NCBI RefSeq assembly: GCF_003113265.1
Contig: NZ_PUIV01000007.1
Span: 1-64,000, forward strand
Source of the DNA: Methylosinus sporium
GTDB lineage: Bacteria; Pseudomonadota; Alphaproteobacteria; Rhizobiales; Beijerinckiaceae
DNA: 64,000 nt
Direction: 5' to 3'
The notes below the pieces were generated by a model. That model saw only the letters and a list, made by a program, of their open reading frames with translations, was not told the origin of the DNA and did not search any database. The number at the start of each line of letters is the position of its first letter. Position 1 is the first letter of the stretch. Both the position numbers and the translations under genes were made by a program. Shown piece after piece: positions 1 to 64,000 of this stretch.

Positions 1-194
1 TTCGTGCTGCCTCCCCGGGGCATGGATTTTCGGAGCCTGCGCTACGCGCAACACGTCTTCGCGTCAAGTCGGGCGCGAGCTGGGGCGGGGCGGTCGCGTT
101 CCGGGGCGCGGCGGCGGGGGCGCTTCTCGCGAGGGGACAGGGCCGCCGACTCGCGGGCCGGCTGCGGTTCCAGGCGCGGCGGCGAAGGCGAAAC

Positions 195-1043
195 TCAGTC
201 GATCAGATAGCGGAAACCGAGCCGCACCTGCTGAATGTCGAGCTTGCGCGAATGGCTGACGCCGAGCGCGTCCTTGCCGGAGATCGTGCCCAGATTGAGA
301 TAGCGATAGCCGATGTCGACCGACCAATGGTCGGTGATGTCATAGGCGAAGCCGCCCATGAAGGCATAGGCGAATTTCAGATAGGTGTTGGAGTAGCTGC
401 GGTCCCAATTGGCCATATAGGTGCCGAGCGTGAAGGGGTCGGTCCAGGTCGTTCCGGCATAGGGAACGAGATTGCCCATGTACCATTGCACCTGGGCCTT
501 CTGGAACAGCACGTCGACGCCAGCGCCGGCGCCGATATAGGGCGTGAGTCCGCCCCATGTGCCGAGATCGACATAGACATTCCCGAGGAAGACCGAGGCG
601 GTTCCGCGGCTCTGCGAATAAGGGAAGCAGTCGGTGTAGACGCCGACGGAGTTGGTGTAGGGTCCGCCGGCCGGCGTGCCCACCGCGCCGGTCTGGCAGG
701 GCGTCGAGACATAGGACGCCCCGGACCGGCTGTAGAGCGGCTGATAATCGGCGGTGAGATCGGTGCGCAGCCAGCTATTGTAGCGATAGCCGAAGCCGAC
801 GCCGGCCGACCAGTTGTTGACGAAATTATTCGCAGTCACGGCGCCGTCGATGTTCAGAACCGGCGAGCGAACCGCGGCGATGTCGCCGCGAAGATACCAG
901 CCGGTCCCGAGCTCGACGGGCTCGTATTCCTGCTCGGGCGGCGCAAAGAAAGGCATGTCCGCCGCGATGGCCGGGCCAAAGGTCGAAAGGCCCAGGACCG
1001 CATAAAAAAGCCTCGCCCCGGCGCAGGAACCGGAAAATCTCAT
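195..1043 (-). CDS. Outer membrane beta-barrel protein (OmpA/Omp25-like porin family)
   Basis: The 282-residue product begins with a Sec signal peptide (hydrophobic run about residues 10-25, likely cleavage after AIA at residue 28). The mature part is rich in Gly, Tyr, Trp and Asn in alternating beta-strand pattern, including repeated Y-R-Y-N and G-F-G-Y-R-Y type strands, and it closes with a strand ending VRLGFRYLID. This is the layout of the 8-stranded surface proteins of alphaproteobacteria. It should sit in the outer membrane, either structural or as an adhesin; no ligand can be named. It is monocistronic, and a CtrA-type site lies about 80-90 bases before the ATG. The last residue is not the usual Phe/Tyr, which is slightly odd for BAM substrates. 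The first 194 bases of the window, downstream of this gene, hold nothing I can support. Confidence 0.8.
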   Translation of the reverse strand: MRFSGSCAGARLFYAVLGLSTFGPAIAADMPFFAPPEQEYEPVELGTGWYLRGDIAAVRSPVLNIDGAVTANNFVNNWSAGVGFGYRYNSWLRTDLTADYQPLYSRSGASYVSTPCQTGAVGTPAGGPYTNSVGVYTDCFPYSQSRGTASVFLGNVYVDLGTWGGLTPYIGAGAGVDVLFQKAQVQWYMGNLVPYAGTTWTDPFTLGTYMANWDRSYSNTYLKFAYAFMGGFAYDITDHWSVDIGYRYLNLGTISGKDALGVSHSRKLDIQQVRLGFRYLID

Positions 1044-1121
1044 TGGTTCATCCTCGCTTCGCGCCGGACGGCCTCGAGCGGGCCGCGACGCGGGTGATGA
1101 CCAATGCGTAAGTGATTATGC

Positions 1122-1136
1122 TTAATGCTTGCTTAA
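1122..1136. promoter_or_regulatory. CtrA-type full site TTAA-N7-TTAA upstream of the outer membrane protein gene
   Basis: The bases read TTAATGCTTGCTTAA, a perfect TTAA-N7-TTAA. This is the consensus of the alphaproteobacterial cell-cycle regulator CtrA. It lies 79-93 bases upstream of the ATG at 1043 within an AT-rich patch (1109-1138) in otherwise GC-rich DNA, and between a terminator hairpin and the gene, as expected for a promoter. Binding by CtrA is inferred. Confidence 0.55.
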
Positions 1137-1139
1137 TGG

Positions 1140-1165
1140 GCCCCGCCGCGGCTCGGCGGCGGGGC
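1140..1165 (-). terminator. Hairpin downstream of the membrane protein gene
   Basis: A perfect 10-bp stem (GCCCCGCCGC paired with GCGGCGGGGC) with a 6-base loop starts 9 bases after the stop codon of the gene at 1175-1723. No long T-run follows on the minus strand, so termination strength is uncertain. Confidence 0.55.
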
Positions 1166-1174
1166 GCAGGGCCG

Positions 1175-1723
1175 TCAGAGCAGGTTGAAGACGCGGACCA
1201 GCAGCGGCGACAGGATCAGCAGCATGAAGCCGATGTAGATCGCCCCTAGCGCGAAGGCAGGGATGAAGCGCATTCCGGCGTGACGGTATATCCACAGGAA
1301 CACGGTGAACTTCCACAGCACCAGCGGAAACAGCACGAAGCCGACGAGCTTCATGGCGGGCATCGGCGGCGGAAATATCTGCGCGACCATCAATGACAGA
1401 ACCATCGAGACGAAGCCGATGACCGCGCCCGTGGAGGCGAGGGAGATCAGCGTCTGCTGCAAGCGCTCGCGGGTTCCCGTCAGGACCAGCGCTCCGAAGG
1501 TCAGCGCGGCCAGCAGAGCGGCGCTCGCCACGCCGTAGGAGATGGAGGGAAGAATGTCGGCGCTCACCAATTGGCCGCCCGCCTCGGTGAGAAAATAGGC
1601 GGCGAGGCTGATCCACAGCGCCTGCCGGCTATCGGGCATAGAGGCCGGGCCGGCCTCGAGCTTGATGAGGTCGAGGAGCGCCTTGGGCGTCGGCGGCAGG
1701 CTTATGGACGACGAGAACGACAT
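1175..1723 (-). CDS. Small polytopic membrane protein of unknown function
   Basis: I do not recognise the family. The 182-residue product has a short cytoplasm-like N-terminus containing a PPTPKALLDLIKLEAG stretch, then about five hydrophobic segments (roughly residues 35-50, 60-80, 90-115, 120-145 and 152-178). This resembles Yip1-like or other small integral inner membrane proteins, but no signature residue is visible. The ATG at 1723 (MSFSSS) was preferred over an in-frame start 22 codons upstream because the extra residues are not conserved-looking. It stands alone between the outer membrane protein gene and the glycosyltransferase operon. Confidence 0.65.
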   Translation of the reverse strand: MSFSSSISLPPTPKALLDLIKLEAGPASMPDSRQALWISLAAYFLTEAGGQLVSADILPSISYGVASAALLAALTFGALVLTGTRERLQQTLISLASTGAVIGFVSMVLSLMVAQIFPPPMPAMKLVGFVLFPLVLWKFTVFLWIYRHAGMRFIPAFALGAIYIGFMLLILSPLLVRVFNLL

Positions 1724-1898
1724 ATGACGGCCTATGGGGTTCGAGCCTTTTGTCGCGGAAGTCGCGACTTGCGCTCCCGCTGCGAACAAAAGCGGCGAAG
1801 CCTGCGGTTCGAGTGAGCCGCAGGCGCCGCCGCCGCAATTCGTTCTCTATCATGCTTTCGGGCGTGGCGGAACAATGGCCCCAAATCCGCTTCGCCGC

Positions 1899-3307
1899 TC
1901 ACGGCAGCTCGGCGTTCCAATCCTCGGTCGCGATGACCTGCGCGACGCGATGCGCGGCCTCGGCCCAGGAGACGCGGCTGACGGCGGACGGATCGGCCTC
2001 GGCGCGCCCGTCCAGAAACGCGCCGATGCGTTCGGCGAGCGCGGCCGGGTCGTTGACGTGGAAATAGAGGGCGCCGGCGCCGCCGACCTCGCGGAACACG
2101 GGAATGTCGCTGCAGATCACCGGGCGGCCGCGGCGCGCCGCCTCGGCGATCGGCAGGCCGAACCCTTCCGCATAGGAGGGGACGAGCGCCGCCGCGCTGC
2201 TGTCGTAGAGAAAGGCGAGCTCGGCGTCGCCGATATCGTCGAACCAGAAGAGCCGCCGCCCGAATTCTCCATGGCCGCGGATTTCGGTGCTGAGCGCCTC
2301 CTCGAACCAGCCCCGCCGCCCGACGAAAACGAGCCGAATGTCGCGGCCCTCGCGCCAGAGCGCCTCGAAAGCCGCCAGCGCGACGCGATGCCCCTTGCGC
2401 GGCTCCACAGTGCCGACGCAAAGAAACATGGCGCCGCCCGCTGCGGCGGCGGCGATCTGCGGCCGCGGCGCGGCCGGCGCGCCATCGGCGATGTCCGAGC
2501 CGCAATGGAACCAGCCGATCGAAAGATTTGGGCGATGCGGCAGGCCCGTTTCTTTCACGAAATCCGCGAGCTCTTCGGCGACCGTGCGCGAAATGGCGAG
2601 AAAGGCGTCGCTCTCGACGAGCGCGCGGCGCAGCCAGGCCGCATAGCGCGGCGGCGTCACCTCATGGCAGGCGTGCGGATAGAGCACGGGGATGAGATCG
2701 AAAATGCAGGTGACGATCGCGCCGCCGCCGTCGCGAATAGTCGCGAAGACCGGCTGAAACTCCTCGAAGGCGTTCCAGCTGTCCGAGAGCATGAAGAAGC
2801 GATCGCCGGGCTCTATCTCTATTTCTCGATCCGCTCCCGCCGTCCCTCCGACGAGCGCGGCGACGAAGGCCTCGCAGGTGAAGAGCCGTCCGCCCTCGCA
2901 GCGCACGGCGATCACCGGAATGGGAAGCTCGCTGTCGCGATAGAGCGCCTGCGTGATCTTCTTGACGACGCGCTGAATGCCGGTGCCGGCGTCGCGCCGC
3001 GCTGTGGCCGTCACATCGACGAGCAGGCGTTTCGGCTTGCGCGTCTCTCGCGTCGCGGGCGGCTCGACGAGGCCGGCCTCGATCGCCGGAGCGGCGCGCT
3101 CGCGCGAGACGCGCCGCAGCAGCGGCGTGACGGCGTCGACCAACGCCGCCTCCAAGCGGCGAAGCGGGCGGAAGATCAGCCATGCGGCCGAATAGACGTT
3201 TTTTTCGCGCTCATGGACGAGATGGAGAAGCTCGGCCCTCAGAAAGTCGAGCTGATATTCGAGCAGGCGATTGCGCTCCTCGAGACGTCGCTCGCGCTCG
3301 CTTTTCG

Positions 3308-3311
<4 letters not shown>
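1899..3311 (-). CDS. Glycosyltransferase family 4 (GT-B fold) protein
   Basis: The 470-residue protein is a retaining GT-B glycosyltransferase. The N-terminus (residues 1-40) is a charged, probably coiled-coil stretch. The C-terminal half carries the GT4 hallmarks: a phosphate-binding G-T-V-E-P-R-K-G-H segment and the E-x7-E motif in EGFGLPIAEAARRG (first Glu near residue 382), followed by PVICSDIPVFREVGG. It should move a nucleotide-activated sugar to a lipid-linked glycan in the cytoplasm. Its ATG overlaps the TGA of rmd (ATGA at 3308-3311), so it is the third gene of a gmd-rmd-GT operon. GDP-D-rhamnose, the product of the other two enzymes, is therefore the likely donor. The start at 3311 follows from that coupling. 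Confidence 0.88.
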
Positions 3312-6833
<3,522 letters not shown>

Positions 6834-6847
6834 GCGCGCGGAATCGT

Positions 6848-7033
6848 CGTGCGCGCTCCCTTCTCCCGCTTATGGGAGAAGGTGGCCCGACGCAGTCGGG
6901 TCGGATGAGGGTCGCCGAGGTTTTCCGCATGCGAGCCGAGTTGGTCCCAAAGAATGCTGTGGCCGCGAGGACCCTCATCCGACCTCGCTTCGCGAGGCCA
7001 CCTTCTCCCACAAGTGGGAGAAGGAAGCGCGAA
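6848..7033. repeat. Nested palindromic repeat (REP/BIME-like pair of inverted units)
   Basis: Two related units face each other. Each contains a hairpin of the form CCTTCTCCC-loop-GGGAGAAGG (6859-6882 and 7001-7024) and a GGATGAGGGTC/GACCCTCATCC-type tail. Smaller internal stems are CCCGAC-GCA-GTCGGG (6886-6900) and CCTCGC-TTC-GCGAGG (near 6983-6997). The units are inverted copies around a unique centre. Such elements are dispersed in intergenic DNA of alphaproteobacteria; a half copy recurs at 7950-7973. It separates proA from nadD. Confidence 0.8.
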
Positions 7034-7050
7034 CTTTCGAAGATCGCGCG

Positions 7051-7686
7051 ATGATCCGCCTGCCGCCACACGCGCCGGGGATGCGCATCGGCCTCTTCGG
7101 CGGCTCTTTCGATCCGCCGCATGAAGGCCACGCCCATGTCTCGCAGGTGGCGTTGCAGAGGCTGGCGCTCGATCGCCTCTGGTGGCTGGTGACGCCCGGC
7201 AATCCGCTGAAGGAGACCGCCGGCCTGCCGTCTCTGGCGCAGCGCATCGCCGCGGCGCAGAAAATCGCCCGCGATCCGCGCATAGTCGTCACGGGGCTCG
7301 AGGCGGAGATCGGCGCGCGCTATACGGCGGACACGCTGCGTTTTCTGCATCGGCGTTGTCCGGGCGCGCGCTTCGTCTGGATCATGGGCGCGGATAATCT
7401 GCTGCAATTCCATCGCTGGCGCGATTGGCAGGAGATCGCGCACACGACGCCGATCGCCATCGTCGATCGGCCCGGAGCGACATTTCGCGCCGCGTCGGCC
7501 AAAGCGGCGCAACGCTTTGCGTCCGCGCGCCTGCCGGAGAGCGCGGCGGCGCTGCTCGCCGACATGCCGCCGCCTGCTTTCGTCTATCTCCATGCGCCGC
7601 GCGTCGCGCAGTCTTCGACAGCGCTGCGCAGCGCACGATTATTTGCCGGCGCTGCGGCGCTGCCACCAGAGCAGGGCGGCCCCTAG
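7051..7686 (+). CDS. nadD: Nicotinate-nucleotide adenylyltransferase
   Basis: The enzyme makes nicotinate adenine dinucleotide from nicotinate mononucleotide and ATP in NAD synthesis. From the ATG at 7051 it is 211 residues long. The nucleotidyltransferase signature GSFDPPHEGH is at residues 18-27, followed by the W-x-M-G-A-D-N block and the C-terminal S-S-T-A-L-R-S (family ISSTxIR). A second possible start is the ATG at 7081 (MRIGLFGGSF), which would give a more typical short N-terminus. It follows proA, the usual order in the group. The last 48 bases overlap the antisense 3' end of a small membrane protein gene. Confidence 0.93.
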   Translation: MIRLPPHAPGMRIGLFGGSFDPPHEGHAHVSQVALQRLALDRLWWLVTPGNPLKETAGLPSLAQRIAAAQKIARDPRIVVTGLEAEIGARYTADTLRFLHRRCPGARFVWIMGADNLLQFHRWRDWQEIAHTTPIAIVDRPGATFRAASAKAAQRFASARLPESAAALLADMPPPAFVYLHAPRVAQSSTALRSARLFAGAAALPPEQGGP

Positions 7687-7902
7687 GCCGATCATCGGCA
7701 CGACGACCAGCACATAGGTCCAGATCGTGCCTTCGTCATAAGGGTGATTGTCGTAATAGCCGAACTCGACCGCCTGCCGATACGGGTTGCGGAAGAAGAA
7801 GGTGACGAACACCCACAATGCGAGAATGACCGCCGTGAAGAACATCAGCTGGCGGCTGGCCAGCAGACGCGGAATGCGGTCCTTCGGGGGTTCTTCGGAC
7901 AT
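7639..7902 (-). CDS. Small two-helix membrane protein, unknown function
   Basis: The 87-residue product has a charged N-terminus (MSEEPPKDRIPRLL), a first transmembrane helix (about residues 15-33), a polar loop with an RNPYRQAVEFGYYDNHPYDEG stretch interrupted by many Tyr, and a second helix (about 58-78) ending in WWQRRSAGK. A GAGGAG Shine-Dalgarno lies 8 bases before the ATG at 7902, which decides the start. The 3' end overlaps the end of nadD by 48 bases on the opposite strand. I know no function. Confidence 0.65.
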   Translation of the reverse strand: MSEEPPKDRIPRLLASRQLMFFTAVILALWVFVTFFFRNPYRQAVEFGYYDNHPYDEGTIWTYVLVVVPMIGLGAALLWWQRRSAGK

Positions 7903-7949
7903 AGGCGGCGCTCCTCGGTTATTATTGTTCGGCATTCGTCGTGCGCGCA

Positions 7950-7973
7950 CCTTCTCCCACGAGTGGGAGAAGG
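7950..7973. repeat. Single REP-like hairpin CCTTCTCCCA...TGGGAGAAGG
   Basis: A 10-bp perfect stem with loop CGAG, the same core as the two units between proA and nadD. It lies between the start of the small membrane protein gene and the end of rimO, and may also serve as a terminator for rimO. Confidence 0.7.
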
Positions 7974-8003
7974 AACGCAGCGGCGAGACCACGCCCTCTT
8001 ATA

Positions 8004-9362
8004 TCACACCGCCGCGCCATAGAGATCATAGGCGTCGGCGCGGTCGATCTTCACCGTCACAATGTCGCCGGCGCGCAGCGGGCGGCGCGAGGAGATGTGC
8101 ACCGTTCCGTCGATCTGCGGGGCGTCCGTCTTGCTGCGTCCACGCGCGAGGCCGGTCGCGCCGCCGCCCGGCTCGTCCACCAGAACTTGCAGGCGCTTGC
8201 CGATCTTGCGCTTCAGCAGGCGGGCGCTCACCTTCTGCTGGCGCTCCATGAAGCGCTTCCAGCGCTGGTCCTTCACCTCGGGCGGGATGGCGTCGAGCGG
8301 CAGATCATTGGCCGGGGCGCCGGCCACGGGCTCGTAGCGGAAGGCGCCGGCGCGGTCGATCTCCGCCTCCTCCAGCCAATCGAGCAGATAGGCGAAATCC
8401 TCCTCCGTCTCGCCGGGGAAGCCGACGATGAAAGTGGAGCGCAGCGCGAGATCGGGGCAGATGCGCCGCCACGCCTTTATCCGCTCCAGCGTCTTCTCCT
8501 CATTGGCGGGACGCTTCATCGCCTTCAGCACGGAAGGGGCGGCGTGCTGAAAAGGAATGTCGAGATAGGGCAGGATATTGCCCTGCGCCATCAGCTCGAC
8601 GACCTCGTCCACATGCGGATAGGGATAGACATAATGTAGCCGCACCCAGGCCCCGAGCGAGCCCAGCTCGCGTGTGAGATCGAGGAAACGCGCGCGCACG
8701 CTGCGGTCGCCCCATTGGCTTTCGGAGTAGCGCAGATCGCGGCCATAGGCGCTGGTGTCCTGCGAGATGACGAGCAGCTCTTTGACGCCGGCCTTCACCA
8801 GCCGCTCGGCCTCGCGCAGCACCTCGCCGGCCGGTCGCGAGGCCAGCGAGCCGCGCAAATGCGGAATGATGCAGAAGGAGCAGCTATTGTCGCAGCCTTC
8901 CGAGATTTTGAGATAGGCGTAATGGCGCGGCGTGAGCTTGACGCCCTGCTCGGGCACGAGATCGAGAAACGGGTCATGGCTCGGCGCGGCGGCGGCGTGG
9001 ACGGCCTCGACCACGCTCTCATAGGCTTGCGGGCCGGTGATCGCCAACACGTCGGGGAATCGCTCGGTGATCGCCTGCGGCTCGGCGCCCATGCAGCCGG
9101 TGACGACGACCTTGCCATTCTCCTTCAGCGCGGCGCCGATCGCCTCCAGCGACTCGGCCTTGGCGCTGTCCAGAAAGCCGCAGGTGTTCACCACTACGAC
9201 ATCGGCCCCCGCATGGGTGCGCGAAAGCTCATAGCCTTCGGCGCGCAGGCGCGTGAGAATGCGCTCGCTGTCGACGAGCGCCTTGGGGCAGCCGAGCGAG
9301 ACGAAGGAGACGCGCGGCGCCTCTTTGGTGGGCGCGGGCGGGTCGGAGGGGACGTTCTGCAT
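8004..9362 (-). CDS. rimO: Ribosomal protein uS12 (Asp) methylthiotransferase RimO
   Basis: A radical SAM enzyme that methylthiolates the conserved aspartate of ribosomal protein S12. The 452-residue form starting at ATG 9362 has the three N-terminal UPF0004 cysteines (about C25, C61, C90) for the auxiliary cluster, the radical-SAM CxxxCxxC at C157, C161, C164 in [10 protein letters not shown], and a C-terminal TRAM domain (about 385-450). The segment [15 protein letters not shown] and [16 protein letters not shown] distinguish RimO from MiaB. A TTG start 12 codons upstream is possible but would lie inside a 26-bp palindrome. Confidence 0.95.
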
Positions 9363-9372
9363 GGCCGCAGGC

Positions 9373-9398
9373 TTGCCATGGCGCGCGCGCCATGGCAA
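9373..9398. promoter_or_regulatory. Perfect 26-bp palindrome in the rimO leader
   Basis: The sequence from TTGCCATGGCGCG to its exact reverse complement is continuous with no spacer. It ends 10 bases before the rimO ATG (9362). As DNA it could bind a dimeric regulator; as RNA it would fold over the ribosome entry region. It contains two CCATGG sites and a central run of alternating GC. Confidence 0.5.
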
Positions 9399-9594
9399 TC
9401 GCGCGCGGATCGAAACGAGAACTCGGCGCAGCTCGCCAAAACGCGAGCCGAGCCGGCGCGAGCCCGGCCAAACTCGAGCTCGGCTTGGGGATTAACGAGT
9501 TTTAAGGTTCGCGCCTCGCCAATCCCTGCTAGGCATGAGGTTCATGCGGCGGCGTCCCCGCCGCCCCCGGTCAAAAGAAAGAGGCTGCACGCCG

Positions 9595-10572
9595 TTGCTC
9601 AGAACCGTCATACTCGGAACCGGATCCTACGCCCCCGCGAAGGTTCTGACCAACGCCGACCTCGAGAAAATGGTCGCGACCAATGGGGCCTGGATCGTCA
9701 GCCGCACCGGGATCGAGGAGCGCCGCATCGCCGCGCCGGGCGAATCCACCTCCGATATGGCCGCCGCAGCAGCGAAAAACGCGCTGGAGCTGGCCGGCGT
9801 CGATCCGCGCGAGCTGGATCTCATCATCGTCGCCACTGTGACCGGCGACGCTCAGACGCCCGCCTGCGCCGCCTTTCTGCAGGCCAAGATCGGGGCGGAG
9901 AACGCTTTCGCCTTCGACGTCTCGGCCGCCTGCGCCGGCTCGCTCTATGCGCTCTCCATCGCCGATCAGTTCATCAAGACCGGCAAGGTCCGCCGCGCGC
10001 TGGTCGTCGGGGCGGAGACGCTGAGTCGCGTCGTCGATTGGACCAATCGCGAGACCTGCGTGCTGTTCGGCGACGCCGCCGGCGCCATGGTGCTGGGTCC
10101 GGGCGAGGAGGAGGGCCGCGGCCTGCTCTCCACCAGCCTGCGCACCGATGGGACATTGACCACCATTCTCGGCATTCCGCGCGCCTATGATCCGCGCCAG
10201 GACGGGCCGACGCCCGGCGAGGCGCATAAGATCAAAATGCGCGGCCGCGAGGTCTATAAGGTCGCGCTGCGCCTATTGCCGGAGATCGTCACCGAGGCGC
10301 TGGCCATGGCCGGCCTCGAGGCGAAGGATGTCGATCATGTCATCGCGCATCAGGCCAACGCCCGCATCATCGAGGCGTCGCTGGCGCAGCTCGGCGTGCC
10401 GCTCGAGAAATGCTGGATGAATATTTCCCGCTTCGGCAACACGTCGAGCGCTTCCATGCCGATCACGCTGGACGAGGCCAATCGCGCCGGCCGGCTGAAG
10501 AAAGGCGATGTGATCGCCATGATGGCGATCGGCGCCGGAATGACCTGGGGCGGCGCGGTGCTGCGCTGGTGA
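9595..10572 (+). CDS. fabH: Beta-ketoacyl-ACP synthase III
   Basis: The enzyme condenses acetyl-CoA with malonyl-ACP to start fatty acid synthesis. The Cys-His-Asn triad is visible: C113 in SAACAGSLYAL, H252 in AHQANARI and N282 in FGNTSSAS; the ACP-docking Arg-rich helix is also in place. The TTG at 9595 (MLRTVILGTG) was chosen because AAAGAGG sits about 9 bases upstream and the 325-residue length fits the family; an ATG at 9535 would add 20 basic residues. It lacks the usual plsX/rpmF neighbours, so it may be a second FabH or be moved. Confidence 0.92.
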   Translation: MLRTVILGTGSYAPAKVLTNADLEKMVATNGAWIVSRTGIEERRIAAPGESTSDMAAAAAKNALELAGVDPRELDLIIVATVTGDAQTPACAAFLQAKIGAENAFAFDVSAACAGSLYALSIADQFIKTGKVRRALVVGAETLSRVVDWTNRETCVLFGDAAGAMVLGPGEEEGRGLLSTSLRTDGTLTTILGIPRAYDPRQDGPTPGEAHKIKMRGREVYKVALRLLPEIVTEALAMAGLEAKDVDHVIAHQANARIIEASLAQLGVPLEKCWMNISRFGNTSSASMPITLDEANRAGRLKKGDVIAMMAIGAGMTWGGAVLRW

Positions 10573-10579
10573 TGCGCTT

Positions 10580-11236
10580 TCAGTAGAGTCCGGGGATGAG
10601 CCGCGCCGTGCGCGCCCGATAGGCGTCATAGGCGGCGCCGAAATGCGAGGCGAGCAGCGCTTCCTCGGATTTCATGCGCGCGACGAGCGGCGGAATCGTC
10701 GCCGCGGCGAGCGCGAGGCCGATGAGCGAGCGAAAGGCCAGAGCCCAGCCGACGAGGCCGACGAGAAGGCCGAGATAGCTCGGATTGCGGATGCGGGCGT
10801 AGAGCCCCGTGGTGACGAGCTCATGACCCGGCTGAATGGCGACGAGGCCGCTGAAGCGTCGTCCGAGCACGAAGACCGGCCACAGCCGCAACACGCCGCC
10901 GATGGCGGCGAGAATGACGCCGATCCAGCGCAGCGTCTCGCCGCCGATCGTCAGAATATCGCGGCGATCCGTATAGGCGGGCAGAAAAGCGTCGAGTAGG
11001 CCGATGACGGCGAAGGCGGCGATGACCCAGCGATTGCCGCGATCCTCGCGCACGCCGGCGCCGAGATGGCCTTGCGAAAAAGCGGCGGCGACGGCGAGCG
11101 CCAGAGTGACGAGCGCCAGCGCCGCGAGCGGCGGCTTTTCGAGAAAGGCCGATACGCCGCCCGCGCCCAGCGCCGTGAGCCCGAGATAGGCGAGAGTGAA
11201 GACAATGGCGAGCGCGCCTGTCGCGAGCCTCTTCAT
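10580..11236 (-). CDS. Isoprenylcysteine carboxyl methyltransferase (ICMT/PEMT) family membrane protein
   Basis: The 218-residue polytopic protein has about five transmembrane segments. The C-terminal catalytic-type region reads TTGLYARIRNPSYLG followed by a helix and the E-E-x2-L-x3-F-G-x2-Y-x2-Y block (SEEALLASHFGAAYDAY), which is the SAM-binding part of the ICMT/phospholipid methyltransferase fold. The substrate is unknown; bacterial members methylate lipids or other small hydrophobic molecules. A GGAGGA precedes the ATG at 11236, which overlaps the stop of the flavoprotein gene (ATGA, 11233-11236). The two are therefore one operon. Confidence 0.82.
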   Translation of the reverse strand: MKRLATGALAIVFTLAYLGLTALGAGGVSAFLEKPPLAALALVTLALAVAAAFSQGHLGAGVREDRGNRWVIAAFAVIGLLDAFLPAYTDRRDILTIGGETLRWIGVILAAIGGVLRLWPVFVLGRRFSGLVAIQPGHELVTTGLYARIRNPSYLGLLVGLVGWALAFRSLIGLALAAATIPPLVARMKSEEALLASHFGAAYDAYRARTARLIPGLY

Positions 11237-13008
11237 CGGCAATCCTCCAGCGCCTTCATCGCGGCGCGGCGGCCCGAGCCGATCGCGCTCTCGATAGAGG
11301 GCGTGCCTTCGACATGCTGGCCCGCGATAACGATCGACCCCAGAGGCGCGCAGGCGATGCGCCGAGGCGCCTGCGCGCGGTCGAGGTTTCCGCTCGCGCC
11401 TCGCGTCGCGCCGAAGAGGAAGCCGGGCGGCGGTCGCAACATGCTATGGCCCCAGCGATAGAGGAAGAGCGCGCGCACATCGCGATCGAAATCGAAATCC
11501 GCGCCGCGCATCAGCCGCGACAGATCGCTGCGGAGCGAGCCTTCGTAATCGGAAAAGGGCGTGTGCATCAGCTTCATGCGCGCTTCGGCGAGCCCGTCGA
11601 GCGGCGCGTCGCAGCCGCCATAGAAGGTGAGCGTCGTTGGTCGCTCGGGATCGGCGCGCTTGTCGCTCATCCAATCGGCGACGATGTAATTGACGAAATG
11701 CCGGCCGCCCCACCAGCTCTGACTGTACCCGAGCCCGAGCTGCGCCAAGGGCGCCGCGCGGCGCAGCACGACATTGGCGGTGACGAGCGGCGCCGCATGG
11801 AATTGCGTCCAGGCCGCTTTGCGCGCGGCGTCGGAAACATGCGCGACGAGATGGCGTGTGCTCTGCGCCGGAGCGGCGAGGATGATCCGCTCGCCGAAGA
11901 TGCGATGAAAGCGGTCATTTTGGAAATAGACGACGTTCGCGCCCCGCGTCATCGTCTCGATCCGTAGCGCCGTGGCGTTGGTTTCGAAATGCGGCGGAGT
12001 CTCGCTCTGCGTCAGTCGGCGCAGTGTGCGGCGCGCGATTTCCGACGTTCCGCCCGGATAGGTGAAGACCGAGCCGCGGGTCAGCTCGCTCGACAAGAAT
12101 GTGATGGCGCTGTGAGCGTTCACCTGCGCTGCTGTTCCGCCGAAAGCGGTCAGCGTATAGGCGGTGAAAAAGCGCGAGACGATCGCGTCGCAGCCGAGCG
12201 TCGTCTCGAGATGCTGTGCGAGGCTGACGCTCGAGAGATCGTCGAGCGCCGGGTCGCTCTCATCGGCCGGATCGGCGAGGCCTTTTTCGCCGAGCGCGCG
12301 GATCGCCGCGAAAGCGCGGGCGAAGTCTTCGCGAAGGCGCGCGTCATAGGGAAGATGCGCGGCGCCGCGCTCGAATGTGTCTATGTTCCAGCCGCGCGCG
12401 CCGGCGCCGAGGCCGGGCGCGAATTCGTCGAAGTAGAAGCTGCTCTCCGGGCCGGGGACGCTCTGCGCCAGCCAATCGACGTCGATCGCGCGATAGAATT
12501 GCGCGAGCCAATCAGCGGAAGGCGCGGCTCCATAGGCGCCGGCGGTGGAGGCCGGGCCGGGGAGGGGCGGGGCGTCGTCGCGACCCGCATTGCCGCCGAG
12601 GACGGGCGCCGCCTCGAGGATCAGCAGGCGCGCCCGCGGGCGCTCGCGCAGCAGATGATGCGCGGCGGAAAGGCCAGAAATGCCGCCGCCGATGACGATG
12701 ACGTCGAAGCTTCCGTTCGCATCGAGAATGGGAAAAGTTCCGGCGCTCTCGTCGCAGCCCGGCGCGAGAGAGACGGAGCCTTTCTCGAACGTCAGTCGGC
12801 CGTCGCGCAGCCAGTGGGAGACGACGAAAACCGAGGGAAGATTGCCGCCGCGCAGAACGCGCGGATCGAGGCCGATCGGCCCGTCGCAGGTCCCGCCCGC
12901 GAATGCGCGCGCGGGAACGCTGCGCGAAACGGCGCCGCCCGCGGCGATCAGCAGGCCATTGAGAAAATCGCGTCGCGCTATGCCGTCGGGGAAGGGCGCT
13001 CGAGCCAT
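11233..13008 (-). CDS. Tat-exported FAD-dependent amine oxidase, spermidine dehydrogenase-like
   Basis: The 591-residue flavoprotein carries a twin-arginine signal (RRDFLNG at residues 12-18, then a hydrophobic stretch to about residue 36). The FAD dinucleotide-binding motif VIVIGGGISGLSAA is at about residues 104-117, with the second Gly/Glu block (LLILEAAPVLGGNA) and the C-terminal amine-oxidase-like IVIAGQHVEGTPSIESAIGSGRRAA. The N-terminal Tat signal plus internal FAD motif at residue about 107 matches spermidine dehydrogenase (SpdH) proteins, which oxidise polyamines in the periplasm. The substrate is an inference. It is coupled to the downstream ICMT-like gene. Confidence 0.78.
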   Translation of the reverse strand: MARAPFPDGIARRDFLNGLLIAAGGAVSRSVPARAFAGGTCDGPIGLDPRVLRGGNLPSVFVVSHWLRDGRLTFEKGSVSLAPGCDESAGTFPILDANGSFDVIVIGGGISGLSAAHHLLRERPRARLLILEAAPVLGGNAGRDDAPPLPGPASTAGAYGAAPSADWLAQFYRAIDVDWLAQSVPGPESSFYFDEFAPGLGAGARGWNIDTFERGAAHLPYDARLREDFARAFAAIRALGEKGLADPADESDPALDDLSSVSLAQHLETTLGCDAIVSRFFTAYTLTAFGGTAAQVNAHSAITFLSSELTRGSVFTYPGGTSEIARRTLRRLTQSETPPHFETNATALRIETMTRGANVVYFQNDRFHRIFGERIILAAPAQSTRHLVAHVSDAARKAAWTQFHAAPLVTANVVLRRAAPLAQLGLGYSQSWWGGRHFVNYIVADWMSDKRADPERPTTLTFYGGCDAPLDGLAEARMKLMHTPFSDYEGSLRSDLSRLMRGADFDFDRDVRALFLYRWGHSMLRPPPGFLFGATRGASGNLDRAQAPRRIACAPLGSIVIAGQHVEGTPSIESAIGSGRRAAMKALEDCR

Positions 13009-13040
13009 TGGTCTCGCTCCTCCCTCGCCGGCGGCGGTCG

Positions 13041-13334
13041 TCAGCGGCCGCCGGGCGAAAACATCATGCGCAAGCGCCCGCGGTGGCCTCGCTCGGCGAA
13101 AGCGCCGGGGCGCTTGACGCTATGTGGGACCTGCTCCTCCGGCGCGAAGGAGAGCGCGGAAGGGGCGCTCCGCACGCGGGCGGCCGGGCCGAAGGAGGCG
13201 AGACAGCGATTATAGGCGTCCGCCGCCTGAATCTGCTCGCAATCGCCGATATTGCGCGGCGCGGCGGCCGCGGCGAGGCAAAAACCGGCGAAGCAGGCAA
13301 TGAAGACGAGCCGAATCATGCGAAGCATCGTCAT
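13041..13334 (-). CDS. Small secreted protein of unknown function
   Basis: The 97-residue product has a signal peptide (about residues 1-26, AAAAA cleavage region). A mature region follows with two cysteines in [20 protein letters not shown], then a basic, Pro/Arg-rich tail. The Cys pair 12 residues apart suggests an intramolecular disulfide in the periplasm. Its ATG overlaps the pheT stop (ATGA at 13331-13334), so it is translated as the last cistron of the pheS-pheT operon. I do not know its function. Confidence 0.62.
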
Positions 13335-15754
13335 CCTCTGAGTTGGGCGCCCGTTTTCTTGCCCGCCTCTGTGACAATTTTGTGGGCGAGCGCCTCGATC
13401 TCCACATCGGTGAGCGTTTTGTCGCGGGGCTGCAGCCGCACGGCGACGCCGACCGATTTCTTGCCCTCCGGCACGCCTTGTCCTTCGTAAATGTCGAAAA
13501 CGCTGACATCGGTGATGAGCGCGCGATCGGCGCCCTGCACGGCGCGAATGAGATCGCCGGCCGGCTGGTCGCGATCCAGCAGAAAGGCGAAATCGCGCGA
13601 GACCGGCTGGAGATCGGAGAGCTCCAATTTCGCCTTGGCTTTGGTGGGCTTGGCCTTGGGCGCCGGAAGCGCGTCGAGAATAATCTCGAAAGCGGCGATC
13701 GGCCCCTCGACGTCGAGCGCCTGCAACACGCGCGGATGCAATTCGCCGAAATGGCCGATGACCGCCTTGGGGCCGAATTGCAGCGTTGCCGAGCGGCCGG
13801 GATGGAGCCAGGAAGGCCCGCCGGCGACGATCTGCAAGCCGCCCGTGGCGACGCCGAGCGTCTGCAGCAGCGCGAGGGCGTCGGCCTTCACATCGAAGAC
13901 GCCGACCGCGCGCTCCTTGCCCGACCAATGGCGGCCAGCGCCGGCCGGCAGAGCGAAGCCGCGGCGCAGGCCCGTGGCGGCGATCTTCTGACCCTTCTCA
14001 TCCTCGCCGAGGAAGATTTGCCCGACCTCGAAAAGCGCGACATCGGGAAAACCGCGCGCGGCGTTGCGGCCGGCGGCCGTCACGAGGCCGGGCAGCAGGC
14101 TCGGCCGCATGTCGGAGAGTTCCGCAGCGATCGGATTGGCGAGGGCGAGGCGATTGTCGTCGCCGCCGCCGAAAGCCTGCGCCTGCTCCTTGGAGACGAA
14201 GGACCAGGTGACGGCCTCGACCAGCCCGCGCGCCGCTAGCGCACGCCGCGCCGCGCGCATGCGCTTCTGCAGCAGAGTGAGAACCGGCTCGGTTACGCCG
14301 GCGTTGCGCGGCAGAGGCGCTGCGGCGATGGTGTCGAAGCCGGCGATGCGGGCGATCTCCTCGACGAGATCGGCCTTGCCTTCAATGTCCGGGCGCCAGC
14401 TGGGGACGTCCACCAGCGCGTCCTCGCCCGCCGCTTCGACAGTGAAGCCGAGGCGCGTGAGTATGGCGGTCGACTCGTCTTTCGAGACGTCGAGGCCGGT
14501 GAGGCGCTTCGTCTCGCTCCAGGGGAAGCGCAGCTGGCGCGTCGCCGTTTCCGCCGAGCCGCAAATGGCGACGTCCGAAGCCTCGCCGCCGCAGAATTCC
14601 AGCACCAGTTTCGTCGCCAGCTCGAGGCCGGGCAGCGCAAAGGCCGGATCGACGCCGCGCTCGAAACGATAGCGGGCGTCGGTGGAGACGCCCAGCTTGC
14701 GGCCCGTATGGGCGATATTGGCCGGATCCCACAGCGCGGTTTCGATCAGCACATCCGTCGTGTCGTCGGAGCAGCCGGAATGCTCGCCGCCCATGACGCC
14801 GGCGAGAGATTCGGGGCCTTTGTCATCGGCGATGACGACCATGTCGGCGTCGAGCTTATAGGTCTTGCCGTCGAGCGCGAGCAGCTCCTCGCCGGCGCGG
14901 GCGCGACGCACCACGAGATCGCCGGCCACTTTCTTCGCATCGAAGACATGCAGCGGTCGCGCGCGGTCGAAGGTCAGATAATTGGTGATATCGACGAGCG
15001 AATTGATCGGGCGCAGGCCGATGGCGCGCAGGCGATCCTGCAGCCAGGCCGGGCTCGGGCCATTCTTCACGCCGCGCACCAGACGCAGAGCGAAGAGCGG
15101 CGCGAGATGCTTGTCGTCTTCGGTGAAATCGAGCGTGACGCGCTGCGGCATGGCGAAGCCGCCTTTGATCGTCTCGACAGCCGGCGTCTTCAGCGTTCCG
15201 AGCCCCGCGGCGGCGAGATCGCGCGCAATGCCGTAAATGCCGGCGGCGTCGGAGCGGTTGGGCGTCAGATTGATCTCGATGACCGGATCGTCGAGCCCGG
15301 CCCATTGCGCGTAGACCGCGCCGATGGGCGCGTCCTCTGGCAGCTCGATGATGCCGTCGTGATCGTTGGAGAGCTCCAGCTCGGCGGCCGAGCACAGCAT
15401 TCCGAGCGATTCGACCCCGCGAATGACGCCCTTGCCGAGCGTGATCTTCTTGGCCGGAATATAGGTTCCCGGCGCGGAAAAGACGGTCTTCAATCCCGTG
15501 CGGGCGTTGGGCGCGCCGCAGACGACCTGCACCGGCGCGCCTTCGCCCGTATCGACCATGCAGACGCGCAGGCGATCGGCGTTGGGATGGGGCTTGGCGT
15601 CGATCACATGCGCGATGCGGAAATCCTTCAGCTGCGCGGCGGGATCGTGCAAATGCTCGACCTCGAGGCCGATGCGCGTCAGAGTTTCGACGACCTCCTC
15701 GAGCGAGGCGCTCGTCTCGAGATGGTCTTTCAGCCAGGAGAGTGTGAGTTTCAT
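13331..15754 (-). CDS. pheT: Phenylalanyl-tRNA synthetase beta subunit
   Basis: The 807-residue subunit of the alpha2-beta2 synthetase that charges tRNA-Phe. It has the N-terminal EMAP-like tRNA-binding domain (about 40-150, with [19 protein letters not shown]), the B3/B4 editing domain, the B5 domain, and the C-terminal ferredoxin-fold anticodon-binding domain starting near residue 710 ([23 protein letters not shown]). Length is normal and no frameshift is seen. The ATG overlaps the stop of the preceding small gene (15751-15754) and its own stop overlaps the next start. Confidence 0.97.
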
Positions 15755-16374
15755 GCGAGGACGTTCCGGAAGTCTTCGTGCTTTTTGGGCTGCGCGGCGC
15801 TGATGCGCAAGGCGCGATGGAGGACGTTGGCGTAACCGAGCGCGTCATCGATCGCCCGATGCGTATGCTCATGACCGCCGAGCCAGTCGCCGGGGAAGGA
15901 GAGGTTATGCGTCTGCGCATAGCTCCAGCCGAAGAGGCCGATGAGCAGGCTTCCGATATCGACGCCCGGGCCATGGAACAGCCGCCGCCCTTCCCAAGGC
16001 GCGGAGAACAAGCGCGCGCCGGCGAAGCTGCGCAGATATTCGTCCATCCATACGCCGTCGAGCATCAGCGGACGCGAGGCGAAGACGCGGACGCCGCCAA
16101 AGCTCTCGACCCAATCGGCGAAGGCGGTCATCGCTTCTTCCGGTGCGCGCGGATCGCGCGTCGACGCTGCATAGGCGAGCGGCTGCGTCGCCCACCAGGC
16201 GGAGGTCTGCGGATCGGGCGAAGCGCCGATGAGCTGATCGGCGCAAAGCTTCGCCAGCGTGTGAAACACGGCGTAATAGGCTGTCGCGACGGCTCGCCGC
16301 AGCGACGCTTGCTTCGGACGACCGGCCTCGCGTCCGGCGAGCTCATCGGCAAGGCCCAGGAGATCGTCGATCAC
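15751..16374 (-). CDS. Chimeric protein: HEPN-like N-terminus joined to a DEDD-type 3'-5' exonuclease tail
   Basis: The first 50 or so of 207 residues ([16 protein letters not shown], then [20 protein letters not shown] and a Cys-Ala-Asp end) match what I know of a small alphaproteobacterial HEPN-like family. From about residue 52 the sequence changes: [33 protein letters not shown] and [20 protein letters not shown] are the middle and end of a DEDDh exonuclease, with the Exo II Asp and the H-x4-D of Exo III. The Exo I D-x-E motif and the second half of the HEPN domain are both missing. An in-frame deletion between two adjacent genes would explain this. It overlaps both neighbours by ATGA. 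Nuclease activity is doubtful without Exo I. Confidence 0.6.
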
Positions 16375-16694
16375 GAATGACTCCGCTCAGCGCGCGGCGG
16401 ACTTTCGCGCGAAACTTCGTCCTCGGGCAGTTCTTCTCCGAGCCGCCTCATGCGAAAGTAAGGAAACCTTTCTTCTCCTTCGGCGAGGAGCGCGCGGCCG
16501 AGCGCGGCATGTGCGTCGAAAAAGGTCGTCGGCTCGAGCGGCGGAGCGCCGGCGCCGAGAACCGCGTCCACATAAACCGCGGGCTCGTCGCTGTGATCGA
16601 ATCCAGAGCGCACTTCGGCCCGCTGATAGCCGAACTTGCCGAGTTCCCTCCGCAATACGCGATCTACGACGATCTGAATGTCCGCGTTGTTCAT
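16371..16694 (-). CDS. Small hypothetical protein, partner of the HEPN-like gene
   Basis: The 107-residue protein starts MNNADIQIVVDRVLRRELGKFGYQ and continues with a conserved-looking D-x-A-V-Y-V-D-A-V-L-G-A-G-A-P-P segment and FFDAHAALGRALLAEGEERFPYF. In my recollection this kind of protein is encoded directly before HEPN-like genes in alphaproteobacteria, so the two may form a functional pair; a toxin-antitoxin role is only a hypothesis. No catalytic motif is visible. Its stop overlaps the next start (ATGA, 16371-16374) and it begins 21 bases after the pheS stop. Confidence 0.65.
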   Translation of the reverse strand: MNNADIQIVVDRVLRRELGKFGYQRAEVRSGFDHSDEPAVYVDAVLGAGAPPLEPTTFFDAHAALGRALLAEGEERFPYFRMRRLGEELPEDEVSRESPPRAERSHS

Positions 16695-16715
16695 TGCGTC
16701 ACCCCGAGAAAGGCT

Positions 16716-17798
16716 TCACCCGCTCAAGCCCCCCGCTAGCGTCGGGAAATCCAGCGGCCTGAATCCATAATGCGTCAGCCAGCGCGCATCGGCCTCGAAG
16801 AAGGCGCGGAGATCCGACATGCCGTATTTCAGCATGGCGAGACGATCTATGCCGACGCCGAAGGCGAAGCCCTGATATTTGTCCGGATCGAGCCCGCAAT
16901 TGCGCAGCACATTGGGATGCACCATGCCGCAGCCCAAAATCTCCATCCAATCCTCGCCCTCGCCGAAGCGAATGTCGCCGTCCTTGCGGCGGCATTGCAC
17001 ATCCACTTCCGCGGAAGGCTCAGTGAAGGGGAAGAAGGAGGGGCGAAAGCGCATCTTCACCGACTTCACCTCGAAGAATGCCTTCAGAAACTCCTCCAGC
17101 ACCCATTTCAAATGGCCCATATGGGTCGTCTCGTCGATGACGAGCCCCTCGACCTGATGGAACATGGGCGTATGCGTCTGATCGCTGTCGCAGCGATAGG
17201 TGCGGCCGGGGCAGATCACGCGGATCGGCGGCGCCTTGCTCAGCATGGTGCGCACCTGCACTGGGCTCGTATGCGTGCGCAGCAGCTTGCGCTTGCCGTC
17301 GGCGCCCGGCGGGAAGAAGAAAGTGTCGTGCATCTCCCGCGCCGGATGCCCCTCGGGGAAATTCAGCTTGGTGAAGTTGTAATCGTCGCTTTCAATGTCC
17401 GGCCCTTCGGCGACGGAGAAGCCCATATCGGCGAAGATCGCCGTCAGCTCGTCCATCACTTGCGAGATCGGATGAATGCGGCCGAGCTCCTGGCCGCTCT
17501 CCTGCACCGGCAGCGTCACATCGACAGTCTCGGCGGAAAGGCGCTTCTCCAGCGCCTCGGCCTGCAGGACGTCGCGACGCGCGGCGACCGCCTCTTGCGC
17601 CTTGTCCTTCAGCGCGTTGATCTTGGCGCCTTCGGTCTTGCGGTCCTCGGGCGACATTTTGCCGAGCGTCGCCAGCAGCGCCGAAATGCTTCCCTTCTTG
17701 CCCAGCGCGCCGACGCGCACGGCCTCGAGCGCGGCCTCGTCGGCCGCCGCCGCGATCGCCGCCAGAGTCTCGGTCTCCAGTTCCGCTATATCCGTCAT
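16716..17798 (-). CDS. pheS: Phenylalanyl-tRNA synthetase alpha subunit
   Basis: The 360-residue catalytic subunit. It has the N-terminal coiled-coil (about residues 1-90, with [12 protein letters not shown] and [11 protein letters not shown]), class II motif 2 ([15 protein letters not shown] region, about 205-225) and motif 3 ([22 protein letters not shown], about 315-336). The Phe-specific [17 protein letters not shown] block is intact. Length is normal. It is the first cistron of an operon that ends with pheT but carries two small genes in between, an unusual arrangement because pheS and pheT normally abut. Confidence 0.97.
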
Positions 17799-17960
17799 CG
17801 TCCCGCCACGGCTTTTGATTTTCTGGGGCGGGTTGTGCCACGCTCGGCAGGCGATGTCGAGAACGCGGGCGGGGCGCCGTCCCCCGCCGCTCTATCCCTC
17901 AGAGTCGAGTTCGCATGTTCTTTTTACGAAAACCGCTTCGCACTTTTCGGGAGCGTGCCC

Positions 17961-19103
17961 CTAGATTTTCCAGCGCAGCGCCATGCCGGCTTGCCAATTT
18001 TTGGAGAGCTGCGGCCCCTCGAGGCTCTGATACACGGGAATGCCCGCCTCCAGCGCGATGGTGAGCGCTTCCTGGCCGATGAGGCCGCCGCCGATCGTCG
18101 CGCCGCCCCACAGCTCCACGCGCTGGCCGCCGTAGAAATTGGGATTGGCCGCCTGCGCCTTGCCGCGGATCATCGGATCGAGCCCGCGAATCTCGCCCTG
18201 CGTCGTGGCGTTGACGCGGAAGGTGGTGGTGAGGCCCTTTATCCAGCTATAGCCGGCCCAGCCGTTGAACTCGTGCAGATCGCCATAGAGATAGCCCTCG
18301 GGATTGGCGGCCAGCGGAAAGCGGCCGCGATAGGACAGACCCCAGGACCATTTGTCGATATGGCCGGCGTAGACGATTCCGGGCATGACGTCGAAAGTGC
18401 CGGCGCCGGGCTGCAAGGCGTAGAAGGCGCGGCTCGTCGCATAGCTTCCGTCTGGCAGCAGCAGACGGAATGTGTTGTGGGTGCTTCCGGTCGGGAAGCT
18501 CATGCCCAGATTGAGCTGAATGCGATGTATCGGGTCCTGATAGACGCGATAGATCGTCGAGGCGGTGAAATCGGTGAGGCCGTCGGTTCCCGTATGGCTG
18601 AGCCCGAGTCGGTTGAGACTCGTCGGCCCTTGGAATGTCAGCATGTCGAGATTGCGCTCGATCATGCCGCCGGTGACGACGACGGACCAGTCCTTGGTGA
18701 TTCCATAGGCGAGCGCCAGCGTCTGCGAGGCGACGGAGACATTCTGCGGCACGAGCCTGAGCTTCGATGTCGGATGGCCGAACCAGGGCGTCGTCGCGAC
18801 CACCTCTTCCGACGAGAGCCGCCGCGTTCCTTTCAACGTATGCGAGAGATTGGCGAATTGCGGGATGATGGAGACGACGAGCTTGCCGGCGGGCGGCATA
18901 TCGGCGCCGAAGACGCCGAGCGGCGCCGGCGGCAGGGGCGCAGGGGCGGCGACATCGGGCGCAGGCGCGGCGACGAGCTTGGCTGGCGCGTCCGCGCCTG
19001 CCGCCTCTCCGACGCAGACGCCGAGCAGAGCGGCGGCGATGGCCAAAGTCTTCGCGCTCACGAGGATCGGGCGCGGCGGAGCGCTTCGTTTCATTCTCAT
19101 CAT
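17961..19103 (-). CDS. Outer membrane channel-like protein (MetA-pathway/phenol-type transporter family)
   Basis: The protein (380 residues from ATG 19103) has a signal peptide (about residues 10-34, cleavage near EAAGA-DA), a Pro/Ala-rich linker (about 40-62), then alternating strands typical of a 12- to 14-stranded barrel: FGHPTSKLRLVPQNVSVASQTLALAYGIT-like hairpins and FPTGSTHNTF, ending with a strand terminating RWKI. This resembles the outer membrane transporter family linked to phenol meta-pathway genes. The substrate is unknown. A TTG start 17 codons upstream is possible. It stands alone between pheS and ackA. Confidence 0.65.
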   Translation of the reverse strand: MMRMKRSAPPRPILVSAKTLAIAAALLGVCVGEAAGADAPAKLVAAPAPDVAAPAPLPPAPLGVFGADMPPAGKLVVSIIPQFANLSHTLKGTRRLSSEEVVATTPWFGHPTSKLRLVPQNVSVASQTLALAYGITKDWSVVVTGGMIERNLDMLTFQGPTSLNRLGLSHTGTDGLTDFTASTIYRVYQDPIHRIQLNLGMSFPTGSTHNTFRLLLPDGSYATSRAFYALQPGAGTFDVMPGIVYAGHIDKWSWGLSYRGRFPLAANPEGYLYGDLHEFNGWAGYSWIKGLTTTFRVNATTQGEIRGLDPMIRGKAQAANPNFYGGQRVELWGGATIGGGLIGQEALTIALEAGIPVYQSLEGPQLSKNWQAGMALRWKI

Positions 19104-19420
19104 TTTGTGTCTGCCCCTCGTCGGCGCCGCGCTCCGTCGGGGCGCGACGGACAAAAAAAGCCGCCGTCCGACGATCGCGCTTTGGGCGCGACACGATCGG
19201 AACAGCGGCGTTGCTGATTTTGGCCCCTCTTTGGGCCACGCCGAAAGCTCGGCTCTCGGCGTCCGACTAGACGCAATCTCCGCGCCATCTCAGCGCGGCC
19301 GGCCTTGTTTCGACAAATCAGGCGCTTGTGAAAAAGCGGCGCGCGGGCGGCGCGAAAATTAGCACGCAAAATATGCGACGGGCGCCGAATTGCTGTGCGA
19401 TTTTCGGCGCTTCGTCGCTC
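19104..19420. other. Intergenic region between ackA and the outer membrane channel gene
   Basis: Of 317 bases, the part next to ackA holds a possible terminator: GCGCCGAA at 19382-19389 pairs with TTCGGCGC at 19403-19410, starting 11 bases after the ackA stop. The rest should hold the promoter of the outer membrane gene; I see no clear -35/-10 pair. An A-run at 19152-19159 may matter for that promoter. No gene is supported. Confidence 0.5.
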
Positions 19421-20608
19421 TCAATGGACGCCGAGCAGCGCCTGCGCGGCCTCGGCGATCACCGCTTCCTCATTGGTCGGAAGCACGAGGGTTTCGACGC
19501 GGCTCGACGGCGCGCTGATGACTTGCGCATTGGCCGCATTCGCCGCATCGTCCAGCGCGAGGCCGAGAAAGCCGAGATAGGCGCAGATTCGCGCGCGCAT
19601 GGACGGCGAATTCTCGCCGACTCCGGCCGTGAAGACGAGGCGATCCAGCCCGTTCAGCGCGCTCGCCAGCGAGCCGATCTCGCGCGCCGCGCGATAGGCG
19701 AAGAGCGCCATGGCCTCCTCCGCCGCCGGCGAGGCGCTCGCCTCGAGCGCGCGCAGATCGTCGCTGATTTCGGAGACGCCGAGCAGGCCCGATCGCTCAT
19801 AGAGCAGAGCATGAACCTCTTTCGGCGAATAGCCCTCCTGCATCACGAGATGCAGCAGCAGTCCGGGGTCGATCGCGCCGCTGCGCGTGCCCATCATCAG
19901 CCCGTCGAGCGCCGTGAAGCCCATTGTGGTGGCGACGCTCTCGAGATCGCGCATGGCGCAGAGGCTCGCGCCATGGCCGAGATGCGCGACGATCGTGCGG
20001 CCCGGCGCGCGCTCGAGGCGGCGCAGCTCTTGCGCGATGAACTGATAGGAGAGGCCGTGAAAGCCGTAGCGCAGCACGCCGCGCTCGGCGAATTCGCGCG
20101 GCAGCGGAAACAGCTGCGCGAGACGCGGCTGCGTGCGGTGAAAGGCCGTGTCGAAACAGGCGATCTGCGGCAGCCTGGGCGCGCTGTCGAGCAGGCTGCG
20201 GATCGGCGCGAGATTATGCGGCTGATGGCTCGGCGCGAGCGGCGAGAGCGCCTCCAGCCGCCGCAAAATGTCCGGCGTCACCAGGACGGGGCGGTCGAAT
20301 TCCGCACCGCCATGGACGACCCTATGCCCCACGGCCGCGAGGGGAAGCTCCGCCAGCCGCTCGCCGATCGCCGCGATGAGCCAGCGCGCCGCGCCCTCAT
20401 GGTCTGTGTCCGGCGAGGGGCCTTCTCCCGCCATCAGCGCCGTCGCCGCCTCGCCTTTCGCCGAAAAATGGGCGGGCCGGTCCTTTTCCTTTATGGCGGT
20501 GACGCCGCCGCGGCACAGAGGCGCGCGCGTCGCTGCGTCATAGAGCGCGAATTTGAGGCTCGAGGAGCCGGCGTTGAGCGCCAATAGAACCGCAGAAGCG
20601 CCGCTCAC
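19421..20608 (-). CDS. ackA: Acetate kinase
   Basis: The 395-residue enzyme interconverts acetyl phosphate and acetate with ATP. The sequence shows the N-terminal NAGSSSLKF signature (residues 12-20), the HRVVHGG block, the GYGFHGLSYQ-like segment (YGFHGLSYQF), AHLGHGASLCA and the C-terminal VFTAGVGENSPSMR. Length is typical. The start is a GTG overlapping the stop of the phosphotransacetylase gene (GTGA, 20605-20608), so the two enzymes of the acetate/acetyl-CoA pathway are made from one message. Confidence 0.95.
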   Translation of the reverse strand: MSGASAVLLALNAGSSSLKFALYDAATRAPLCRGGVTAIKEKDRPAHFSAKGEAATALMAGEGPSPDTDHEGAARWLIAAIGERLAELPLAAVGHRVVHGGAEFDRPVLVTPDILRRLEALSPLAPSHQPHNLAPIRSLLDSAPRLPQIACFDTAFHRTQPRLAQLFPLPREFAERGVLRYGFHGLSYQFIAQELRRLERAPGRTIVAHLGHGASLCAMRDLESVATTMGFTALDGLMMGTRSGAIDPGLLLHLVMQEGYSPKEVHALLYERSGLLGVSEISDDLRALEASASPAAEEAMALFAYRAAREIGSLASALNGLDRLVFTAGVGENSPSMRARICAYLGFLGLALDDAANAANAQVISAPSSRVETLVLPTNEEAVIAEAAQALLGVH

Positions 20609-21561
20609 ACACCCTCCACCACGCGATGGGTGAAGAGCTGCGCCAGCGCGCAGGAGACGATGCGGGCGCGCACGCCATCGGCGCGGCTCGTCAGCACGAT
20701 CGGCGCGCGGGCGCCGAGCACGAGGCCGGCGTCCTCGGCGTCGGCGAGATAGACGAGCTGCTTGGCGAGTATGTTGCCGGCCTCGAGATCGGGAACGAGG
20801 AGAATGTCGGCATAGCCGGCGACGTTGGAGACAATGCCTTTCGCCTTCGCGGCCTCCGGCGAGATGGCGTTGTCGAAGGCGAGCGGACCATCGACGTCGG
20901 CGCCCGTGATCTGGCCGCGATCGGCCATTTTGCAGAGCGCCGCCGCCTCTATCGTTGACGGGATTTTGGCGTCGACCGTCTCCACGGCGGAGAGAACGGC
21001 GAGCTTGGGCCGCTCTATGCCGAGCGCATGGGCGAGGTCTATGGCGTTTTGCGCAATGTCGCGCTTCTCGGCGAGCGTGGGGGCGATGTTGATCGCCGCG
21101 TCGGTGACGAGCAGCGGCTTGCAGTAATTGGGCACGTCGAGCACGAAGACATGGCTGACGCGCCGCTCCGTGCGCAGGCCGGTCCCCTCCCGCACCACGG
21201 CTCCCATCAGCTCGTCGGTATGCAGCGAGCCTTTCATCAGCGCCTCGAGCTCGCCGCGACGCACCAGCTCGACGCCATTGTCGGCGGCGGCGTGGCTATG
21301 CGGCGCATCGACGATCTCGACGCCCTCGAGCGAGAGGTTCGCGGCGGCGGCCGCCGCCGCGAGCTTGGCGCGTGGCCCGACAAGAACGGGCGTGATGAGC
21401 CCTCGGTCGCGCGCGGCGAGGGCGCCCTCTATCGAAACGGCGTCGCAGGGATGCACCACGCCGATGCGAATGGGCCGCATCGCCCGGCAGCGCTCGAGCA
21501 AGCTCTCGAAATACATGCCGCAAGGCGCGGCAGAGGCCAGAGCATCGCGCCGGAACAGCAT
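20605..21561 (-). CDS. Phosphate acetyltransferase/phosphate butyryltransferase family enzyme
   Basis: The 318-residue protein belongs to the PTA_PTB family and should convert acetyl-CoA and phosphate to acetyl phosphate. Family blocks visible are LMKGSLHTDELM (about 110-121), FVLDVPNY, and the C-terminal GYADILLVPDLEAGNILAKQLVYLA and APIVLTSRAD. It is the short stand-alone form, related to the C-terminal part of maeB-like and enoyl-CoA-hydratase fusion proteins. A strong AAGGAGGT is 5 bases before ATG 21561. The coupling to ackA supports acetyl rather than butyryl as the acyl group; this is an inference. Confidence 0.85.
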   Translation of the reverse strand: MLFRRDALASAAPCGMYFESLLERCRAMRPIRIGVVHPCDAVSIEGALAARDRGLITPVLVGPRAKLAAAAAAANLSLEGVEIVDAPHSHAAADNGVELVRRGELEALMKGSLHTDELMGAVVREGTGLRTERRVSHVFVLDVPNYCKPLLVTDAAINIAPTLAEKRDIAQNAIDLAHALGIERPKLAVLSAVETVDAKIPSTIEAAALCKMADRGQITGADVDGPLAFDNAISPEAAKAKGIVSNVAGYADILLVPDLEAGNILAKQLVYLADAEDAGLVLGARAPIVLTSRADGVRARIVSCALAQLFTHRVVEGV

Positions 21562-21603
21562 CACGACCTCCTTGTGCGCCCGCTCGCTCCCGCCGCCGCC
21601 GAG

Positions 21604-22050
21604 TCAATCGGCGGTGGGCGTCGCTTTGGTCTCGCTCTCGGCGCGTCGCGCCGCCGCTTCCGACCGCACGCAGGCGTCGCTCACCCGCTTCTCGGTCGGC
21701 TGCAGGCCGATCCAGGCGCCGATCCGCTCGGGATCGAAACCGGCCTCGCAGCGGCCGCCGACCTTCATGAGAGGTCTGCGGATCAATATCGGGTCGATGA
21801 TCATCATGACCAGCGCCGCCTGCGGCGTGATCCTGTCGATGTCGATCTCGCCGGATTTGACCTTGGGCGCGGCGAGATTGAACCATTCGCGCACCGGCGT
21901 CTCGCCGAAATAGGGCCGCAGGCTGGAGACGCTCCAGGGTTCCGCGAGCAGATTTCGCACCTGCAGCGCATGGCCGGAGGCGAGCAGCAGCGCCTTTTGG
22001 CGCGCATTCCCGGAGCAGCCGGGTTTCTCGTAGAAGATCACATCGGCCAT
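21604..22050 (-). CDS. ArsC/Spx-family nitrogenase-associated protein
   Basis: The 148-residue thioredoxin-fold protein has the single-cysteine ArsC/Spx motif YEKPGCSGNARQKALL (Cys12) followed by VRNLLAEPWSVSSLRPYFG, V-R-E-W-F-N-x-A-A-P-x-V-K-S-G-E and ILIRRPLM, with a charged C-terminal tail. This pattern matches the subgroup found with nitrogenase genes (nitrogenase-associated protein) rather than arsenate reductase proper. A role in protecting or assembling nitrogenase is suggested by family association only. GAGGTG precedes the ATG. It lies 42 bases before the phosphotransacetylase gene in the same direction and may form one operon with pta-ackA. An inverted repeat with ATTCGGCG arms lies upstream at 22131-22147. 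Confidence 0.72.
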   Translation of the reverse strand: MADVIFYEKPGCSGNARQKALLLASGHALQVRNLLAEPWSVSSLRPYFGETPVREWFNLAAPKVKSGEIDIDRITPQAALVMMIIDPILIRRPLMKVGGRCEAGFDPERIGAWIGLQPTEKRVSDACVRSEAAARRAESETKATPTAD

Positions 22051-22264
22051 ACGCCACCTCGATGAGCGACTACCGAAGAAGAAAGCTCGTCTCTTTTATA
22101 GCGCATTTTTGTGCGTCGCGGAATGGCGTGATTCGGCGGCGCCGAATTTTTAACCGTTCAGAAACCAAGCGGCCGTGACGGGCCGATGACGGCCGCCGTT
22201 CCGGGCCTTTCCGGCGCAGATGAAATCGTGTCTCGACGAGGGAGAGCGGAGGGACGGCGCGGCG

Positions 22265-23041
22265 CTATTCGCTCGCGCCGAATTTGTGCAGATGCGCGCC
22301 ATGCGTGGAGAGCCAGCCCTCGGCGCGATCCGTCTCCGCGCAGAGGCGCCGCGTCAGCGCCCAGAAGCGATCCGAATGATCGAGATATTCGAGATGGGCG
22401 ACCTCATGCGCGGCGAGATAGTCGAGCACGAAAGCGGGCGCCATGATCAGCCGCCAGGAGAAGTTCAGCGAGCCCGTCGCCGAGCAGGAGCCCCAGCGGC
22501 TCACCGTGTCGCGCAGGCCGACGCTGCGCGCGGGCAGGCCGAGCGCGCGCGTATGGCGCTCGACCGCGTCTTCCAGATCGCGGCGCGCTTCGCGTTTCAG
22601 AAAATCGGTGACGCGGCGATGAATATGCTCCTGCGCTCCGGCGACGCAGAGCTCGGATCCCGCTATGTCGCTCGACGCTTCCGCGAAACGCGTCTGGATC
22701 CATACGGTTCCGCGCGCGCCGGGGCGATGCGCGATCGAATGGTCGACGCCGCGCAGAGGCACGATCGCGCCGTCGCGGAAGGGAATCGTCTCCGGCAGCC
22801 GACGAAGCCGCGCGGAAATCCAGGCGGCGTGACGTTCGGTGAATTCGCGCGCCTCGCGCAAAGAGGCGCGCGCTGGCATTGTGAGCACCGCGTCACGCGC
22901 GGCGAAGCGAACGCGCAGCGTGAAACGCCGCGCGCTGCCCAGGCGCCGCAGCGAGACGGTGAGCGTCTCGCCGGCGTGAGTGACTGTTATGGCGGTGGAG
23001 CCCGCGGTTTTGGCGAATCCGTCGCGTCGCAAACGAAGCAT
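22265..23041 (-). CDS. YgjP/SprT-like zinc metallopeptidase (DUF45/M48 family)
   Basis: The 258-residue protein carries the zinc-binding HEVAH at residues 212-216 with a downstream His222 (LDHSDRFW), preceded by SRWGSCSATGSLNFSWRLIMAP, the standard DUF45 block. The N-terminal half is a beta-rich region with no motif I can name. Members are cytosolic and sometimes located near restriction genes, but none are present here. It is flanked by sco and the nitrogenase-associated gene in the same direction with its own spacing. Start ATG at 23041. Confidence 0.88.
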   Translation of the reverse strand: MLRLRRDGFAKTAGSTAITVTHAGETLTVSLRRLGSARRFTLRVRFAARDAVLTMPARASLREAREFTERHAAWISARLRRLPETIPFRDGAIVPLRGVDHSIAHRPGARGTVWIQTRFAEASSDIAGSELCVAGAQEHIHRRVTDFLKREARRDLEDAVERHTRALGLPARSVGLRDTVSRWGSCSATGSLNFSWRLIMAPAFVLDYLAAHEVAHLEYLDHSDRFWALTRRLCAETDRAEGWLSTHGAHLHKFGASE

Positions 23042-23153
23042 GGCGCGATGCTAACGCAAAGCCATGCCGAGTCGCGACAGGGAAGTGTCCGACTTACGCA
23101 AAAAAATGTCGACTGTGTCGTCTCTGCGTCGTCGCGTCTGCGCGGCGCGCGCG

Positions 23154-23792
23154 TCACAAATAGCGTTCGAGATCGCGCGCGGCGTCGGCGGGCTTGCGTC
23201 CGACATTGAAGGAACTGACGAAGCGGCCGTTCTTGTCCATCAGATAGACGACGGTCGTGTGATCGACCGCATAGTCCTCGCCGCTCTCGGCCGCCTTCTT
23301 GGCGTAGATGCGATATTCCTTCAGCATCGGATCGAGCTGCGCGCGCTCGCCGGAGACGCCGACGATGCGCGGATCGAAATTGGAGAGATAGTCCTTGAGC
23401 ACGGGGGGCGTGTCGCGCTCGGGATCGACGGTCACGAATAATGCGCCGACATTGGCCTTCGGCCCCAGCGCGCGCAGGATCTCGGAAATCTCGAACAGAG
23501 TCGTGTGGCAGATGTCCGGGCAATGGGTGTAGCCGAAGAAGACCAGGAAGGGCCGGCCGAGAAAATCCTTCTCGGTGACCGTCTGGCCATTATGGGCGAC
23601 GAGCTGGAACGGTCCGCCGATGGCGGCGGCGGGCGGCGGCGGCGGCTTCATGCTGGTGAATACCACCAATGCGGCGAAGGCCGCGAGAAAGACTCCGCCG
23701 ATCGCGAAGAGAGGCAGTTTGGGAATATTGCCGCCGTCGGCGCGGCCCTTTCGACTCCGGGCGGAACTCTTGGAGGCGTAACTTTTGGACAT
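23154..23792 (-). CDS. SCO1/SenC copper chaperone family protein
   Basis: The 212-residue, membrane-anchored, periplasm-facing protein helps assemble the CuA centre of cytochrome oxidase. It has a basic N-terminus, one transmembrane helix (about 27-47), a PPPPP linker, and a thioredoxin fold with the copper ligands C91 and C95 in THCPDIC and H178 in VDHTTVVYLMD. The DPERDTPPVLKDY block is the family signature. GGGAAG stands about 8 bases before the ATG. No oxidase gene is adjacent. Confidence 0.93.
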   Translation of the reverse strand: MSKSYASKSSARSRKGRADGGNIPKLPLFAIGGVFLAAFAALVVFTSMKPPPPPAAAIGGPFQLVAHNGQTVTEKDFLGRPFLVFFGYTHCPDICHTTLFEISEILRALGPKANVGALFVTVDPERDTPPVLKDYLSNFDPRIVGVSGERAQLDPMLKEYRIYAKKAAESGEDYAVDHTTVVYLMDKNGRFVSSFNVGRKPADAARDLERYL

Positions 23793-24133
23793 GCGTTTGC
23801 TTCCCGAAAATTTGGCGTCGTTTCTCGTTTATCGCCGTGACCCGACGGCCCGCGGCCTTGTCGCGATCGCCTGTCGTGAGACCTCTTCGCGCTCGGCGGG
23901 TTTTGCGAGACGTGCGCCCTTCGGCGCGGCGCTCCTGCGTGCGATATGGTTCGACGCTCCTCTCTCGCCGCAGAACTTAGCCTGCGGAAGGGCGTTCGCC
24001 AAGCGTCGCCGGGGAGCGAAGCCAACGCCGCGGCGCCGCGTTGCAGCACGCCGCAGGAAAACGCCCGCTCGGGCGACGGCTCGATATATAATGCCGGCTC
24101 GGCGATTCTCCCAATGAGCGCAGGCGCGAGAAC
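23793..24133. promoter_or_regulatory. Divergent intergenic region sco / HerA-like gene
   Basis: The 341 bases separate two divergent genes. A TATAAT at 24087-24092 is 41 bases before the HerA-like ATG and may be its -10; no matching -35 at 16-18 bases is evident. Short open frames in this stretch have no protein-like character and I reject them. Confidence 0.4.
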
Positions 24134-25693
24134 ATGAGCGACGACCCGAACGCCAGCCCCGGAAAAATTCTCGTCGGCGCGAATGCCGATGGCGTTTACA
24201 ATTACCTCACTCTTTCCGTCGGCAATCGCCACGGCCTCATCGCCGGCGCGACCGGGGGCGGCAAGACGGTGACGCTGCAGAAATTGGCCGAGGGCTTCTC
24301 CAATGCGGGATGCCCGGTGTTTCTCGCCGATGTGAAAGGCGATCTCGCCGGCCTGTCGCAGACGGGCGAGATGCGCCAGGCTTTCGTCGATCGCTCGCTC
24401 GAGATCGGCCTCGCCTATGCGGTGGACCGCTTTCCCGTCGTCTTCTGGGACGTGTTCGGCGAGCAGGGGCACCCGGTGCGCGCCACCATTTCCGAAATGG
24501 GGCCGCTGCTGCTCGCGCGCCTGCTCGAGCTCAACGATGTTCAAGAGGGCGTTCTCAATGTGACGTTCCGCGTCGCCGACGAGCAGGGCCTCTTGCTGCT
24601 GGACCTCAAGGATCTGCGCGCCGCTCTGAGTTATGTCGCCGACAATGCGGGCCGTTTGAAGACCAAATACGGCAATGTCGCGCCGGCGACCGTGGGCGCC
24701 ATCCAGCGCCAGCTGCTGGTGCTGGAAGCGCAAGGCGCGGAGAAGTTCTTCGGCGAGCCGGCGCTCGACATCGCCGATTTCCTGCGCGTCGATCGCGACG
24801 GCCGCGGCGTCATCAATATATTGGCGGCCGACAAGCTCATGCGCTCGCCGCGGCTCTACGCCACTTTCCTGCTGTGGCTCTTGTCGGAGCTGTTCGAGCA
24901 GCTGCCCGAGGTCGGCGATCTCGACAAGCCGAAGCTCGTCTTCTTTTTCGACGAGGCGCATCTCCTCTTCGACGATGCGCCCAAGGCGCTGCTGACGGCG
25001 ATCGAGCAAGTGGTGCGGCTCATCCGATCCAAGGGCGTCGGCGTCTATTTCGTCACGCAAAACCCGCTCGACGTGCCGGACAGTGTGCTCGGCCAGCTCG
25101 GCAATCGCGTGCTGCACGCGCTGCGCGCCTTCACGCCACGCGACCAGAAGGCGGTGCGCGCGGCGGCGGAAACATTCCGGCAAAATCCGGCTTTCGACAC
25201 GGCGGAGGCGATCATGCAGCTCTCCGTCGGCGAGGGGCTCGTCTCCATGCTCGACGCCAAGGGCAAGCCGGAGATCGTCGATCGCGTGCTCGTCGCGCCG
25301 CCGGCCGCGCGCGTCGGGCCGATCACCCCCGAGGAGCGCGCCAATGTGCTGGCGGCGAGTCCACTGCGCGGCAAATACGACACGCCCATCGATCGCGAAT
25401 CGGCCTTCGAAGTGTTGCAGAAGCGCGCCGAGGGCCATTTGAGCTCGGCCGGCGCCGGCCCGGCGCGGCCCGGCGAGCAGACGACGCAGGCGAACGCCGG
25501 CGGCGGCGTTCTCGGCAAAATCGGCGGCATGGTCGGCGGCGTCGTCGGCGGATTGTTCAAGCGCGAGAATCCCAAGCGCATGTCGACGGGCGAGCTCGCC
25601 ATGCGCTCGGCGGTGCAATCGGCGGCGCGCTCCATCGGCACGCAGATCGCGAAGGAAGTGCTGCGCGGCGTGCTCGGCGGCATATCGCGCTGA
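24134..25693 (+). CDS. HerA-like helicase (DUF853 family) ATPase
   Basis: The 519-residue protein is a HerA/FtsK-type P-loop ATPase. Walker A is GATGGGKT at residues 38-45, with [12 protein letters not shown] after it, and Walker B is [12 protein letters not shown] near residues 272-283; a sensor-like [12 protein letters not shown] follows. The family (E. coli YjgR) is widespread and poorly understood. Near the C-terminus (about 455-476) is a run of Gly spaced as in glycine zippers ([12 protein letters not shown]), which suggests contact with a membrane or self-assembly. No nuclease partner (NurA or SIR2) is next to it, so a defence role is not supported. Confidence 0.9.
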
Positions 25694-25705
25694 TCGCGGC
25701 TCTCT

Positions 25706-26203
25706 CTATTTCTTCGAGCAGGCATCAACGAAGGCCGCGGCGTCGTCCTTGCCGGCCGTGGTCCCATATTGCCGCGTCGTCTTGCCGAGACGATAGCGCA
25801 GCTGGCCGCTGCGACCGAAGGAGCGCATGAATTCGGAGCCGGCGTCGACGGTGAAGAGCATGGTCCAGCCATACATATTATTGCTCTCGATCTTGAATTC
25901 TAGGTTGTCGAGATCGGGAAGCATTCGGAACTCGGGGGCGCCGTCTCTTTTGATGAGGTCGCCGATCTCGCCGAGATCACCTTTGTCGAGGATGATGGTC
26001 GTCTCGACTTCGCCCGAGTGAGCGCGGCATTTGAACGAGAAGCGCCCGACCATATCGGTGCCTTCGGTCGAGGCGCGCACCAGTTGCGCAATCTCTGCAT
26101 CGCCGTCGAAGCGCCAGCGGTCGTTCTCGACCGTCTGCGCCCGCGCTGCGGCGACCAAAACGGCGAATGCGGGCGGCAAAAACATAATCGGAGGCAATTT
26201 CAT
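25706..26203 (-). CDS. Secreted protein of unknown function
   Basis: The 165-residue product has a signal peptide (about residues 1-22, ARA-QTVEN) and a mature beta-rich domain with one Cys in the middle (FKCRAHSGEVETTIIL) and one at the end (DACSKK), which could form a disulfide. The layout, W-x-F near the mature N-terminus and a C-terminal DAAAFVDACSK, resembles small periplasmic proteins of methylotrophic alphaproteobacteria, but I recognise no named family. It is convergent with the HerA-like gene and leads the same way as the next membrane protein gene. Confidence 0.65.
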   Translation of the reverse strand: MKLPPIMFLPPAFAVLVAAARAQTVENDRWRFDGDAEIAQLVRASTEGTDMVGRFSFKCRAHSGEVETTIILDKGDLGEIGDLIKRDGAPEFRMLPDLDNLEFKIESNNMYGWTMLFTVDAGSEFMRSFGRSGQLRYRLGKTTRQYGTTAGKDDAAAFVDACSKK

Positions 26204-26225
26204 CGAAAATCCCGCGTCGCTATCG

Positions 26226-26684
26226 TCAGCCGCGCGCTTCCCGCCCGCGCATGGCGATCAGCCAATAGATCGTGCCGGTCAACGCGCCTGTGAGGAAGAA
26301 CAGCAGCGCGAAGCGTCCCTCGGCCGCGCTCGCCTCTGCGACGCGAGAGCCCCCGCGCGCGGCGCGGAGAATTGTCGGCGCGGCAGCGGCGAGCAGCGCC
26401 GTCGCGCCCGCATACCATGTATAGGCGCGCGCGCCGGCGACCTCGCCGACGAGCGCGACAATGGCGAGCGGCGCCACGCAGCCGGCGATCCCCATCGCCC
26501 ACAGCACATAGCCGAAGGCTGCGGCGACGTCGTCCGGCTCGGCCCAGAACAGCGCCGCAATGGCCAGGGACGAGCCGGCCTCGCGCGTCGTGGGATCGCT
26601 CAGCGCGGCGATGGGCAGGAAGATCATGCCGGCCCCGGCCGCCAGGACGAAGGCGAAAGAGATGACGAGAAGGCGGCGCAGCAT
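26226..26684 (-). CDS. Four-helix membrane protein of unknown function
   Basis: The 152-residue product has a signal-like first hydrophobic helix (residues 5-28), two central helices (about 55-80 and 88-108) and a last one (about 125-145) before a short basic tail. No motif suggests transport or catalysis. It starts 9 bases after the end of the HNH endonuclease gene and is followed by the secreted protein gene, so the three may be co-transcribed. Confidence 0.65.
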   Translation of the reverse strand: MLRRLLVISFAFVLAAGAGMIFLPIAALSDPTTREAGSSLAIAALFWAEPDDVAAAFGYVLWAMGIAGCVAPLAIVALVGEVAGARAYTWYAGATALLAAAAPTILRAARGGSRVAEASAAEGRFALLFFLTGALTGTIYWLIAMRGREARG

Positions 26685-26693
26685 AAGGGGATA

Positions 26694-27266
26694 TCAGGGC
26701 TCCAGCACCGAATCCCAATAGAGATAGTCGAGCCAGCTGTCATGGAGATAATTGGGCGGGAACAGCCGCCCATTGCGATGCAGATCGGCGACGCTCGGCT
26801 GAAACGGCGGCTGCGCCGGAACCATATGCGCCTCATGCGGCAGCCGGTCGGCCTTGCGCAGATTGCAGGCCGAGCAGGCGGCGACGACATTCTCCCAAGT
26901 GGTGGCGCCGCCCTTGGAGCGGGGGATCACGTGATCGAAGGTGAGGTCGTCCCGCTGTCCGCAATATTGGCAGGTGAAGCGGTCGCGAAGAAAGACGTTG
27001 AAGCGGGTGAAGGCGGGATGGCGGGCGGGCTTCACATAGGCTTTGAGAGAAACGACCGAGGGCAATCTGATTTCGAAACTCGGACTTTTGACCGTCTTGT
27101 CATATTCCGAGACGATATTGACCCGGTCGAGGAAGACCGCCTTTATCGCGTCTTGCCATCCCCATAGGGACAGAGGGTAGTAGCTCAGCGGCCGATAGTC
27201 GGCGTTGAGAACCAGCGCAGGGCAGGCCTGCGGCGAAACATTGGACTGGCGAAAGTGAACGGTCAC
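26694..27266 (-). CDS. HNH endonuclease family protein
   Basis: The protein (190 residues from GTG 27266) contains a complete HNH domain in its middle: the first zinc pair CQYCG, the catalytic FDHVIPRSKGG, the Asn in WENVVAACSACN with the second zinc pair, and the family opening VLNADYRPLSYYPLSLW. This is a core gene of alphaproteobacteria, usually unlinked to restriction systems; its substrate is not known to me. GTG 27266 has AAAGAGG suitably placed; an ATG at 27323 would add 19 residues that look unconserved. Confidence 0.88.
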   Translation of the reverse strand: MTVHFRQSNVSPQACPALVLNADYRPLSYYPLSLWGWQDAIKAVFLDRVNIVSEYDKTVKSPSFEIRLPSVVSLKAYVKPARHPAFTRFNVFLRDRFTCQYCGQRDDLTFDHVIPRSKGGATTWENVVAACSACNLRKADRLPHEAHMVPAQPPFQPSVADLHRNGRLFPPNYLHDSWLDYLYWDSVLEP

Positions 27267-27593
27267 CTCGGCCCTCTTTCCGCGAATCGATCGGACGCCC
27301 TCCAGCCCCCGAGCCGCGGCCATAGTCTATAGGCAGGATGACGCCATTGTGAAGGCTTCTCTCGGCGCCGCGGCGCCGCAGACGCGCGGACCCGCCGCCG
27401 CTATTGGTTAATACTATATAAATCAACAGCTTGATGGAATGGCGAGGCTCGGCCGCCGCCCTCTTCTCCCGATTTTGCCGCGATTTCGCCGCCCTGCGGG
27501 CAGGCCGTTTGCAGCCAAACTCCCGAAAGCCGGCCAAAACGGGGGAATTGCTCCATTACGGCACGGCGGCAGTATCGGGTTGGAGACGAGGCC
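27267..27593. promoter_or_regulatory. Divergent region before the exopolysaccharide sugar transferase gene
   Basis: The 327 bases include an AT-rich island (27406-27436) in otherwise GC-rich DNA, with TATATAAAT-like sequence suitable for a -10. An inverted repeat ATCAA-CAGC-TTGAT lies at 27422-27435. This is the inverse of an FNR/FixK site, so that regulator is not implied. The island is the best candidate for promoters of both divergent genes. Confidence 0.4.
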
Positions 27594-29093
27594 GTGTCGA
27601 GTATCGCCGATCTTCCCTTTTCGTCGCTCCGCAAAGGCGACGCTCGCGCCAAAGCAGGAGCCGACAGCGCCGCATTGCGCAGCGGCTGGTCGCGCGCCAT
27701 GCCGAGCCCCAATGCGGCGCTGATGCGCGCCTCCTTCTCGGTGATCGCTGCGCTGGTCGATATGGCGGTCATTCTCGCCACGGCCATCGCCTGCGAGACG
27801 CTGTATCACTATTTCGCCTATGGCTATGACGGCTCGACGCTGCCCAATCTGCGGCTGTGCATGTTCGCGGCGATCCTCTTCGTGCTCTCGAATGTGATGC
27901 GGCACGAATATGCGATCAAGAATTATCTGACGCTGGAGGGCCATGGCTGGCGCGGCGCGGTTCTGTGGAGCGTCGCCTTCGTCTGCGCCTTGACCTTCGG
28001 CTTTCTGGCCAAGGCGACCGAAGAATCCTCGCGCGGCGCCTTCGTGCTCTTCTATGCGACGGGCTTTCTCTCCGTCTATGCGGCGCGCGCGGCGCTGGTC
28101 GGCGTGGTTCGGCGCAGCGCCGAGCGCGGCGGCGCCTCGGCGCGCCGCGTGTTTCTCGTCGGCTTCGAGAGCGATATCGACGAATTCACGCGCCGCTATC
28201 AGCCCTGGGAGAGCGGCATGAATATCGTCGCCGCCGTGGCGCTGCGCGATCGCGCCGACGCCATGCAGGACGATCTCGCTCTGGCGCAGGCTTCGGCGCG
28301 AATGCTGCTGCCCGACGATGTGTTCATCCTCGCGCCCTGGAGCCGCACCGACGTCATCGACGATTGCGTCGCCGCTTTTCTGCGCGTTCCCGCCTCCATT
28401 CATCTCGGGCCGGAGCGCGTGCTCGACCGTTTCGCCGATGCGCATATCAACAAGATCGGCTCGATCGCCAGCCTCAATCTGAGCGGCCGCCGGCACGAAT
28501 CGCTCGAGATCATCGCCAAGCGTCTCTTCGATATCGTCTTGGCGGCGGCGGGCCTCATCGCGCTGTCGCCGCTGCTGCTCGCCGTCGCGGCGGCGATCAA
28601 GCTCGACAGCAAAGGCCCGGCGCTGTTTTTCCAGCGTCGCCACGGCTTCAACCGCGAGCCCTTCCGCATCGCCAAATTCCGTTCCATGACGACGATGGAG
28701 GACGGCCGCGAGATCACTCAGGCGACGGCCGGCGACAAGCGCGTGACGCGCGTCGGCCGCTTTATCCGCCGCTACAATATCGACGAGCTGCCGCAGCTCA
28801 TCAATGTGCTGCGCGGCGAGATGTCGCTGGTCGGCCCGCGCCCGCATGCGCTGGCGCATGACCAGATTTTCGAGCGCAAGATCGCCCTCTATGCGCGCCG
28901 CCACAATGTGAAGCCCGGCATCACCGGCTGGGCGCAGGTGAACGGTCTGCGCGGCGAGATCGACTCGCCGGAGAAGATCCGCCTGCGCGTCGAGCATGAT
29001 CTCTATTACATCGACCATTGGTCGCTGCCGCTCGACGTGTGGATCATCTTCATGACGATCTTCTCGCGCAAGGCGTATCGCAACGCGCTGTGA
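27594..29093 (+). CDS. Exopolysaccharide polyprenyl glycosylphosphotransferase (WbaP/PssY-like)
   Basis: The 499-residue integral membrane enzyme transfers a sugar-1-phosphate from a nucleotide sugar to undecaprenyl phosphate, starting a repeat unit. It has four to five N-terminal transmembrane helices, a CoA-binding-like middle domain (FLVGFESDIDEF, about 185-300), and the C-terminal bacterial sugar transferase domain: KRLFDIVLAAAGLIALSPLLL, the KFRSM block, RVGRFIRRYNIDELPQLINVL, GEMSLVGPRPH and the PGITGWAQVNG catalytic segment. The start is GTG with GGAGACGAGG upstream. No other polysaccharide genes follow here; the gmd-rmd-GT operon is 22 kb away. Confidence 0.93.
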   Translation: MSSIADLPFSSLRKGDARAKAGADSAALRSGWSRAMPSPNAALMRASFSVIAALVDMAVILATAIACETLYHYFAYGYDGSTLPNLRLCMFAAILFVLSNVMRHEYAIKNYLTLEGHGWRGAVLWSVAFVCALTFGFLAKATEESSRGAFVLFYATGFLSVYAARAALVGVVRRSAERGGASARRVFLVGFESDIDEFTRRYQPWESGMNIVAAVALRDRADAMQDDLALAQASARMLLPDDVFILAPWSRTDVIDDCVAAFLRVPASIHLGPERVLDRFADAHINKIGSIASLNLSGRRHESLEIIAKRLFDIVLAAAGLIALSPLLLAVAAAIKLDSKGPALFFQRRHGFNREPFRIAKFRSMTTMEDGREITQATAGDKRVTRVGRFIRRYNIDELPQLINVLRGEMSLVGPRPHALAHDQIFERKIALYARRHNVKPGITGWAQVNGLRGEIDSPEKIRLRVEHDLYYIDHWSLPLDVWIIFMTIFSRKAYRNAL

Positions 29094-29109
29094 GGCCAAT
29101 TTTCCAAGT

Positions 29110-29175
29110 GATTGCTTCGCTCGAAGAAGCGATGATCCTCGCGGCCGTCATTGCGAGCGAAGCGAAGCAATCCAG
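29110..29175. repeat. Dispersed palindromic repeat with GCGAGCGAAGCGAAGCAATC core
   Basis: An arm GATTGCTTCGCTCG (29111-29124) is the reverse complement of the end of the second arm, whose core begins TCATTGCGAGCGAAGCG and ends AAGCAATCCAG (29148-29175). This sequence type recurs in the intergenic DNA of many proteobacterial genomes. It lies just after the sugar transferase gene and could act as a terminator. Confidence 0.75.
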
Positions 29176-29228
29176 AGGCGTGAGGCGGCAGAAAAAACGT
29201 ATGACCGGCCGTCCCGGCGCGCGCCAAT

Positions 29229-29513
29229 TCAATCGATCGCTTGCTCTCCGAGGGTCAAGGCGGCGAGAATGCCGAGGAAGACGACAGGAAACGCCAGCAA
29301 AAAGCCGAGCGGAAGCGAATCGACGTGAGCAATTTTGCCGAGGCGAATCGAGCAAGCGGCGAACACCGAGTAGACAATCACGAAGGGTATCAGGATTTGC
29401 GGGTAGGTCGATTCGTTCGGCAGTCCGATGAAACGAAACAGTGGCGCGATCAGTGCCGCCGTCCAGATCAGGATCGGGAAGGCAAACACTGTTCCGACAG
29501 AGAAGCCGAGCAA
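29229..29513 (-). CDS. Small three-helix membrane protein, start uncertain
   Basis: The product (94 residues from TTG 29513) has three hydrophobic helices, about residues 3-26, 42-60 and 67-90. The frame remains open upstream past a very basic stretch (KRVRKKEYYRRFFIG) into the end of sbcC. The real protein may thus be longer and begin with a positively charged cytoplasmic tail, but there is no ATG. The DNA is less GC-rich than the surroundings. I know no function. It lies downstream of sbcC in the same direction. Confidence 0.45.
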   Translation of the reverse strand: MLGFSVGTVFAFPILIWTAALIAPLFRFIGLPNESTYPQILIPFVIVYSVFAACSIRLGKIAHVDSLPLGFLLAFPVVFLGILAALTLGEQAID

Positions 29514-29577
29514 GAGTCCGATAAAGAACCGCCTATAATATTCCTTTTTTCGAACGCGCTTCGAAGGCGCTGCGTCG

Positions 29578-32500
29578 TCATGTCGGCTGCAGCGCAGAGA
29601 TCCATCCTCCTTGCGCCTCTATGCGCACCGCGCTGCGGCCGCCGCCGCGCTTCTCTACCCTGATTTGCACAGGAATGCGTTGGCGCAGCGACTCGACATG
29701 GCTGATGACGCCGACCTTGCGGCCCTGCCCATGCAGCCGTTCCAACGCATCCATGGCGACGTCGAGGGTTCCTTGATCCAACGTGCCGAAGCCTTCGTCG
29801 ATGAACAGAGTGTCGACGAAGGAGCCGCGCCCCTCGAGGCTGCAGAGGCCGAGCGCCAGCGCGAGCGAGGCCAAAAAGCGCTCGCCGCCGGAGAGCGAGC
29901 GCGTGGAGCGGCGCTCGTCGCAAAGATCGCGATCGACGATCTGCAGACCGAGATCGGCCGTGTCGCTGGCCGAGCGCTCCAGCCGATAACGCGTCGTCAG
30001 CGTCGCCAGATTGCGATTGGCGAGGACGACGAGATGCTCCAGCGTCACGCTCTGCGCGAAGCGGCGGAACTTGTCGCCATTCGCCGAGCCGATGGCCGCG
30101 TCGACCTCCGCCCAGCTCTTATGCGTCGCCTCCGCTGCGGCGATCTCGCCGGCCAGCGTCTGCGCGCGACCATGCGCGAGATCATCGGCGGCGAGCCGCT
30201 CGCCGATCTCGCCGAGCCGCCGCGCCAGCGCTTCCAATTTGGCTTCCGCCTCGGCGCGGCGCGTGTCCGCAATTGCGACATCCTGCTCCGGGCGTCCGGC
30301 GGCGAGCGCATCGGCGAGATCGCGCGCGCGCGCTTCTTTTTCCGTACGTGCGGCGGCGAGCGCTGCGTCCGCCGCCTCCAACCGCGCGCGCAATTGCGCG
30401 CGCTCCTGCGGCGAGACGGCGAGCAGGGTGAGCGCCGCCGCTTCGTCGATTTGCGCAATGGCCAGAGCTTCGGCGAAATTCCGCGCTTCCGTCTCGCCCC
30501 GCGCGCGCGCCTCCGCGAGCGCCTCGCCGGCATGGGCGAGATCGCGCTCGGCGCCCGTGCGGCGCGCCTCGGTCTCGGCGCTGTCGCGCGTGGCGGATTC
30601 GAGCGCCTGCCGCGCGAGGAGACGCGCGTCATTGCAGCGTGTGCGATGGATCGCCGTCGGCTCGCCGCCGAGCAATTCGCCGCGTTGCGACCGACGCTCG
30701 GCGAGGACGCCGGCGCGTTCTTCGCGCTGACTCTTCGCCGCAGCCGCCGCCTCGGCGCGGGCGCGCGCCTCTATGCGCAGGACGGCGAGATTTTGCGTCA
30801 GCTCCTCGAGGCTGCGCGCCATGAGGGCGGCGCTCTCCTGCGCTTCGCGAAAATCCTCGCCGCGCTGCTTCAGTCGCCGCATGGCGCCCGCGGCGTCGCG
30901 ATCGAGATCGGCGAGCGAGAGATCGCAGAGCGGCAGAAAAGGCGCGAGCGCGTGATCGACGGCGCTCAGACTCTCCGTCGCGGCGGCGCGGGTCTCGCCT
31001 ATGCGCGCGGTCTCTTCACGCGCGGCGGCGATGCGCGCGACGATGTCGTCGCGCCTCTGCCGGCGCTCGTCGATCGCGGCGGCGAGACGATCATGCGCGA
31101 GACGTAGCGCATCCATATCGGCGCGCAGCGCCCGCGCGCTCTTCAGCCGCTCGTCGAGCGCATTGCTCTCGCGCTCGAGGCCCTCCGCGAGGCGTGCGAG
31201 CGCGGCGCTATCCGCGATCGAGGCCGGCGTCGGCGCCTCCTCGGGCCAGCGCGCGCGCGCTTCATCGTAATCTCTCGCGGCCTCGTCGCTTTCGGTAAGA
31301 GCCTCTTCGCGTCGACGCGTGGCGTCGGCGGCGCGCTCCTGCGCCGCCGAGAGGCGGCCGCTCGCGGCGGCGATCGCGCGCTCGGCTTCCACCATCTCGC
31401 GGCGCAGCGCATCGCGGCGCGCGCGCAGTTCGGCGATCAGCGCGTCGGCGGCCTCGTTCTCATGCGCATGGGGATGCGCGCGCGCGCCGCAGACGGGGCA
31501 GGGGGCGCCATCGACGAGGCTCGCGCGCAGCGCCAGCGCCTGCTTGGAGACGGCGGCGTCGGCGATCTCGCCGAGGCGCTCCGCCTCGCCGCGCTTCGCC
31601 TCGCAGAGCTCGCGCGCGGCGCTCGCATCGTGCAGCGCGCGGGTCTCGTTTTCCTGCACGACATTCGCGGCCTCGAGATCGAGCATGGCGCGGCGCCATA
31701 GGTCTCGCGCCTTCGCATGGCGGCGCATCTGCGTCTCTATCTGCGCGGCGAGACGCGCGAGCGCATCCACCGCGCGGCGACGCTCGCTCGCCTCGTCTTC
31801 CTTCAGCTGCGCGAGCGCGGCGCTGCGCGTCTCGATTTGTTCGGTCAGTGCGGCGCGCTCGGTTTTCGCCGCGCGATCGGCGCCATCGAGCGTCTCCAGC
31901 TCGCGCGTCGCGGCGTCGATTTCCGCGCCGATCTTTTTCGCGCGCGCCGTGTCGCGGGCGAGCGACTTCGTCGCCTCGCCTCGGCGGCCGAGCCACTCGG
32001 CGATCTCATTCCAGCGCGTGAGCAGTGGCTCTGCTGCGCCGAGACGCTCTAGCGCGGCGCGCAGCGTCTCGGCGCGCGTTTCCGTCGTCGCGACTTGGGT
32101 GGCCAGCGCGGTCTCTTCGTCGGCTCTCTGTTGCGCGAAGCGCGCGGCCTCATGCGCGATTTTTTCGGCTCGCGTCGCCTCTCGCTCCGCCGCGAGGACT
32201 TCTGCGTCGAGATGTTCGGCCGCCGACCATAGCGGGCCGAAGCGTTCGAATTCGGTTTCCGCCGCCTCCGAACGCGCGCGCTCTTGCGCCTCTCTTTCGC
32301 GCGCCTCTTCGAGCGCGGCCTGCGCTTTCGCCGCGGCGTCGCGCGCGGCGATCTCGCTCGCCGTCGCACGCGCGAGATTTTGCGTCGCGGTCTCGCGCAG
32401 AGCGAGAGGCGCGCGCAGCGGCTCGGCGAGATCGAGCGTCTTCGCCCGCTCGCGCGCTTCCGCCGAGGATTCCCGCGCGGCGAGCGCCGACTGCTCGCAG

Positions 32501-33351
32501 ATTTCCGCCTCGGCGAGACGCGTCTCCATTTGCGTGATCGCCGCATGGCGCTGCAGCATCGCGGCGGCTTCGTCGCGTTCCCGTGCGGCTTCGGCGCGGG
32601 CGGCGGCGGAGGTTTCGCGCTCGCTCTCGAGCTCCGCGCGCGTCTCGGCCGGCAGCAGGCCGATCTCGTCGCGGCGCCGGCGCAGACGATCCAGCGCCTC
32701 CAGCGCGGCTTTCGTTCGCAGATAGACGCGCTTGGAAATTTCCGCATAGACGGAGGCGCCGGTGATCTTCTCGAGCAGATCGGCGCGCTCCTTCGAATCG
32801 GCGCGCAGGAAAGCGTCGAAATCGCCTTGCGCCAGCAGCACGGTGCGGCGGAACTGCTCGAAGGTGAGATCGGTGAGCTCTATGACTTTCGCGCGCACGG
32901 GCTCGACGCCCGAGGCCACCGCCGCGACGACGGCGCCTTCCGCATCCAGCCGATGCAGCGCGCGGCTGCGCTGCTGCAGATTGCCGGTCGCTCGCCCGCG
33001 AGCGCGCGCGATGTCGCAGCGGGCGCGATAGCGCTCGCCGTCGCGGCCGAGAAAATCCACCTCCGCGAAGCCGCGTCCGGCGCCGCGGCGCAGAATGGAG
33101 CGCGGATCGGCGGCGCTCACAGTCTGGCCGCTGGGGTCGGGAACGCTCTCATTGACGCCCTGCGCGGCGACGCGCGGAAAAGCGTCATAGAGCGCGAGGC
33201 AGAGCGCATCGAGAATCGTCGATTTACCGGCGCCGGTCTCGCCGGTGATGGCGAAGAGGCCGGCGCCGCGCAGAGGCTCCTTCTCGAAATCGATCTCGAA
33301 ACGCTCGGCGAGGCTCGCGAGATTTTCGCCCCGGATCGCGAGAATGCGCAC
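29578..33351 (-). CDS. sbcC: Exonuclease subunit SbcC (SMC-like ATPase)
   Basis: The 1257-residue protein is the ATPase of the SbcCD complex, which processes hairpins and blocked DNA ends. The Walker A GETGAGKS is at residues 37-44. Two long coiled coils, very rich in Ala, Arg and Glu, flank the zinc hook CPVC at residues 618-621. The C-terminal ABC signature LSGGERFLASLALALGL and Walker B FIDEGFGTLD are intact. The start is a GTG that shares its first base with the sbcD stop (TAGTG), so the two are translationally coupled. Coding strand GC is extreme because of the coiled coils. Confidence 0.95.
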   Translation of the reverse strand: MRILAIRGENLASLAERFEIDFEKEPLRGAGLFAITGETGAGKSTILDALCLALYDAFPRVAAQGVNESVPDPSGQTVSAADPRSILRRGAGRGFAEVDFLGRDGERYRARCDIARARGRATGNLQQRSRALHRLDAEGAVVAAVASGVEPVRAKVIELTDLTFEQFRRTVLLAQGDFDAFLRADSKERADLLEKITGASVYAEISKRVYLRTKAALEALDRLRRRRDEIGLLPAETRAELESERETSAAARAEAARERDEAAAMLQRHAAITQMETRLAEAEICEQSALAARESSAEARERAKTLDLAEPLRAPLALRETATQNLARATASEIAARDAAAKAQAALEEAREREAQERARSEAAETEFERFGPLWSAAEHLDAEVLAAEREATRAEKIAHEAARFAQQRADEETALATQVATTETRAETLRAALERLGAAEPLLTRWNEIAEWLGRRGEATKSLARDTARAKKIGAEIDAATRELETLDGADRAAKTERAALTEQIETRSAALAQLKEDEASERRRAVDALARLAAQIETQMRRHAKARDLWRRAMLDLEAANVVQENETRALHDASAARELCEAKRGEAERLGEIADAAVSKQALALRASLVDGAPCPVCGARAHPHAHENEAADALIAELRARRDALRREMVEAERAIAAASGRLSAAQERAADATRRREEALTESDEAARDYDEARARWPEEAPTPASIADSAALARLAEGLERESNALDERLKSARALRADMDALRLAHDRLAAAIDERRQRRDDIVARIAAAREETARIGETRAAATESLSAVDHALAPFLPLCDLSLADLDRDAAGAMRRLKQRGEDFREAQESAALMARSLEELTQNLAVLRIEARARAEAAAAAKSQREERAGVLAERRSQRGELLGGEPTAIHRTRCNDARLLARQALESATRDSAETEARRTGAERDLAHAGEALAEARARGETEARNFAEALAIAQIDEAAALTLLAVSPQERAQLRARLEAADAALAAARTEKEARARDLADALAAGRPEQDVAIADTRRAEAEAKLEALARRLGEIGERLAADDLAHGRAQTLAGEIAAAEATHKSWAEVDAAIGSANGDKFRRFAQSVTLEHLVVLANRNLATLTTRYRLERSASDTADLGLQIVDRDLCDERRSTRSLSGGERFLASLALALGLCSLEGRGSFVDTLFIDEGFGTLDQGTLDVAMDALERLHGQGRKVGVISHVESLRQRIPVQIRVEKRGGGRSAVRIEAQGGWISALQPT

Positions 33352-34574
33352 TATTCCTCCATCGCGGCGGAATGGAACAGAGTGAGATGCTCCGCCGTCG
33401 GCTCGGCTCTGTGGGTGAGGGCGAACGCCTCGCAGAACAGTTCGACCGGCTGGCGTTCCGAAAGGCGCAGAGCGGCGGGCGCCGGCGCCTCCGTCTCGGC
33501 GCGCTGCGGGCGCTCCACGGTCAGCGAGGCGAGGCGGATCGGAAATTTCTCCGCAATTGCGTCGATCTCGGCGTCCAAGCCGACGATCGGCCCTTCGGCG
33601 GCGATGGTCAGATGAACGAAAGGCTTCTCATCCGCCGGCGTCGCCGGATCGAGGGCGAGCGCCGCGAAAGCAGATTCGACATCTTGCCTGCGCATTCCGC
33701 CGCGCGGCGGAATGCGCAGGCAGGCCGTCGGACGCGGCAGCGGGACATGCTCGACCATCGTCGCCGCCTCTCGAATCGTGACGATCGATACGCCGTGACG
33801 ATAGTCGATCTCGGTCTTGGACAGCGGAAACAGCGAGCCGGAATAACGGATGCTCTCGCGCCCGATCGCCTGTGGCCGATGCAGATGGCCGAGCGCGACA
33901 TAGGCGACATCGGGCGGAAACACGTCCGGCGGAACGGCGTGCTCGCCGCCGACGAGAATGCGGCGCTCGGCGCCTTCCGATTCGAGGCCGCCGGCGACAT
34001 GCAAATGGCCGGTGACGACGAGCGGCGACGCGCCGATGCGCGCCCGCGCCGCGGCGATCAACTCGCCATAGAGCGCGCACACGGAGCGCACCACCGGCGA
34101 GCCCTCGCTCTCGCCTTCCAGAACCGGCAGATCGGCGGCGCGCGGATAGGGGACGGCGAGAAGATGCGCTTCGATCGCGCCGCCGGCGCCGCGCAGCGGC
34201 ACGAGATGCACGTCGGCGTCGATCTCGCCATCCTTGCGCGCGATCGCGCCGACGCCGGCGACATTGACGAGATCGAACAGGGCGCGCGGCGCTTCTATGC
34301 GGCCGGCGGGATCGTGATTGCCGGCGAGCAGGACGATGGTCGCCGCGGGCAGGGCGGCGCGCAACTCCTTCAGCGTGTCGTAGAGGAGCTTCTGCGCCTC
34401 GGCGGAAGGGTTGAGGCTGTCGAATATGTCGCCGGCGACGATCACCGCATCGACGCGGCGCTCGGCGGCGATAGCGACCAGCGCGCGCAGGACCTTGCGA
34501 TGCTCCGCCTCGCGCGGCCAGCCTTGCAGCTGCGCGCCGAGATGCCAATCGGCCGTGTGGAGGAGGGTGAGCAG
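33351..34574 (-). CDS. sbcD: Exonuclease subunit SbcD (Mre11-type nuclease), probable CTG start
   Basis: The protein has the Mn-binding motifs of Mre11-like phosphoesterases: TADWHLG (D9, H11), AGDIFDS (D49), LLAGNHD, VTGHLHVAGG and the later GHLHRPQ. The first canonical start (GTG at 34445) would cut off the TADWHLG motif, which is essential. That motif is read in the same frame directly upstream and no ATG, GTG or TTG occurs between it and the preceding in-frame stop. The CTG at 34574 gives MLTLLHTADWHLG, the expected family N-terminus (407 residues), and has AAGGA 8 bases upstream. I therefore assign CTG. A frameshift or sequencing error near the start is the alternative. Confidence 0.85.
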   Translation of the reverse strand: MLTLLHTADWHLGAQLQGWPREAEHRKVLRALVAIAAERRVDAVIVAGDIFDSLNPSAEAQKLLYDTLKELRAALPAATIVLLAGNHDPAGRIEAPRALFDLVNVAGVGAIARKDGEIDADVHLVPLRGAGGAIEAHLLAVPYPRAADLPVLEGESEGSPVVRSVCALYGELIAAARARIGASPLVVTGHLHVAGGLESEGAERRILVGGEHAVPPDVFPPDVAYVALGHLHRPQAIGRESIRYSGSLFPLSKTEIDYRHGVSIVTIREAATMVEHVPLPRPTACLRIPPRGGMRRQDVESAFAALALDPATPADEKPFVHLTIAAEGPIVGLDAEIDAIAEKFPIRLASLTVERPQRAETEAPAPAALRLSERQPVELFCEAFALTHRAEPTAEHLTLFHSAAMEE

Positions 34575-34637
34575 CGTCTTGTCCTTCGCGTCTTCGTGGC
34601 TCGATCTACCATGAAGACGCGGAAGACAAGAAGGCGG

Positions 34638-35084
34638 TCAGCGCTGCGGAGCGGGCTTTGGCCACAGGCTGGCGCCGGAAGGGCCGACGCCGGTCTCGAG
34701 CAGCAGGACCTCGCCGTCCTTGGCCCAGCCGAAATGAACCGTCTCCGCCGGCACGACGATGGAATCGCCCGGGCCGAGGACGCGTAGCGATTTCTCGTCG
34801 AATTCACCGCCGACGCCGGCGTGGAAGCGCCCGGAGATCACCGTCACCAGGCGCGCGTCGGGATGCGTATGCGGCAACGATTTCGCGCCGGCCGCATATT
34901 TCACCGAGAGCGCATAGAGCGCGCCCGGCTGCGTCGCCGTTCCGCTCACCGGCGCGGCGACGACGCCCGAAAAGATCGGCACGGGCGCATATTTCAATTC
35001 GCTCTGCAGCACGGCCGGCGGTGGGCCGTCGGCCAGCGCCGCGCCGGCGCAGAGCGCCAGCGAGGCGACGAGGAGAATGCGCAT
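34638..35084 (-). CDS. Periplasmic cupin-domain protein
   Basis: The 148-residue product has a signal peptide (residues 1-19, ALA-DG) and a single cupin_2 barrel. The metal-binding motif is GAKSLPHTHPDARLVTVISG (His75 and His77 approximately, with a second part GDSIVVPAETVHFGWA). Secreted cupins of this type bind metal and may be oxygenases or isomerases of small molecules; no substrate can be named. GGAGG stands 6 bases before the ATG. It lies between the MFS carrier and sbcD, 10 bases after the carrier, so it is probably in its operon. Confidence 0.85.
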   Translation of the reverse strand: MRILLVASLALCAGAALADGPPPAVLQSELKYAPVPIFSGVVAAPVSGTATQPGALYALSVKYAAGAKSLPHTHPDARLVTVISGRFHAGVGGEFDEKSLRVLGPGDSIVVPAETVHFGWAKDGEVLLLETGVGPSGASLWPKPAPQR

Positions 35085-35094
35085 GAGGCCTCCG

Positions 35095-36810
35095 TCAGTG
35101 AAAGAGGACGAAGGTCTTCTGCAGCGTGATCGACACGCCCCAGGCGAGCGGTATGCCGACGGCGGCCCAGGCGGCGAAGAGCAGAATGCGCGAATTGCCG
35201 TTCTGCGCAGCGGCGGCGCGGCGCGCATCGGCCGCGGCGGCCTCCGCAGCCTGTCCTTCCTCGACATAATCCTCGAAATCGGCGTGCGGCTCTTTTTCCT
35301 CCGCGACGACGGCGGCGACGCTGGTCTTCTTCTCCGCCGCGACCTCCTCATCGGTCATGAACAGCTTCTCGGCGACCGGCCGCACGGCGAGATCGCAGAC
35401 GAGGCCGAGAACCAGCAGGCCGGCGAGAATATACATGGTCTGATTATAGACCGCGTCGCGCGCGACGCCGTGGTCGAGCTGATAGTCGCGCAGATAATTG
35501 ACCAGCACCGGACCGAGCACGCCCGCCGTCGACCAGGCGGTGAGCAGGCGGCCGTGAATCGCGCCCACATAATGCGTGCCGAAAATATCGGCGAGATAGG
35601 CCGGAATGGTCGCGAAGCCGCCGCCATACATGGACAGGATCACGCAGAAGAACAGCACGAAGAGCACGATATTGCCCTGCTGCGCGGCCCATGGCGCGAT
35701 CGAATAGAGAATAATGCCGAGGATGAAGAAGATCGCATAGGTCGTCTTGCGGCCGAGCTTGTCGGACCATGTCGCCCAGGCGAGGCGGCCGCCGATGTTG
35801 CAGAGGCTGAGCAGGCCGGTGAAGCCGGCGGCGATGGCGGCGATCTTCGCCTTTTGCGCCGCGTCGAGCTCGGAAAAGCCGATGTCGAGGCCGATGAGCT
35901 TGCCGCCGAACACTTCCTGCAGCATGGGAGAGGCCATGCCGAGCACGCCGATGCCGGCGCTGACATTGAGCATCAGCACCGCCCACAGCAGCCAGAATTG
36001 CGGAGTCTTCCAGGCGACGTTCAGATGGACGTGGCGGCTCGTCACCATCTTGTTGGCGGCCGTCGTGGACGGCGCCCAGCCCTCCGGTTTCCAGCCCTCG
36101 CGCGGTACGCGATAGCCGAGCGAGCCGCCCACCATGAAGACGAAATAGATCGCCGCCATCGTGACGAAGGTCTGCCACACGCCGACCGAGCCGGGCGTCG
36201 CGTAAAAGGACATCAGCCTGTCGGCGAGCGGCGCGCCGATCATCGCGCCGCCGCCGAAGCCCATGATCGCCATGCCGGTCGCCATGCCGCGCCGGTCCGG
36301 GAACCATTTGATGAGCGTCGAGACCGGCGAAATATAGCCGAGCCCGAGGCCGATGCCGCCGATGACGCCCGAGCCGAGCCACAGCATCCAGATTTGATGC
36401 AGATAGACGCCGGCAGCCGAGATCAGCAGGCCGCCGCACCAGCACACCGACGCGGCGAGGCCCGCCTTGCGCGGGCCGGCGGTCTCCAGCCAATGGCCGA
36501 ACACCGCCGCCGAGGAGCCGAGAAAGACGAAGAACAAAGTGAATGTCCAGCCGAGCATGCTGATCTTCCAATCGCAGCTCGTGGCGAAGACGCTGGCGAA
36601 AAACCCCATATCCGCGGGGCAGGCCTTTGGCTCGGCGCCGCCGACGACGCGCGACAGCGGTAGCCAGAACACGCTGAATCCATAGGCCATGCCGATGCAC
36701 AAATGCACGGCGAGAGCCGCCGGCGGCACCAGCCAGCGATTGAAGCCGGGCGCTGCGATGGAGCGCTCCCGGCTGAAAAATTGCCGGGACGGCATTGCGG
36801 CTACCGACAT
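35095..36810 (-). CDS. MFS transporter, oxalate/formate antiporter (OFA) family
   Basis: The 571-residue inner membrane carrier has twelve transmembrane helices with the OFA-type features: GYISPVSTLIKWFPDRRGMATGMAIMGFGGGA in helices 4-5 and WATWSDKLGRKTTY in the loop between the two halves. The length exceeds the usual 400-430 because of a soluble insertion after helix 2 (PKACPADMG), a 60-residue charged C-terminal segment rich in Ala/Glu, and an extra hydrophobic helix at the very end (about 543-565). Oxalate or formate would be a sensible substrate in a methylotroph, but other monocarboxylates are equally possible. GGAGGA precedes the ATG. Confidence 0.88.
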   Translation of the reverse strand: MSVAAMPSRQFFSRERSIAAPGFNRWLVPPAALAVHLCIGMAYGFSVFWLPLSRVVGGAEPKACPADMGFFASVFATSCDWKISMLGWTFTLFFVFLGSSAAVFGHWLETAGPRKAGLAASVCWCGGLLISAAGVYLHQIWMLWLGSGVIGGIGLGLGYISPVSTLIKWFPDRRGMATGMAIMGFGGGAMIGAPLADRLMSFYATPGSVGVWQTFVTMAAIYFVFMVGGSLGYRVPREGWKPEGWAPSTTAANKMVTSRHVHLNVAWKTPQFWLLWAVLMLNVSAGIGVLGMASPMLQEVFGGKLIGLDIGFSELDAAQKAKIAAIAAGFTGLLSLCNIGGRLAWATWSDKLGRKTTYAIFFILGIILYSIAPWAAQQGNIVLFVLFFCVILSMYGGGFATIPAYLADIFGTHYVGAIHGRLLTAWSTAGVLGPVLVNYLRDYQLDHGVARDAVYNQTMYILAGLLVLGLVCDLAVRPVAEKLFMTDEEVAAEKKTSVAAVVAEEKEPHADFEDYVEEGQAAEAAAADARRAAAAQNGNSRILLFAAWAAVGIPLAWGVSITLQKTFVLFH

Positions 36811-37188
36811 CAAATCCTCCAAAAGTCGAGCCGCGCTTCGCGTGGCGTCGTGAGCGTTCCCCCGAACGCCGCTTCCGCAGCGTCCGCTATTCCTAGAGAC
36901 AATGCCGAGGGCTGCGACTTTTTCAACTCTTTCTATCGGAAAATCGCCACAGCGCCGATCGTCGATCAATGTGCTTTTCTCGTCGCTTTATTTGATTTCT
37001 CTATTATGACGCCCATCCGCCGGATTGGACGAGAGCTTTCTATCGGCCGACCGAAATTCGCGCGTGACGCCAATGTTTTTGCGCTTGCGGGCGGGCTTTT
37101 GCGTCCATATTCTGTATGACAATATGTAACTGCCGTATATAGCCAAGGCGCGCATGGGAGCGGCGGCGCGCATCTCGAGGCCCTCGCC
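36811..37188. promoter_or_regulatory. Divergent intergenic region, MFS carrier / luciferase-like gene
   Basis: The 378 bases contain GCGTTC-CCCC-GAACGC (36854-36869), a 6-bp inverted repeat close to the carrier start, and an AT-rich zone (36960-37145). Within it CATATT and AATATG (37106-37111, 37121-37126) form an inverted repeat 63 bases before the luciferase-like start, with TATATA (37136-37141) as a possible -10. I see no gene here. Confidence 0.4.
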
Positions 37189-38187
37189 ATGCGGTTCGGC
37201 GTCTTCTCTACTTACGAAAACCCGCAGCAGGATTTCGCGCGCTGCTTCGAGACGCAGACGCGGCTGGTGCGCCATGCCGAGGCGCTCGGCTTCGAGGAGG
37301 CCTGGGTCGCCGAGCATCATTTCGAGCCGGACGCCGCCTGTCCCTCAATTCTCACGCTTCTCTCCTATCTCGCCGGCGTGACGAGCACGATTCGGCTCGG
37401 CTCGGCGGCGGTGCTGCTCGCTTTCCGCAATCCGATTCAGGTGGCGGAGGATGTCGCCACCATCGACCTTCTCTCCAAGGGCAGGTTCGATTTCGGCGTG
37501 GCGCGCGGCGGACCGTTCGAATTGCAGAATCGCCATTTCGGCGCCGGCAAGGATTCGACGCGGGAGATGACTCTGGAGGCGCTCGGCCTCGTCAATCGCC
37601 TGCTCTATGAGGACAAGGTGACTTTCACCGGCGCGCATTACGAGGCCAATGGCCTCAGCCTCACGCCGCGCCCGCTGCAAAAGCCCATTCCCACCTATCT
37701 CGCCACCACCACGCCGGGAGCGATTCGCTACGCCGCGCGCAATGGCCATGGCGTGATGGCCGGCCCGCCTTTCCCCATAGAGCAGATAAAGGAGACCTTG
37801 CGCATCTATCGCGAGGCCGCAGGCGCGGAGGGCGATCCGCGCTTCACCATGGCGCGCTTCTATTACGCCGCGCCGCGCCGCGAGCAGGCGCTGGCCGAGG
37901 CCATTCCCTTCCTCTCCCGCTTCGCCGAGCGGATGCGCGGCAATTTCGCCCGCCAGGACGGCGCGGCGCCGGCCTCGCTGACCGAGGAGGGGTTGCTGCA
38001 ACGCTCGCTGATCGGCGATTTCGACGAAGTGGCGGAGAAAATCGCCGCCTATCGCGAGGAGACGGGCGCGCGGGCGATATTGCTGAAGCCGATCTCGCGC
38101 GATGCGGAGAAGAATTTGCGCTCGCTCGAGGATTTCGCGCGGCATGTGCGGCCGATGCTGGGCGTGGAGGCGGCGGCGGCGCAGTGA
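37189..38187 (+). CDS. LLM-class flavin-dependent oxidoreductase (luciferase-like monooxygenase)
   Basis: The 332-residue TIM-barrel protein uses reduced flavin for oxygenation. Features visible are the N-terminal MRFGVFSTYE, WVAEHHFEPDAACPSI (the AEHHF motif near residues 41-48), IRLGSAAVLLAFRNPIQVAEDVATIDLLSKGRFDFGVARG and TYLATTTPGAIRYAARNGHG. This is the alkanal monooxygenase-like subgroup. The substrate is unknown. It stands alone, divergent from the carrier gene. The ATG at 37189 gives the canonical N-terminus. Confidence 0.92.
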   Translation: MRFGVFSTYENPQQDFARCFETQTRLVRHAEALGFEEAWVAEHHFEPDAACPSILTLLSYLAGVTSTIRLGSAAVLLAFRNPIQVAEDVATIDLLSKGRFDFGVARGGPFELQNRHFGAGKDSTREMTLEALGLVNRLLYEDKVTFTGAHYEANGLSLTPRPLQKPIPTYLATTTPGAIRYAARNGHGVMAGPPFPIEQIKETLRIYREAAGAEGDPRFTMARFYYAAPRREQALAEAIPFLSRFAERMRGNFARQDGAAPASLTEEGLLQRSLIGDFDEVAEKIAAYREETGARAILLKPISRDAEKNLRSLEDFARHVRPMLGVEAAAAQ

Positions 38188-38214
38188 GGGGGGCGACCGA
38201 GTGCGAACGTATCT

Positions 38215-38859
38215 TCAATCGCCCAGAAACATTGAATTATATCTTCTGCTATCTGCAACTCGTACATCAACCTCAATTGTAAGGTGTACAAAAGACCTCG
38301 GCGAATCAGGACGATTCAATAATCGCTCGGTTTCTACCGAAATTCCGGTTAATAACGAGTCGTCTTCCAGTAGACAAAATATCGGTCCGGAGATTGCGCT
38401 GTCATTAATTACCTGCTCTGGGGTTGGTTTCGAAAGCGCATCTAATAATGTCTTTAAACGGTTATCAATGTCACCTCCCGAGTAGATATTTCCTGGGGCG
38501 CCCTGGCGCAAAAATTTGATTTTTAGGCTGCACGTTAATGCGAATGACTTCCTTACAAGTGGAACAAATGTGCTTCCACCAACGCAGAACGGTTCTAACA
38601 AATCTACCTCATCTGGATGCCCATTGCTAACAGCTTTCCAATTGTCTTCGTAGTCGTGGTGTCCCTCGATGATTAGCAGGCTTGGCATGGCTTTGTTAAA
38701 ATAGCGATGCCTATCGACCCGCAGCAGCGCAGGGTGAACCTGCCAGAGCTGTTGGAGTTGCGGGTGGAAATGATTACGAATTTCCCATTTTTTCTGCTTC
38801 TTGTGAGAGCCGTTACCTGCAGACGGGAGTTCGCCATCGAATGTAAGAACGAATTTCAC
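38215..38859 (-). CDS. RusA-like Holliday-junction resolvase family protein, low-GC island
   Basis: The 214-residue protein contains GGDIDNRLKTLLDALSKP (D130, D132, K136, D140) and EDDSLLTGISVETERLL (165-167 acidic), the arrangement of acidic metal ligands of RusA-type resolvases. The N-terminus (FDGELPSAGNGSHKKQKKW) also fits. It would cut branched DNA. Base composition and codon use are clearly more AT-rich than both neighbours, an indication of recent transfer. It stands alone: no phage, transposase or repeat boundary is visible. The start is GTG at 38859. Possible roles are phage-derived recombination or defence. Confidence 0.7.
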   Translation of the reverse strand: MKFVLTFDGELPSAGNGSHKKQKKWEIRNHFHPQLQQLWQVHPALLRVDRHRYFNKAMPSLLIIEGHHDYEDNWKAVSNGHPDEVDLLEPFCVGGSTFVPLVRKSFALTCSLKIKFLRQGAPGNIYSGGDIDNRLKTLLDALSKPTPEQVINDSAISGPIFCLLEDDSLLTGISVETERLLNRPDSPRSFVHLTIEVDVRVADSRRYNSMFLGD

Positions 38860-38947
38860 TTGCTGCCATCCTAAAATTCAATTGCGGGAATCGGCTTCTG
38901 TGACCGGCAACCTAACTTTAGCCTGCTACTGATTCAAGCCGCTTGCG

Positions 38948-38962
38948 GAACGCACCAAGAAC
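38948..38962. promoter_or_regulatory. SOS box (LexA operator) GAAC-N7-GAAC before lexA
   Basis: The bases GAACGCACCAAGAAC fit the alphaproteobacterial LexA operator exactly. The site is 97-111 bases upstream of the lexA ATG. Autoregulation of lexA is standard in the group. Confidence 0.85.
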
Positions 38963-38974
38963 GCCTATCCTCCC

Positions 38975-38995
38975 GTTCATGATTTGTTTATGAAC
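38975..38995. promoter_or_regulatory. Possible second LexA half-match: GTTC-N7-GTTT within an inverted repeat
   Basis: GTTCATGATTTGTTT (38975-38989) is one base away from GTTC-N7-GTTC, the reverse form of the SOS box. The stretch also makes GTTCAT-N9-ATGAAC, an inverted repeat. It lies 13 bases after the perfect box. Confidence 0.4.
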
Positions 38996-39058
38996 CCGCG
39001 CCATCATGCGATGGTTCGGACGTGGCGCGCCGCGGGCGGGCGGCGCCGGGGGGCTTCC

Positions 39059-39763
39059 ATGCTGACCAAGAAACAGAGCGATCTGCTGCGCTTCATCCAT
39101 GAGCGCCTGAAGGAGACCGGCGTGCCGCCCTCCTTCGACGAGATGAAGGACGCGCTCGATCTGCGCTCCAAATCCGGCATTCACAGACTCATTCTCGCGC
39201 TCGAGGAGCGCGGCTTCATTCGCCGTCTGCCCAATCGCGCCCGTGCGCTCGAGGTGCTGCGCCTGCCCGAATCGGCGACGCCCCGCGTCGCCGCGCGCGG
39301 CGGCAAATTCTCGCCCTCGGTCATAGAGGGCGCGCTCGGCCGCGTGCGGCCCGTCCCGGCCGGCGAGCCGGAGTCCGATCAACAGGTGGCGATTCCGGTC
39401 ATGGGCCGCATCGCCGCCGGCACGCCCATCTCCGCGCTGCAGAATCGCAGCCACACCATCAGCCTGCCGCCGGATATGCTCGGCGGCGGCGAGCATTTCG
39501 CGCTCGAGGTGCGTGGCGATTCGATGATCGAGGCCGGCATTCTCGACGGCGACGTCGTCGTGGTGCGCAAGCAGGACAGCGCCGACACCGGCGATATCGT
39601 CGTCGCCCTCATCGACGACGAGGAGGCGACTTTGAAACGCCTGCGCAAGCGCGGCGCGTCAATAGCGCTAGAGGCCGCCAATCCGGCCTATGAGACGCGC
39701 ATTTTCGGGCCGGATCGCGTCCGCATCCAGGGCCGTCTGGTCAGCCTTCTGCGCAAATACTGA
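39059..39763 (+). CDS. lexA: LexA repressor
   Basis: The 234-residue SOS repressor. A winged helix-turn-helix covers residues 1-65 ([23 protein letters not shown]). An alphaproteobacterial-type linker follows (about 70-108). The self-cleavage site is Ala120-Gly121 in GRIAAGTP. The Ser/Lys dyad is S155 in GDSMIEAG and K193 in ATLKRL. The start [13 protein letters not shown] at 39059 is the family N-terminus; in-frame extensions upstream include no conserved residues. An SOS box lies upstream. Confidence 0.97.
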
Positions 39764-39928
39764 GAGCCTCGCGCCGCCACGATCTCGCCGCCCTTTGCCG
39801 CCATGGTCCGGCCTCGCGCGCTATTGGCGCGCGGGCCTGTCGGCGCGGCCGCCCTTTCGAAAGAAGCGCGCTCCGTCGCGCGCGGCCGTGCGGCCCGGCC
39901 CGCCTCTTTCTGCCCCGCCTCTTTCTGC

Positions 39929-41869
39929 ATGGACGATGGAATGTCGCACTCGACCGGCCCAATGCGCGAAATCGAAGGATCGAAACCCTCGAGCCTCGGT
40001 CGCCGCCTGCCTTTCGCGCGTCTTTCCCGGCGCTGGCTGATCGTGATGGGCGCCGTCGTGGCGGTGGCGCTCGGCGCGGCCCTCGCGCCCTGGACCTTCT
40101 CCACCAGCGCTCTGCTCGAGGAGATTTCCGGCCAGCTCAATTCCTCCTCTGGTCTCTTCATCGCCGCCAAGGGGCGCTCGACCTTCTCGGTGCTCCCCCG
40201 TCCGCACATCACCATAGACAGCATCGCCTTCGCGGACCCGACCGCGGCGCTCACCATCGAGGCGGAGCGATTGCACGGCAATGTGCTGCTGCTGCCGCTG
40301 CTCGCCGGCCGTCTCGAGATCGCCGACATAGAGCTCGTTCGCCCCGCCATCGAGATCGATCTCGACCGCAAGCCGATGAGCGCGGCAGGCGCCGCCGTGC
40401 GCGCGGCGGCGGCGCGCCCCTCGACTGCCGCGGCGGAAAAGGCCGATCGCGCCCGGCTCGGCGGCGTCGCCATCGTTTCCGGCGCGGCCCATGTCAAATA
40501 TGCCGGCGGCGAAGAGACACTGCGCGACATAGAGGCCAGTCTCGACTGGCGCACGGTCGGCTCGCCCGCGACGCTCGACCTCGCCTTCTCCTGGCGCGGC
40601 GAGCGACCGCGCGGCACGCTGTGGGTGCTCAAGCCCGGCGCCCTTCTGCGTGGCGAGCAGACGGCGGTCACCGTGCGGCTCGATTCCGACAGCTTGCGGG
40701 CGGAGGCGGAGGGCTTCGGCCAGCTCGGCCCCAAGCCCCGCTATATGGGGCGGCTCACCGCCTCCTCGCCCTCGCTGCGCCATGCGCTCGCCCTCGCCAA
40801 TGTGAGCGCGCCGCTGCCCGGGCCTTTCGAGAATGTCCAGCTTTCCGCCAAAGCCAGCGTCGGCCTGCGCGATTTCCAGCTCACCGATCTGAAGCTCTCG
40901 GCCGACGACAATGAGTTCGAGGGCTCCTTCGGTCTGCGCCACGAGGGCGACAAGCCGATCGTCCATGCGACGCTCGCCAGCAATTACGTGTCGCTGAAGC
41001 CGATGGTCGCCGATCTGCCGTCGCTCTCCGGCGCCGACGGCCAGTGGAGCCGCGACGCTTTCGTTTTGCCGGATATTCAGAACGCCGATGTCGATCTGCG
41101 CCTTTCGGCGACGCGCGCCCGCGTTCTGCGGCTCAATCTCGAGGACGCCGCTCTGTCGCTGCTGCTGCGCGGCGGCCGGCTCGAGCTCGCTCTCGCCGAG
41201 GCGGCGGCTTATAAGGGAACCGTGAAGGGCCGCGCCATTTTCGCCGCCAATGCGGCGGGCGCGCTGGAATTCCACGCCAATGCGCAGCTGACCGGCGTCG
41301 ACGCTGGCGCGCTCGCCTGGGACGCCGCCGCGCGGCCCGATCTCGGCGGCGCGCTGGACGCCAATTTCACGCTCGACGCCACTGGCGACAGCGTCGCGCA
41401 GCTCATGCGCGATCTCGACGGCCGCGCCACCCTCACGCTGAGTGAGGGCGAGGTCGACGGCATAGACCTGGAGCGCGCGCTCCGCCGCATCGACAAACGG
41501 CCCTTGTCGAGCGCGATGGACATTCGCTCCGGTCACTCGCTGGTGGATCGCGCCAGCGCGACCATCAAAATCGTCAAGGGAACCGCGAATATAGAGGATG
41601 GCCAAGCGCATGGGCCGGGCTTCGCGCTGGCCTTCGCCGGCCAGGCGCGCATCCCGGAGCGCAGCCTCGCGATGAAGGCGCAGGCCAATGAGGCCGACGC
41701 CGCCGGCAAGCCGCGCGAGAAGGGCGTGCAGATCGGCTTCGATCTCTCCGGCGCTTGGGACGATCCCGTCTTCGCGCCGGACGCCGCCGCGCTGATCAAG
41801 CGCTCCGGCGCCGCCGCGCCGCTGCTGCCGCGCGTCGAGCCGGAGCCGGGCGCGGCGAAGGAGCGGTGA
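39929..41869 (+). CDS. AsmA family protein
   Basis: The large protein (646 residues from ATG 39929) has a cytoplasmic N-terminus, a single transmembrane helix (WLIVMGAVVAVALGAALAPW) and a long periplasmic part built of beta repeats. It contains the AsmA N-terminal pattern (LLEEISGQLNSSSGLFIAAKGRSTFSVLPRPHITIDSIAF) and the C-terminal AsmA_2-like region (DGRATLTLSEGEVDGIDLERALRRID and SGHSLVDRASATIKIVKG). Proteins of this type are lipid-transfer or outer membrane assembly factors bridging the envelope. Starts at 39941 and 39962 are alternatives since no clear ribosome site marks one of them. Confidence 0.85.
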   Translation: MDDGMSHSTGPMREIEGSKPSSLGRRLPFARLSRRWLIVMGAVVAVALGAALAPWTFSTSALLEEISGQLNSSSGLFIAAKGRSTFSVLPRPHITIDSIAFADPTAALTIEAERLHGNVLLLPLLAGRLEIADIELVRPAIEIDLDRKPMSAAGAAVRAAAARPSTAAAEKADRARLGGVAIVSGAAHVKYAGGEETLRDIEASLDWRTVGSPATLDLAFSWRGERPRGTLWVLKPGALLRGEQTAVTVRLDSDSLRAEAEGFGQLGPKPRYMGRLTASSPSLRHALALANVSAPLPGPFENVQLSAKASVGLRDFQLTDLKLSADDNEFEGSFGLRHEGDKPIVHATLASNYVSLKPMVADLPSLSGADGQWSRDAFVLPDIQNADVDLRLSATRARVLRLNLEDAALSLLLRGGRLELALAEAAAYKGTVKGRAIFAANAAGALEFHANAQLTGVDAGALAWDAAARPDLGGALDANFTLDATGDSVAQLMRDLDGRATLTLSEGEVDGIDLERALRRIDKRPLSSAMDIRSGHSLVDRASATIKIVKGTANIEDGQAHGPGFALAFAGQARIPERSLAMKAQANEADAAGKPREKGVQIGFDLSGAWDDPVFAPDAAALIKRSGAAAPLLPRVEPEPGAAKER

Positions 41870-41878
41870 GGTTTTTCC

Positions 41879-42406
41879 CTAGCCTCCTTCTTTTCCGAGC
41901 ACCCTTTCGAGCTTCACGAGATCGAGCGCCAGCGTCGGCGTTTCCATCGGAAGGCGCATGAAGCCATGATGGCGGTAGAAGGCCTCCGCCGTCGGCGAGA
42001 TCGCATGCACGACGAGGAGGCGGGCGGCCACTTCGCGCGCGGCGCGCAGCGAGCGTGAAACCGCGTCGTGAAGCAGCGCTCGGCCTATGCCGCGTCCCTG
42101 CCAGCGCGCGTCGATGGCGAGGCGCCCGAGGATCACCGAAGGAATATGTCGCGGCATGTTTCGCCGCATGGAGCCGAGCGCTTCCCGGTCGAGAATCTGG
42201 CCCATGCTCAGCGCGTAGAAGCCGACGACCTGTTGCGAGCCAGTGGCGCAGAGCACATAGGTTTTGCTCGCGCCAGCCTCCATATTGGCGAGGGCGCGCC
42301 TCAGCAGCCATTCGTCCAGAACCGTTTCGCCGCAGCGAAAATCCGCGAGCTCGTGGCTTTCGTTCAGTGGCGCGGGCGGCTCGAGAGGCGGCGGCGTTTC
42401 AGCCAT
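41879..42406 (-). CDS. GNAT-family acetyltransferase toxin (TacT-type)
   Basis: The 175-residue GNAT protein has the acetyl-CoA P-loop in ARWQGRGIGRALLHDAV (R/Q-x2-G-x-G/A) and the TacT-like segments HELADFRCGETVLDEWLLRRALANMEAGASKTYVL and the Tyr/His region AEAFYRHHGFMRLP. TacT toxins acetylate charged aminoacyl-tRNA, blocking translation. The gene overlaps the end of its antitoxin gene by 8 bases (42399-42406), the classic two-gene layout. It is convergent with the AsmA-like gene. Confidence 0.88.
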   Translation of the reverse strand: MAETPPPLEPPAPLNESHELADFRCGETVLDEWLLRRALANMEAGASKTYVLCATGSQQVVGFYALSMGQILDREALGSMRRNMPRHIPSVILGRLAIDARWQGRGIGRALLHDAVSRSLRAAREVAARLLVVHAISPTAEAFYRHHGFMRLPMETPTLALDLVKLERVLGKEGG

Positions 42407-42689
42407 TCCGCCAGGGGGCTCTGCTCGCGGCGAGCCGCTTCATGCCCGCCTCTTCCTCGGCGGAAGCCGGCGTATCCATCCAATCGAGAATTTGTCGAAA
42501 GGCCCGACGGTCCGCCATGATCGTCGTCTGATCGAGCAGGACATTCTTGGCTGCGCTCAAGGCGGAGGCGAGCATGAATTGCGAGCGATTGGTTCCCGTC
42601 AATTCGGCCGCCTGGTCGATGAGCGAGCGGTCCTGCTCGCGGGCGCGCAGGTGAATATTGACTTCGGCGAGCGGCGGAGAGGGTTTCAT
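42399..42689 (-). CDS. DUF1778 (TacA-type) antitoxin
   Basis: The 96-residue protein starts with a ribbon-helix-helix-like DNA-binding part (VNIHLRAREQDRSLIDQAAELTGTNRSQFMLASALSAAKNVLLDQT), the exact pattern of DUF1778 antitoxins, then a C-terminal toxin-neutralising region (about 55-96) with a DWMDTPA segment. It would bind the promoter and the GNAT toxin. ATG at 42689 follows GGCGGAGAGGG-rich sequence only on the other strand; the ribosome site is unclear. Confidence 0.9.
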   Translation of the reverse strand: MKPSPPLAEVNIHLRAREQDRSLIDQAAELTGTNRSQFMLASALSAAKNVLLDQTTIMADRRAFRQILDWMDTPASAEEEAGMKRLAASRAPWRNG

Positions 42690-42710
42690 GCGCTCGAAGA
42701 TGGCGTCGTG

Positions 42711-42727
42711 TGTTTACAATGTCAACA
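42711..42727. promoter_or_regulatory. Palindromic operator and TTGACA-like -35 of the toxin-antitoxin operon
   Basis: On the minus strand TGTTGACATTGTAAACA is a near-perfect palindrome (arms TGTTGACA and TGTAAACA, one mismatch) 22 bases from the antitoxin ATG. It contains a perfect TTGACA. A ribbon-helix-helix antitoxin covering the -35 would give autorepression, as known for this family. The -10 (CATCTT) is poor. Confidence 0.6.
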
Positions 42728-42737
42728 TCCGCGCGCC

Positions 42738-43532
42738 TCACCCCGCCCCGCCGCCCTTGGCGCGCCCGCGTGTGAGCAGCGCCGAAAGGCCGAGCGCGAC
42801 GGCGACCAAGCCGAGCAGCAGCGTCGAAATGGCGTTGACCTCCGGCGAGACGCCGAGCCGCACTTGCGAGTAGATGCGCATCGGCAAGGTGGTGGCGCCG
42901 GGGCCGGTGGTGAAGCTGGCGATCACGAGATCGTCGAGCGAGATGATGAAGGCGAGGAGATAGGCGCTGACGACGGAGGGCGCGATCAGCGGCAGAGTGA
43001 CGAGCGCGAAGGCGCGGACCGGCGTCGCGCCGAGATCCATCGCGGCCTCCTCCAGCGTGCGGTCGCAGCCTTTCAGCGCGGCGTGGATCATCACAGTGGC
43101 GAAGCACATTGTGAAAGAGGCGTGCGCCAGCACCAGGGTGAGAAAGCCCCGCTCGACGCCGAAAGCGACGAAGACCAGCAGCAGGCCGAGCCCGAGCACC
43201 ACTTCCGGCATCACCAGCGGCGCATAGATGGAGCCCGCGAAGAGCGTGCGCGAGCGGAAGCCGCCAAAACGCGCCAGCGCCAGCGCGGCCAGCAATCCGT
43301 TGATCGTCGCGATCAGCGCCGAGAGCGCGGCGGCGGCGAGGCTGATCTCGGCTGCGCGCAGCATCTGCTCGTCATGGAGCAGGGCGGCGTACCATTTGGT
43401 GGAGAAGCCGCCCCACACAGTCACCAGCCGCGAGGCGTTGAAGCTCATCGTCGCCAATATGACGATCGGCCCATAGAGAAAGCCGAAGCCGAGAAGGAGC
43501 GCGGCGAGGCGCAGAAGACGCGCGCCGCTCAT
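42738..43532 (-). CDS. Polyamine-type ABC transporter permease (PotI/PotC-like)
   Basis: The 264-residue protein has six transmembrane helices and the binding-protein-dependent permease EAA motif (EEAAMDLGATPVRAFALVTLPLIAPSV, about residues 170-195) that docks onto the ATPase. The N-terminus FLYGPIVILATMSFNASR and SLDDLVIASFTTGPGATTLPMRIYSQVRLG match PotC/PotI. Its ATG overlaps the stop of the preceding permease gene (43529-43532). Downstream lies the toxin-antitoxin operon. Confidence 0.88.
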   Translation of the reverse strand: MSGARLLRLAALLLGFGFLYGPIVILATMSFNASRLVTVWGGFSTKWYAALLHDEQMLRAAEISLAAAALSALIATINGLLAALALARFGGFRSRTLFAGSIYAPLVMPEVVLGLGLLLVFVAFGVERGFLTLVLAHASFTMCFATVMIHAALKGCDRTLEEAAMDLGATPVRAFALVTLPLIAPSVVSAYLLAFIISLDDLVIASFTTGPGATTLPMRIYSQVRLGVSPEVNAISTLLLGLVAVALGLSALLTRGRAKGGGAG

Positions 43533-44446
43533 CGCTCGCCCTCGCGCAATTGCGCGCGCTCATAGAGAAGAATGGGAATGAGCAGCAGCGCCAGCAGCGC
43601 CACCGCCGCGGCGGAGGCCGCCGGCCAATCGCGATTGGCGAAGAAGTCGTTCCAGAGCGTGCGGCCGATCATCAGAGTGTCGGAGCCGCCGAGCAGATCG
43701 GGAATGACGAATTCGCCGACCGAGGGAATGAAGACGAGCAGCGCGCCGGCGATGATGCCGCGGCGCGACAGCGGCAGAGTGACATGCAGAAAGACTTGGA
43801 ACGGCGTCGCGCCGAGATCGGCGGCGGCCTCGCGTAGCGAAGCGTCTTGCCCCTCGATCGCCGCATAGAGCGGCAGCAGCATGAAGGGCAGATAGGAATA
43901 GACGATGCCGACGACCACCGCGCCGCTGGTCGCGAACATGGGCAGCGGCGCGTCGATGAGGCCGAGCGCCATCAATGCATGATTGATGATCCCTTCGTCC
44001 TTCAGCAGCGTGATCCAGGCATAGACGCGGATCAGAAAGCTCGTCCAGAAGGGCGCGACGGCGAAGCCGATGAGCACGGGGCGCAAGCGGCGCGGCGCGC
44101 GCGCTATGGCGAGCGCGAAAGGATAGGCGATGAGAAGGCAGACCAGCGTCGCGACGCCGGCGATGCTCAGCGAGGAGAGATAGGAGTCGAGATAGAGCGA
44201 ATCCTCGGCGAGGCCGCGATAGGCGTCGAGGCCGAGCTGCGAGAGCTTCTCGAAAAAGCCGGCGAGGCCGGCGCCGTCGAAGACAGGCTCATAGGGCGGG
44301 CGCGCCTGCGCCGGACGCGACAGCGAGATTTTGACGATCAGCGCGAAGGGCGCGAGGAAGAATAGCGCGATCCAGGCATAGGGCGCGGCGATGACCAGCA
44401 TCTCGCCGCGCGTGAGCCTGCGTCTTTTGCCGCCCTCCTGCATCAT
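43529..44446 (-). CDS. Polyamine-type ABC transporter permease (PotH/PotB-like)
   Basis: The 305-residue inner membrane protein has an N-terminal helix (APYAWIALFFLAPFALIVKISLS) then five more, and the EAA loop (REAAADLGATPFQVFLHVTLPLSRRGI, about 215-241). The blocks PFWTSFLIRVYAWITLLKDEGIIN and FIPSVGEFVIPDLLGGSDTLMIG are characteristic of PotB/PotH. ATG 44446 overlaps the ATPase stop (ATGA). A normal length and no defects. Confidence 0.88.
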   Translation of the reverse strand: MMQEGGKRRRLTRGEMLVIAAPYAWIALFFLAPFALIVKISLSRPAQARPPYEPVFDGAGLAGFFEKLSQLGLDAYRGLAEDSLYLDSYLSSLSIAGVATLVCLLIAYPFALAIARAPRRLRPVLIGFAVAPFWTSFLIRVYAWITLLKDEGIINHALMALGLIDAPLPMFATSGAVVVGIVYSYLPFMLLPLYAAIEGQDASLREAAADLGATPFQVFLHVTLPLSRRGIIAGALLVFIPSVGEFVIPDLLGGSDTLMIGRTLWNDFFANRDWPAASAAAVALLALLLIPILLYERAQLREGER

Positions 44447-45501
44447 TCGCTCGCGAAAATGCGCCCGGCCTCGGGCGCGATGGAGATGCGCGCCGCATCG
44501 CCGACGCAAAAAGGCGCGCCGCTGTTCGCGCCGCGCGAGACGCGCAAGGTCCCCCCGCCGGAAAGGCGCAGGCGGAAATGCGTCGTCTCGCCGCGAAAGG
44601 CGACGTCTTCCACCACGCCGTCCAAGCCTGCGTTTTCTTGCGTCGCCGGCGCGATGGCGATCCGCTCTGGCCGCACGGCGAGCACGGCTTTCGCGCCTTG
44701 CGAGAGACCGCCGCCTTCCACCGGCAGACGGCCGAAGGGGCCGACGAAGGCGCCGTTCTCGATGTGGCCCTCGAGGAAATTCATCTGGCCGATGAAGCCG
44801 GCGACGAAGCGCGTCGCGGGGCGCTCATAGACCTCTGTCGGCGCGCCGATCTGCTCTATGCGGCCGGCGCGCATCACGGCGATGCGATCGGCCATCACCA
44901 GCGCCTCGTCTTGATCGTGCGTGACGACGACGAAGCTCGTCTTCAGCCGGCGTTGGATTTCCTTGATCTGAAATTGCGTCTCCTCGCGCAATTGGCGATC
45001 GAGCGCGCCCAAGGGCTCGTCGAGCAGCAGCAGTCGCGGGCCGGGCGCGAGGGCTCTCGCGAGCGCCACGCGTTGGCGCTGGCCGCCGGAGAGAAGGTCG
45101 GGCCGGCGCGTCTCGACGCCCTCGAGCCGCACGATCTGCAGCAACTCGGCGACGCGGGCGGCGATCTCCGCTCTGCCCTTGCCCTGCCGGCGCAGGCCGA
45201 AGGCGATGTTCTCGAACACCGAGAGATGCGGAAACAGCGCGTAGGATTGGAACATGAGATTGACCGGCCGCCGATGCGGCGGCGCGCCGCTCATATCGGC
45301 GCCGCCGATCTCGATGCGGCCGGCGTCCAAGGTCTCGAAGCCGGCGACGAGGCGCATCAGCGTGGTCTTGCCGCAGCCAGAGGGGCCGAGCAGCGCGAAA
45401 AACTCGCCGGCGCCCACCTCGAGCGAAACGTCCTCGAGCGCCGCGATCGCGCCGAAGCGCTTGGACGCGCCTTTGATCGAGAGTAGCGGCGCGTCGGTCA
45501 T
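44443..45501 (-). CDS. Polyamine-type ABC transporter ATP-binding protein (PotG/PotA-like)
   Basis: The 352-residue ATPase has Walker A GPSGCGKTT (39-47), the Q-loop FQSYALFPHL, the signature LSGGQRQRVALARALA, Walker B LLLLDEPLGALD, and a C-terminal TOBE domain (about 275-350). First gene of a three-gene ATGA-coupled transport operon. The window has no periplasmic binding protein gene for it; that protein must be encoded elsewhere. Putrescine or spermidine is the likely substrate by homology; the Tat-exported spermidine-dehydrogenase-like protein 32 kb away would act on the same class of molecule. Confidence 0.9.
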   Translation of the reverse strand: MTDAPLLSIKGASKRFGAIAALEDVSLEVGAGEFFALLGPSGCGKTTLMRLVAGFETLDAGRIEIGGADMSGAPPHRRPVNLMFQSYALFPHLSVFENIAFGLRRQGKGRAEIAARVAELLQIVRLEGVETRRPDLLSGGQRQRVALARALAPGPRLLLLDEPLGALDRQLREETQFQIKEIQRRLKTSFVVVTHDQDEALVMADRIAVMRAGRIEQIGAPTEVYERPATRFVAGFIGQMNFLEGHIENGAFVGPFGRLPVEGGGLSQGAKAVLAVRPERIAIAPATQENAGLDGVVEDVAFRGETTHFRLRLSGGGTLRVSRGANSGAPFCVGDAARISIAPEAGRIFASE

Positions 45502-45527
45502 TTCGCTCCTGTTCTCGGATCGAAGGC

Positions 45528-45546
45528 GCGAGCCGAAAAGGCTCGC
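45528..45546. terminator. Hairpin between the methyltransferase and the transporter operon
   Basis: GCGAGCC-GAAAA-GGCTCGC forms a 7-bp stem 10 bases after the methyltransferase stop and 27 bases before the ATPase start. On the minus strand the loop is TTTTC. No T-run follows the stem, so attenuation rather than full termination is possible. Confidence 0.4.
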
Positions 45547-45555
45547 GGATCGCCG

Positions 45556-46251
45556 TCAGCCGTCCCGGCGGAAGGCCGCGCGCCAATGGCGGACCATGGC
45601 GTTCGTCGCGGAAATATCCTCGAGCGTCTCGCAACGCAAGCCGCCCACGGAGAGCGCTTCCATGCGGCTCGGCGGCAGCGGCCAGGGCGGGCCGCCGATC
45701 TCCTGGCCCTCGTCGCGGGCGCGGGCGATGACGAGCAGCAGCCCGCCCGGCGCGACCAGGCCGGCGAGCGCCTGCGCCGCTGCATCCAGAAGCGTGTCGG
45801 GCAGGGCTTGCAGCGTGTAGCATTCATGGACGAGATCGAAGCCGCCGCGCCATTCCTCCGGCGCGGCGAAGAGATCGGCGGCGCGATATTCGACGGCGCT
45901 CTGCGGAAAGCGGCGCTTCGCCCAGGCGACGGCGTCCCCGACGAGGTCGAAGGCGGTCACATTCGCGCCGGCGGCGGCGAGCGCCTCGGCGTTGTCGCCG
46001 AGCCCGCAGCCGACATCGAGCGCGCGCAGACCGTCGAGGCGTCGGGTCGCGAGCCAGTCGGCGAGCAGCGGATGCGGCGCGAGATGCGCCCATGGCACGC
46101 CGGCGGCGTCGCCCTCGGCGAGGCGATAGACGGCCTCGAACCAATCCTTGCGCTGCGGATCGGCCTCGACGCCGCCGGGCCTCTTATGTGGGTCGATCTC
46201 GTCGAGACGGGCGCGCGCAGCGGCGCGGCGCGCGAAAAACTCTTCGGTCAC
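45556..46251 (-). CDS. Class I SAM-dependent methyltransferase
   Basis: The 231-residue protein has the SAM motif I ALDVGCGLGDNAEALAAAG (about residues 74-92), motif post I FDLVGDAVAWAKRRFP and motif II FDLVHECYTLQALP. The substrate is unknown. The GTG at 46251 overlaps the stop of holC (GTGA, 46248-46251) and has GGAGAAG upstream. An in-frame ATG at 46266 is an alternative. It forms an operon with holC. Confidence 0.85.
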   Translation of the reverse strand: MTEEFFARRAAARARLDEIDPHKRPGGVEADPQRKDWFEAVYRLAEGDAAGVPWAHLAPHPLLADWLATRRLDGLRALDVGCGLGDNAEALAAAGANVTAFDLVGDAVAWAKRRFPQSAVEYRAADLFAAPEEWRGGFDLVHECYTLQALPDTLLDAAAQALAGLVAPGGLLLVIARARDEGQEIGGPPWPLPPSRMEALSVGGLRCETLEDISATNAMVRHWRAAFRRDG

Positions 46252-46715
46252 GCCTGCTTCTCCCATTTGCCTTCCTCGCTCTGGCGCCAGTAGGAGAGCG
46301 TGTGGCCTTCCGTCTTCAGCTGCCGCCATTGCGCGCGCGCGGCCTGCACCGCCGCTTCGTCATTGCCGTCGAACATGAGTATGGCGCGCTCTTCCGGCGC
46401 GCTCGCAGGGTCGGCGAGCACGGGAGACAGCTCCGCATTTTCCACGAAGAAGCGGACATGGGCGTGATTGGGATTGTCCCGGCCGATGGTGAGGAAGATC
46501 GGCTGCGTCTCGGGATCGTCGTCCTTGGCCGAGCCATGCGGCAGAAAACTATCCCCCGCATAGGACCAGAGCAGATCGTCGAGCGCTTCCAGCCGCCGCG
46601 CGCTGGTCGCCTGCACCACGACGCGCCAGTCGCGCGCCAGCGACAGCTCGAGCAGCTTGGGCAAAGCGCTTTCCAGCGGGAGGCGCTGGAGATGATAGAA
46701 CCAGACATCGGTCAT
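46248..46715 (-). CDS. holC: DNA polymerase III chi subunit
   Basis: The 155-residue protein starts MTDVWFYHLQRLPLESALPKLLELSLARDWRVVVQ, the typical HolC N-terminus. It continues with EALDDLLWSYAGDSFLPHG, a block conserved in chi subunits, and IFLTIGRDNPNHAHVRFFV. It links the clamp loader to single-stranded-DNA-binding protein. The ATG at 46715 gives the family start; longer forms begin with a non-conserved stretch. It precedes the methyltransferase gene in one operon. Confidence 0.92.
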   Translation of the reverse strand: MTDVWFYHLQRLPLESALPKLLELSLARDWRVVVQATSARRLEALDDLLWSYAGDSFLPHGSAKDDDPETQPIFLTIGRDNPNHAHVRFFVENAELSPVLADPASAPEERAILMFDGNDEAAVQAARAQWRQLKTEGHTLSYWRQSEEGKWEKQA

Positions 46716-46752
46716 GGCGTGAGCTTCCATGCTTCGCGCGTGATCATGGGCG

Positions 46753-47529
46753 TCACGCCAGCTCGCATCTGATCGGCACATGGTCGGAGGGCTTGGCGCC
46801 GGCGCGCAGCTCCTTGTCGATTGTCACGCTCTGCAAGCGGTCGGCGGCCTGCGGCGAGAGCAGAAGATGGTCGATGCGAATGCCATTGTTCTTCTGCCAG
46901 GCGCCGGCCTGATAATCCCAGAATGTGTAGAGGCCGGTGGCGTCGGTGGAGGCGCGGAGCGCCTCCGTATAGCCGAGGTTCAGCAACTCCTGGAATTTGG
47001 CGCGGGTCTGCGGCAGGAACAGCGCGTCGCCGGCCCAGGCTTTGGGGTCATGGACGTCGCCGGGCGTGGGGATAACATTATAGTCGCCGGCCAGAACCAC
47101 CGGCTCCTCGAGCGCCAGAAGGCTCGCCGCATGGGCGATGAGGCAATCCATGAAGGCGAGCTTATAGGTGTATTTCTCTGTGTCCGGCGGATTGCCATTG
47201 GGCAGATAGATGCTGGCGACGCGCAGGGCGCCATGATCGGTGGAGACGACGGCCTCTATGTAGCGGGCCTGCGGATCATGCTCGAATTTCGGCAGGCCGC
47301 GCACCACTTCTATCGGCGTCTTGGAGAGAATGGCGACGCCATTGAAGGTCTTCTGCCCATGCGTCTCGACATTATAGCCGAGATCCTCGATCTCGGCGCG
47401 CGGGAAGGCCTTGTCCTCGCATTTGATCTCTTGCAGGCACAGCACGTCCGGCGCGACCTCGCGCAGATAGGCGGTGAGCGGCTCCAGCCGCTGGCGGACG
47501 GAATTGACGTTCCAAGTGGCGATGCGCAA
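46753..47529 (-). CDS. xthA: Exodeoxyribonuclease III
   Basis: The 258-residue AP endonuclease of the EEP superfamily. It shows the N-terminal RIATWNVNSVRQRL, the metal-binding CLQEIKCEDKAFP (Glu), the YLPNGNPP block, the GDYNVIPTPGDVHD catalytic Asp/Asn and the C-terminal SDHVPI His. It repairs abasic sites in DNA. The start is TTG at 47529 with GGGAG upstream; the length is normal. It runs in the same direction as holC, 37 bases upstream. Confidence 0.95.
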   Translation of the reverse strand: MRIATWNVNSVRQRLEPLTAYLREVAPDVLCLQEIKCEDKAFPRAEIEDLGYNVETHGQKTFNGVAILSKTPIEVVRGLPKFEHDPQARYIEAVVSTDHGALRVASIYLPNGNPPDTEKYTYKLAFMDCLIAHAASLLALEEPVVLAGDYNVIPTPGDVHDPKAWAGDALFLPQTRAKFQELLNLGYTEALRASTDATGLYTFWDYQAGAWQKNNGIRIDHLLLSPQAADRLQSVTIDKELRAGAKPSDHVPIRCELA

Positions 47530-47651
47530 GGCGGGCTCCCGGTCATGGACCGGCCCTCGTCATAGCGCGCGCGCCGCCGGAATGAAACGTTCCGCTCCAA
47601 TTGTCGTCACAGGCCGAGGCTATATGCTCGCCTCGAGCCCGGAGCGCCCGA

Positions 47652-48269
47652 ATGTTCGTGAAATCCCACGTCACCACCGTCGTCTTCGATGTCGGCAATG
47701 TGCTGGTCGATTGGAATCCCCGCTATCTCTATCGCAAGCTCTTCGACGATTCGCAGGCGATGGAGCGCTTTCTCGGCGAGGTCTGCACCTCGGATTGGAA
47801 TCTGGAATTGGATCGCGGCCGCCCCTTCGCCGAGGCGGTGGCCGAGCGCGTCGCGCTCTATCCCGATCTCGCCGATCTCATTCGCGCCTATGACACGCGC
47901 TGGGACGAGATGATCGCCGGGCCGATCGCGGGGACAGTGGCGCTGCTGGAGCGGCTCGCCGCGCGAGAGACGCCACTCTATGCGCTCACCAATTTCTCCG
48001 ATGAGAAATATGTGGAGACAGTCCCGCGCTTTGATTTTTTCCAGCGCTTCGCGGGCGTCGTCGTCTCCGGCCGAGTAGGGCTGCTGAAGCCAGATCCCGC
48101 CATTTATCGGCTGCTGCTCGAGAGCTATGGGCTCGATCCGGCGGCCTGCATTTTCATCGATGATTCGGCGGCCAATGTGGAAGGCGCCCGCGCTGTGGGA
48201 ATGCACGCGACTCGCTTCGAGAGCCCGGAGCAAGTCGAGCGCGAATTGCGGGAGCTGGCGCTGCTGTGA
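47652..48269 (+). CDS. HAD-superfamily hydrolase (HAD-IA, YihX-like)
   Basis: The 205-residue HAD phosphatase has motif I DVGNVLVDW (nucleophile D13 in VFDVGNVL), motif II TNFSDEKY, motif III K in LLKPDPAIY and motif IV FIDDSAANVEGA. The family includes alpha-D-glucose-1-phosphate phosphatases and haloacid dehalogenase-like enzymes; the substrate is unknown. The ATG at 47652 has GGAG about 8 bases upstream. An in-frame start at 47601 would add residues without conservation. It converges on pyrF. Confidence 0.9.
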   Translation: MFVKSHVTTVVFDVGNVLVDWNPRYLYRKLFDDSQAMERFLGEVCTSDWNLELDRGRPFAEAVAERVALYPDLADLIRAYDTRWDEMIAGPIAGTVALLERLAARETPLYALTNFSDEKYVETVPRFDFFQRFAGVVVSGRVGLLKPDPAIYRLLLESYGLDPAACIFIDDSAANVEGARAVGMHATRFESPEQVERELRELALL

Positions 48270-48278
48270 AGGGCGCGC

Positions 48279-48995
48279 TCAGCCGCCGATAGCGGCGGAG
48301 ATTTCCGCGACGATCGCGTCTGCGGCGGCGCGCGGGTCGGGCGCCTGCGTCACCGGTCGGCCGACGACGAGATGATCCGCCCCGGCGGCGATGGCCGCGC
48401 CCGGCGTCATCACGCGCTTCTGATCGCCGAGCGCGGCGCCCGCGGGGCGCACGCCCGGCGTCACCAGCGCCATTTCCGGCCCGACCAGCGCGCGAATCGG
48501 CGCCACTTCCTGCGGCGACAGAATCAGCCCGTCGATTCCTGCATCCTTCGCCTGAATCGCGCGGCGCGACACCAGCTCGGCGACGCCGATGGAATAGCCG
48601 GCCTCGGCGAGATCGGCATCGTCATAGGAGGTCATCACCGTGACGGCGAGCAGCCGCAGGCCGCCATCGCCCGCGCCCTGGCGGGCGGCGCGCATCGTCT
48701 GCGGAAAGCCGTGAATGGTGAGGAAATCTGCGCCGAGCCGGGCGATCCGCCGCGTCGCGCGCTCCACCGTCTGGCCGATGTCGTGCAGCTTCAGATCGAC
48801 GAAGACCTTCTTGCCGACGGCCTTCAGCTCCTCGACCAGCGGCAGGCCGCCGCCATAGGCGAGCTCCATGCCGATCTTGTAGAAGGAGACCGAATCGCCG
48901 AGTTGCGCGACGAGCGCGCGCGCCGCTTCCACACCGTCGACGTCCAGCGCGACGATGAGGCGATCTCGCGCCGGAATCGTCGCGCCCCTCGTCAT
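48279..48995 (-). CDS. pyrF: Orotidine 5'-phosphate decarboxylase
   Basis: The 238-residue enzyme decarboxylates OMP to UMP, the last step of pyrimidine synthesis. The catalytic D-x-K-x2-D is D67, K69, D72 in [13 protein letters not shown]. The phosphate-binding VTPGVRP and [16 protein letters not shown] are in place. Normal length. The start is one base after the end of the upstream methyltransferase gene's stop region, in an operon with it. Confidence 0.96.
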
Positions 48996-48996
48996 G

Positions 48997-49602
48997 TCAG
49001 TCGGCCCGGCGGCTGTAGCGCCACACGCGCGCCGGCGGAATATTCGCCCAGACCTGCGAGCCGACGGCCGTGAAGGCGGAGCCGTTCGGATGGCGTTTCA
49101 GCGGCATGGGCGAGAACAGGCCATAGGTGAACTGAATGATGATGCCGCCCGGCGCCATCATCTCGAAGCCCTGGTCGAGCAGGCGCAGCCGGTCCGATTC
49201 TGGCTGGTTGAGCAGCGGCAGGCTCGAGACGATGGTGGAGATCGGCCCGGACAGCTTGCCGGCGAGCGTCTGCTTCAGCGAATAGGCGTCGCCCTGCACC
49301 ACTTCGACGCCCGGAAAGCGCTGGCGCAGGAGATCGCAGAACGCCGTCTCATATTCGACCAGCAGCAGGCGCGAGGCGGGAACGCCATGCTCCAGCAGCG
49401 CCTGCGTGACGGGGCCGGTGCCCGGTCCGAGCTCGACGATCGGCCCCTCGCGGGAGAGATCGACATAGCTCGCCATGGCGCGGGCGAGCATAGGCCCCGA
49501 GGGCGAGACAGCCCCGACGCCGCGTGGATTTTCCATCCAAGACCGCAGAAAGCGCGCATTATCGGCGAGAGCGGATTTCAGTGGCTCGATATTCAGTGAC
49601 AC
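48997..49602 (-). CDS. Phospholipid N-methyltransferase-like SAM methyltransferase (PmtA-like)
   Basis: The 201-residue protein has the SAM motif [18 protein letters not shown] (about residues 56-73), [25 protein letters not shown], the SSLPLLN motif and [15 protein letters not shown], the pattern of the alphaproteobacterial PmtA/KsgA-like phospholipid methyltransferases that convert phosphatidylethanolamine to its methylated forms. The start [20 protein letters not shown] also fits. The start codon is GTG (49602). The identity of the lipid is an inference. It directly precedes pyrF. Confidence 0.78.
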
Positions 49603-49678
49603 GCTGAGACAGCCCCTAGAACGTTCCAGACGCGCGCGACCATGTATGAGGTCGCACGCCCGGTCAATGGCGTCCGCC

Positions 49679-50800
49679 TCATTTGCCGAACAGCTCTTTC
49701 ATCTTGGCGAAGAAGCCGGTGGCCTCCGGATGCGTCTGGTGGGACGATTCCTCCTCGAATTCGGTGAGCAGCTCGCGTTGACGCTTGGTCAGATTTTGCG
49801 GCGTCTCGACGCTGATCTGCACATAGAGATCGCCCGATTCGCGCCCGCGCAGCAGCGGCATGCCCTTGGCTTTCACTTTGATCTGCTTGCCTGTCTGGGC
49901 GCCTTCGGGAATTTTGATCTCGGTCTCGCCGCCGTCGATCGTATGCACGGTGATCTTGCCGCCGAGCGCCGCGCGCACCATGGAGATCGGCACGCGGCAA
50001 TAGAGATCGGCTCCGTCGCGCTGGAAGAACGTATGCGGCTTCACCGACAGGAAAATATAGAGGTCGCCGGAGGGGCCGCCGCGCAGCCCGGCCTCGCCCT
50101 CGCCGGCGAGGCGGATGCGCGTGCCGTCCTCGACGCCGGGCGGCACATTGACGGAGAGTGTGCGCTCTATGGTGGCGCGGCCGGTTCCCGAGCAGGCGGA
50201 GCAAGGATTGTCGATCACCTCGCCGTGGCCCTGGCAGGTGGGGCAGGTGCGCTCTATGGCGAAGAAGCCCTGCTGCGCCCGCACGCGGCCATGGCCGGCG
50301 CAGGTCGGGCAGGTCTTGGGCTTGGAGCCCTTTTTGGCGCCGGTCCCGTCGCAAGCCTCGCAGGAGACGGAGGTCGGCAGCTTCAAAGTCGCGGCCTTGC
50401 CGTGGAAGGCCTCCTCCAGCGTGATCTCCATATTGTAGCGCAGGTCCGAGCCGCGCTCGCGAGCGGAGCCGCGGCCGCCGCCGCGCCGCCCCATCACCTC
50501 GCCGAAGAGATCGTCGAAAATATCGGCCATGGAGGCGGCGAAGCCGTCGCCGCCGCCGAAGCCGCCGCCGCCCTGCTCGAAAGCCGCATGGCCGAAACGG
50601 TCATAGGCGGCGCGCTTCTGCGTGTCGGAGAGGCATTGATAGGCCTCGTTGACCTCCTTGAAGCGCGCCTCGGCCTCGGAGTCGCCGGGGTTGCGGTCGG
50701 GATGATATTGCATCGCGGCCTTGCGAAAGGCGATCTTGAGCTCGACGTCGGTCGAGGTCTTGGAAACGCCGAGAATCTCGTAGAAGTCGCGTTTGGACAT
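49679..50800 (-). CDS. dnaJ: Chaperone DnaJ
   Basis: The 373-residue co-chaperone has the J domain with HPD (33-35), a Gly/Phe-rich linker (about 75-110), four zinc-binding C-x2-C-x-G-x-G repeats ([32 protein letters not shown]) and two C-terminal substrate domains. The start [12 protein letters not shown] is canonical. It lies downstream of dnaK in the same direction but 404 bases away, with a strong hairpin in between, so it probably has its own promoter. Confidence 0.97.
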
Positions 50801-51204
50801 GGGGTCGGTCGATAGGAGTTGAGGAAGGCGTCCTGCAGGCGGGAGGCGCCGAGGATCGCAGCCGATATAGGAACTCGGAAAATTTGTTACCACGGTTTGA
50901 CGGACGCGCCAAAGTCGTGTTTCCGGACCCGCTGGGGTCTTTCGCGCCTCGGCGAAATTGCGCCTCCAACCTGTTCGTCAGCATCTGACTGTCAGCGCGA
51001 AAAGCGTGGCAGGCCGTGAGGCGACGTCGCCAAGCTCGCTCCCGCCTGTCTTTTTCCCGCTCGTAGGTGGCCGGGTCGGGCGCCGCGAATTTTGTGCGTC
51101 GCGAATGTTGGCGGAGGAATGCGCCCCTCGCTGACGCGAAGGCGCCGCCGTCTCCCGAGGAGCGGGAGACGGCGGCGCCTTTTCTTCCGGCGAGCCGGTT
51201 TACT
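50801..51204. other. Intergenic region dnaK-dnaJ
   Basis: The 404 bases contain the strong hairpin at 51139-51181 next to dnaK, and then 338 bases before dnaJ without any convincing open frame on either strand. The dnaJ promoter should be here, but no clear sigma-32 or sigma-70 element stands out to me. Confidence 0.5.
51139..51181. terminator. Strong hairpin after dnaK
   Basis: A perfect 19-bp stem (arms 51139-51157 and 51163-51181, beginning AAGGCGCCGCCG) with a 5-base loop AGGAG, 24 bases after the dnaK stop codon. The T-run (TTTTCTT) follows the stem on the plus strand, not in the direction of dnaK transcription. It is probably a terminator of dnaK or a bidirectional block. Confidence 0.75.
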
Positions 51205-53106
<1,902 letters not shown>

Positions 53107-53460
53107 ATCGCCGTTCCTTTCGTTCATTCGAAATCGGGTCCCGAAGCGGCCCGTATGTCGCCGATCCCTCGGCGGCTCGCATTTTCAGCCCGCCGCGCAT
53201 CGGCTGTTCACCGTCCCTTCAGATTGTAATCGGCCTGCATCGGCGCAAGTGCCCTCTGAATAGAGAGTGCGCTCTGCATATAGAGTGCGGCGGGCATATA
53301 GAATGAAGCCTCCGGCGCCGGCAAGCTCCGTCGCAGCCGCGGCTTCTCTCGCATTGCGAGCGGCTTTATCGCTCCCGTCCGCTTTCGCTTATTCTGCGGC
53401 GAGTGATTCGCGAAGCGAAGGTCGGCCGCGGCCGAGCTCGCGTCCATTTTCGAACTTTGG
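53107..53460. promoter_or_regulatory. Divergent region upstream of dnaK
   Basis: The 354 bases contain the three tandem repeats at 53252-53305 and, directly beside them, CTTG (53249-53246 on the minus strand) with TACAAT (53228-53223). These could be parts of a heat-shock or vegetative dnaK promoter, though the spacing is not ideal for sigma-70. The remainder holds nothing I can name. Confidence 0.4.
53252..53305 (-). repeat. Three tandem imperfect 18-bp repeats upstream of dnaK
   Basis: Read on the minus strand, CATTCTATATGCCCGCCG, CACTCTATATGCAGAGCG and CACTCTCTATTCAGAGGG are consecutive 18-base units, and a fourth starts with CACTTG. Units share CAYTCTMTAT. They end 146 bases before the dnaK ATG. 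Confidence 0.7.
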
Positions 53461-54069
53461 TTGCGAACGGACCGAGGCGTGCTTCTCCAATCGATCGAAC
53501 CCATCGTCCCGATCGTCGTCGTCTTCGGAGACGCCGGTTTCGTCCTGCCGGCGAGCGTCGGCCTCGCCGCGGCGCTATGGGCCACCGGCGATCGCCGCGC
53601 AGCCGTCGCGTTCCTCGCCGCCATCATGGTCTGCGGCGTCGTGGCGACCTTCGCCAAAATCCTCTCCATGGCCTTTGGCCCGCCGGCGCTTCACAGCCCG
53701 AGCGGCCACGCCGCGCTGGCGGCGGCCTTCTTCCTGCCGCTCTCCGCAATTTTCATGCGCGTTCGCGAAAAATGGGCCGGAATTTTCGCCGCTCTCCTCT
53801 GCGTGGCCGTGGCGGCGCTCGTCGCCATCGGCCGGGTGGCGCAGGGCGTGCATACGGAACCGGAGGCTTTCGCCGGGTTTTTCATAGGCTTGGCGTCTTT
53901 CGGCTTGTTCTTCGGCCTCGTCCCCGCGCGGATCTCGATCGGCGCTCCGGCTCTGATCGTCTTCTTTGCCGCGGCCGTCGCCATCCACGCTCATATGGGG
54001 CTCACGATAGAGGTGGAGGGGCCGCTCGAGCGCATAGCGACACGGCTCGCCCATATGCTGCCGCTCTAA
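53461..54069 (+). CDS. PAP2-family membrane phosphatase
   Basis: The 202-residue inner membrane protein has about five transmembrane helices and a PAP2-type active site: HSPSGHAALAAAFFLPL and GRVAQGVHTEPEAFAGFFIG, corresponding to the P-S-G-H and S-R-x5-H-x3-D motifs. The first catalytic motif K-x6-R-P is not clearly visible, though KILSMAFGPP may represent it, and the last acidic residue is Glu. It may dephosphorylate lipid phosphates such as undecaprenyl pyrophosphate. Start is uncertain: TTG at 53461 or GTG at 53479. Confidence 0.75.
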   Translation: MRTDRGVLLQSIEPIVPIVVVFGDAGFVLPASVGLAAALWATGDRRAAVAFLAAIMVCGVVATFAKILSMAFGPPALHSPSGHAALAAAFFLPLSAIFMRVREKWAGIFAALLCVAVAALVAIGRVAQGVHTEPEAFAGFFIGLASFGLFFGLVPARISIGAPALIVFFAAAVAIHAHMGLTIEVEGPLERIATRLAHMLPL

Positions 54070-54226
54070 CGTCGCCTCGCTTCGACAGCGGCTCCGGCTG
54101 TTTCGCTTGCGCTTTCGAGCGGGGCCGCCAAGGGGCGCGGGTGACGCCCGGCAATATTTGATTTCCGACACGAAGCGTGCGATTCGACGCGTAAGGACAG
54201 GCGTTTTTTGGCGGAGACTCGCCGCA

Positions 54227-55318
54227 ATGAAGAATAGTCGATCGTTGTTGCGGTCTGCGTCGGCGTTATGCGTTCTCCTCTTCCTGTCGGCTTGCGACAA
54301 TTCCGGCGGCCGCAAGGCCGAGGGGCCGGCGCGGGTCGTGCTGGTCGCGCCGGTTCATTACGCGCCGCGCGCGCCGACGCGCCAATTCGTCGCCGCCATC
54401 CGTCCCCGCGTCGAGACCGACCAATCCTTTCGCGTCGCCGGCAAGGTGGTGCGCCGCCTCGTCGAGAATGGGCAGGCCGTAAAGGCCGGCGATCTTCTGG
54501 CCGTGCTGGACGAGGCCGATCTGCGATTGCAGAAGGAGCAGGCCGAGGCGGAGCTCTCCGCCGCGCGCATGGCGCTGGAGCAGGCCGCCGCCGACGAGCG
54601 CCGGGCGCAGACCTTGCGCAAGGACGGCTGGACCGCGCAGGCGGCGCTCGATCGCCAGAAAGCCCAGGCCGAGGAGGCGCGCGGCCGCCAGCAGCGCGCG
54701 CTGCGGGCCGTCGAGCTCGCCAAGAATGCGCTGGATTACGCCTCGCTGCGCGCCGATTCGGACGGCGTGGTGACGGCGACCTTCATCGAGCCGGGGCAGG
54801 TGGTCGCGGCGGGGCAGGCGGCGGTGCGCGTCGCCCGCGCCGGCGCGCTCGAGGCCGTCGTCGCTCTGCCGGAGGCCTTCGCCTCCGTCGCCGGAGCGGG
54901 GGAGGCGAGCCTCTTTCTCTGGTCCGATCCGGCCAAGATCTATCGCGCCAGCCTGCGCGAGCTCGGCGCCTCCGCCGACGCCGCCACCCGCACTTTCTCC
55001 GCGCGCTATTCGATCGTCGGCGCCGATGAGAAGGTCGGGCTCGGCATGAGCGCGACGCTGACGCTCGCCGGCAAGGATCAGGGCGTCGCCGCGGCGCTCC
55101 CGCTCGCCGCTCTGTTCGATCAGGGCTCCGGCCCCAGCGTCTGGAAGGTGGAGGAGGGCGGCAAGCTCGCGCTCGTCCCCGTCTCCGTGCTTCGCTACGA
55201 GGCCAAGACGGCGCTGATCTCCTCCGGCGTCGCCGAGGGGGATCGGATCGTGGTGCTCGGCGCCCATAAGCTCGACCCGGGCCAGCGCGTGCGTCCGGTC
55301 GACGCCGAGACTCTGTGA
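54227..55318 (+). CDS. RND efflux periplasmic adaptor (membrane fusion) lipoprotein
   Basis: The 363-residue protein has a lipoprotein signal with lipobox LSAC (Cys23), an N-terminal beta-barrel strand region, the lipoyl domain (RVAGKVVRRLVENGQAVKAGDLLAVLDEADL), a coiled-coil hairpin (about 110-175), the second lipoyl half (LRADSDGVVTATFIEPGQVVAAGQAAVRV) and a C-terminal barrel/membrane-proximal part (ISSGVAEGDRIVVLGAHKLDPGQRVRPV). It links the inner membrane pump to an outer membrane channel. The pump gene follows after 12 bases. Confidence 0.93.
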   Translation: MKNSRSLLRSASALCVLLFLSACDNSGGRKAEGPARVVLVAPVHYAPRAPTRQFVAAIRPRVETDQSFRVAGKVVRRLVENGQAVKAGDLLAVLDEADLRLQKEQAEAELSAARMALEQAAADERRAQTLRKDGWTAQAALDRQKAQAEEARGRQQRALRAVELAKNALDYASLRADSDGVVTATFIEPGQVVAAGQAAVRVARAGALEAVVALPEAFASVAGAGEASLFLWSDPAKIYRASLRELGASADAATRTFSARYSIVGADEKVGLGMSATLTLAGKDQGVAAALPLAALFDQGSGPSVWKVEEGGKLALVPVSVLRYEAKTALISSGVAEGDRIVVLGAHKLDPGQRVRPVDAETL

Positions 55319-55330
55319 GGCGCTGGGCGA

Positions 55331-58300
55331 ATGGGCTTCAATCTCTCGCTCTGGGCGGTCAAGCGTCAGACGCTCACTCTGGCGCTGATTCTGGCCGTGG
55401 CCATCGCCGGGGTCTTCTCCTATTTCCGCCTCGGCCGCGCCGAGGACCCGTCCTTCACCATCAAGGTCGCCAATCTCACCGCGATTTGGCCGGGCGTCAC
55501 CGCGCTCGAGATGCGCGATCAGGTCGCCGACCTCCTGGAGAAGAAGCTGCAGGAGCTTCCCTATCTCGAGAAGATCGAGACCTATGTGAAGCCGAGCTTC
55601 CTCGCCATGCAGGTGACCTTCAAGGACACGACGCCGCCCGCGCAGGTGCCGAGCCTCTTCTATCAATTGCGCAAGAAGCTCCACGACATTCAGCCGGAGC
55701 TGCCGCAGGGCGTGATCGGCCCCGACGTCAATGACGAGTTCGGCGACGTCGACGCCGTGCTCTACGCGGTTCATGGTGAGGGCGCCGATTATCGCCAGCT
55801 CGATCGTGTGGTGGAGATGTTCCGCCAGCGCCTGCTGGAGACGCCGGACATTGTGAAGGTGAATGTCTATGGCGAGCAGGACCGCAAGATCTTCGTCGAG
55901 TTCAGCCAGGCCAAGCTCGCCAATCTCGGCGTCACGCCGCAATCGCTGTTCGAATCGCTGGCCAAGCAGAATGCGGTGAACGCCGCCGGCGTGTTCGAGA
56001 CGCCGGCCAATCGCGTCGCCTTGCGCGTCACCGGCGCGCTGAAGGGCGCGGACGCCATCGCCGCGACGCCGGTGGAGGCTGGCGGCCATGTGTTTCGCCT
56101 CGGCGACGTCGCCGATGTCGTTCCCGGCTATGAGGATCCGCCCAATTTCATCGCGCGCTACAAGGGCGAGCCGACCATCGTCGTCGGCGCGGTGATGGCG
56201 CGCGGCGGCAATGTTCTCACTTTGGGCGAGAATCTCGAGGCCACAATGGCCGAGATTCTCGCCGAGACGCCGGTCGGCATAGAAATCACGCAGATCGCCG
56301 ATCAGCCGACCGTCGTCTCCCATGCGGTCGGCGAGTTCACGCGCTCCTTCATCGAGGCGCTGGTCATCGTGCTGTTCGTGAGCTTCGTCTCGCTCGGCTT
56401 TCGCACCGGGGTCATCGTCGCCCTCTCGGCGCCGCTGGTGCTCGCCGTCGTCTTCGTGTTCATGAACGCCTTCGGCGTCGATCTTCAGCGCATCTCGCTC
56501 GGCGCGCTCATCATCGCGCTCGGCCTGCTCGTCGATGACGCGATCATCGCCGTCGAGATGATGACGGTGAAGATGGAGCAGGGCGAAGATCGCATCAGCG
56601 CCGCGACCTTCGCCTGGACGTCCACGGCCTTTCCCATGCTCACCGGCACTCTGGTGACGGTGGCGGGCTTCATGCCGGTCGGCTTCGCCGCCTCATCGAC
56701 CGGCGAATATACGGGCTCGCTGTTCTTCGTGCTGGCCGTGGCGCTCGTCGCCTCCTGGTTCGTCGCCGTGCTGTTCACGCCCTATCTCGGCGTGAAGCTG
56801 TTGCCGGATTTCTCGAGCCACGCGCATCACGATCCAGAGGCGATCTATTCGACTCCCTTCTATCTCGGCCTGCGCCGGCTCATCACCTGGGCGGTCGACA
56901 ATCGCCTGCTCGTCGTTTGCGCCACGGGCGGGATTTTTATCGCGGCGGTCCTCGGCTTCGGCCAAGTGCAGAAGCAGTTCTTCCCCATTTCCGAGCGGCC
57001 GGAGCTGTTCTTTCAGCTGCGTATGCCGGAGGGCTCGTCCATATTCGCGACGGCCGCGGCGGTGGACGAGGCCGAGAAGCTGCTGAAAGGCGACGAGGAC
57101 GCCGTCCATTACACGAGCTATATCGGCCGTGGTCCGCCGCGCTTCTGGCTCGGCCTCAGCCCGGCGCTGCCCAATGAGGCCTATGCGGAGATCGTCATCG
57201 TCGCCAAGGATATCGAGGCGCGCGAGCGGTTGAAGGCCCGTCTGTCGAAGGCGCTGGAGGATGGCGCCGTCTCGCAGGCGCGCGCCCGCGTCGATCGCTT
57301 CAACTTCGGCCCGCCGGTCGGCTTTCCGGTGCAGTTTCGCGTCATCGGCCGCGATCCGGCGGAGGTGCGCGCCATCGCCTATCGCGTGCGCGATGTGATG
57401 CGCGAGGACAAGGCCGTCGTCGAGCCGCATCTGCAATGGAACGAGCAGACGCCGGCGGTGCGGCTCGTCATCGATCAGGACCGCGCGCGCGTCATGGGCC
57501 TCACGCCGCAAGAGGTGGCGAATCGGCTGCAGATGATGGTCTCCGGCGTGACGATCACCAGCCTGCGCGACGGCATAGACCGCGTCGATGTGGTCGCCCG
57601 CGCCACGCCCGGCGAGCGCGGCGATCTCGGGCGGCTCGACGATATTGTGATATTGACGCGCGCCGGCGCGCCCGTGCCCGTCTCACAGATCGCCAAGATC
57701 GTCTATGAGCATGAGGAGCCGATCATCTGGCGGCGCAATCGCAACATGCTCGTCACCGTGCGCGCCGATGTGAAGGACGGCGTGCAGGCGCCGGACGTCA
57801 CCAATCGCATATGGCCGCGCCTCGCCGAGATTCGCGAGCATCTGCCGCCTGGCTATCGGCTCGAGATCGGCGGCGCGATCGAGGAATCCGCCAAGGCCAA
57901 TTCCTCCATCGCCGCCGTGGCGCCGGTCATGATTTTCGTGATGCTGGTGATCGTGATGTTCCAGCTGCAGGATTTCACGCGGCTGGGTCTCGTGATGATG
58001 AGCGCGCCGCTCGGCCTCATCGGCTCCTCGCTGGCGCTCAATCTCGCCGGGGCGCCCTTCGGCTTCGTCGCTCTGCTCGGCCTCATCGCGCTCTCCGGCA
58101 TGGACATGCGCAACTCGATCATCCTGGTCGATCAGGTGCGTCAGGATCTCGAGAAGGGCGCTAATTATCGCGAGGCCATCATCGGCGCCACGGTGCGTCG
58201 CGCCCGGCCGGTGGCGCTCACCGCGATGGCCGCCATTCTCGGCATGATTCCGCTGACGCGCTCGCTGTTCTGGGGGCCGATGGCGCTCACCATAATGGGC

Positions 58301-58450
58301 GGCCTCTTCGTCGCGACCTTTCTGACGGTGCTGTTCCTGCCGGCGCTCTATGCGATGTGGTTCCGCCGCAAGCTGGGCGACGTGCTGGTCGAGACGCCGC
58401 CCGTGTCGTCGCAGGGCTTCGGCGCGCTCGCGGAGAGGGCGGCCGAATGA
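55331..58450 (+). CDS. RND-family efflux transporter, inner membrane pump
   Basis: The 1039-residue pump has the two-fold RND layout: a first helix (TLTLALILAVAIAGVFSYF), a periplasmic porter domain, the helix block with LGLLVDDAIIAVEMM (proton-relay acidic pair, near residue 400), a second large loop and the C-terminal helix block (SLALNLAGAPFGFVALLGLIALSGMDMRNSIILVD). It lacks the AcrB-style Gly-rich loops for large drugs, and the subgroup is the one with multi-drug or heavy organic substrates; the substrate is unknown. Directly behind the adaptor gene. No outer membrane TolC-like gene is in the window. Confidence 0.93.
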   Translation: MGFNLSLWAVKRQTLTLALILAVAIAGVFSYFRLGRAEDPSFTIKVANLTAIWPGVTALEMRDQVADLLEKKLQELPYLEKIETYVKPSFLAMQVTFKDTTPPAQVPSLFYQLRKKLHDIQPELPQGVIGPDVNDEFGDVDAVLYAVHGEGADYRQLDRVVEMFRQRLLETPDIVKVNVYGEQDRKIFVEFSQAKLANLGVTPQSLFESLAKQNAVNAAGVFETPANRVALRVTGALKGADAIAATPVEAGGHVFRLGDVADVVPGYEDPPNFIARYKGEPTIVVGAVMARGGNVLTLGENLEATMAEILAETPVGIEITQIADQPTVVSHAVGEFTRSFIEALVIVLFVSFVSLGFRTGVIVALSAPLVLAVVFVFMNAFGVDLQRISLGALIIALGLLVDDAIIAVEMMTVKMEQGEDRISAATFAWTSTAFPMLTGTLVTVAGFMPVGFAASSTGEYTGSLFFVLAVALVASWFVAVLFTPYLGVKLLPDFSSHAHHDPEAIYSTPFYLGLRRLITWAVDNRLLVVCATGGIFIAAVLGFGQVQKQFFPISERPELFFQLRMPEGSSIFATAAAVDEAEKLLKGDEDAVHYTSYIGRGPPRFWLGLSPALPNEAYAEIVIVAKDIEARERLKARLSKALEDGAVSQARARVDRFNFGPPVGFPVQFRVIGRDPAEVRAIAYRVRDVMREDKAVVEPHLQWNEQTPAVRLVIDQDRARVMGLTPQEVANRLQMMVSGVTITSLRDGIDRVDVVARATPGERGDLGRLDDIVILTRAGAPVPVSQIAKIVYEHEEPIIWRRNRNMLVTVRADVKDGVQAPDVTNRIWPRLAEIREHLPPGYRLEIGGAIEESAKANSSIAAVAPVMIFVMLVIVMFQLQDFTRLGLVMMSAPLGLIGSSLALNLAGAPFGFVALLGLIALSGMDMRNSIILVDQVRQDLEKGANYREAIIGATVRRARPVALTAMAAILGMIPLTRSLFWGPMALTIMGGLFVATFLTVLFLPALYAMWFRRKLGDVLVETPPVSSQGFGALAERAAE

Positions 58451-58507
58451 GCGGGCGGGCGCAGCCCCCGCGCCCAATTCGCTGTGAAGAGAGAGGGGTA
58501 GCGGTTT

Positions 58508-58540
58508 CCTTCTTCTCCCCGTTCGCGGGGGAGAAGAAGG
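58508..58540. terminator. Hairpin after the RND operon
   Basis: CCTTCTTCTCCCC (58508-58520) pairs with GGGGAGAAGAAGG (58528-58540), a 13-bp perfect stem with a 7-base loop, 57 bases after the pump stop and 31 bases before the convergent TPR gene end. It resembles the REP-type hairpins in core sequence and could serve both strands. Confidence 0.7.
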
Positions 58541-58571
58541 CGATGGCGCGGCGAAGCGACGGAGGCTTCGA

Positions 58572-60401
58572 TCAGCCGCCGTTCTTCTTCTTGGTCTGAT
58601 CGCTGGCGATGGGCGACGGGTCGGAGAGGCCCTTGTCTATCTTCTCGAGGATCTTCGGCAGATCATCGGGATCGGGGCTCATGTCGCGCGCGTGATTCCA
58701 TTGGAAGCGCGCCTCGAGCTTGCGATTGACGCGCCAATAGGCGTCGCCGAGATGGTCGTTGATGACCGGATCGGAGGGCTTGAGATCGACCGCCTTCTCG
58801 AGCTCGCGCACCGCCTCGTCATAGCGGCCGAGCCGGTAATAGGCCCAGCCGAGACTGTCGACGACATAGCCGTCGCGGGCGCGCAGATCGACGGCGCGGC
58901 GCAGCATTTTGAACGCCTCGTCGAGATTGACGCCCTGGTCCACCCAGGAATAGCCGAGATAGTTCAGCACCAGGGGCTGGTCGGGATAGAGCTCCAGCGC
59001 CTTTTTGAGATCGGACTCGGCGGTCGGCCAGTTCTTGCGGCGCTCATTGGCGATGCCGCGATAATAATAGAGCAACCACTGGCTCTTGTCGGTCTGCGGC
59101 TGCAGGTCCAACACTTTGGTGTAGGTCGTGACCGAATCGGCGAACAGCTTGCGCGAGCGCTGAATATTGCCGAGCGCGGTCAGCGCTTCCTGATCCTTCG
59201 GATTTTCGGCGATGACGGATTGGAGATGGTCGGTCGCCTCTTTGGTCTTGCCGAGCGTCTCCAGCAGCAGCGCCGCCTGCACATCGGCGTTGACGCGCAG
59301 AGGGCTGTCCTTGGGCACGCTGTCGTAGAGATCGATAGCGATCTCTTCCTGCTTCATGCGCTCGTAAATATCGGCGAGGGTGATCGTCGCCAGCGCATTA
59401 TTCGGCGCGAGGAAGAGCGAGAGGCGCAGATAGATCAGCGAGGCGAGCTCGTCGCCCTGGCGTCCGCCGATCGCGCCGAGGCCATAGAGCACCTCCGCCG
59501 CGCCGGCGTCGGCGTCGCGCACGAAGGGGATGAGCGGCTTGCCCGTGTCTATGTCGGCGATCGCCGCGGTGACGATCGGATGGCGCGGGGCGAGATCGTC
59601 GAAGGAACGATAGACGCGGCGCGCCTCCTCGCGGCTGCCGCGGGAGACGAGGAAACGCCCATAGGCGTCGACGAGGCGCAAAGTATTGCGCTCGGACCCA
59701 TAGGCGGATTTGAAGCGCTTGGTCGCTTCGGCCTTGTCGCCATTCTTGGCGGCGTCGGCGATCAGCGCCGCATGATAGTCGCGGAAGACGGCGAAAGCGT
59801 CTTCCTTGAGCTTGTCGGCTGTGGCCAGCGCCTGCTTGGTCTCACCGGCGCCGGCATAGGCCCAGGCGGTGAGCAGGGTGGAGGTCACGTCATGCTTGCG
59901 ATCGAGCCCGCCCTTGGCGAGCACGGCGCGGGCCTTGGCGAATTTCTTGGTCTTTATCGCTTCGACGCCCAGCGTCAGATTGGCGAGGCCATTGTTCTTG
60001 TCGAAGGTCGCGACGCGGGCGGCGAGGGCGAAGGCCTCCTGCATATTGCCATTGGCGAGAGCGGCGACGAAGGCGCGTTCGGTCAGCTCGCGGTTGCGCG
60101 GATCGCTGCGCAGCGCCTCGCGAAAAAACGTCGAGGCGGCGAGCGTGTCGCGCTCCGCGCCGGCGACGATGGCGGCGAGATAATTGCCGGACGCGCTCTC
60201 GCCGACCTCGAAGGGCGTGGCGACGGAGAGGCTCGATTCGCGGGCGTGAGCCGAGCCCTCGCCGACGAAAAAGCTCGTGCCGGCGAAATCATCGACCCAG
60301 AGCGAAAGCGCGCAGAAGGCCGCGGCGGCATAGGCCGCGCGGGTCGAGAAAGAGCGAACGCGGCGCCGCCTCGGCGCATCGGACGAGAAAATTCTGTTCA
60401 C
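58572..60401 (-). CDS. Large TPR-repeat protein
   Basis: The 609-residue protein has a hydrophobic segment near the N-terminus (about 24-40, signal or anchor) and then at least ten tetratricopeptide repeats; clear ones include [73 protein letters not shown] and the [25 protein letters not shown] repeat. It ends in a Lys-rich tail (TKKKNGG). It is a periplasmic or membrane-bound scaffold; conserved alphaproteobacterial members exist, without a known role. The start is GTG at 60401. Confidence 0.88.
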
Positions 60402-60562
60402 GTGCTGTTTCCCGCATTCGGCCGCAGCGGCGCGGCGCCGGCGCGCCCCGAAAGAGGCCGCCGAGCGCCACCATCATGTGGGAAGATGGCTGTTTTGAGC
60501 CGCCCCCGCAAGTGCGAAATATCCCAACGGGGGCGGGCCGCTTTTGCCGCGAAAGCGTCGCG

Positions 60563-61762
60563 TCAGCTCCGTCCGCGCACGGCGGCGACGATCTTCTGCG
60601 CCGCGTCGTCGAGGTCGTCGGCGGGAATCACATCGAGGCCCGAGCTCGAGATAATCTCTTTGCCGAGATCGACATTGGTGCCCTCGAGCCGCACCACCAG
60701 CGGCACGGCGAGGCCGACGTCCCTCACCGCGGCGATGACGCCCTCGGCGATGACGTCGCAGCGCATGATGCCGCCGAAGATGTTGACGAGAATGCCCTTC
60801 ACCTTGGGATCGGCGGTGATGATCTTGAAGGCGGCCGTCACCTTCTCCTTGGTGGCGCCGCCGCCGACGTCGAGGAAGTTGGCGGGGTTCTCGCCATAGA
60901 GCTTGATGATGTCCATCGTCGCCATCGCGAGGCCGGCGCCGTTCACCATGCAGCCGATGGTGCCGTCGAGCGCGATATAGGCGAGCTCATATTTGGAGGC
61001 CTCGATCTCCTTCTCGTCCTCCTCGGTCTTGTCGCGCAGCGCGACCACGTCGGGATGACGATAGAGCGCGTTGTCGTCGAAGGAGATCTTCGCGTCGAGG
61101 CAGCGCAGGCGGCCGTCCTTGGTGACGATCAGCGGATTGATCTCGAGCAGCTCCATATCCTTGGCGACAAAGGCCGAGAACAGGCGCTCGGTGAGCGAGA
61201 CCGCGTCCTTCACCAGCGGGCCGGTGAGGCCGAGCGCATCGGCGACGCGGCGGCCGTGATGCGGCAGAACGCCGGTCGCCGGATCGACGGAGAAGGTCAC
61301 GATCTTCTCGGGCGTCGCATGGGCGACGGCCTCGATATCCGTGCCGCCCTCGGTGGAGACGACGAAGGAGACGCGCGAGGTGGCGCGATCGATCAGCAGT
61401 GAGAGGTAGAATTCTTTGTCGATATCGGCGCCGTCCTCGATATAGAGGCGGTTGACCTGCTTGCCGGCCTCGCCGGTCTGCACCGTGACCAGCGTCGAGC
61501 CCAGCATCTCTTTGGCGAAGGTCTCGACCTCGTCGAGCGAGCGGGCGAGGCGCACGCCGCCCTTCTCGCCGGCCGAAGCCTCCTTGAACTTGCCCTTGCC
61601 GCGGCCGCCGGCGTGTATTTGCGCCTTCACCACATAGACAGGGCCGGGCAGGCCGCTCGCGGCCTGGCGCGCCTCGTCGGCGGCGAGCGCCGGAGCGCCT
61701 TCGGCGACCGGGGCGCCGAACTCACGCAGGATGGCCTTGGCCTGATATTCGTGGATGTTCAT
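60563..61762 (-). CDS. sucC: Succinyl-CoA ligase beta subunit (ADP-forming)
   Basis: The 399-residue subunit. It has the ATP-grasp domain ([16 protein letters not shown], about residues 46-61, [30 protein letters not shown]) and the C-terminal CoA-ligase domain ([54 protein letters not shown]). It makes ATP in the citric acid cycle. A malate-CoA ligase (MtkA) of serine-cycle organisms is related, but the residues here read as SucC, and it sits behind mdh as in Hyphomicrobiales mdh-sucC-sucD operons; sucD is not in the window because 60563 is followed by another gene's end. Confidence 0.92.
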
Positions 61763-61840
61763 TTCTCACCGATCCTGATTGCGACCTTACGTCGCGACAA
61801 CGCGCCCCTCGCCGGGGCGGAAACGGAGCTCTGCGAGCGC

Positions 61841-63385
<1,545 letters not shown>

Positions 63386-63386
<1 letters not shown>

Positions 63387-63673
63387 CAGAGCTCCGCTCC
63401 CACCACGCGCTTCCATGGCTTGACCTCGACGCTCGCGAACAGCCCCGCCTTCGCGTAAGGATCCTCGGCGAGCAGAGCCTGCGCCGCGGCGACATCCGCC
63501 GCCTCGACGATCAGCAGTGAGCCGACGGGCTTCTCGGCCGAATCGAGAAACGGCCCGCCGAGCTTCACCTGCGCCGCATTGGCGGCGAGAAAGGCGAGAT
63601 GCGCCTCGCGGGTGGCGAGCCGAAGCTCGACATGGTTCGGCTTGTCCAGGCAGAGGGCGGCGTAGAGCGGCAA
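63386..63673 (-). CDS. YciI-family protein
   Basis: The 95-residue protein (TTG start at 63673, GAGG upstream) is a YciI-like ferredoxin-fold protein: MPLYAALCLDKPNHVELRLATREAHLAF, then KLGGPFLDSAEKPVGSLLIVEAADVAAAQALLAEDPYAKAGLFASVEVKPW. The Arg/His/Asp pattern of the family's putative active site is present. Its function is unsettled. A longer form from 63808 exists in frame but the added residues are not conserved-looking. It is translationally coupled to the EVE gene. Confidence 0.8.
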
Positions 63674-63841
63674 AGCGGCCTCGTGAAAAGGGGAAAGCGA
63701 CGGCGGGGCGGTGATTAGCAGATCATGGGAGCGTGGTCGATAGATTCCAAGCGCGCGACTCGTTCTCCGGCGAGCCGGGAGCGAGAGTTGTCGGGCGTAG
63801 CGAGGCAATGTGCGGATTGGAAAATTCAGCAGAATCTGCTG
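63674..63841. other. Intergenic stretch before the last partial gene
   Basis: The 168 bases hold the leader of the YciI-EVE genes. I find no promoter consensus, tRNA or repeat. Together with the doubtful partial gene to its right, this is the last 327 bases of the window. Confidence 0.4.
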
Positions 63842-64000
63842 CTACTCGCTAATTCGAGCTGTTACAATGGAGATAAGTCGATCAACTACGTCGCTGGCAA
63901 TAATGGAAATGTCAGGAATAGAGGCTCGTCGGTTGTCAGGATACCTCGCATAATGACTAGAGTGAAGCTCCGCTAAGATATCGATGCCTTCTGCAACGTG
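63842..64000 (-). CDS. Possible 3' end of a gene entering from the right edge (partial)
   Basis: On the minus strand a 52-codon open frame runs from the window edge (first codon complete at 63998-64000) to a TAG at 63842-63844. It reads HVAEGIDILAELHSSHYARY, then ends SDVVDRLISIVTARISE, which looks like an amphipathic-helix C-terminus. The GC content is clearly lower than the neighbouring genes, as in acquired DNA. No domain is recognisable from this piece. The frame could be chance; the composition change is direct observation. Confidence 0.35.
   Translation of the reverse strand, partial: HVAEGIDILAELHSSHYARYPDNRRASIPDISIIASDVVDRLISIVTARISE

Follow-up and report, generated by a model that had tools for sequence, protein, structure and literature searches.

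The window, by which we mean the whole 64,000-nucleotide stretch of Methylosinus sporium DNA analyzed here, carries on its minus strand, in this order, pheS, a gene for a 107-residue protein, a chimeric ORF, and pheT (Table 1). The source genome (G000) encodes one member of the methane/ammonia monooxygenase A family (PF02461, 2e-108) and therefore probably belongs to a methanotroph. A recount of ORFs reproduced the boundaries, strand, and 207-residue length that a preliminary description had assigned to the chimeric ORF. The coupling by ATGA which it had proposed at both ends holds at pheT, but not upstream, where the overlap with the 107-residue gene reads GTGA. A scan of positions 15600-18000 returned no promoter-like site and a single terminator-like site, located inside pheS, with 1.7 expected by chance.

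Table 1. Features of the pheS-pheT region in the window.
Feature	Position	Strand	Basis
pheT; start ATG overlapping the chimera stop (ATGA)	13331..15754	-	Named by position after pheS and conservation in relatives
Chimeric ORF, 207 aa, GTG start, TGA stop	15751..16374	-	ORF call and parent alignments
3' three quarters of a predicted Rv2179c-like DEDDh exonuclease gene (residues 53-207 of 207)	15754..16221	-	Includes the common TCG codon 52
Junction TCG, present in both parents; 3-bp microhomology, codon 52	16219..16221	-	DNA alignment
Codons 1-52, 5' third of a HEPN-like gene (intact form 152 aa)	16219..16374	-	Amino-acid and DNA identity
Imperfect inverted repeat of 22 nt, self-complementary at 20 positions	16223..16244	.	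1 base from the junction TCG
107-aa gene, partner lying upstream of the HEPN-like gene; its stop overlaps the chimera start (GTGA)	16371..16694	-	Identity to relatives, 15-sequence alignment
pheS	16716..17798	-	Pfam tRNA-synt_2d, 1e-99

As had been anticipated for related genomes, the two sources of the ORF occur as separate full-length genes in the same slot of congeners. In G005 and G008, the 107-residue gene, whose product is 97% identical to that of the window in both, is followed by an intact HEPN-like gene of 152 codons; residues 1-52 of the chimera share 94% (G005) and 96% (G008) amino-acid identity with its start, rising to 96% and 98% if GTG starts are counted alike. The slot of a third congener, G002, holds a DUF4160 gene, a DUF2442 gene, and an intact exonuclease gene of 207 codons, whose residues 53-207 align with residues 53-207 of the chimera at 88% amino-acid identity. 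The earlier division of the ORF into roughly 50 HEPN-like residues and a DEDDh exonuclease remainder is thus upheld. DNA identity of the HEPN-like part runs at 94-95% and stops at the junction, where the match to the exonuclease parent starts; codon 52 is TCG in both parental frames, and the two DNA matches join there. These alignments confirm the ORF as a real and precise chimera. The inverted repeat beside the junction also occurs in G005 and G008, within their intact HEPN-like genes, and the window contains ten 22-mers that are as self-complementary. The chimera and the intact exonuclease are equal in length, with 52 residues gained and 52 lost, which we take as a coincidence. Assignment of the N-terminal part to the exonuclease family was considered and rejected: the N-terminus of the G002 exonuclease differs and bears the motif discussed below, and the 52 residues match a separate intact gene. 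A match of 76% over residues 11-206 obtained with the chimera as query includes a stretch that is not homologous and is aided by a chance D-E..G pattern. The candidacy of another gene of G000 as a second copy of the exonuclease was likewise dismissed, the best other match to PF16473 scoring 11.6 bits (E 0.34, searched at E <= 10).

Such a join could in principle come from assembly or strain mixing, with a contig joined across two alleles, and the genome is indeed a draft of 55 contigs. Nevertheless, we regard an artefact as a very slim prospect: the parents have no more than 3 bp in common at the junction, and assembler overlaps or k-mers are far longer than that. Moreover, contamination of the genome is given as 0.05, the join is in frame, and both flanks match the G005/G008 lineage.

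By its profile matches, the 207-residue parent is a predicted Rv2179c-like DEDDh exonuclease, as the G002 protein reaches the PF16473 cut-off of 27 (27.0 bits) and a relative, L044, scores 28.4 bits. In a sequence search of solved structures it retrieved 7t2s (E 0.092), and the PADLOC model termed 'Effector, Exonuclease', which we infer to stand for Cap18, detects it at 7.8e-11. The same model recovers the chimera at 1e-4 over residues 72-189. The affinities of the 152-residue parent are less clear-cut: it scores 14.3 bits against PF05168 (HEPN; cut-off 22), with a relative, L012, just passing at 22.3 bits, which weakly points to a HEPN-like protein. The structure-sequence search returned no match for it at E <= 1. 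Searches of NCBIfam gave nothing above cut-off. The invariant positions of its family (23 aligned rows) include Y33, Y34, A35, F37, R63, H67, R101, D105, and Y106. Like the HEPN member of MNT-HEPN pairs in the HEPN superfamily (surveyed in PMC3710099), the gene stands second in a two-gene unit; it departs from that superfamily in that the protein falls under the family cut-off, its R63 and H67 form an R-x3-H rather than an Rx4-6H motif, and the 107-residue partner has no Pfam match, hence no MNT domain was found in it.

The 107-residue and HEPN-like genes together form a two-gene unit without a family name between pheS and pheT (window 16371-16694; L030:4930-5705), arranged in the order of an antitoxin and its toxin. 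Of the 32 genomes with the HEPN-like gene, 22 also gave a match to the partner (E 1e-3; among the matches listed, and counting the truncated copy of the window). On mobile elements, Rv2179c/Cap18-like exonucleases are frequent in viral contigs, where 270 stretches fit the pattern and 188 were confirmed; among 80 of the 188 (L181-L260), many of the contigs exceed 100 kb. The corresponding search of viral contigs with the HEPN-like gene yielded six stretches that fit the pattern, none of which was confirmed. Among plasmids, the HEPN-like gene recovered 28 records, 26 of them from Rhizobium, all distant relatives below 60% identity, and the chimera recovered eight, the best being 38% identical over residues 20-185 (Paenarthrobacter).

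Alignment with the parents bears out the earlier report that the chimera lacks both the Exo I D-x-E motif and the second half of the HEPN domain. The Exo I segment (VTDVELDGP in G002) is replaced by HEPN-like residues, whereas 18 of 19 aligned exonucleases carry the D and E of this motif, L039 being the exception. The chimera retains D106, H172, and D177, which are invariant in a 43-row alignment and which we take to be the Exo II aspartate and the Exo III histidine and aspartate. It scores 22.7 bits against PF16473, below the 27-bit cut-off. On the HEPN-like side, two thirds of the protein are gone (52 of 152 residues are left), including R63, H67, R101, D105, and Y106, and no Pfam HEPN match to the chimera appeared at E <= 1. 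When the chimera is aligned with 42 viral relatives, three residues of its HEPN-like part (D10, E11, and G14) land on the Exo I columns. We take this correspondence to be probably due to chance because the spacing is D-E rather than D-x-E, residues 2-15 are modelled as a helix, and the stretch around D10 and E11 varies among the HEPN-like relatives in their alignment; there is a residual chance that these residues stand in for the lost acids.

Structure prediction, which the preliminary description had suggested as a way to judge the completeness of the exonuclease core, points the same way. An intact viral relative was modelled with a mean pLDDT of 93 and strands at residues 2-9, 19-27, 33-41, and 93-96, three of the four thus lying within residues 2-41, the part replaced in the chimera. 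The chimera model has a mean pLDDT of 72.7 and only two short strands (98-100 and 137-139); its residues 1-50 lie at about 45-54, a low confidence that is expected there from an alignment without HEPN relatives at the N-terminus, and blocks of ten residues in the back part reach 65-90 up to residue 200. In fold searches of the PDB, which compare different proteins modelled from separate alignments, the viral relative gave 141 matches at E <= 0.001, led by 7t2s (the CBASS protein Cap18; 5e-11) and then RNase T, and the chimera gave none, its best match being again 7t2s (E 0.014, TM 0.49/0.57). Sequence and models agree in predicting that the RNase H-like sheet of the chimera is incomplete and the nuclease core broken, and nuclease activity is therefore unlikely. 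The chimera further departs from the Rv2179c and Cap18 proteins in its setting between pheS and pheT, with pheS, the 107-residue gene, and pheT as neighbors.

To place the chimera among its relatives, it was queried in 60 related genomes and 397 genomes of the order, and each parent in 397 genomes of the family, the genome sets being overlapping; the 99 loci obtained are the best matches of each search, with 30 as the upper limit per search, rather than a random sample, and four of them gave no hit on recount. No second chimera was seen among the matches listed from any of these searches; exonuclease matches in the order search that start before residue 50, such as those of G741 and G451, align to the intact exonuclease from residue 6. 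The idea of a functional nuclease regulated by its HEPN part, entertained in the preliminary description, finds no positive support, given this single occurrence and the missing Exo I motif and leading strands. Between pheS and pheT, the matches listed place the HEPN-like gene in 32 genomes and the exonuclease in 16, and the two sets, together 47 distinct genomes, share only G000. Within the genus, the pheT start was found in nine of ten genomes (G007, which is 86% complete, gave none), and the nine slots hold the HEPN-like gene in seven cases, the exonuclease in one, and the chimera in one. Hence, the HEPN-like gene and the exonuclease are alternatives in the pheS-pheT slot. The HEPN-like gene of G003 is frameshifted, its profile positions 1-81 lying in one frame and 88-152 in another (L034:4605-5200), so decay within the slot seems to be tolerated.

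These distributions bear on how the join arose. The preliminary description favored a deletion joining two neighboring genes. In its explicit form, whatever the product may do, an ancestor with pheS, the 107-residue gene, the HEPN-like gene, the exonuclease, and pheT would have lost, in one internal step, about 0.3 kb from the HEPN-like gene and 0.16 kb from that of the exonuclease, together with anything between them. The 3-bp repeat beside a hairpin at the junction fits such an event, short repeats next to hairpins being usual end points of deletions. Synonymous divergence from G002 is also compatible with it, being 0.318 for the exonuclease part and 0.306 for pheT, as expected if the exonuclease had long been in the lineage. 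Against it, both genes were found intact together in the slot in none of the 47 genomes with either gene there, among the matches listed, and in none of the 49 spacers measured in the survey of relatives described below; G067 and G122, which match both parental queries, carry the two genes on different contigs. As no four-gene genome was seen, we lean to recombination between alleles of the slot, which explains the data at least as well, and regard the deletion as a possibility with somewhat less than an even chance.

In a tree of pheS and pheT, G000 clusters at support 1.0 with G005, G008, and G001, three genomes that have the HEPN-like allele, and this allele is thus likely to be the older state in the lineage of G000. 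G002 falls outside this group; the tree of pheT places it beside G004, which that of pheS does not. Since the exonuclease part and pheT are about equally far from G002 at synonymous sites, either the donor was a genome other than G002 or the exonuclease allele has long been resident in the species. We looked for pheT as a mosaic from a G002-like donor and rejected it, as its first 150 bp match G005 at 100% identity and G002 at 95%; given no such mosaic, the crossover would have fallen right at the start of pheT, unless the donor lies outside the sampled genomes.

Taking these observations together, we posit, with a probability of roughly three in four, that the ORF is an accidental chimera, its product most likely being a dead enzyme, and we favor allele exchange with an illegitimate join as the route. 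The ancestral slot would have held the 107-residue and HEPN-like genes, and the incoming DNA would have carried the other allele, namely the exonuclease followed by pheT. The pheT end would have been joined by homology, and the other end by an illegitimate join at the 3-bp match beside the hairpin. Homology-facilitated illegitimate recombination (PMC3240628), with one homologous and one non-homologous end, would give this arrangement; here, such an event is read from the sequence rather than seen in a known donor-recipient pair.

An in-frame join would also carry ribosomes to the ATGA overlap with pheT, and selection may have removed joins in the other frames. As pheT is essential and reading would end early, such joins may not survive: moving the join by one base or by two would make translation end 374 or 151 nucleotides ahead of the pheT start. 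In the six gene pairs examined in PMC10666635, coupling was nearly abolished by gaps of about 20 nucleotides. Coupling to pheT may thus account for the frame being open even if the product serves no use. What counts against this step is that an overlap between the stop and pheT is not required everywhere: among HEPN-like alleles, the pheT start overlaps in G006, but follows the stop by 16 nucleotides in G005 and G008 and by six in G001 and G004, and is evidently used without overlap in these four contexts. As a protein, the chimera probably does nothing. Its significance would rather be that of a fossil of accessory-gene exchange inside an essential operon, caught at base resolution, which also suggests why the join is in frame.

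The contrary view, in which the chimera is a new protein favored by selection, for instance a pseudo-exonuclease that binds nucleic acid or the 107-residue partner and serves as a regulator, can draw on several observations. Apart from the intact frame, the retained Exo II and III residues, the placement of D10, E11, and G14, the better-modelled back part, and the PADLOC match, dN/dS against G002 is 0.185 for the exonuclease part, next to 0.167 for pheT. The exonuclease part thus displays no measurable decay, which would argue for function if the chimera were old. Over both branches, 19 amino-acid differences separate it from G002, against a rough neutral expectation since the split of about 53 replacements on the window branch alone; hence, in this one genome, the chimera is either young or constrained. 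Nine of the 19 differences could be polarised with G334, seven falling on the window branch and two on that of G002 (two-sided p 0.18), which gives no sign of extra constraint. Together with its presence in a single genome among those searched, the loss of Exo I and three strands, and the ability of pheT coupling to account for the open frame, this leads us to consider a selected protein unlikely. A more specific proposal, that the chimera is a nuclease-dead or rewired nucleic-acid binder which regulates the 107-residue partner or the synthesis of phenylalanyl-tRNA synthetase, is less likely still; were it true, the binder would have inherited its expression signals, and perhaps the 107-residue partner, from the HEPN-like unit.

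Beyond the chimera itself, the variability of the slot emerges as the more interesting by-product of the analysis. In an unselected survey, the first 200 residues of pheT were compared with 60 relatives, 59 of which matched; 58 stretches were read (G051 was left out), 57 showed a pheT start, and 49 had pheS close enough for spacer length to be measured from its last aligned residue. The 49 spacers comprise 21 of 2-134 bp, 12 with the HEPN-like gene, three with the exonuclease, that of the window, and 12 with other content (380-1219 bp), extra content being present in 28 (window 15755-16715; relatives L123-L179). In five of the 12, a scan against families identified the content: a TIR-domain protein of the CAP12/Pycsar type (G026), a Phd/ParE pair (G023), DUF559 (G045), DUF6173 (G047), and a cytochrome c' (G046). 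The pheS-pheT spacer takes up varied small accessory genes in this order and may serve as a minor hot spot for those of toxin-antitoxin or defence type. Among the matches listed, narrow word searches of the open-access literature gave no account of a variable pheS-pheT slot, no match joining pheS, pheT, exonuclease, and HEPN, and none for 'between pheS and pheT' with both names, which weakly points to a slot undescribed so far. In the spacer of G334, the exonuclease is followed by an ORF of 316 codons (L044:2133-3083), and the spacer of G011 is filled by one of 306 codons (L135) that, by eye, resembles it.
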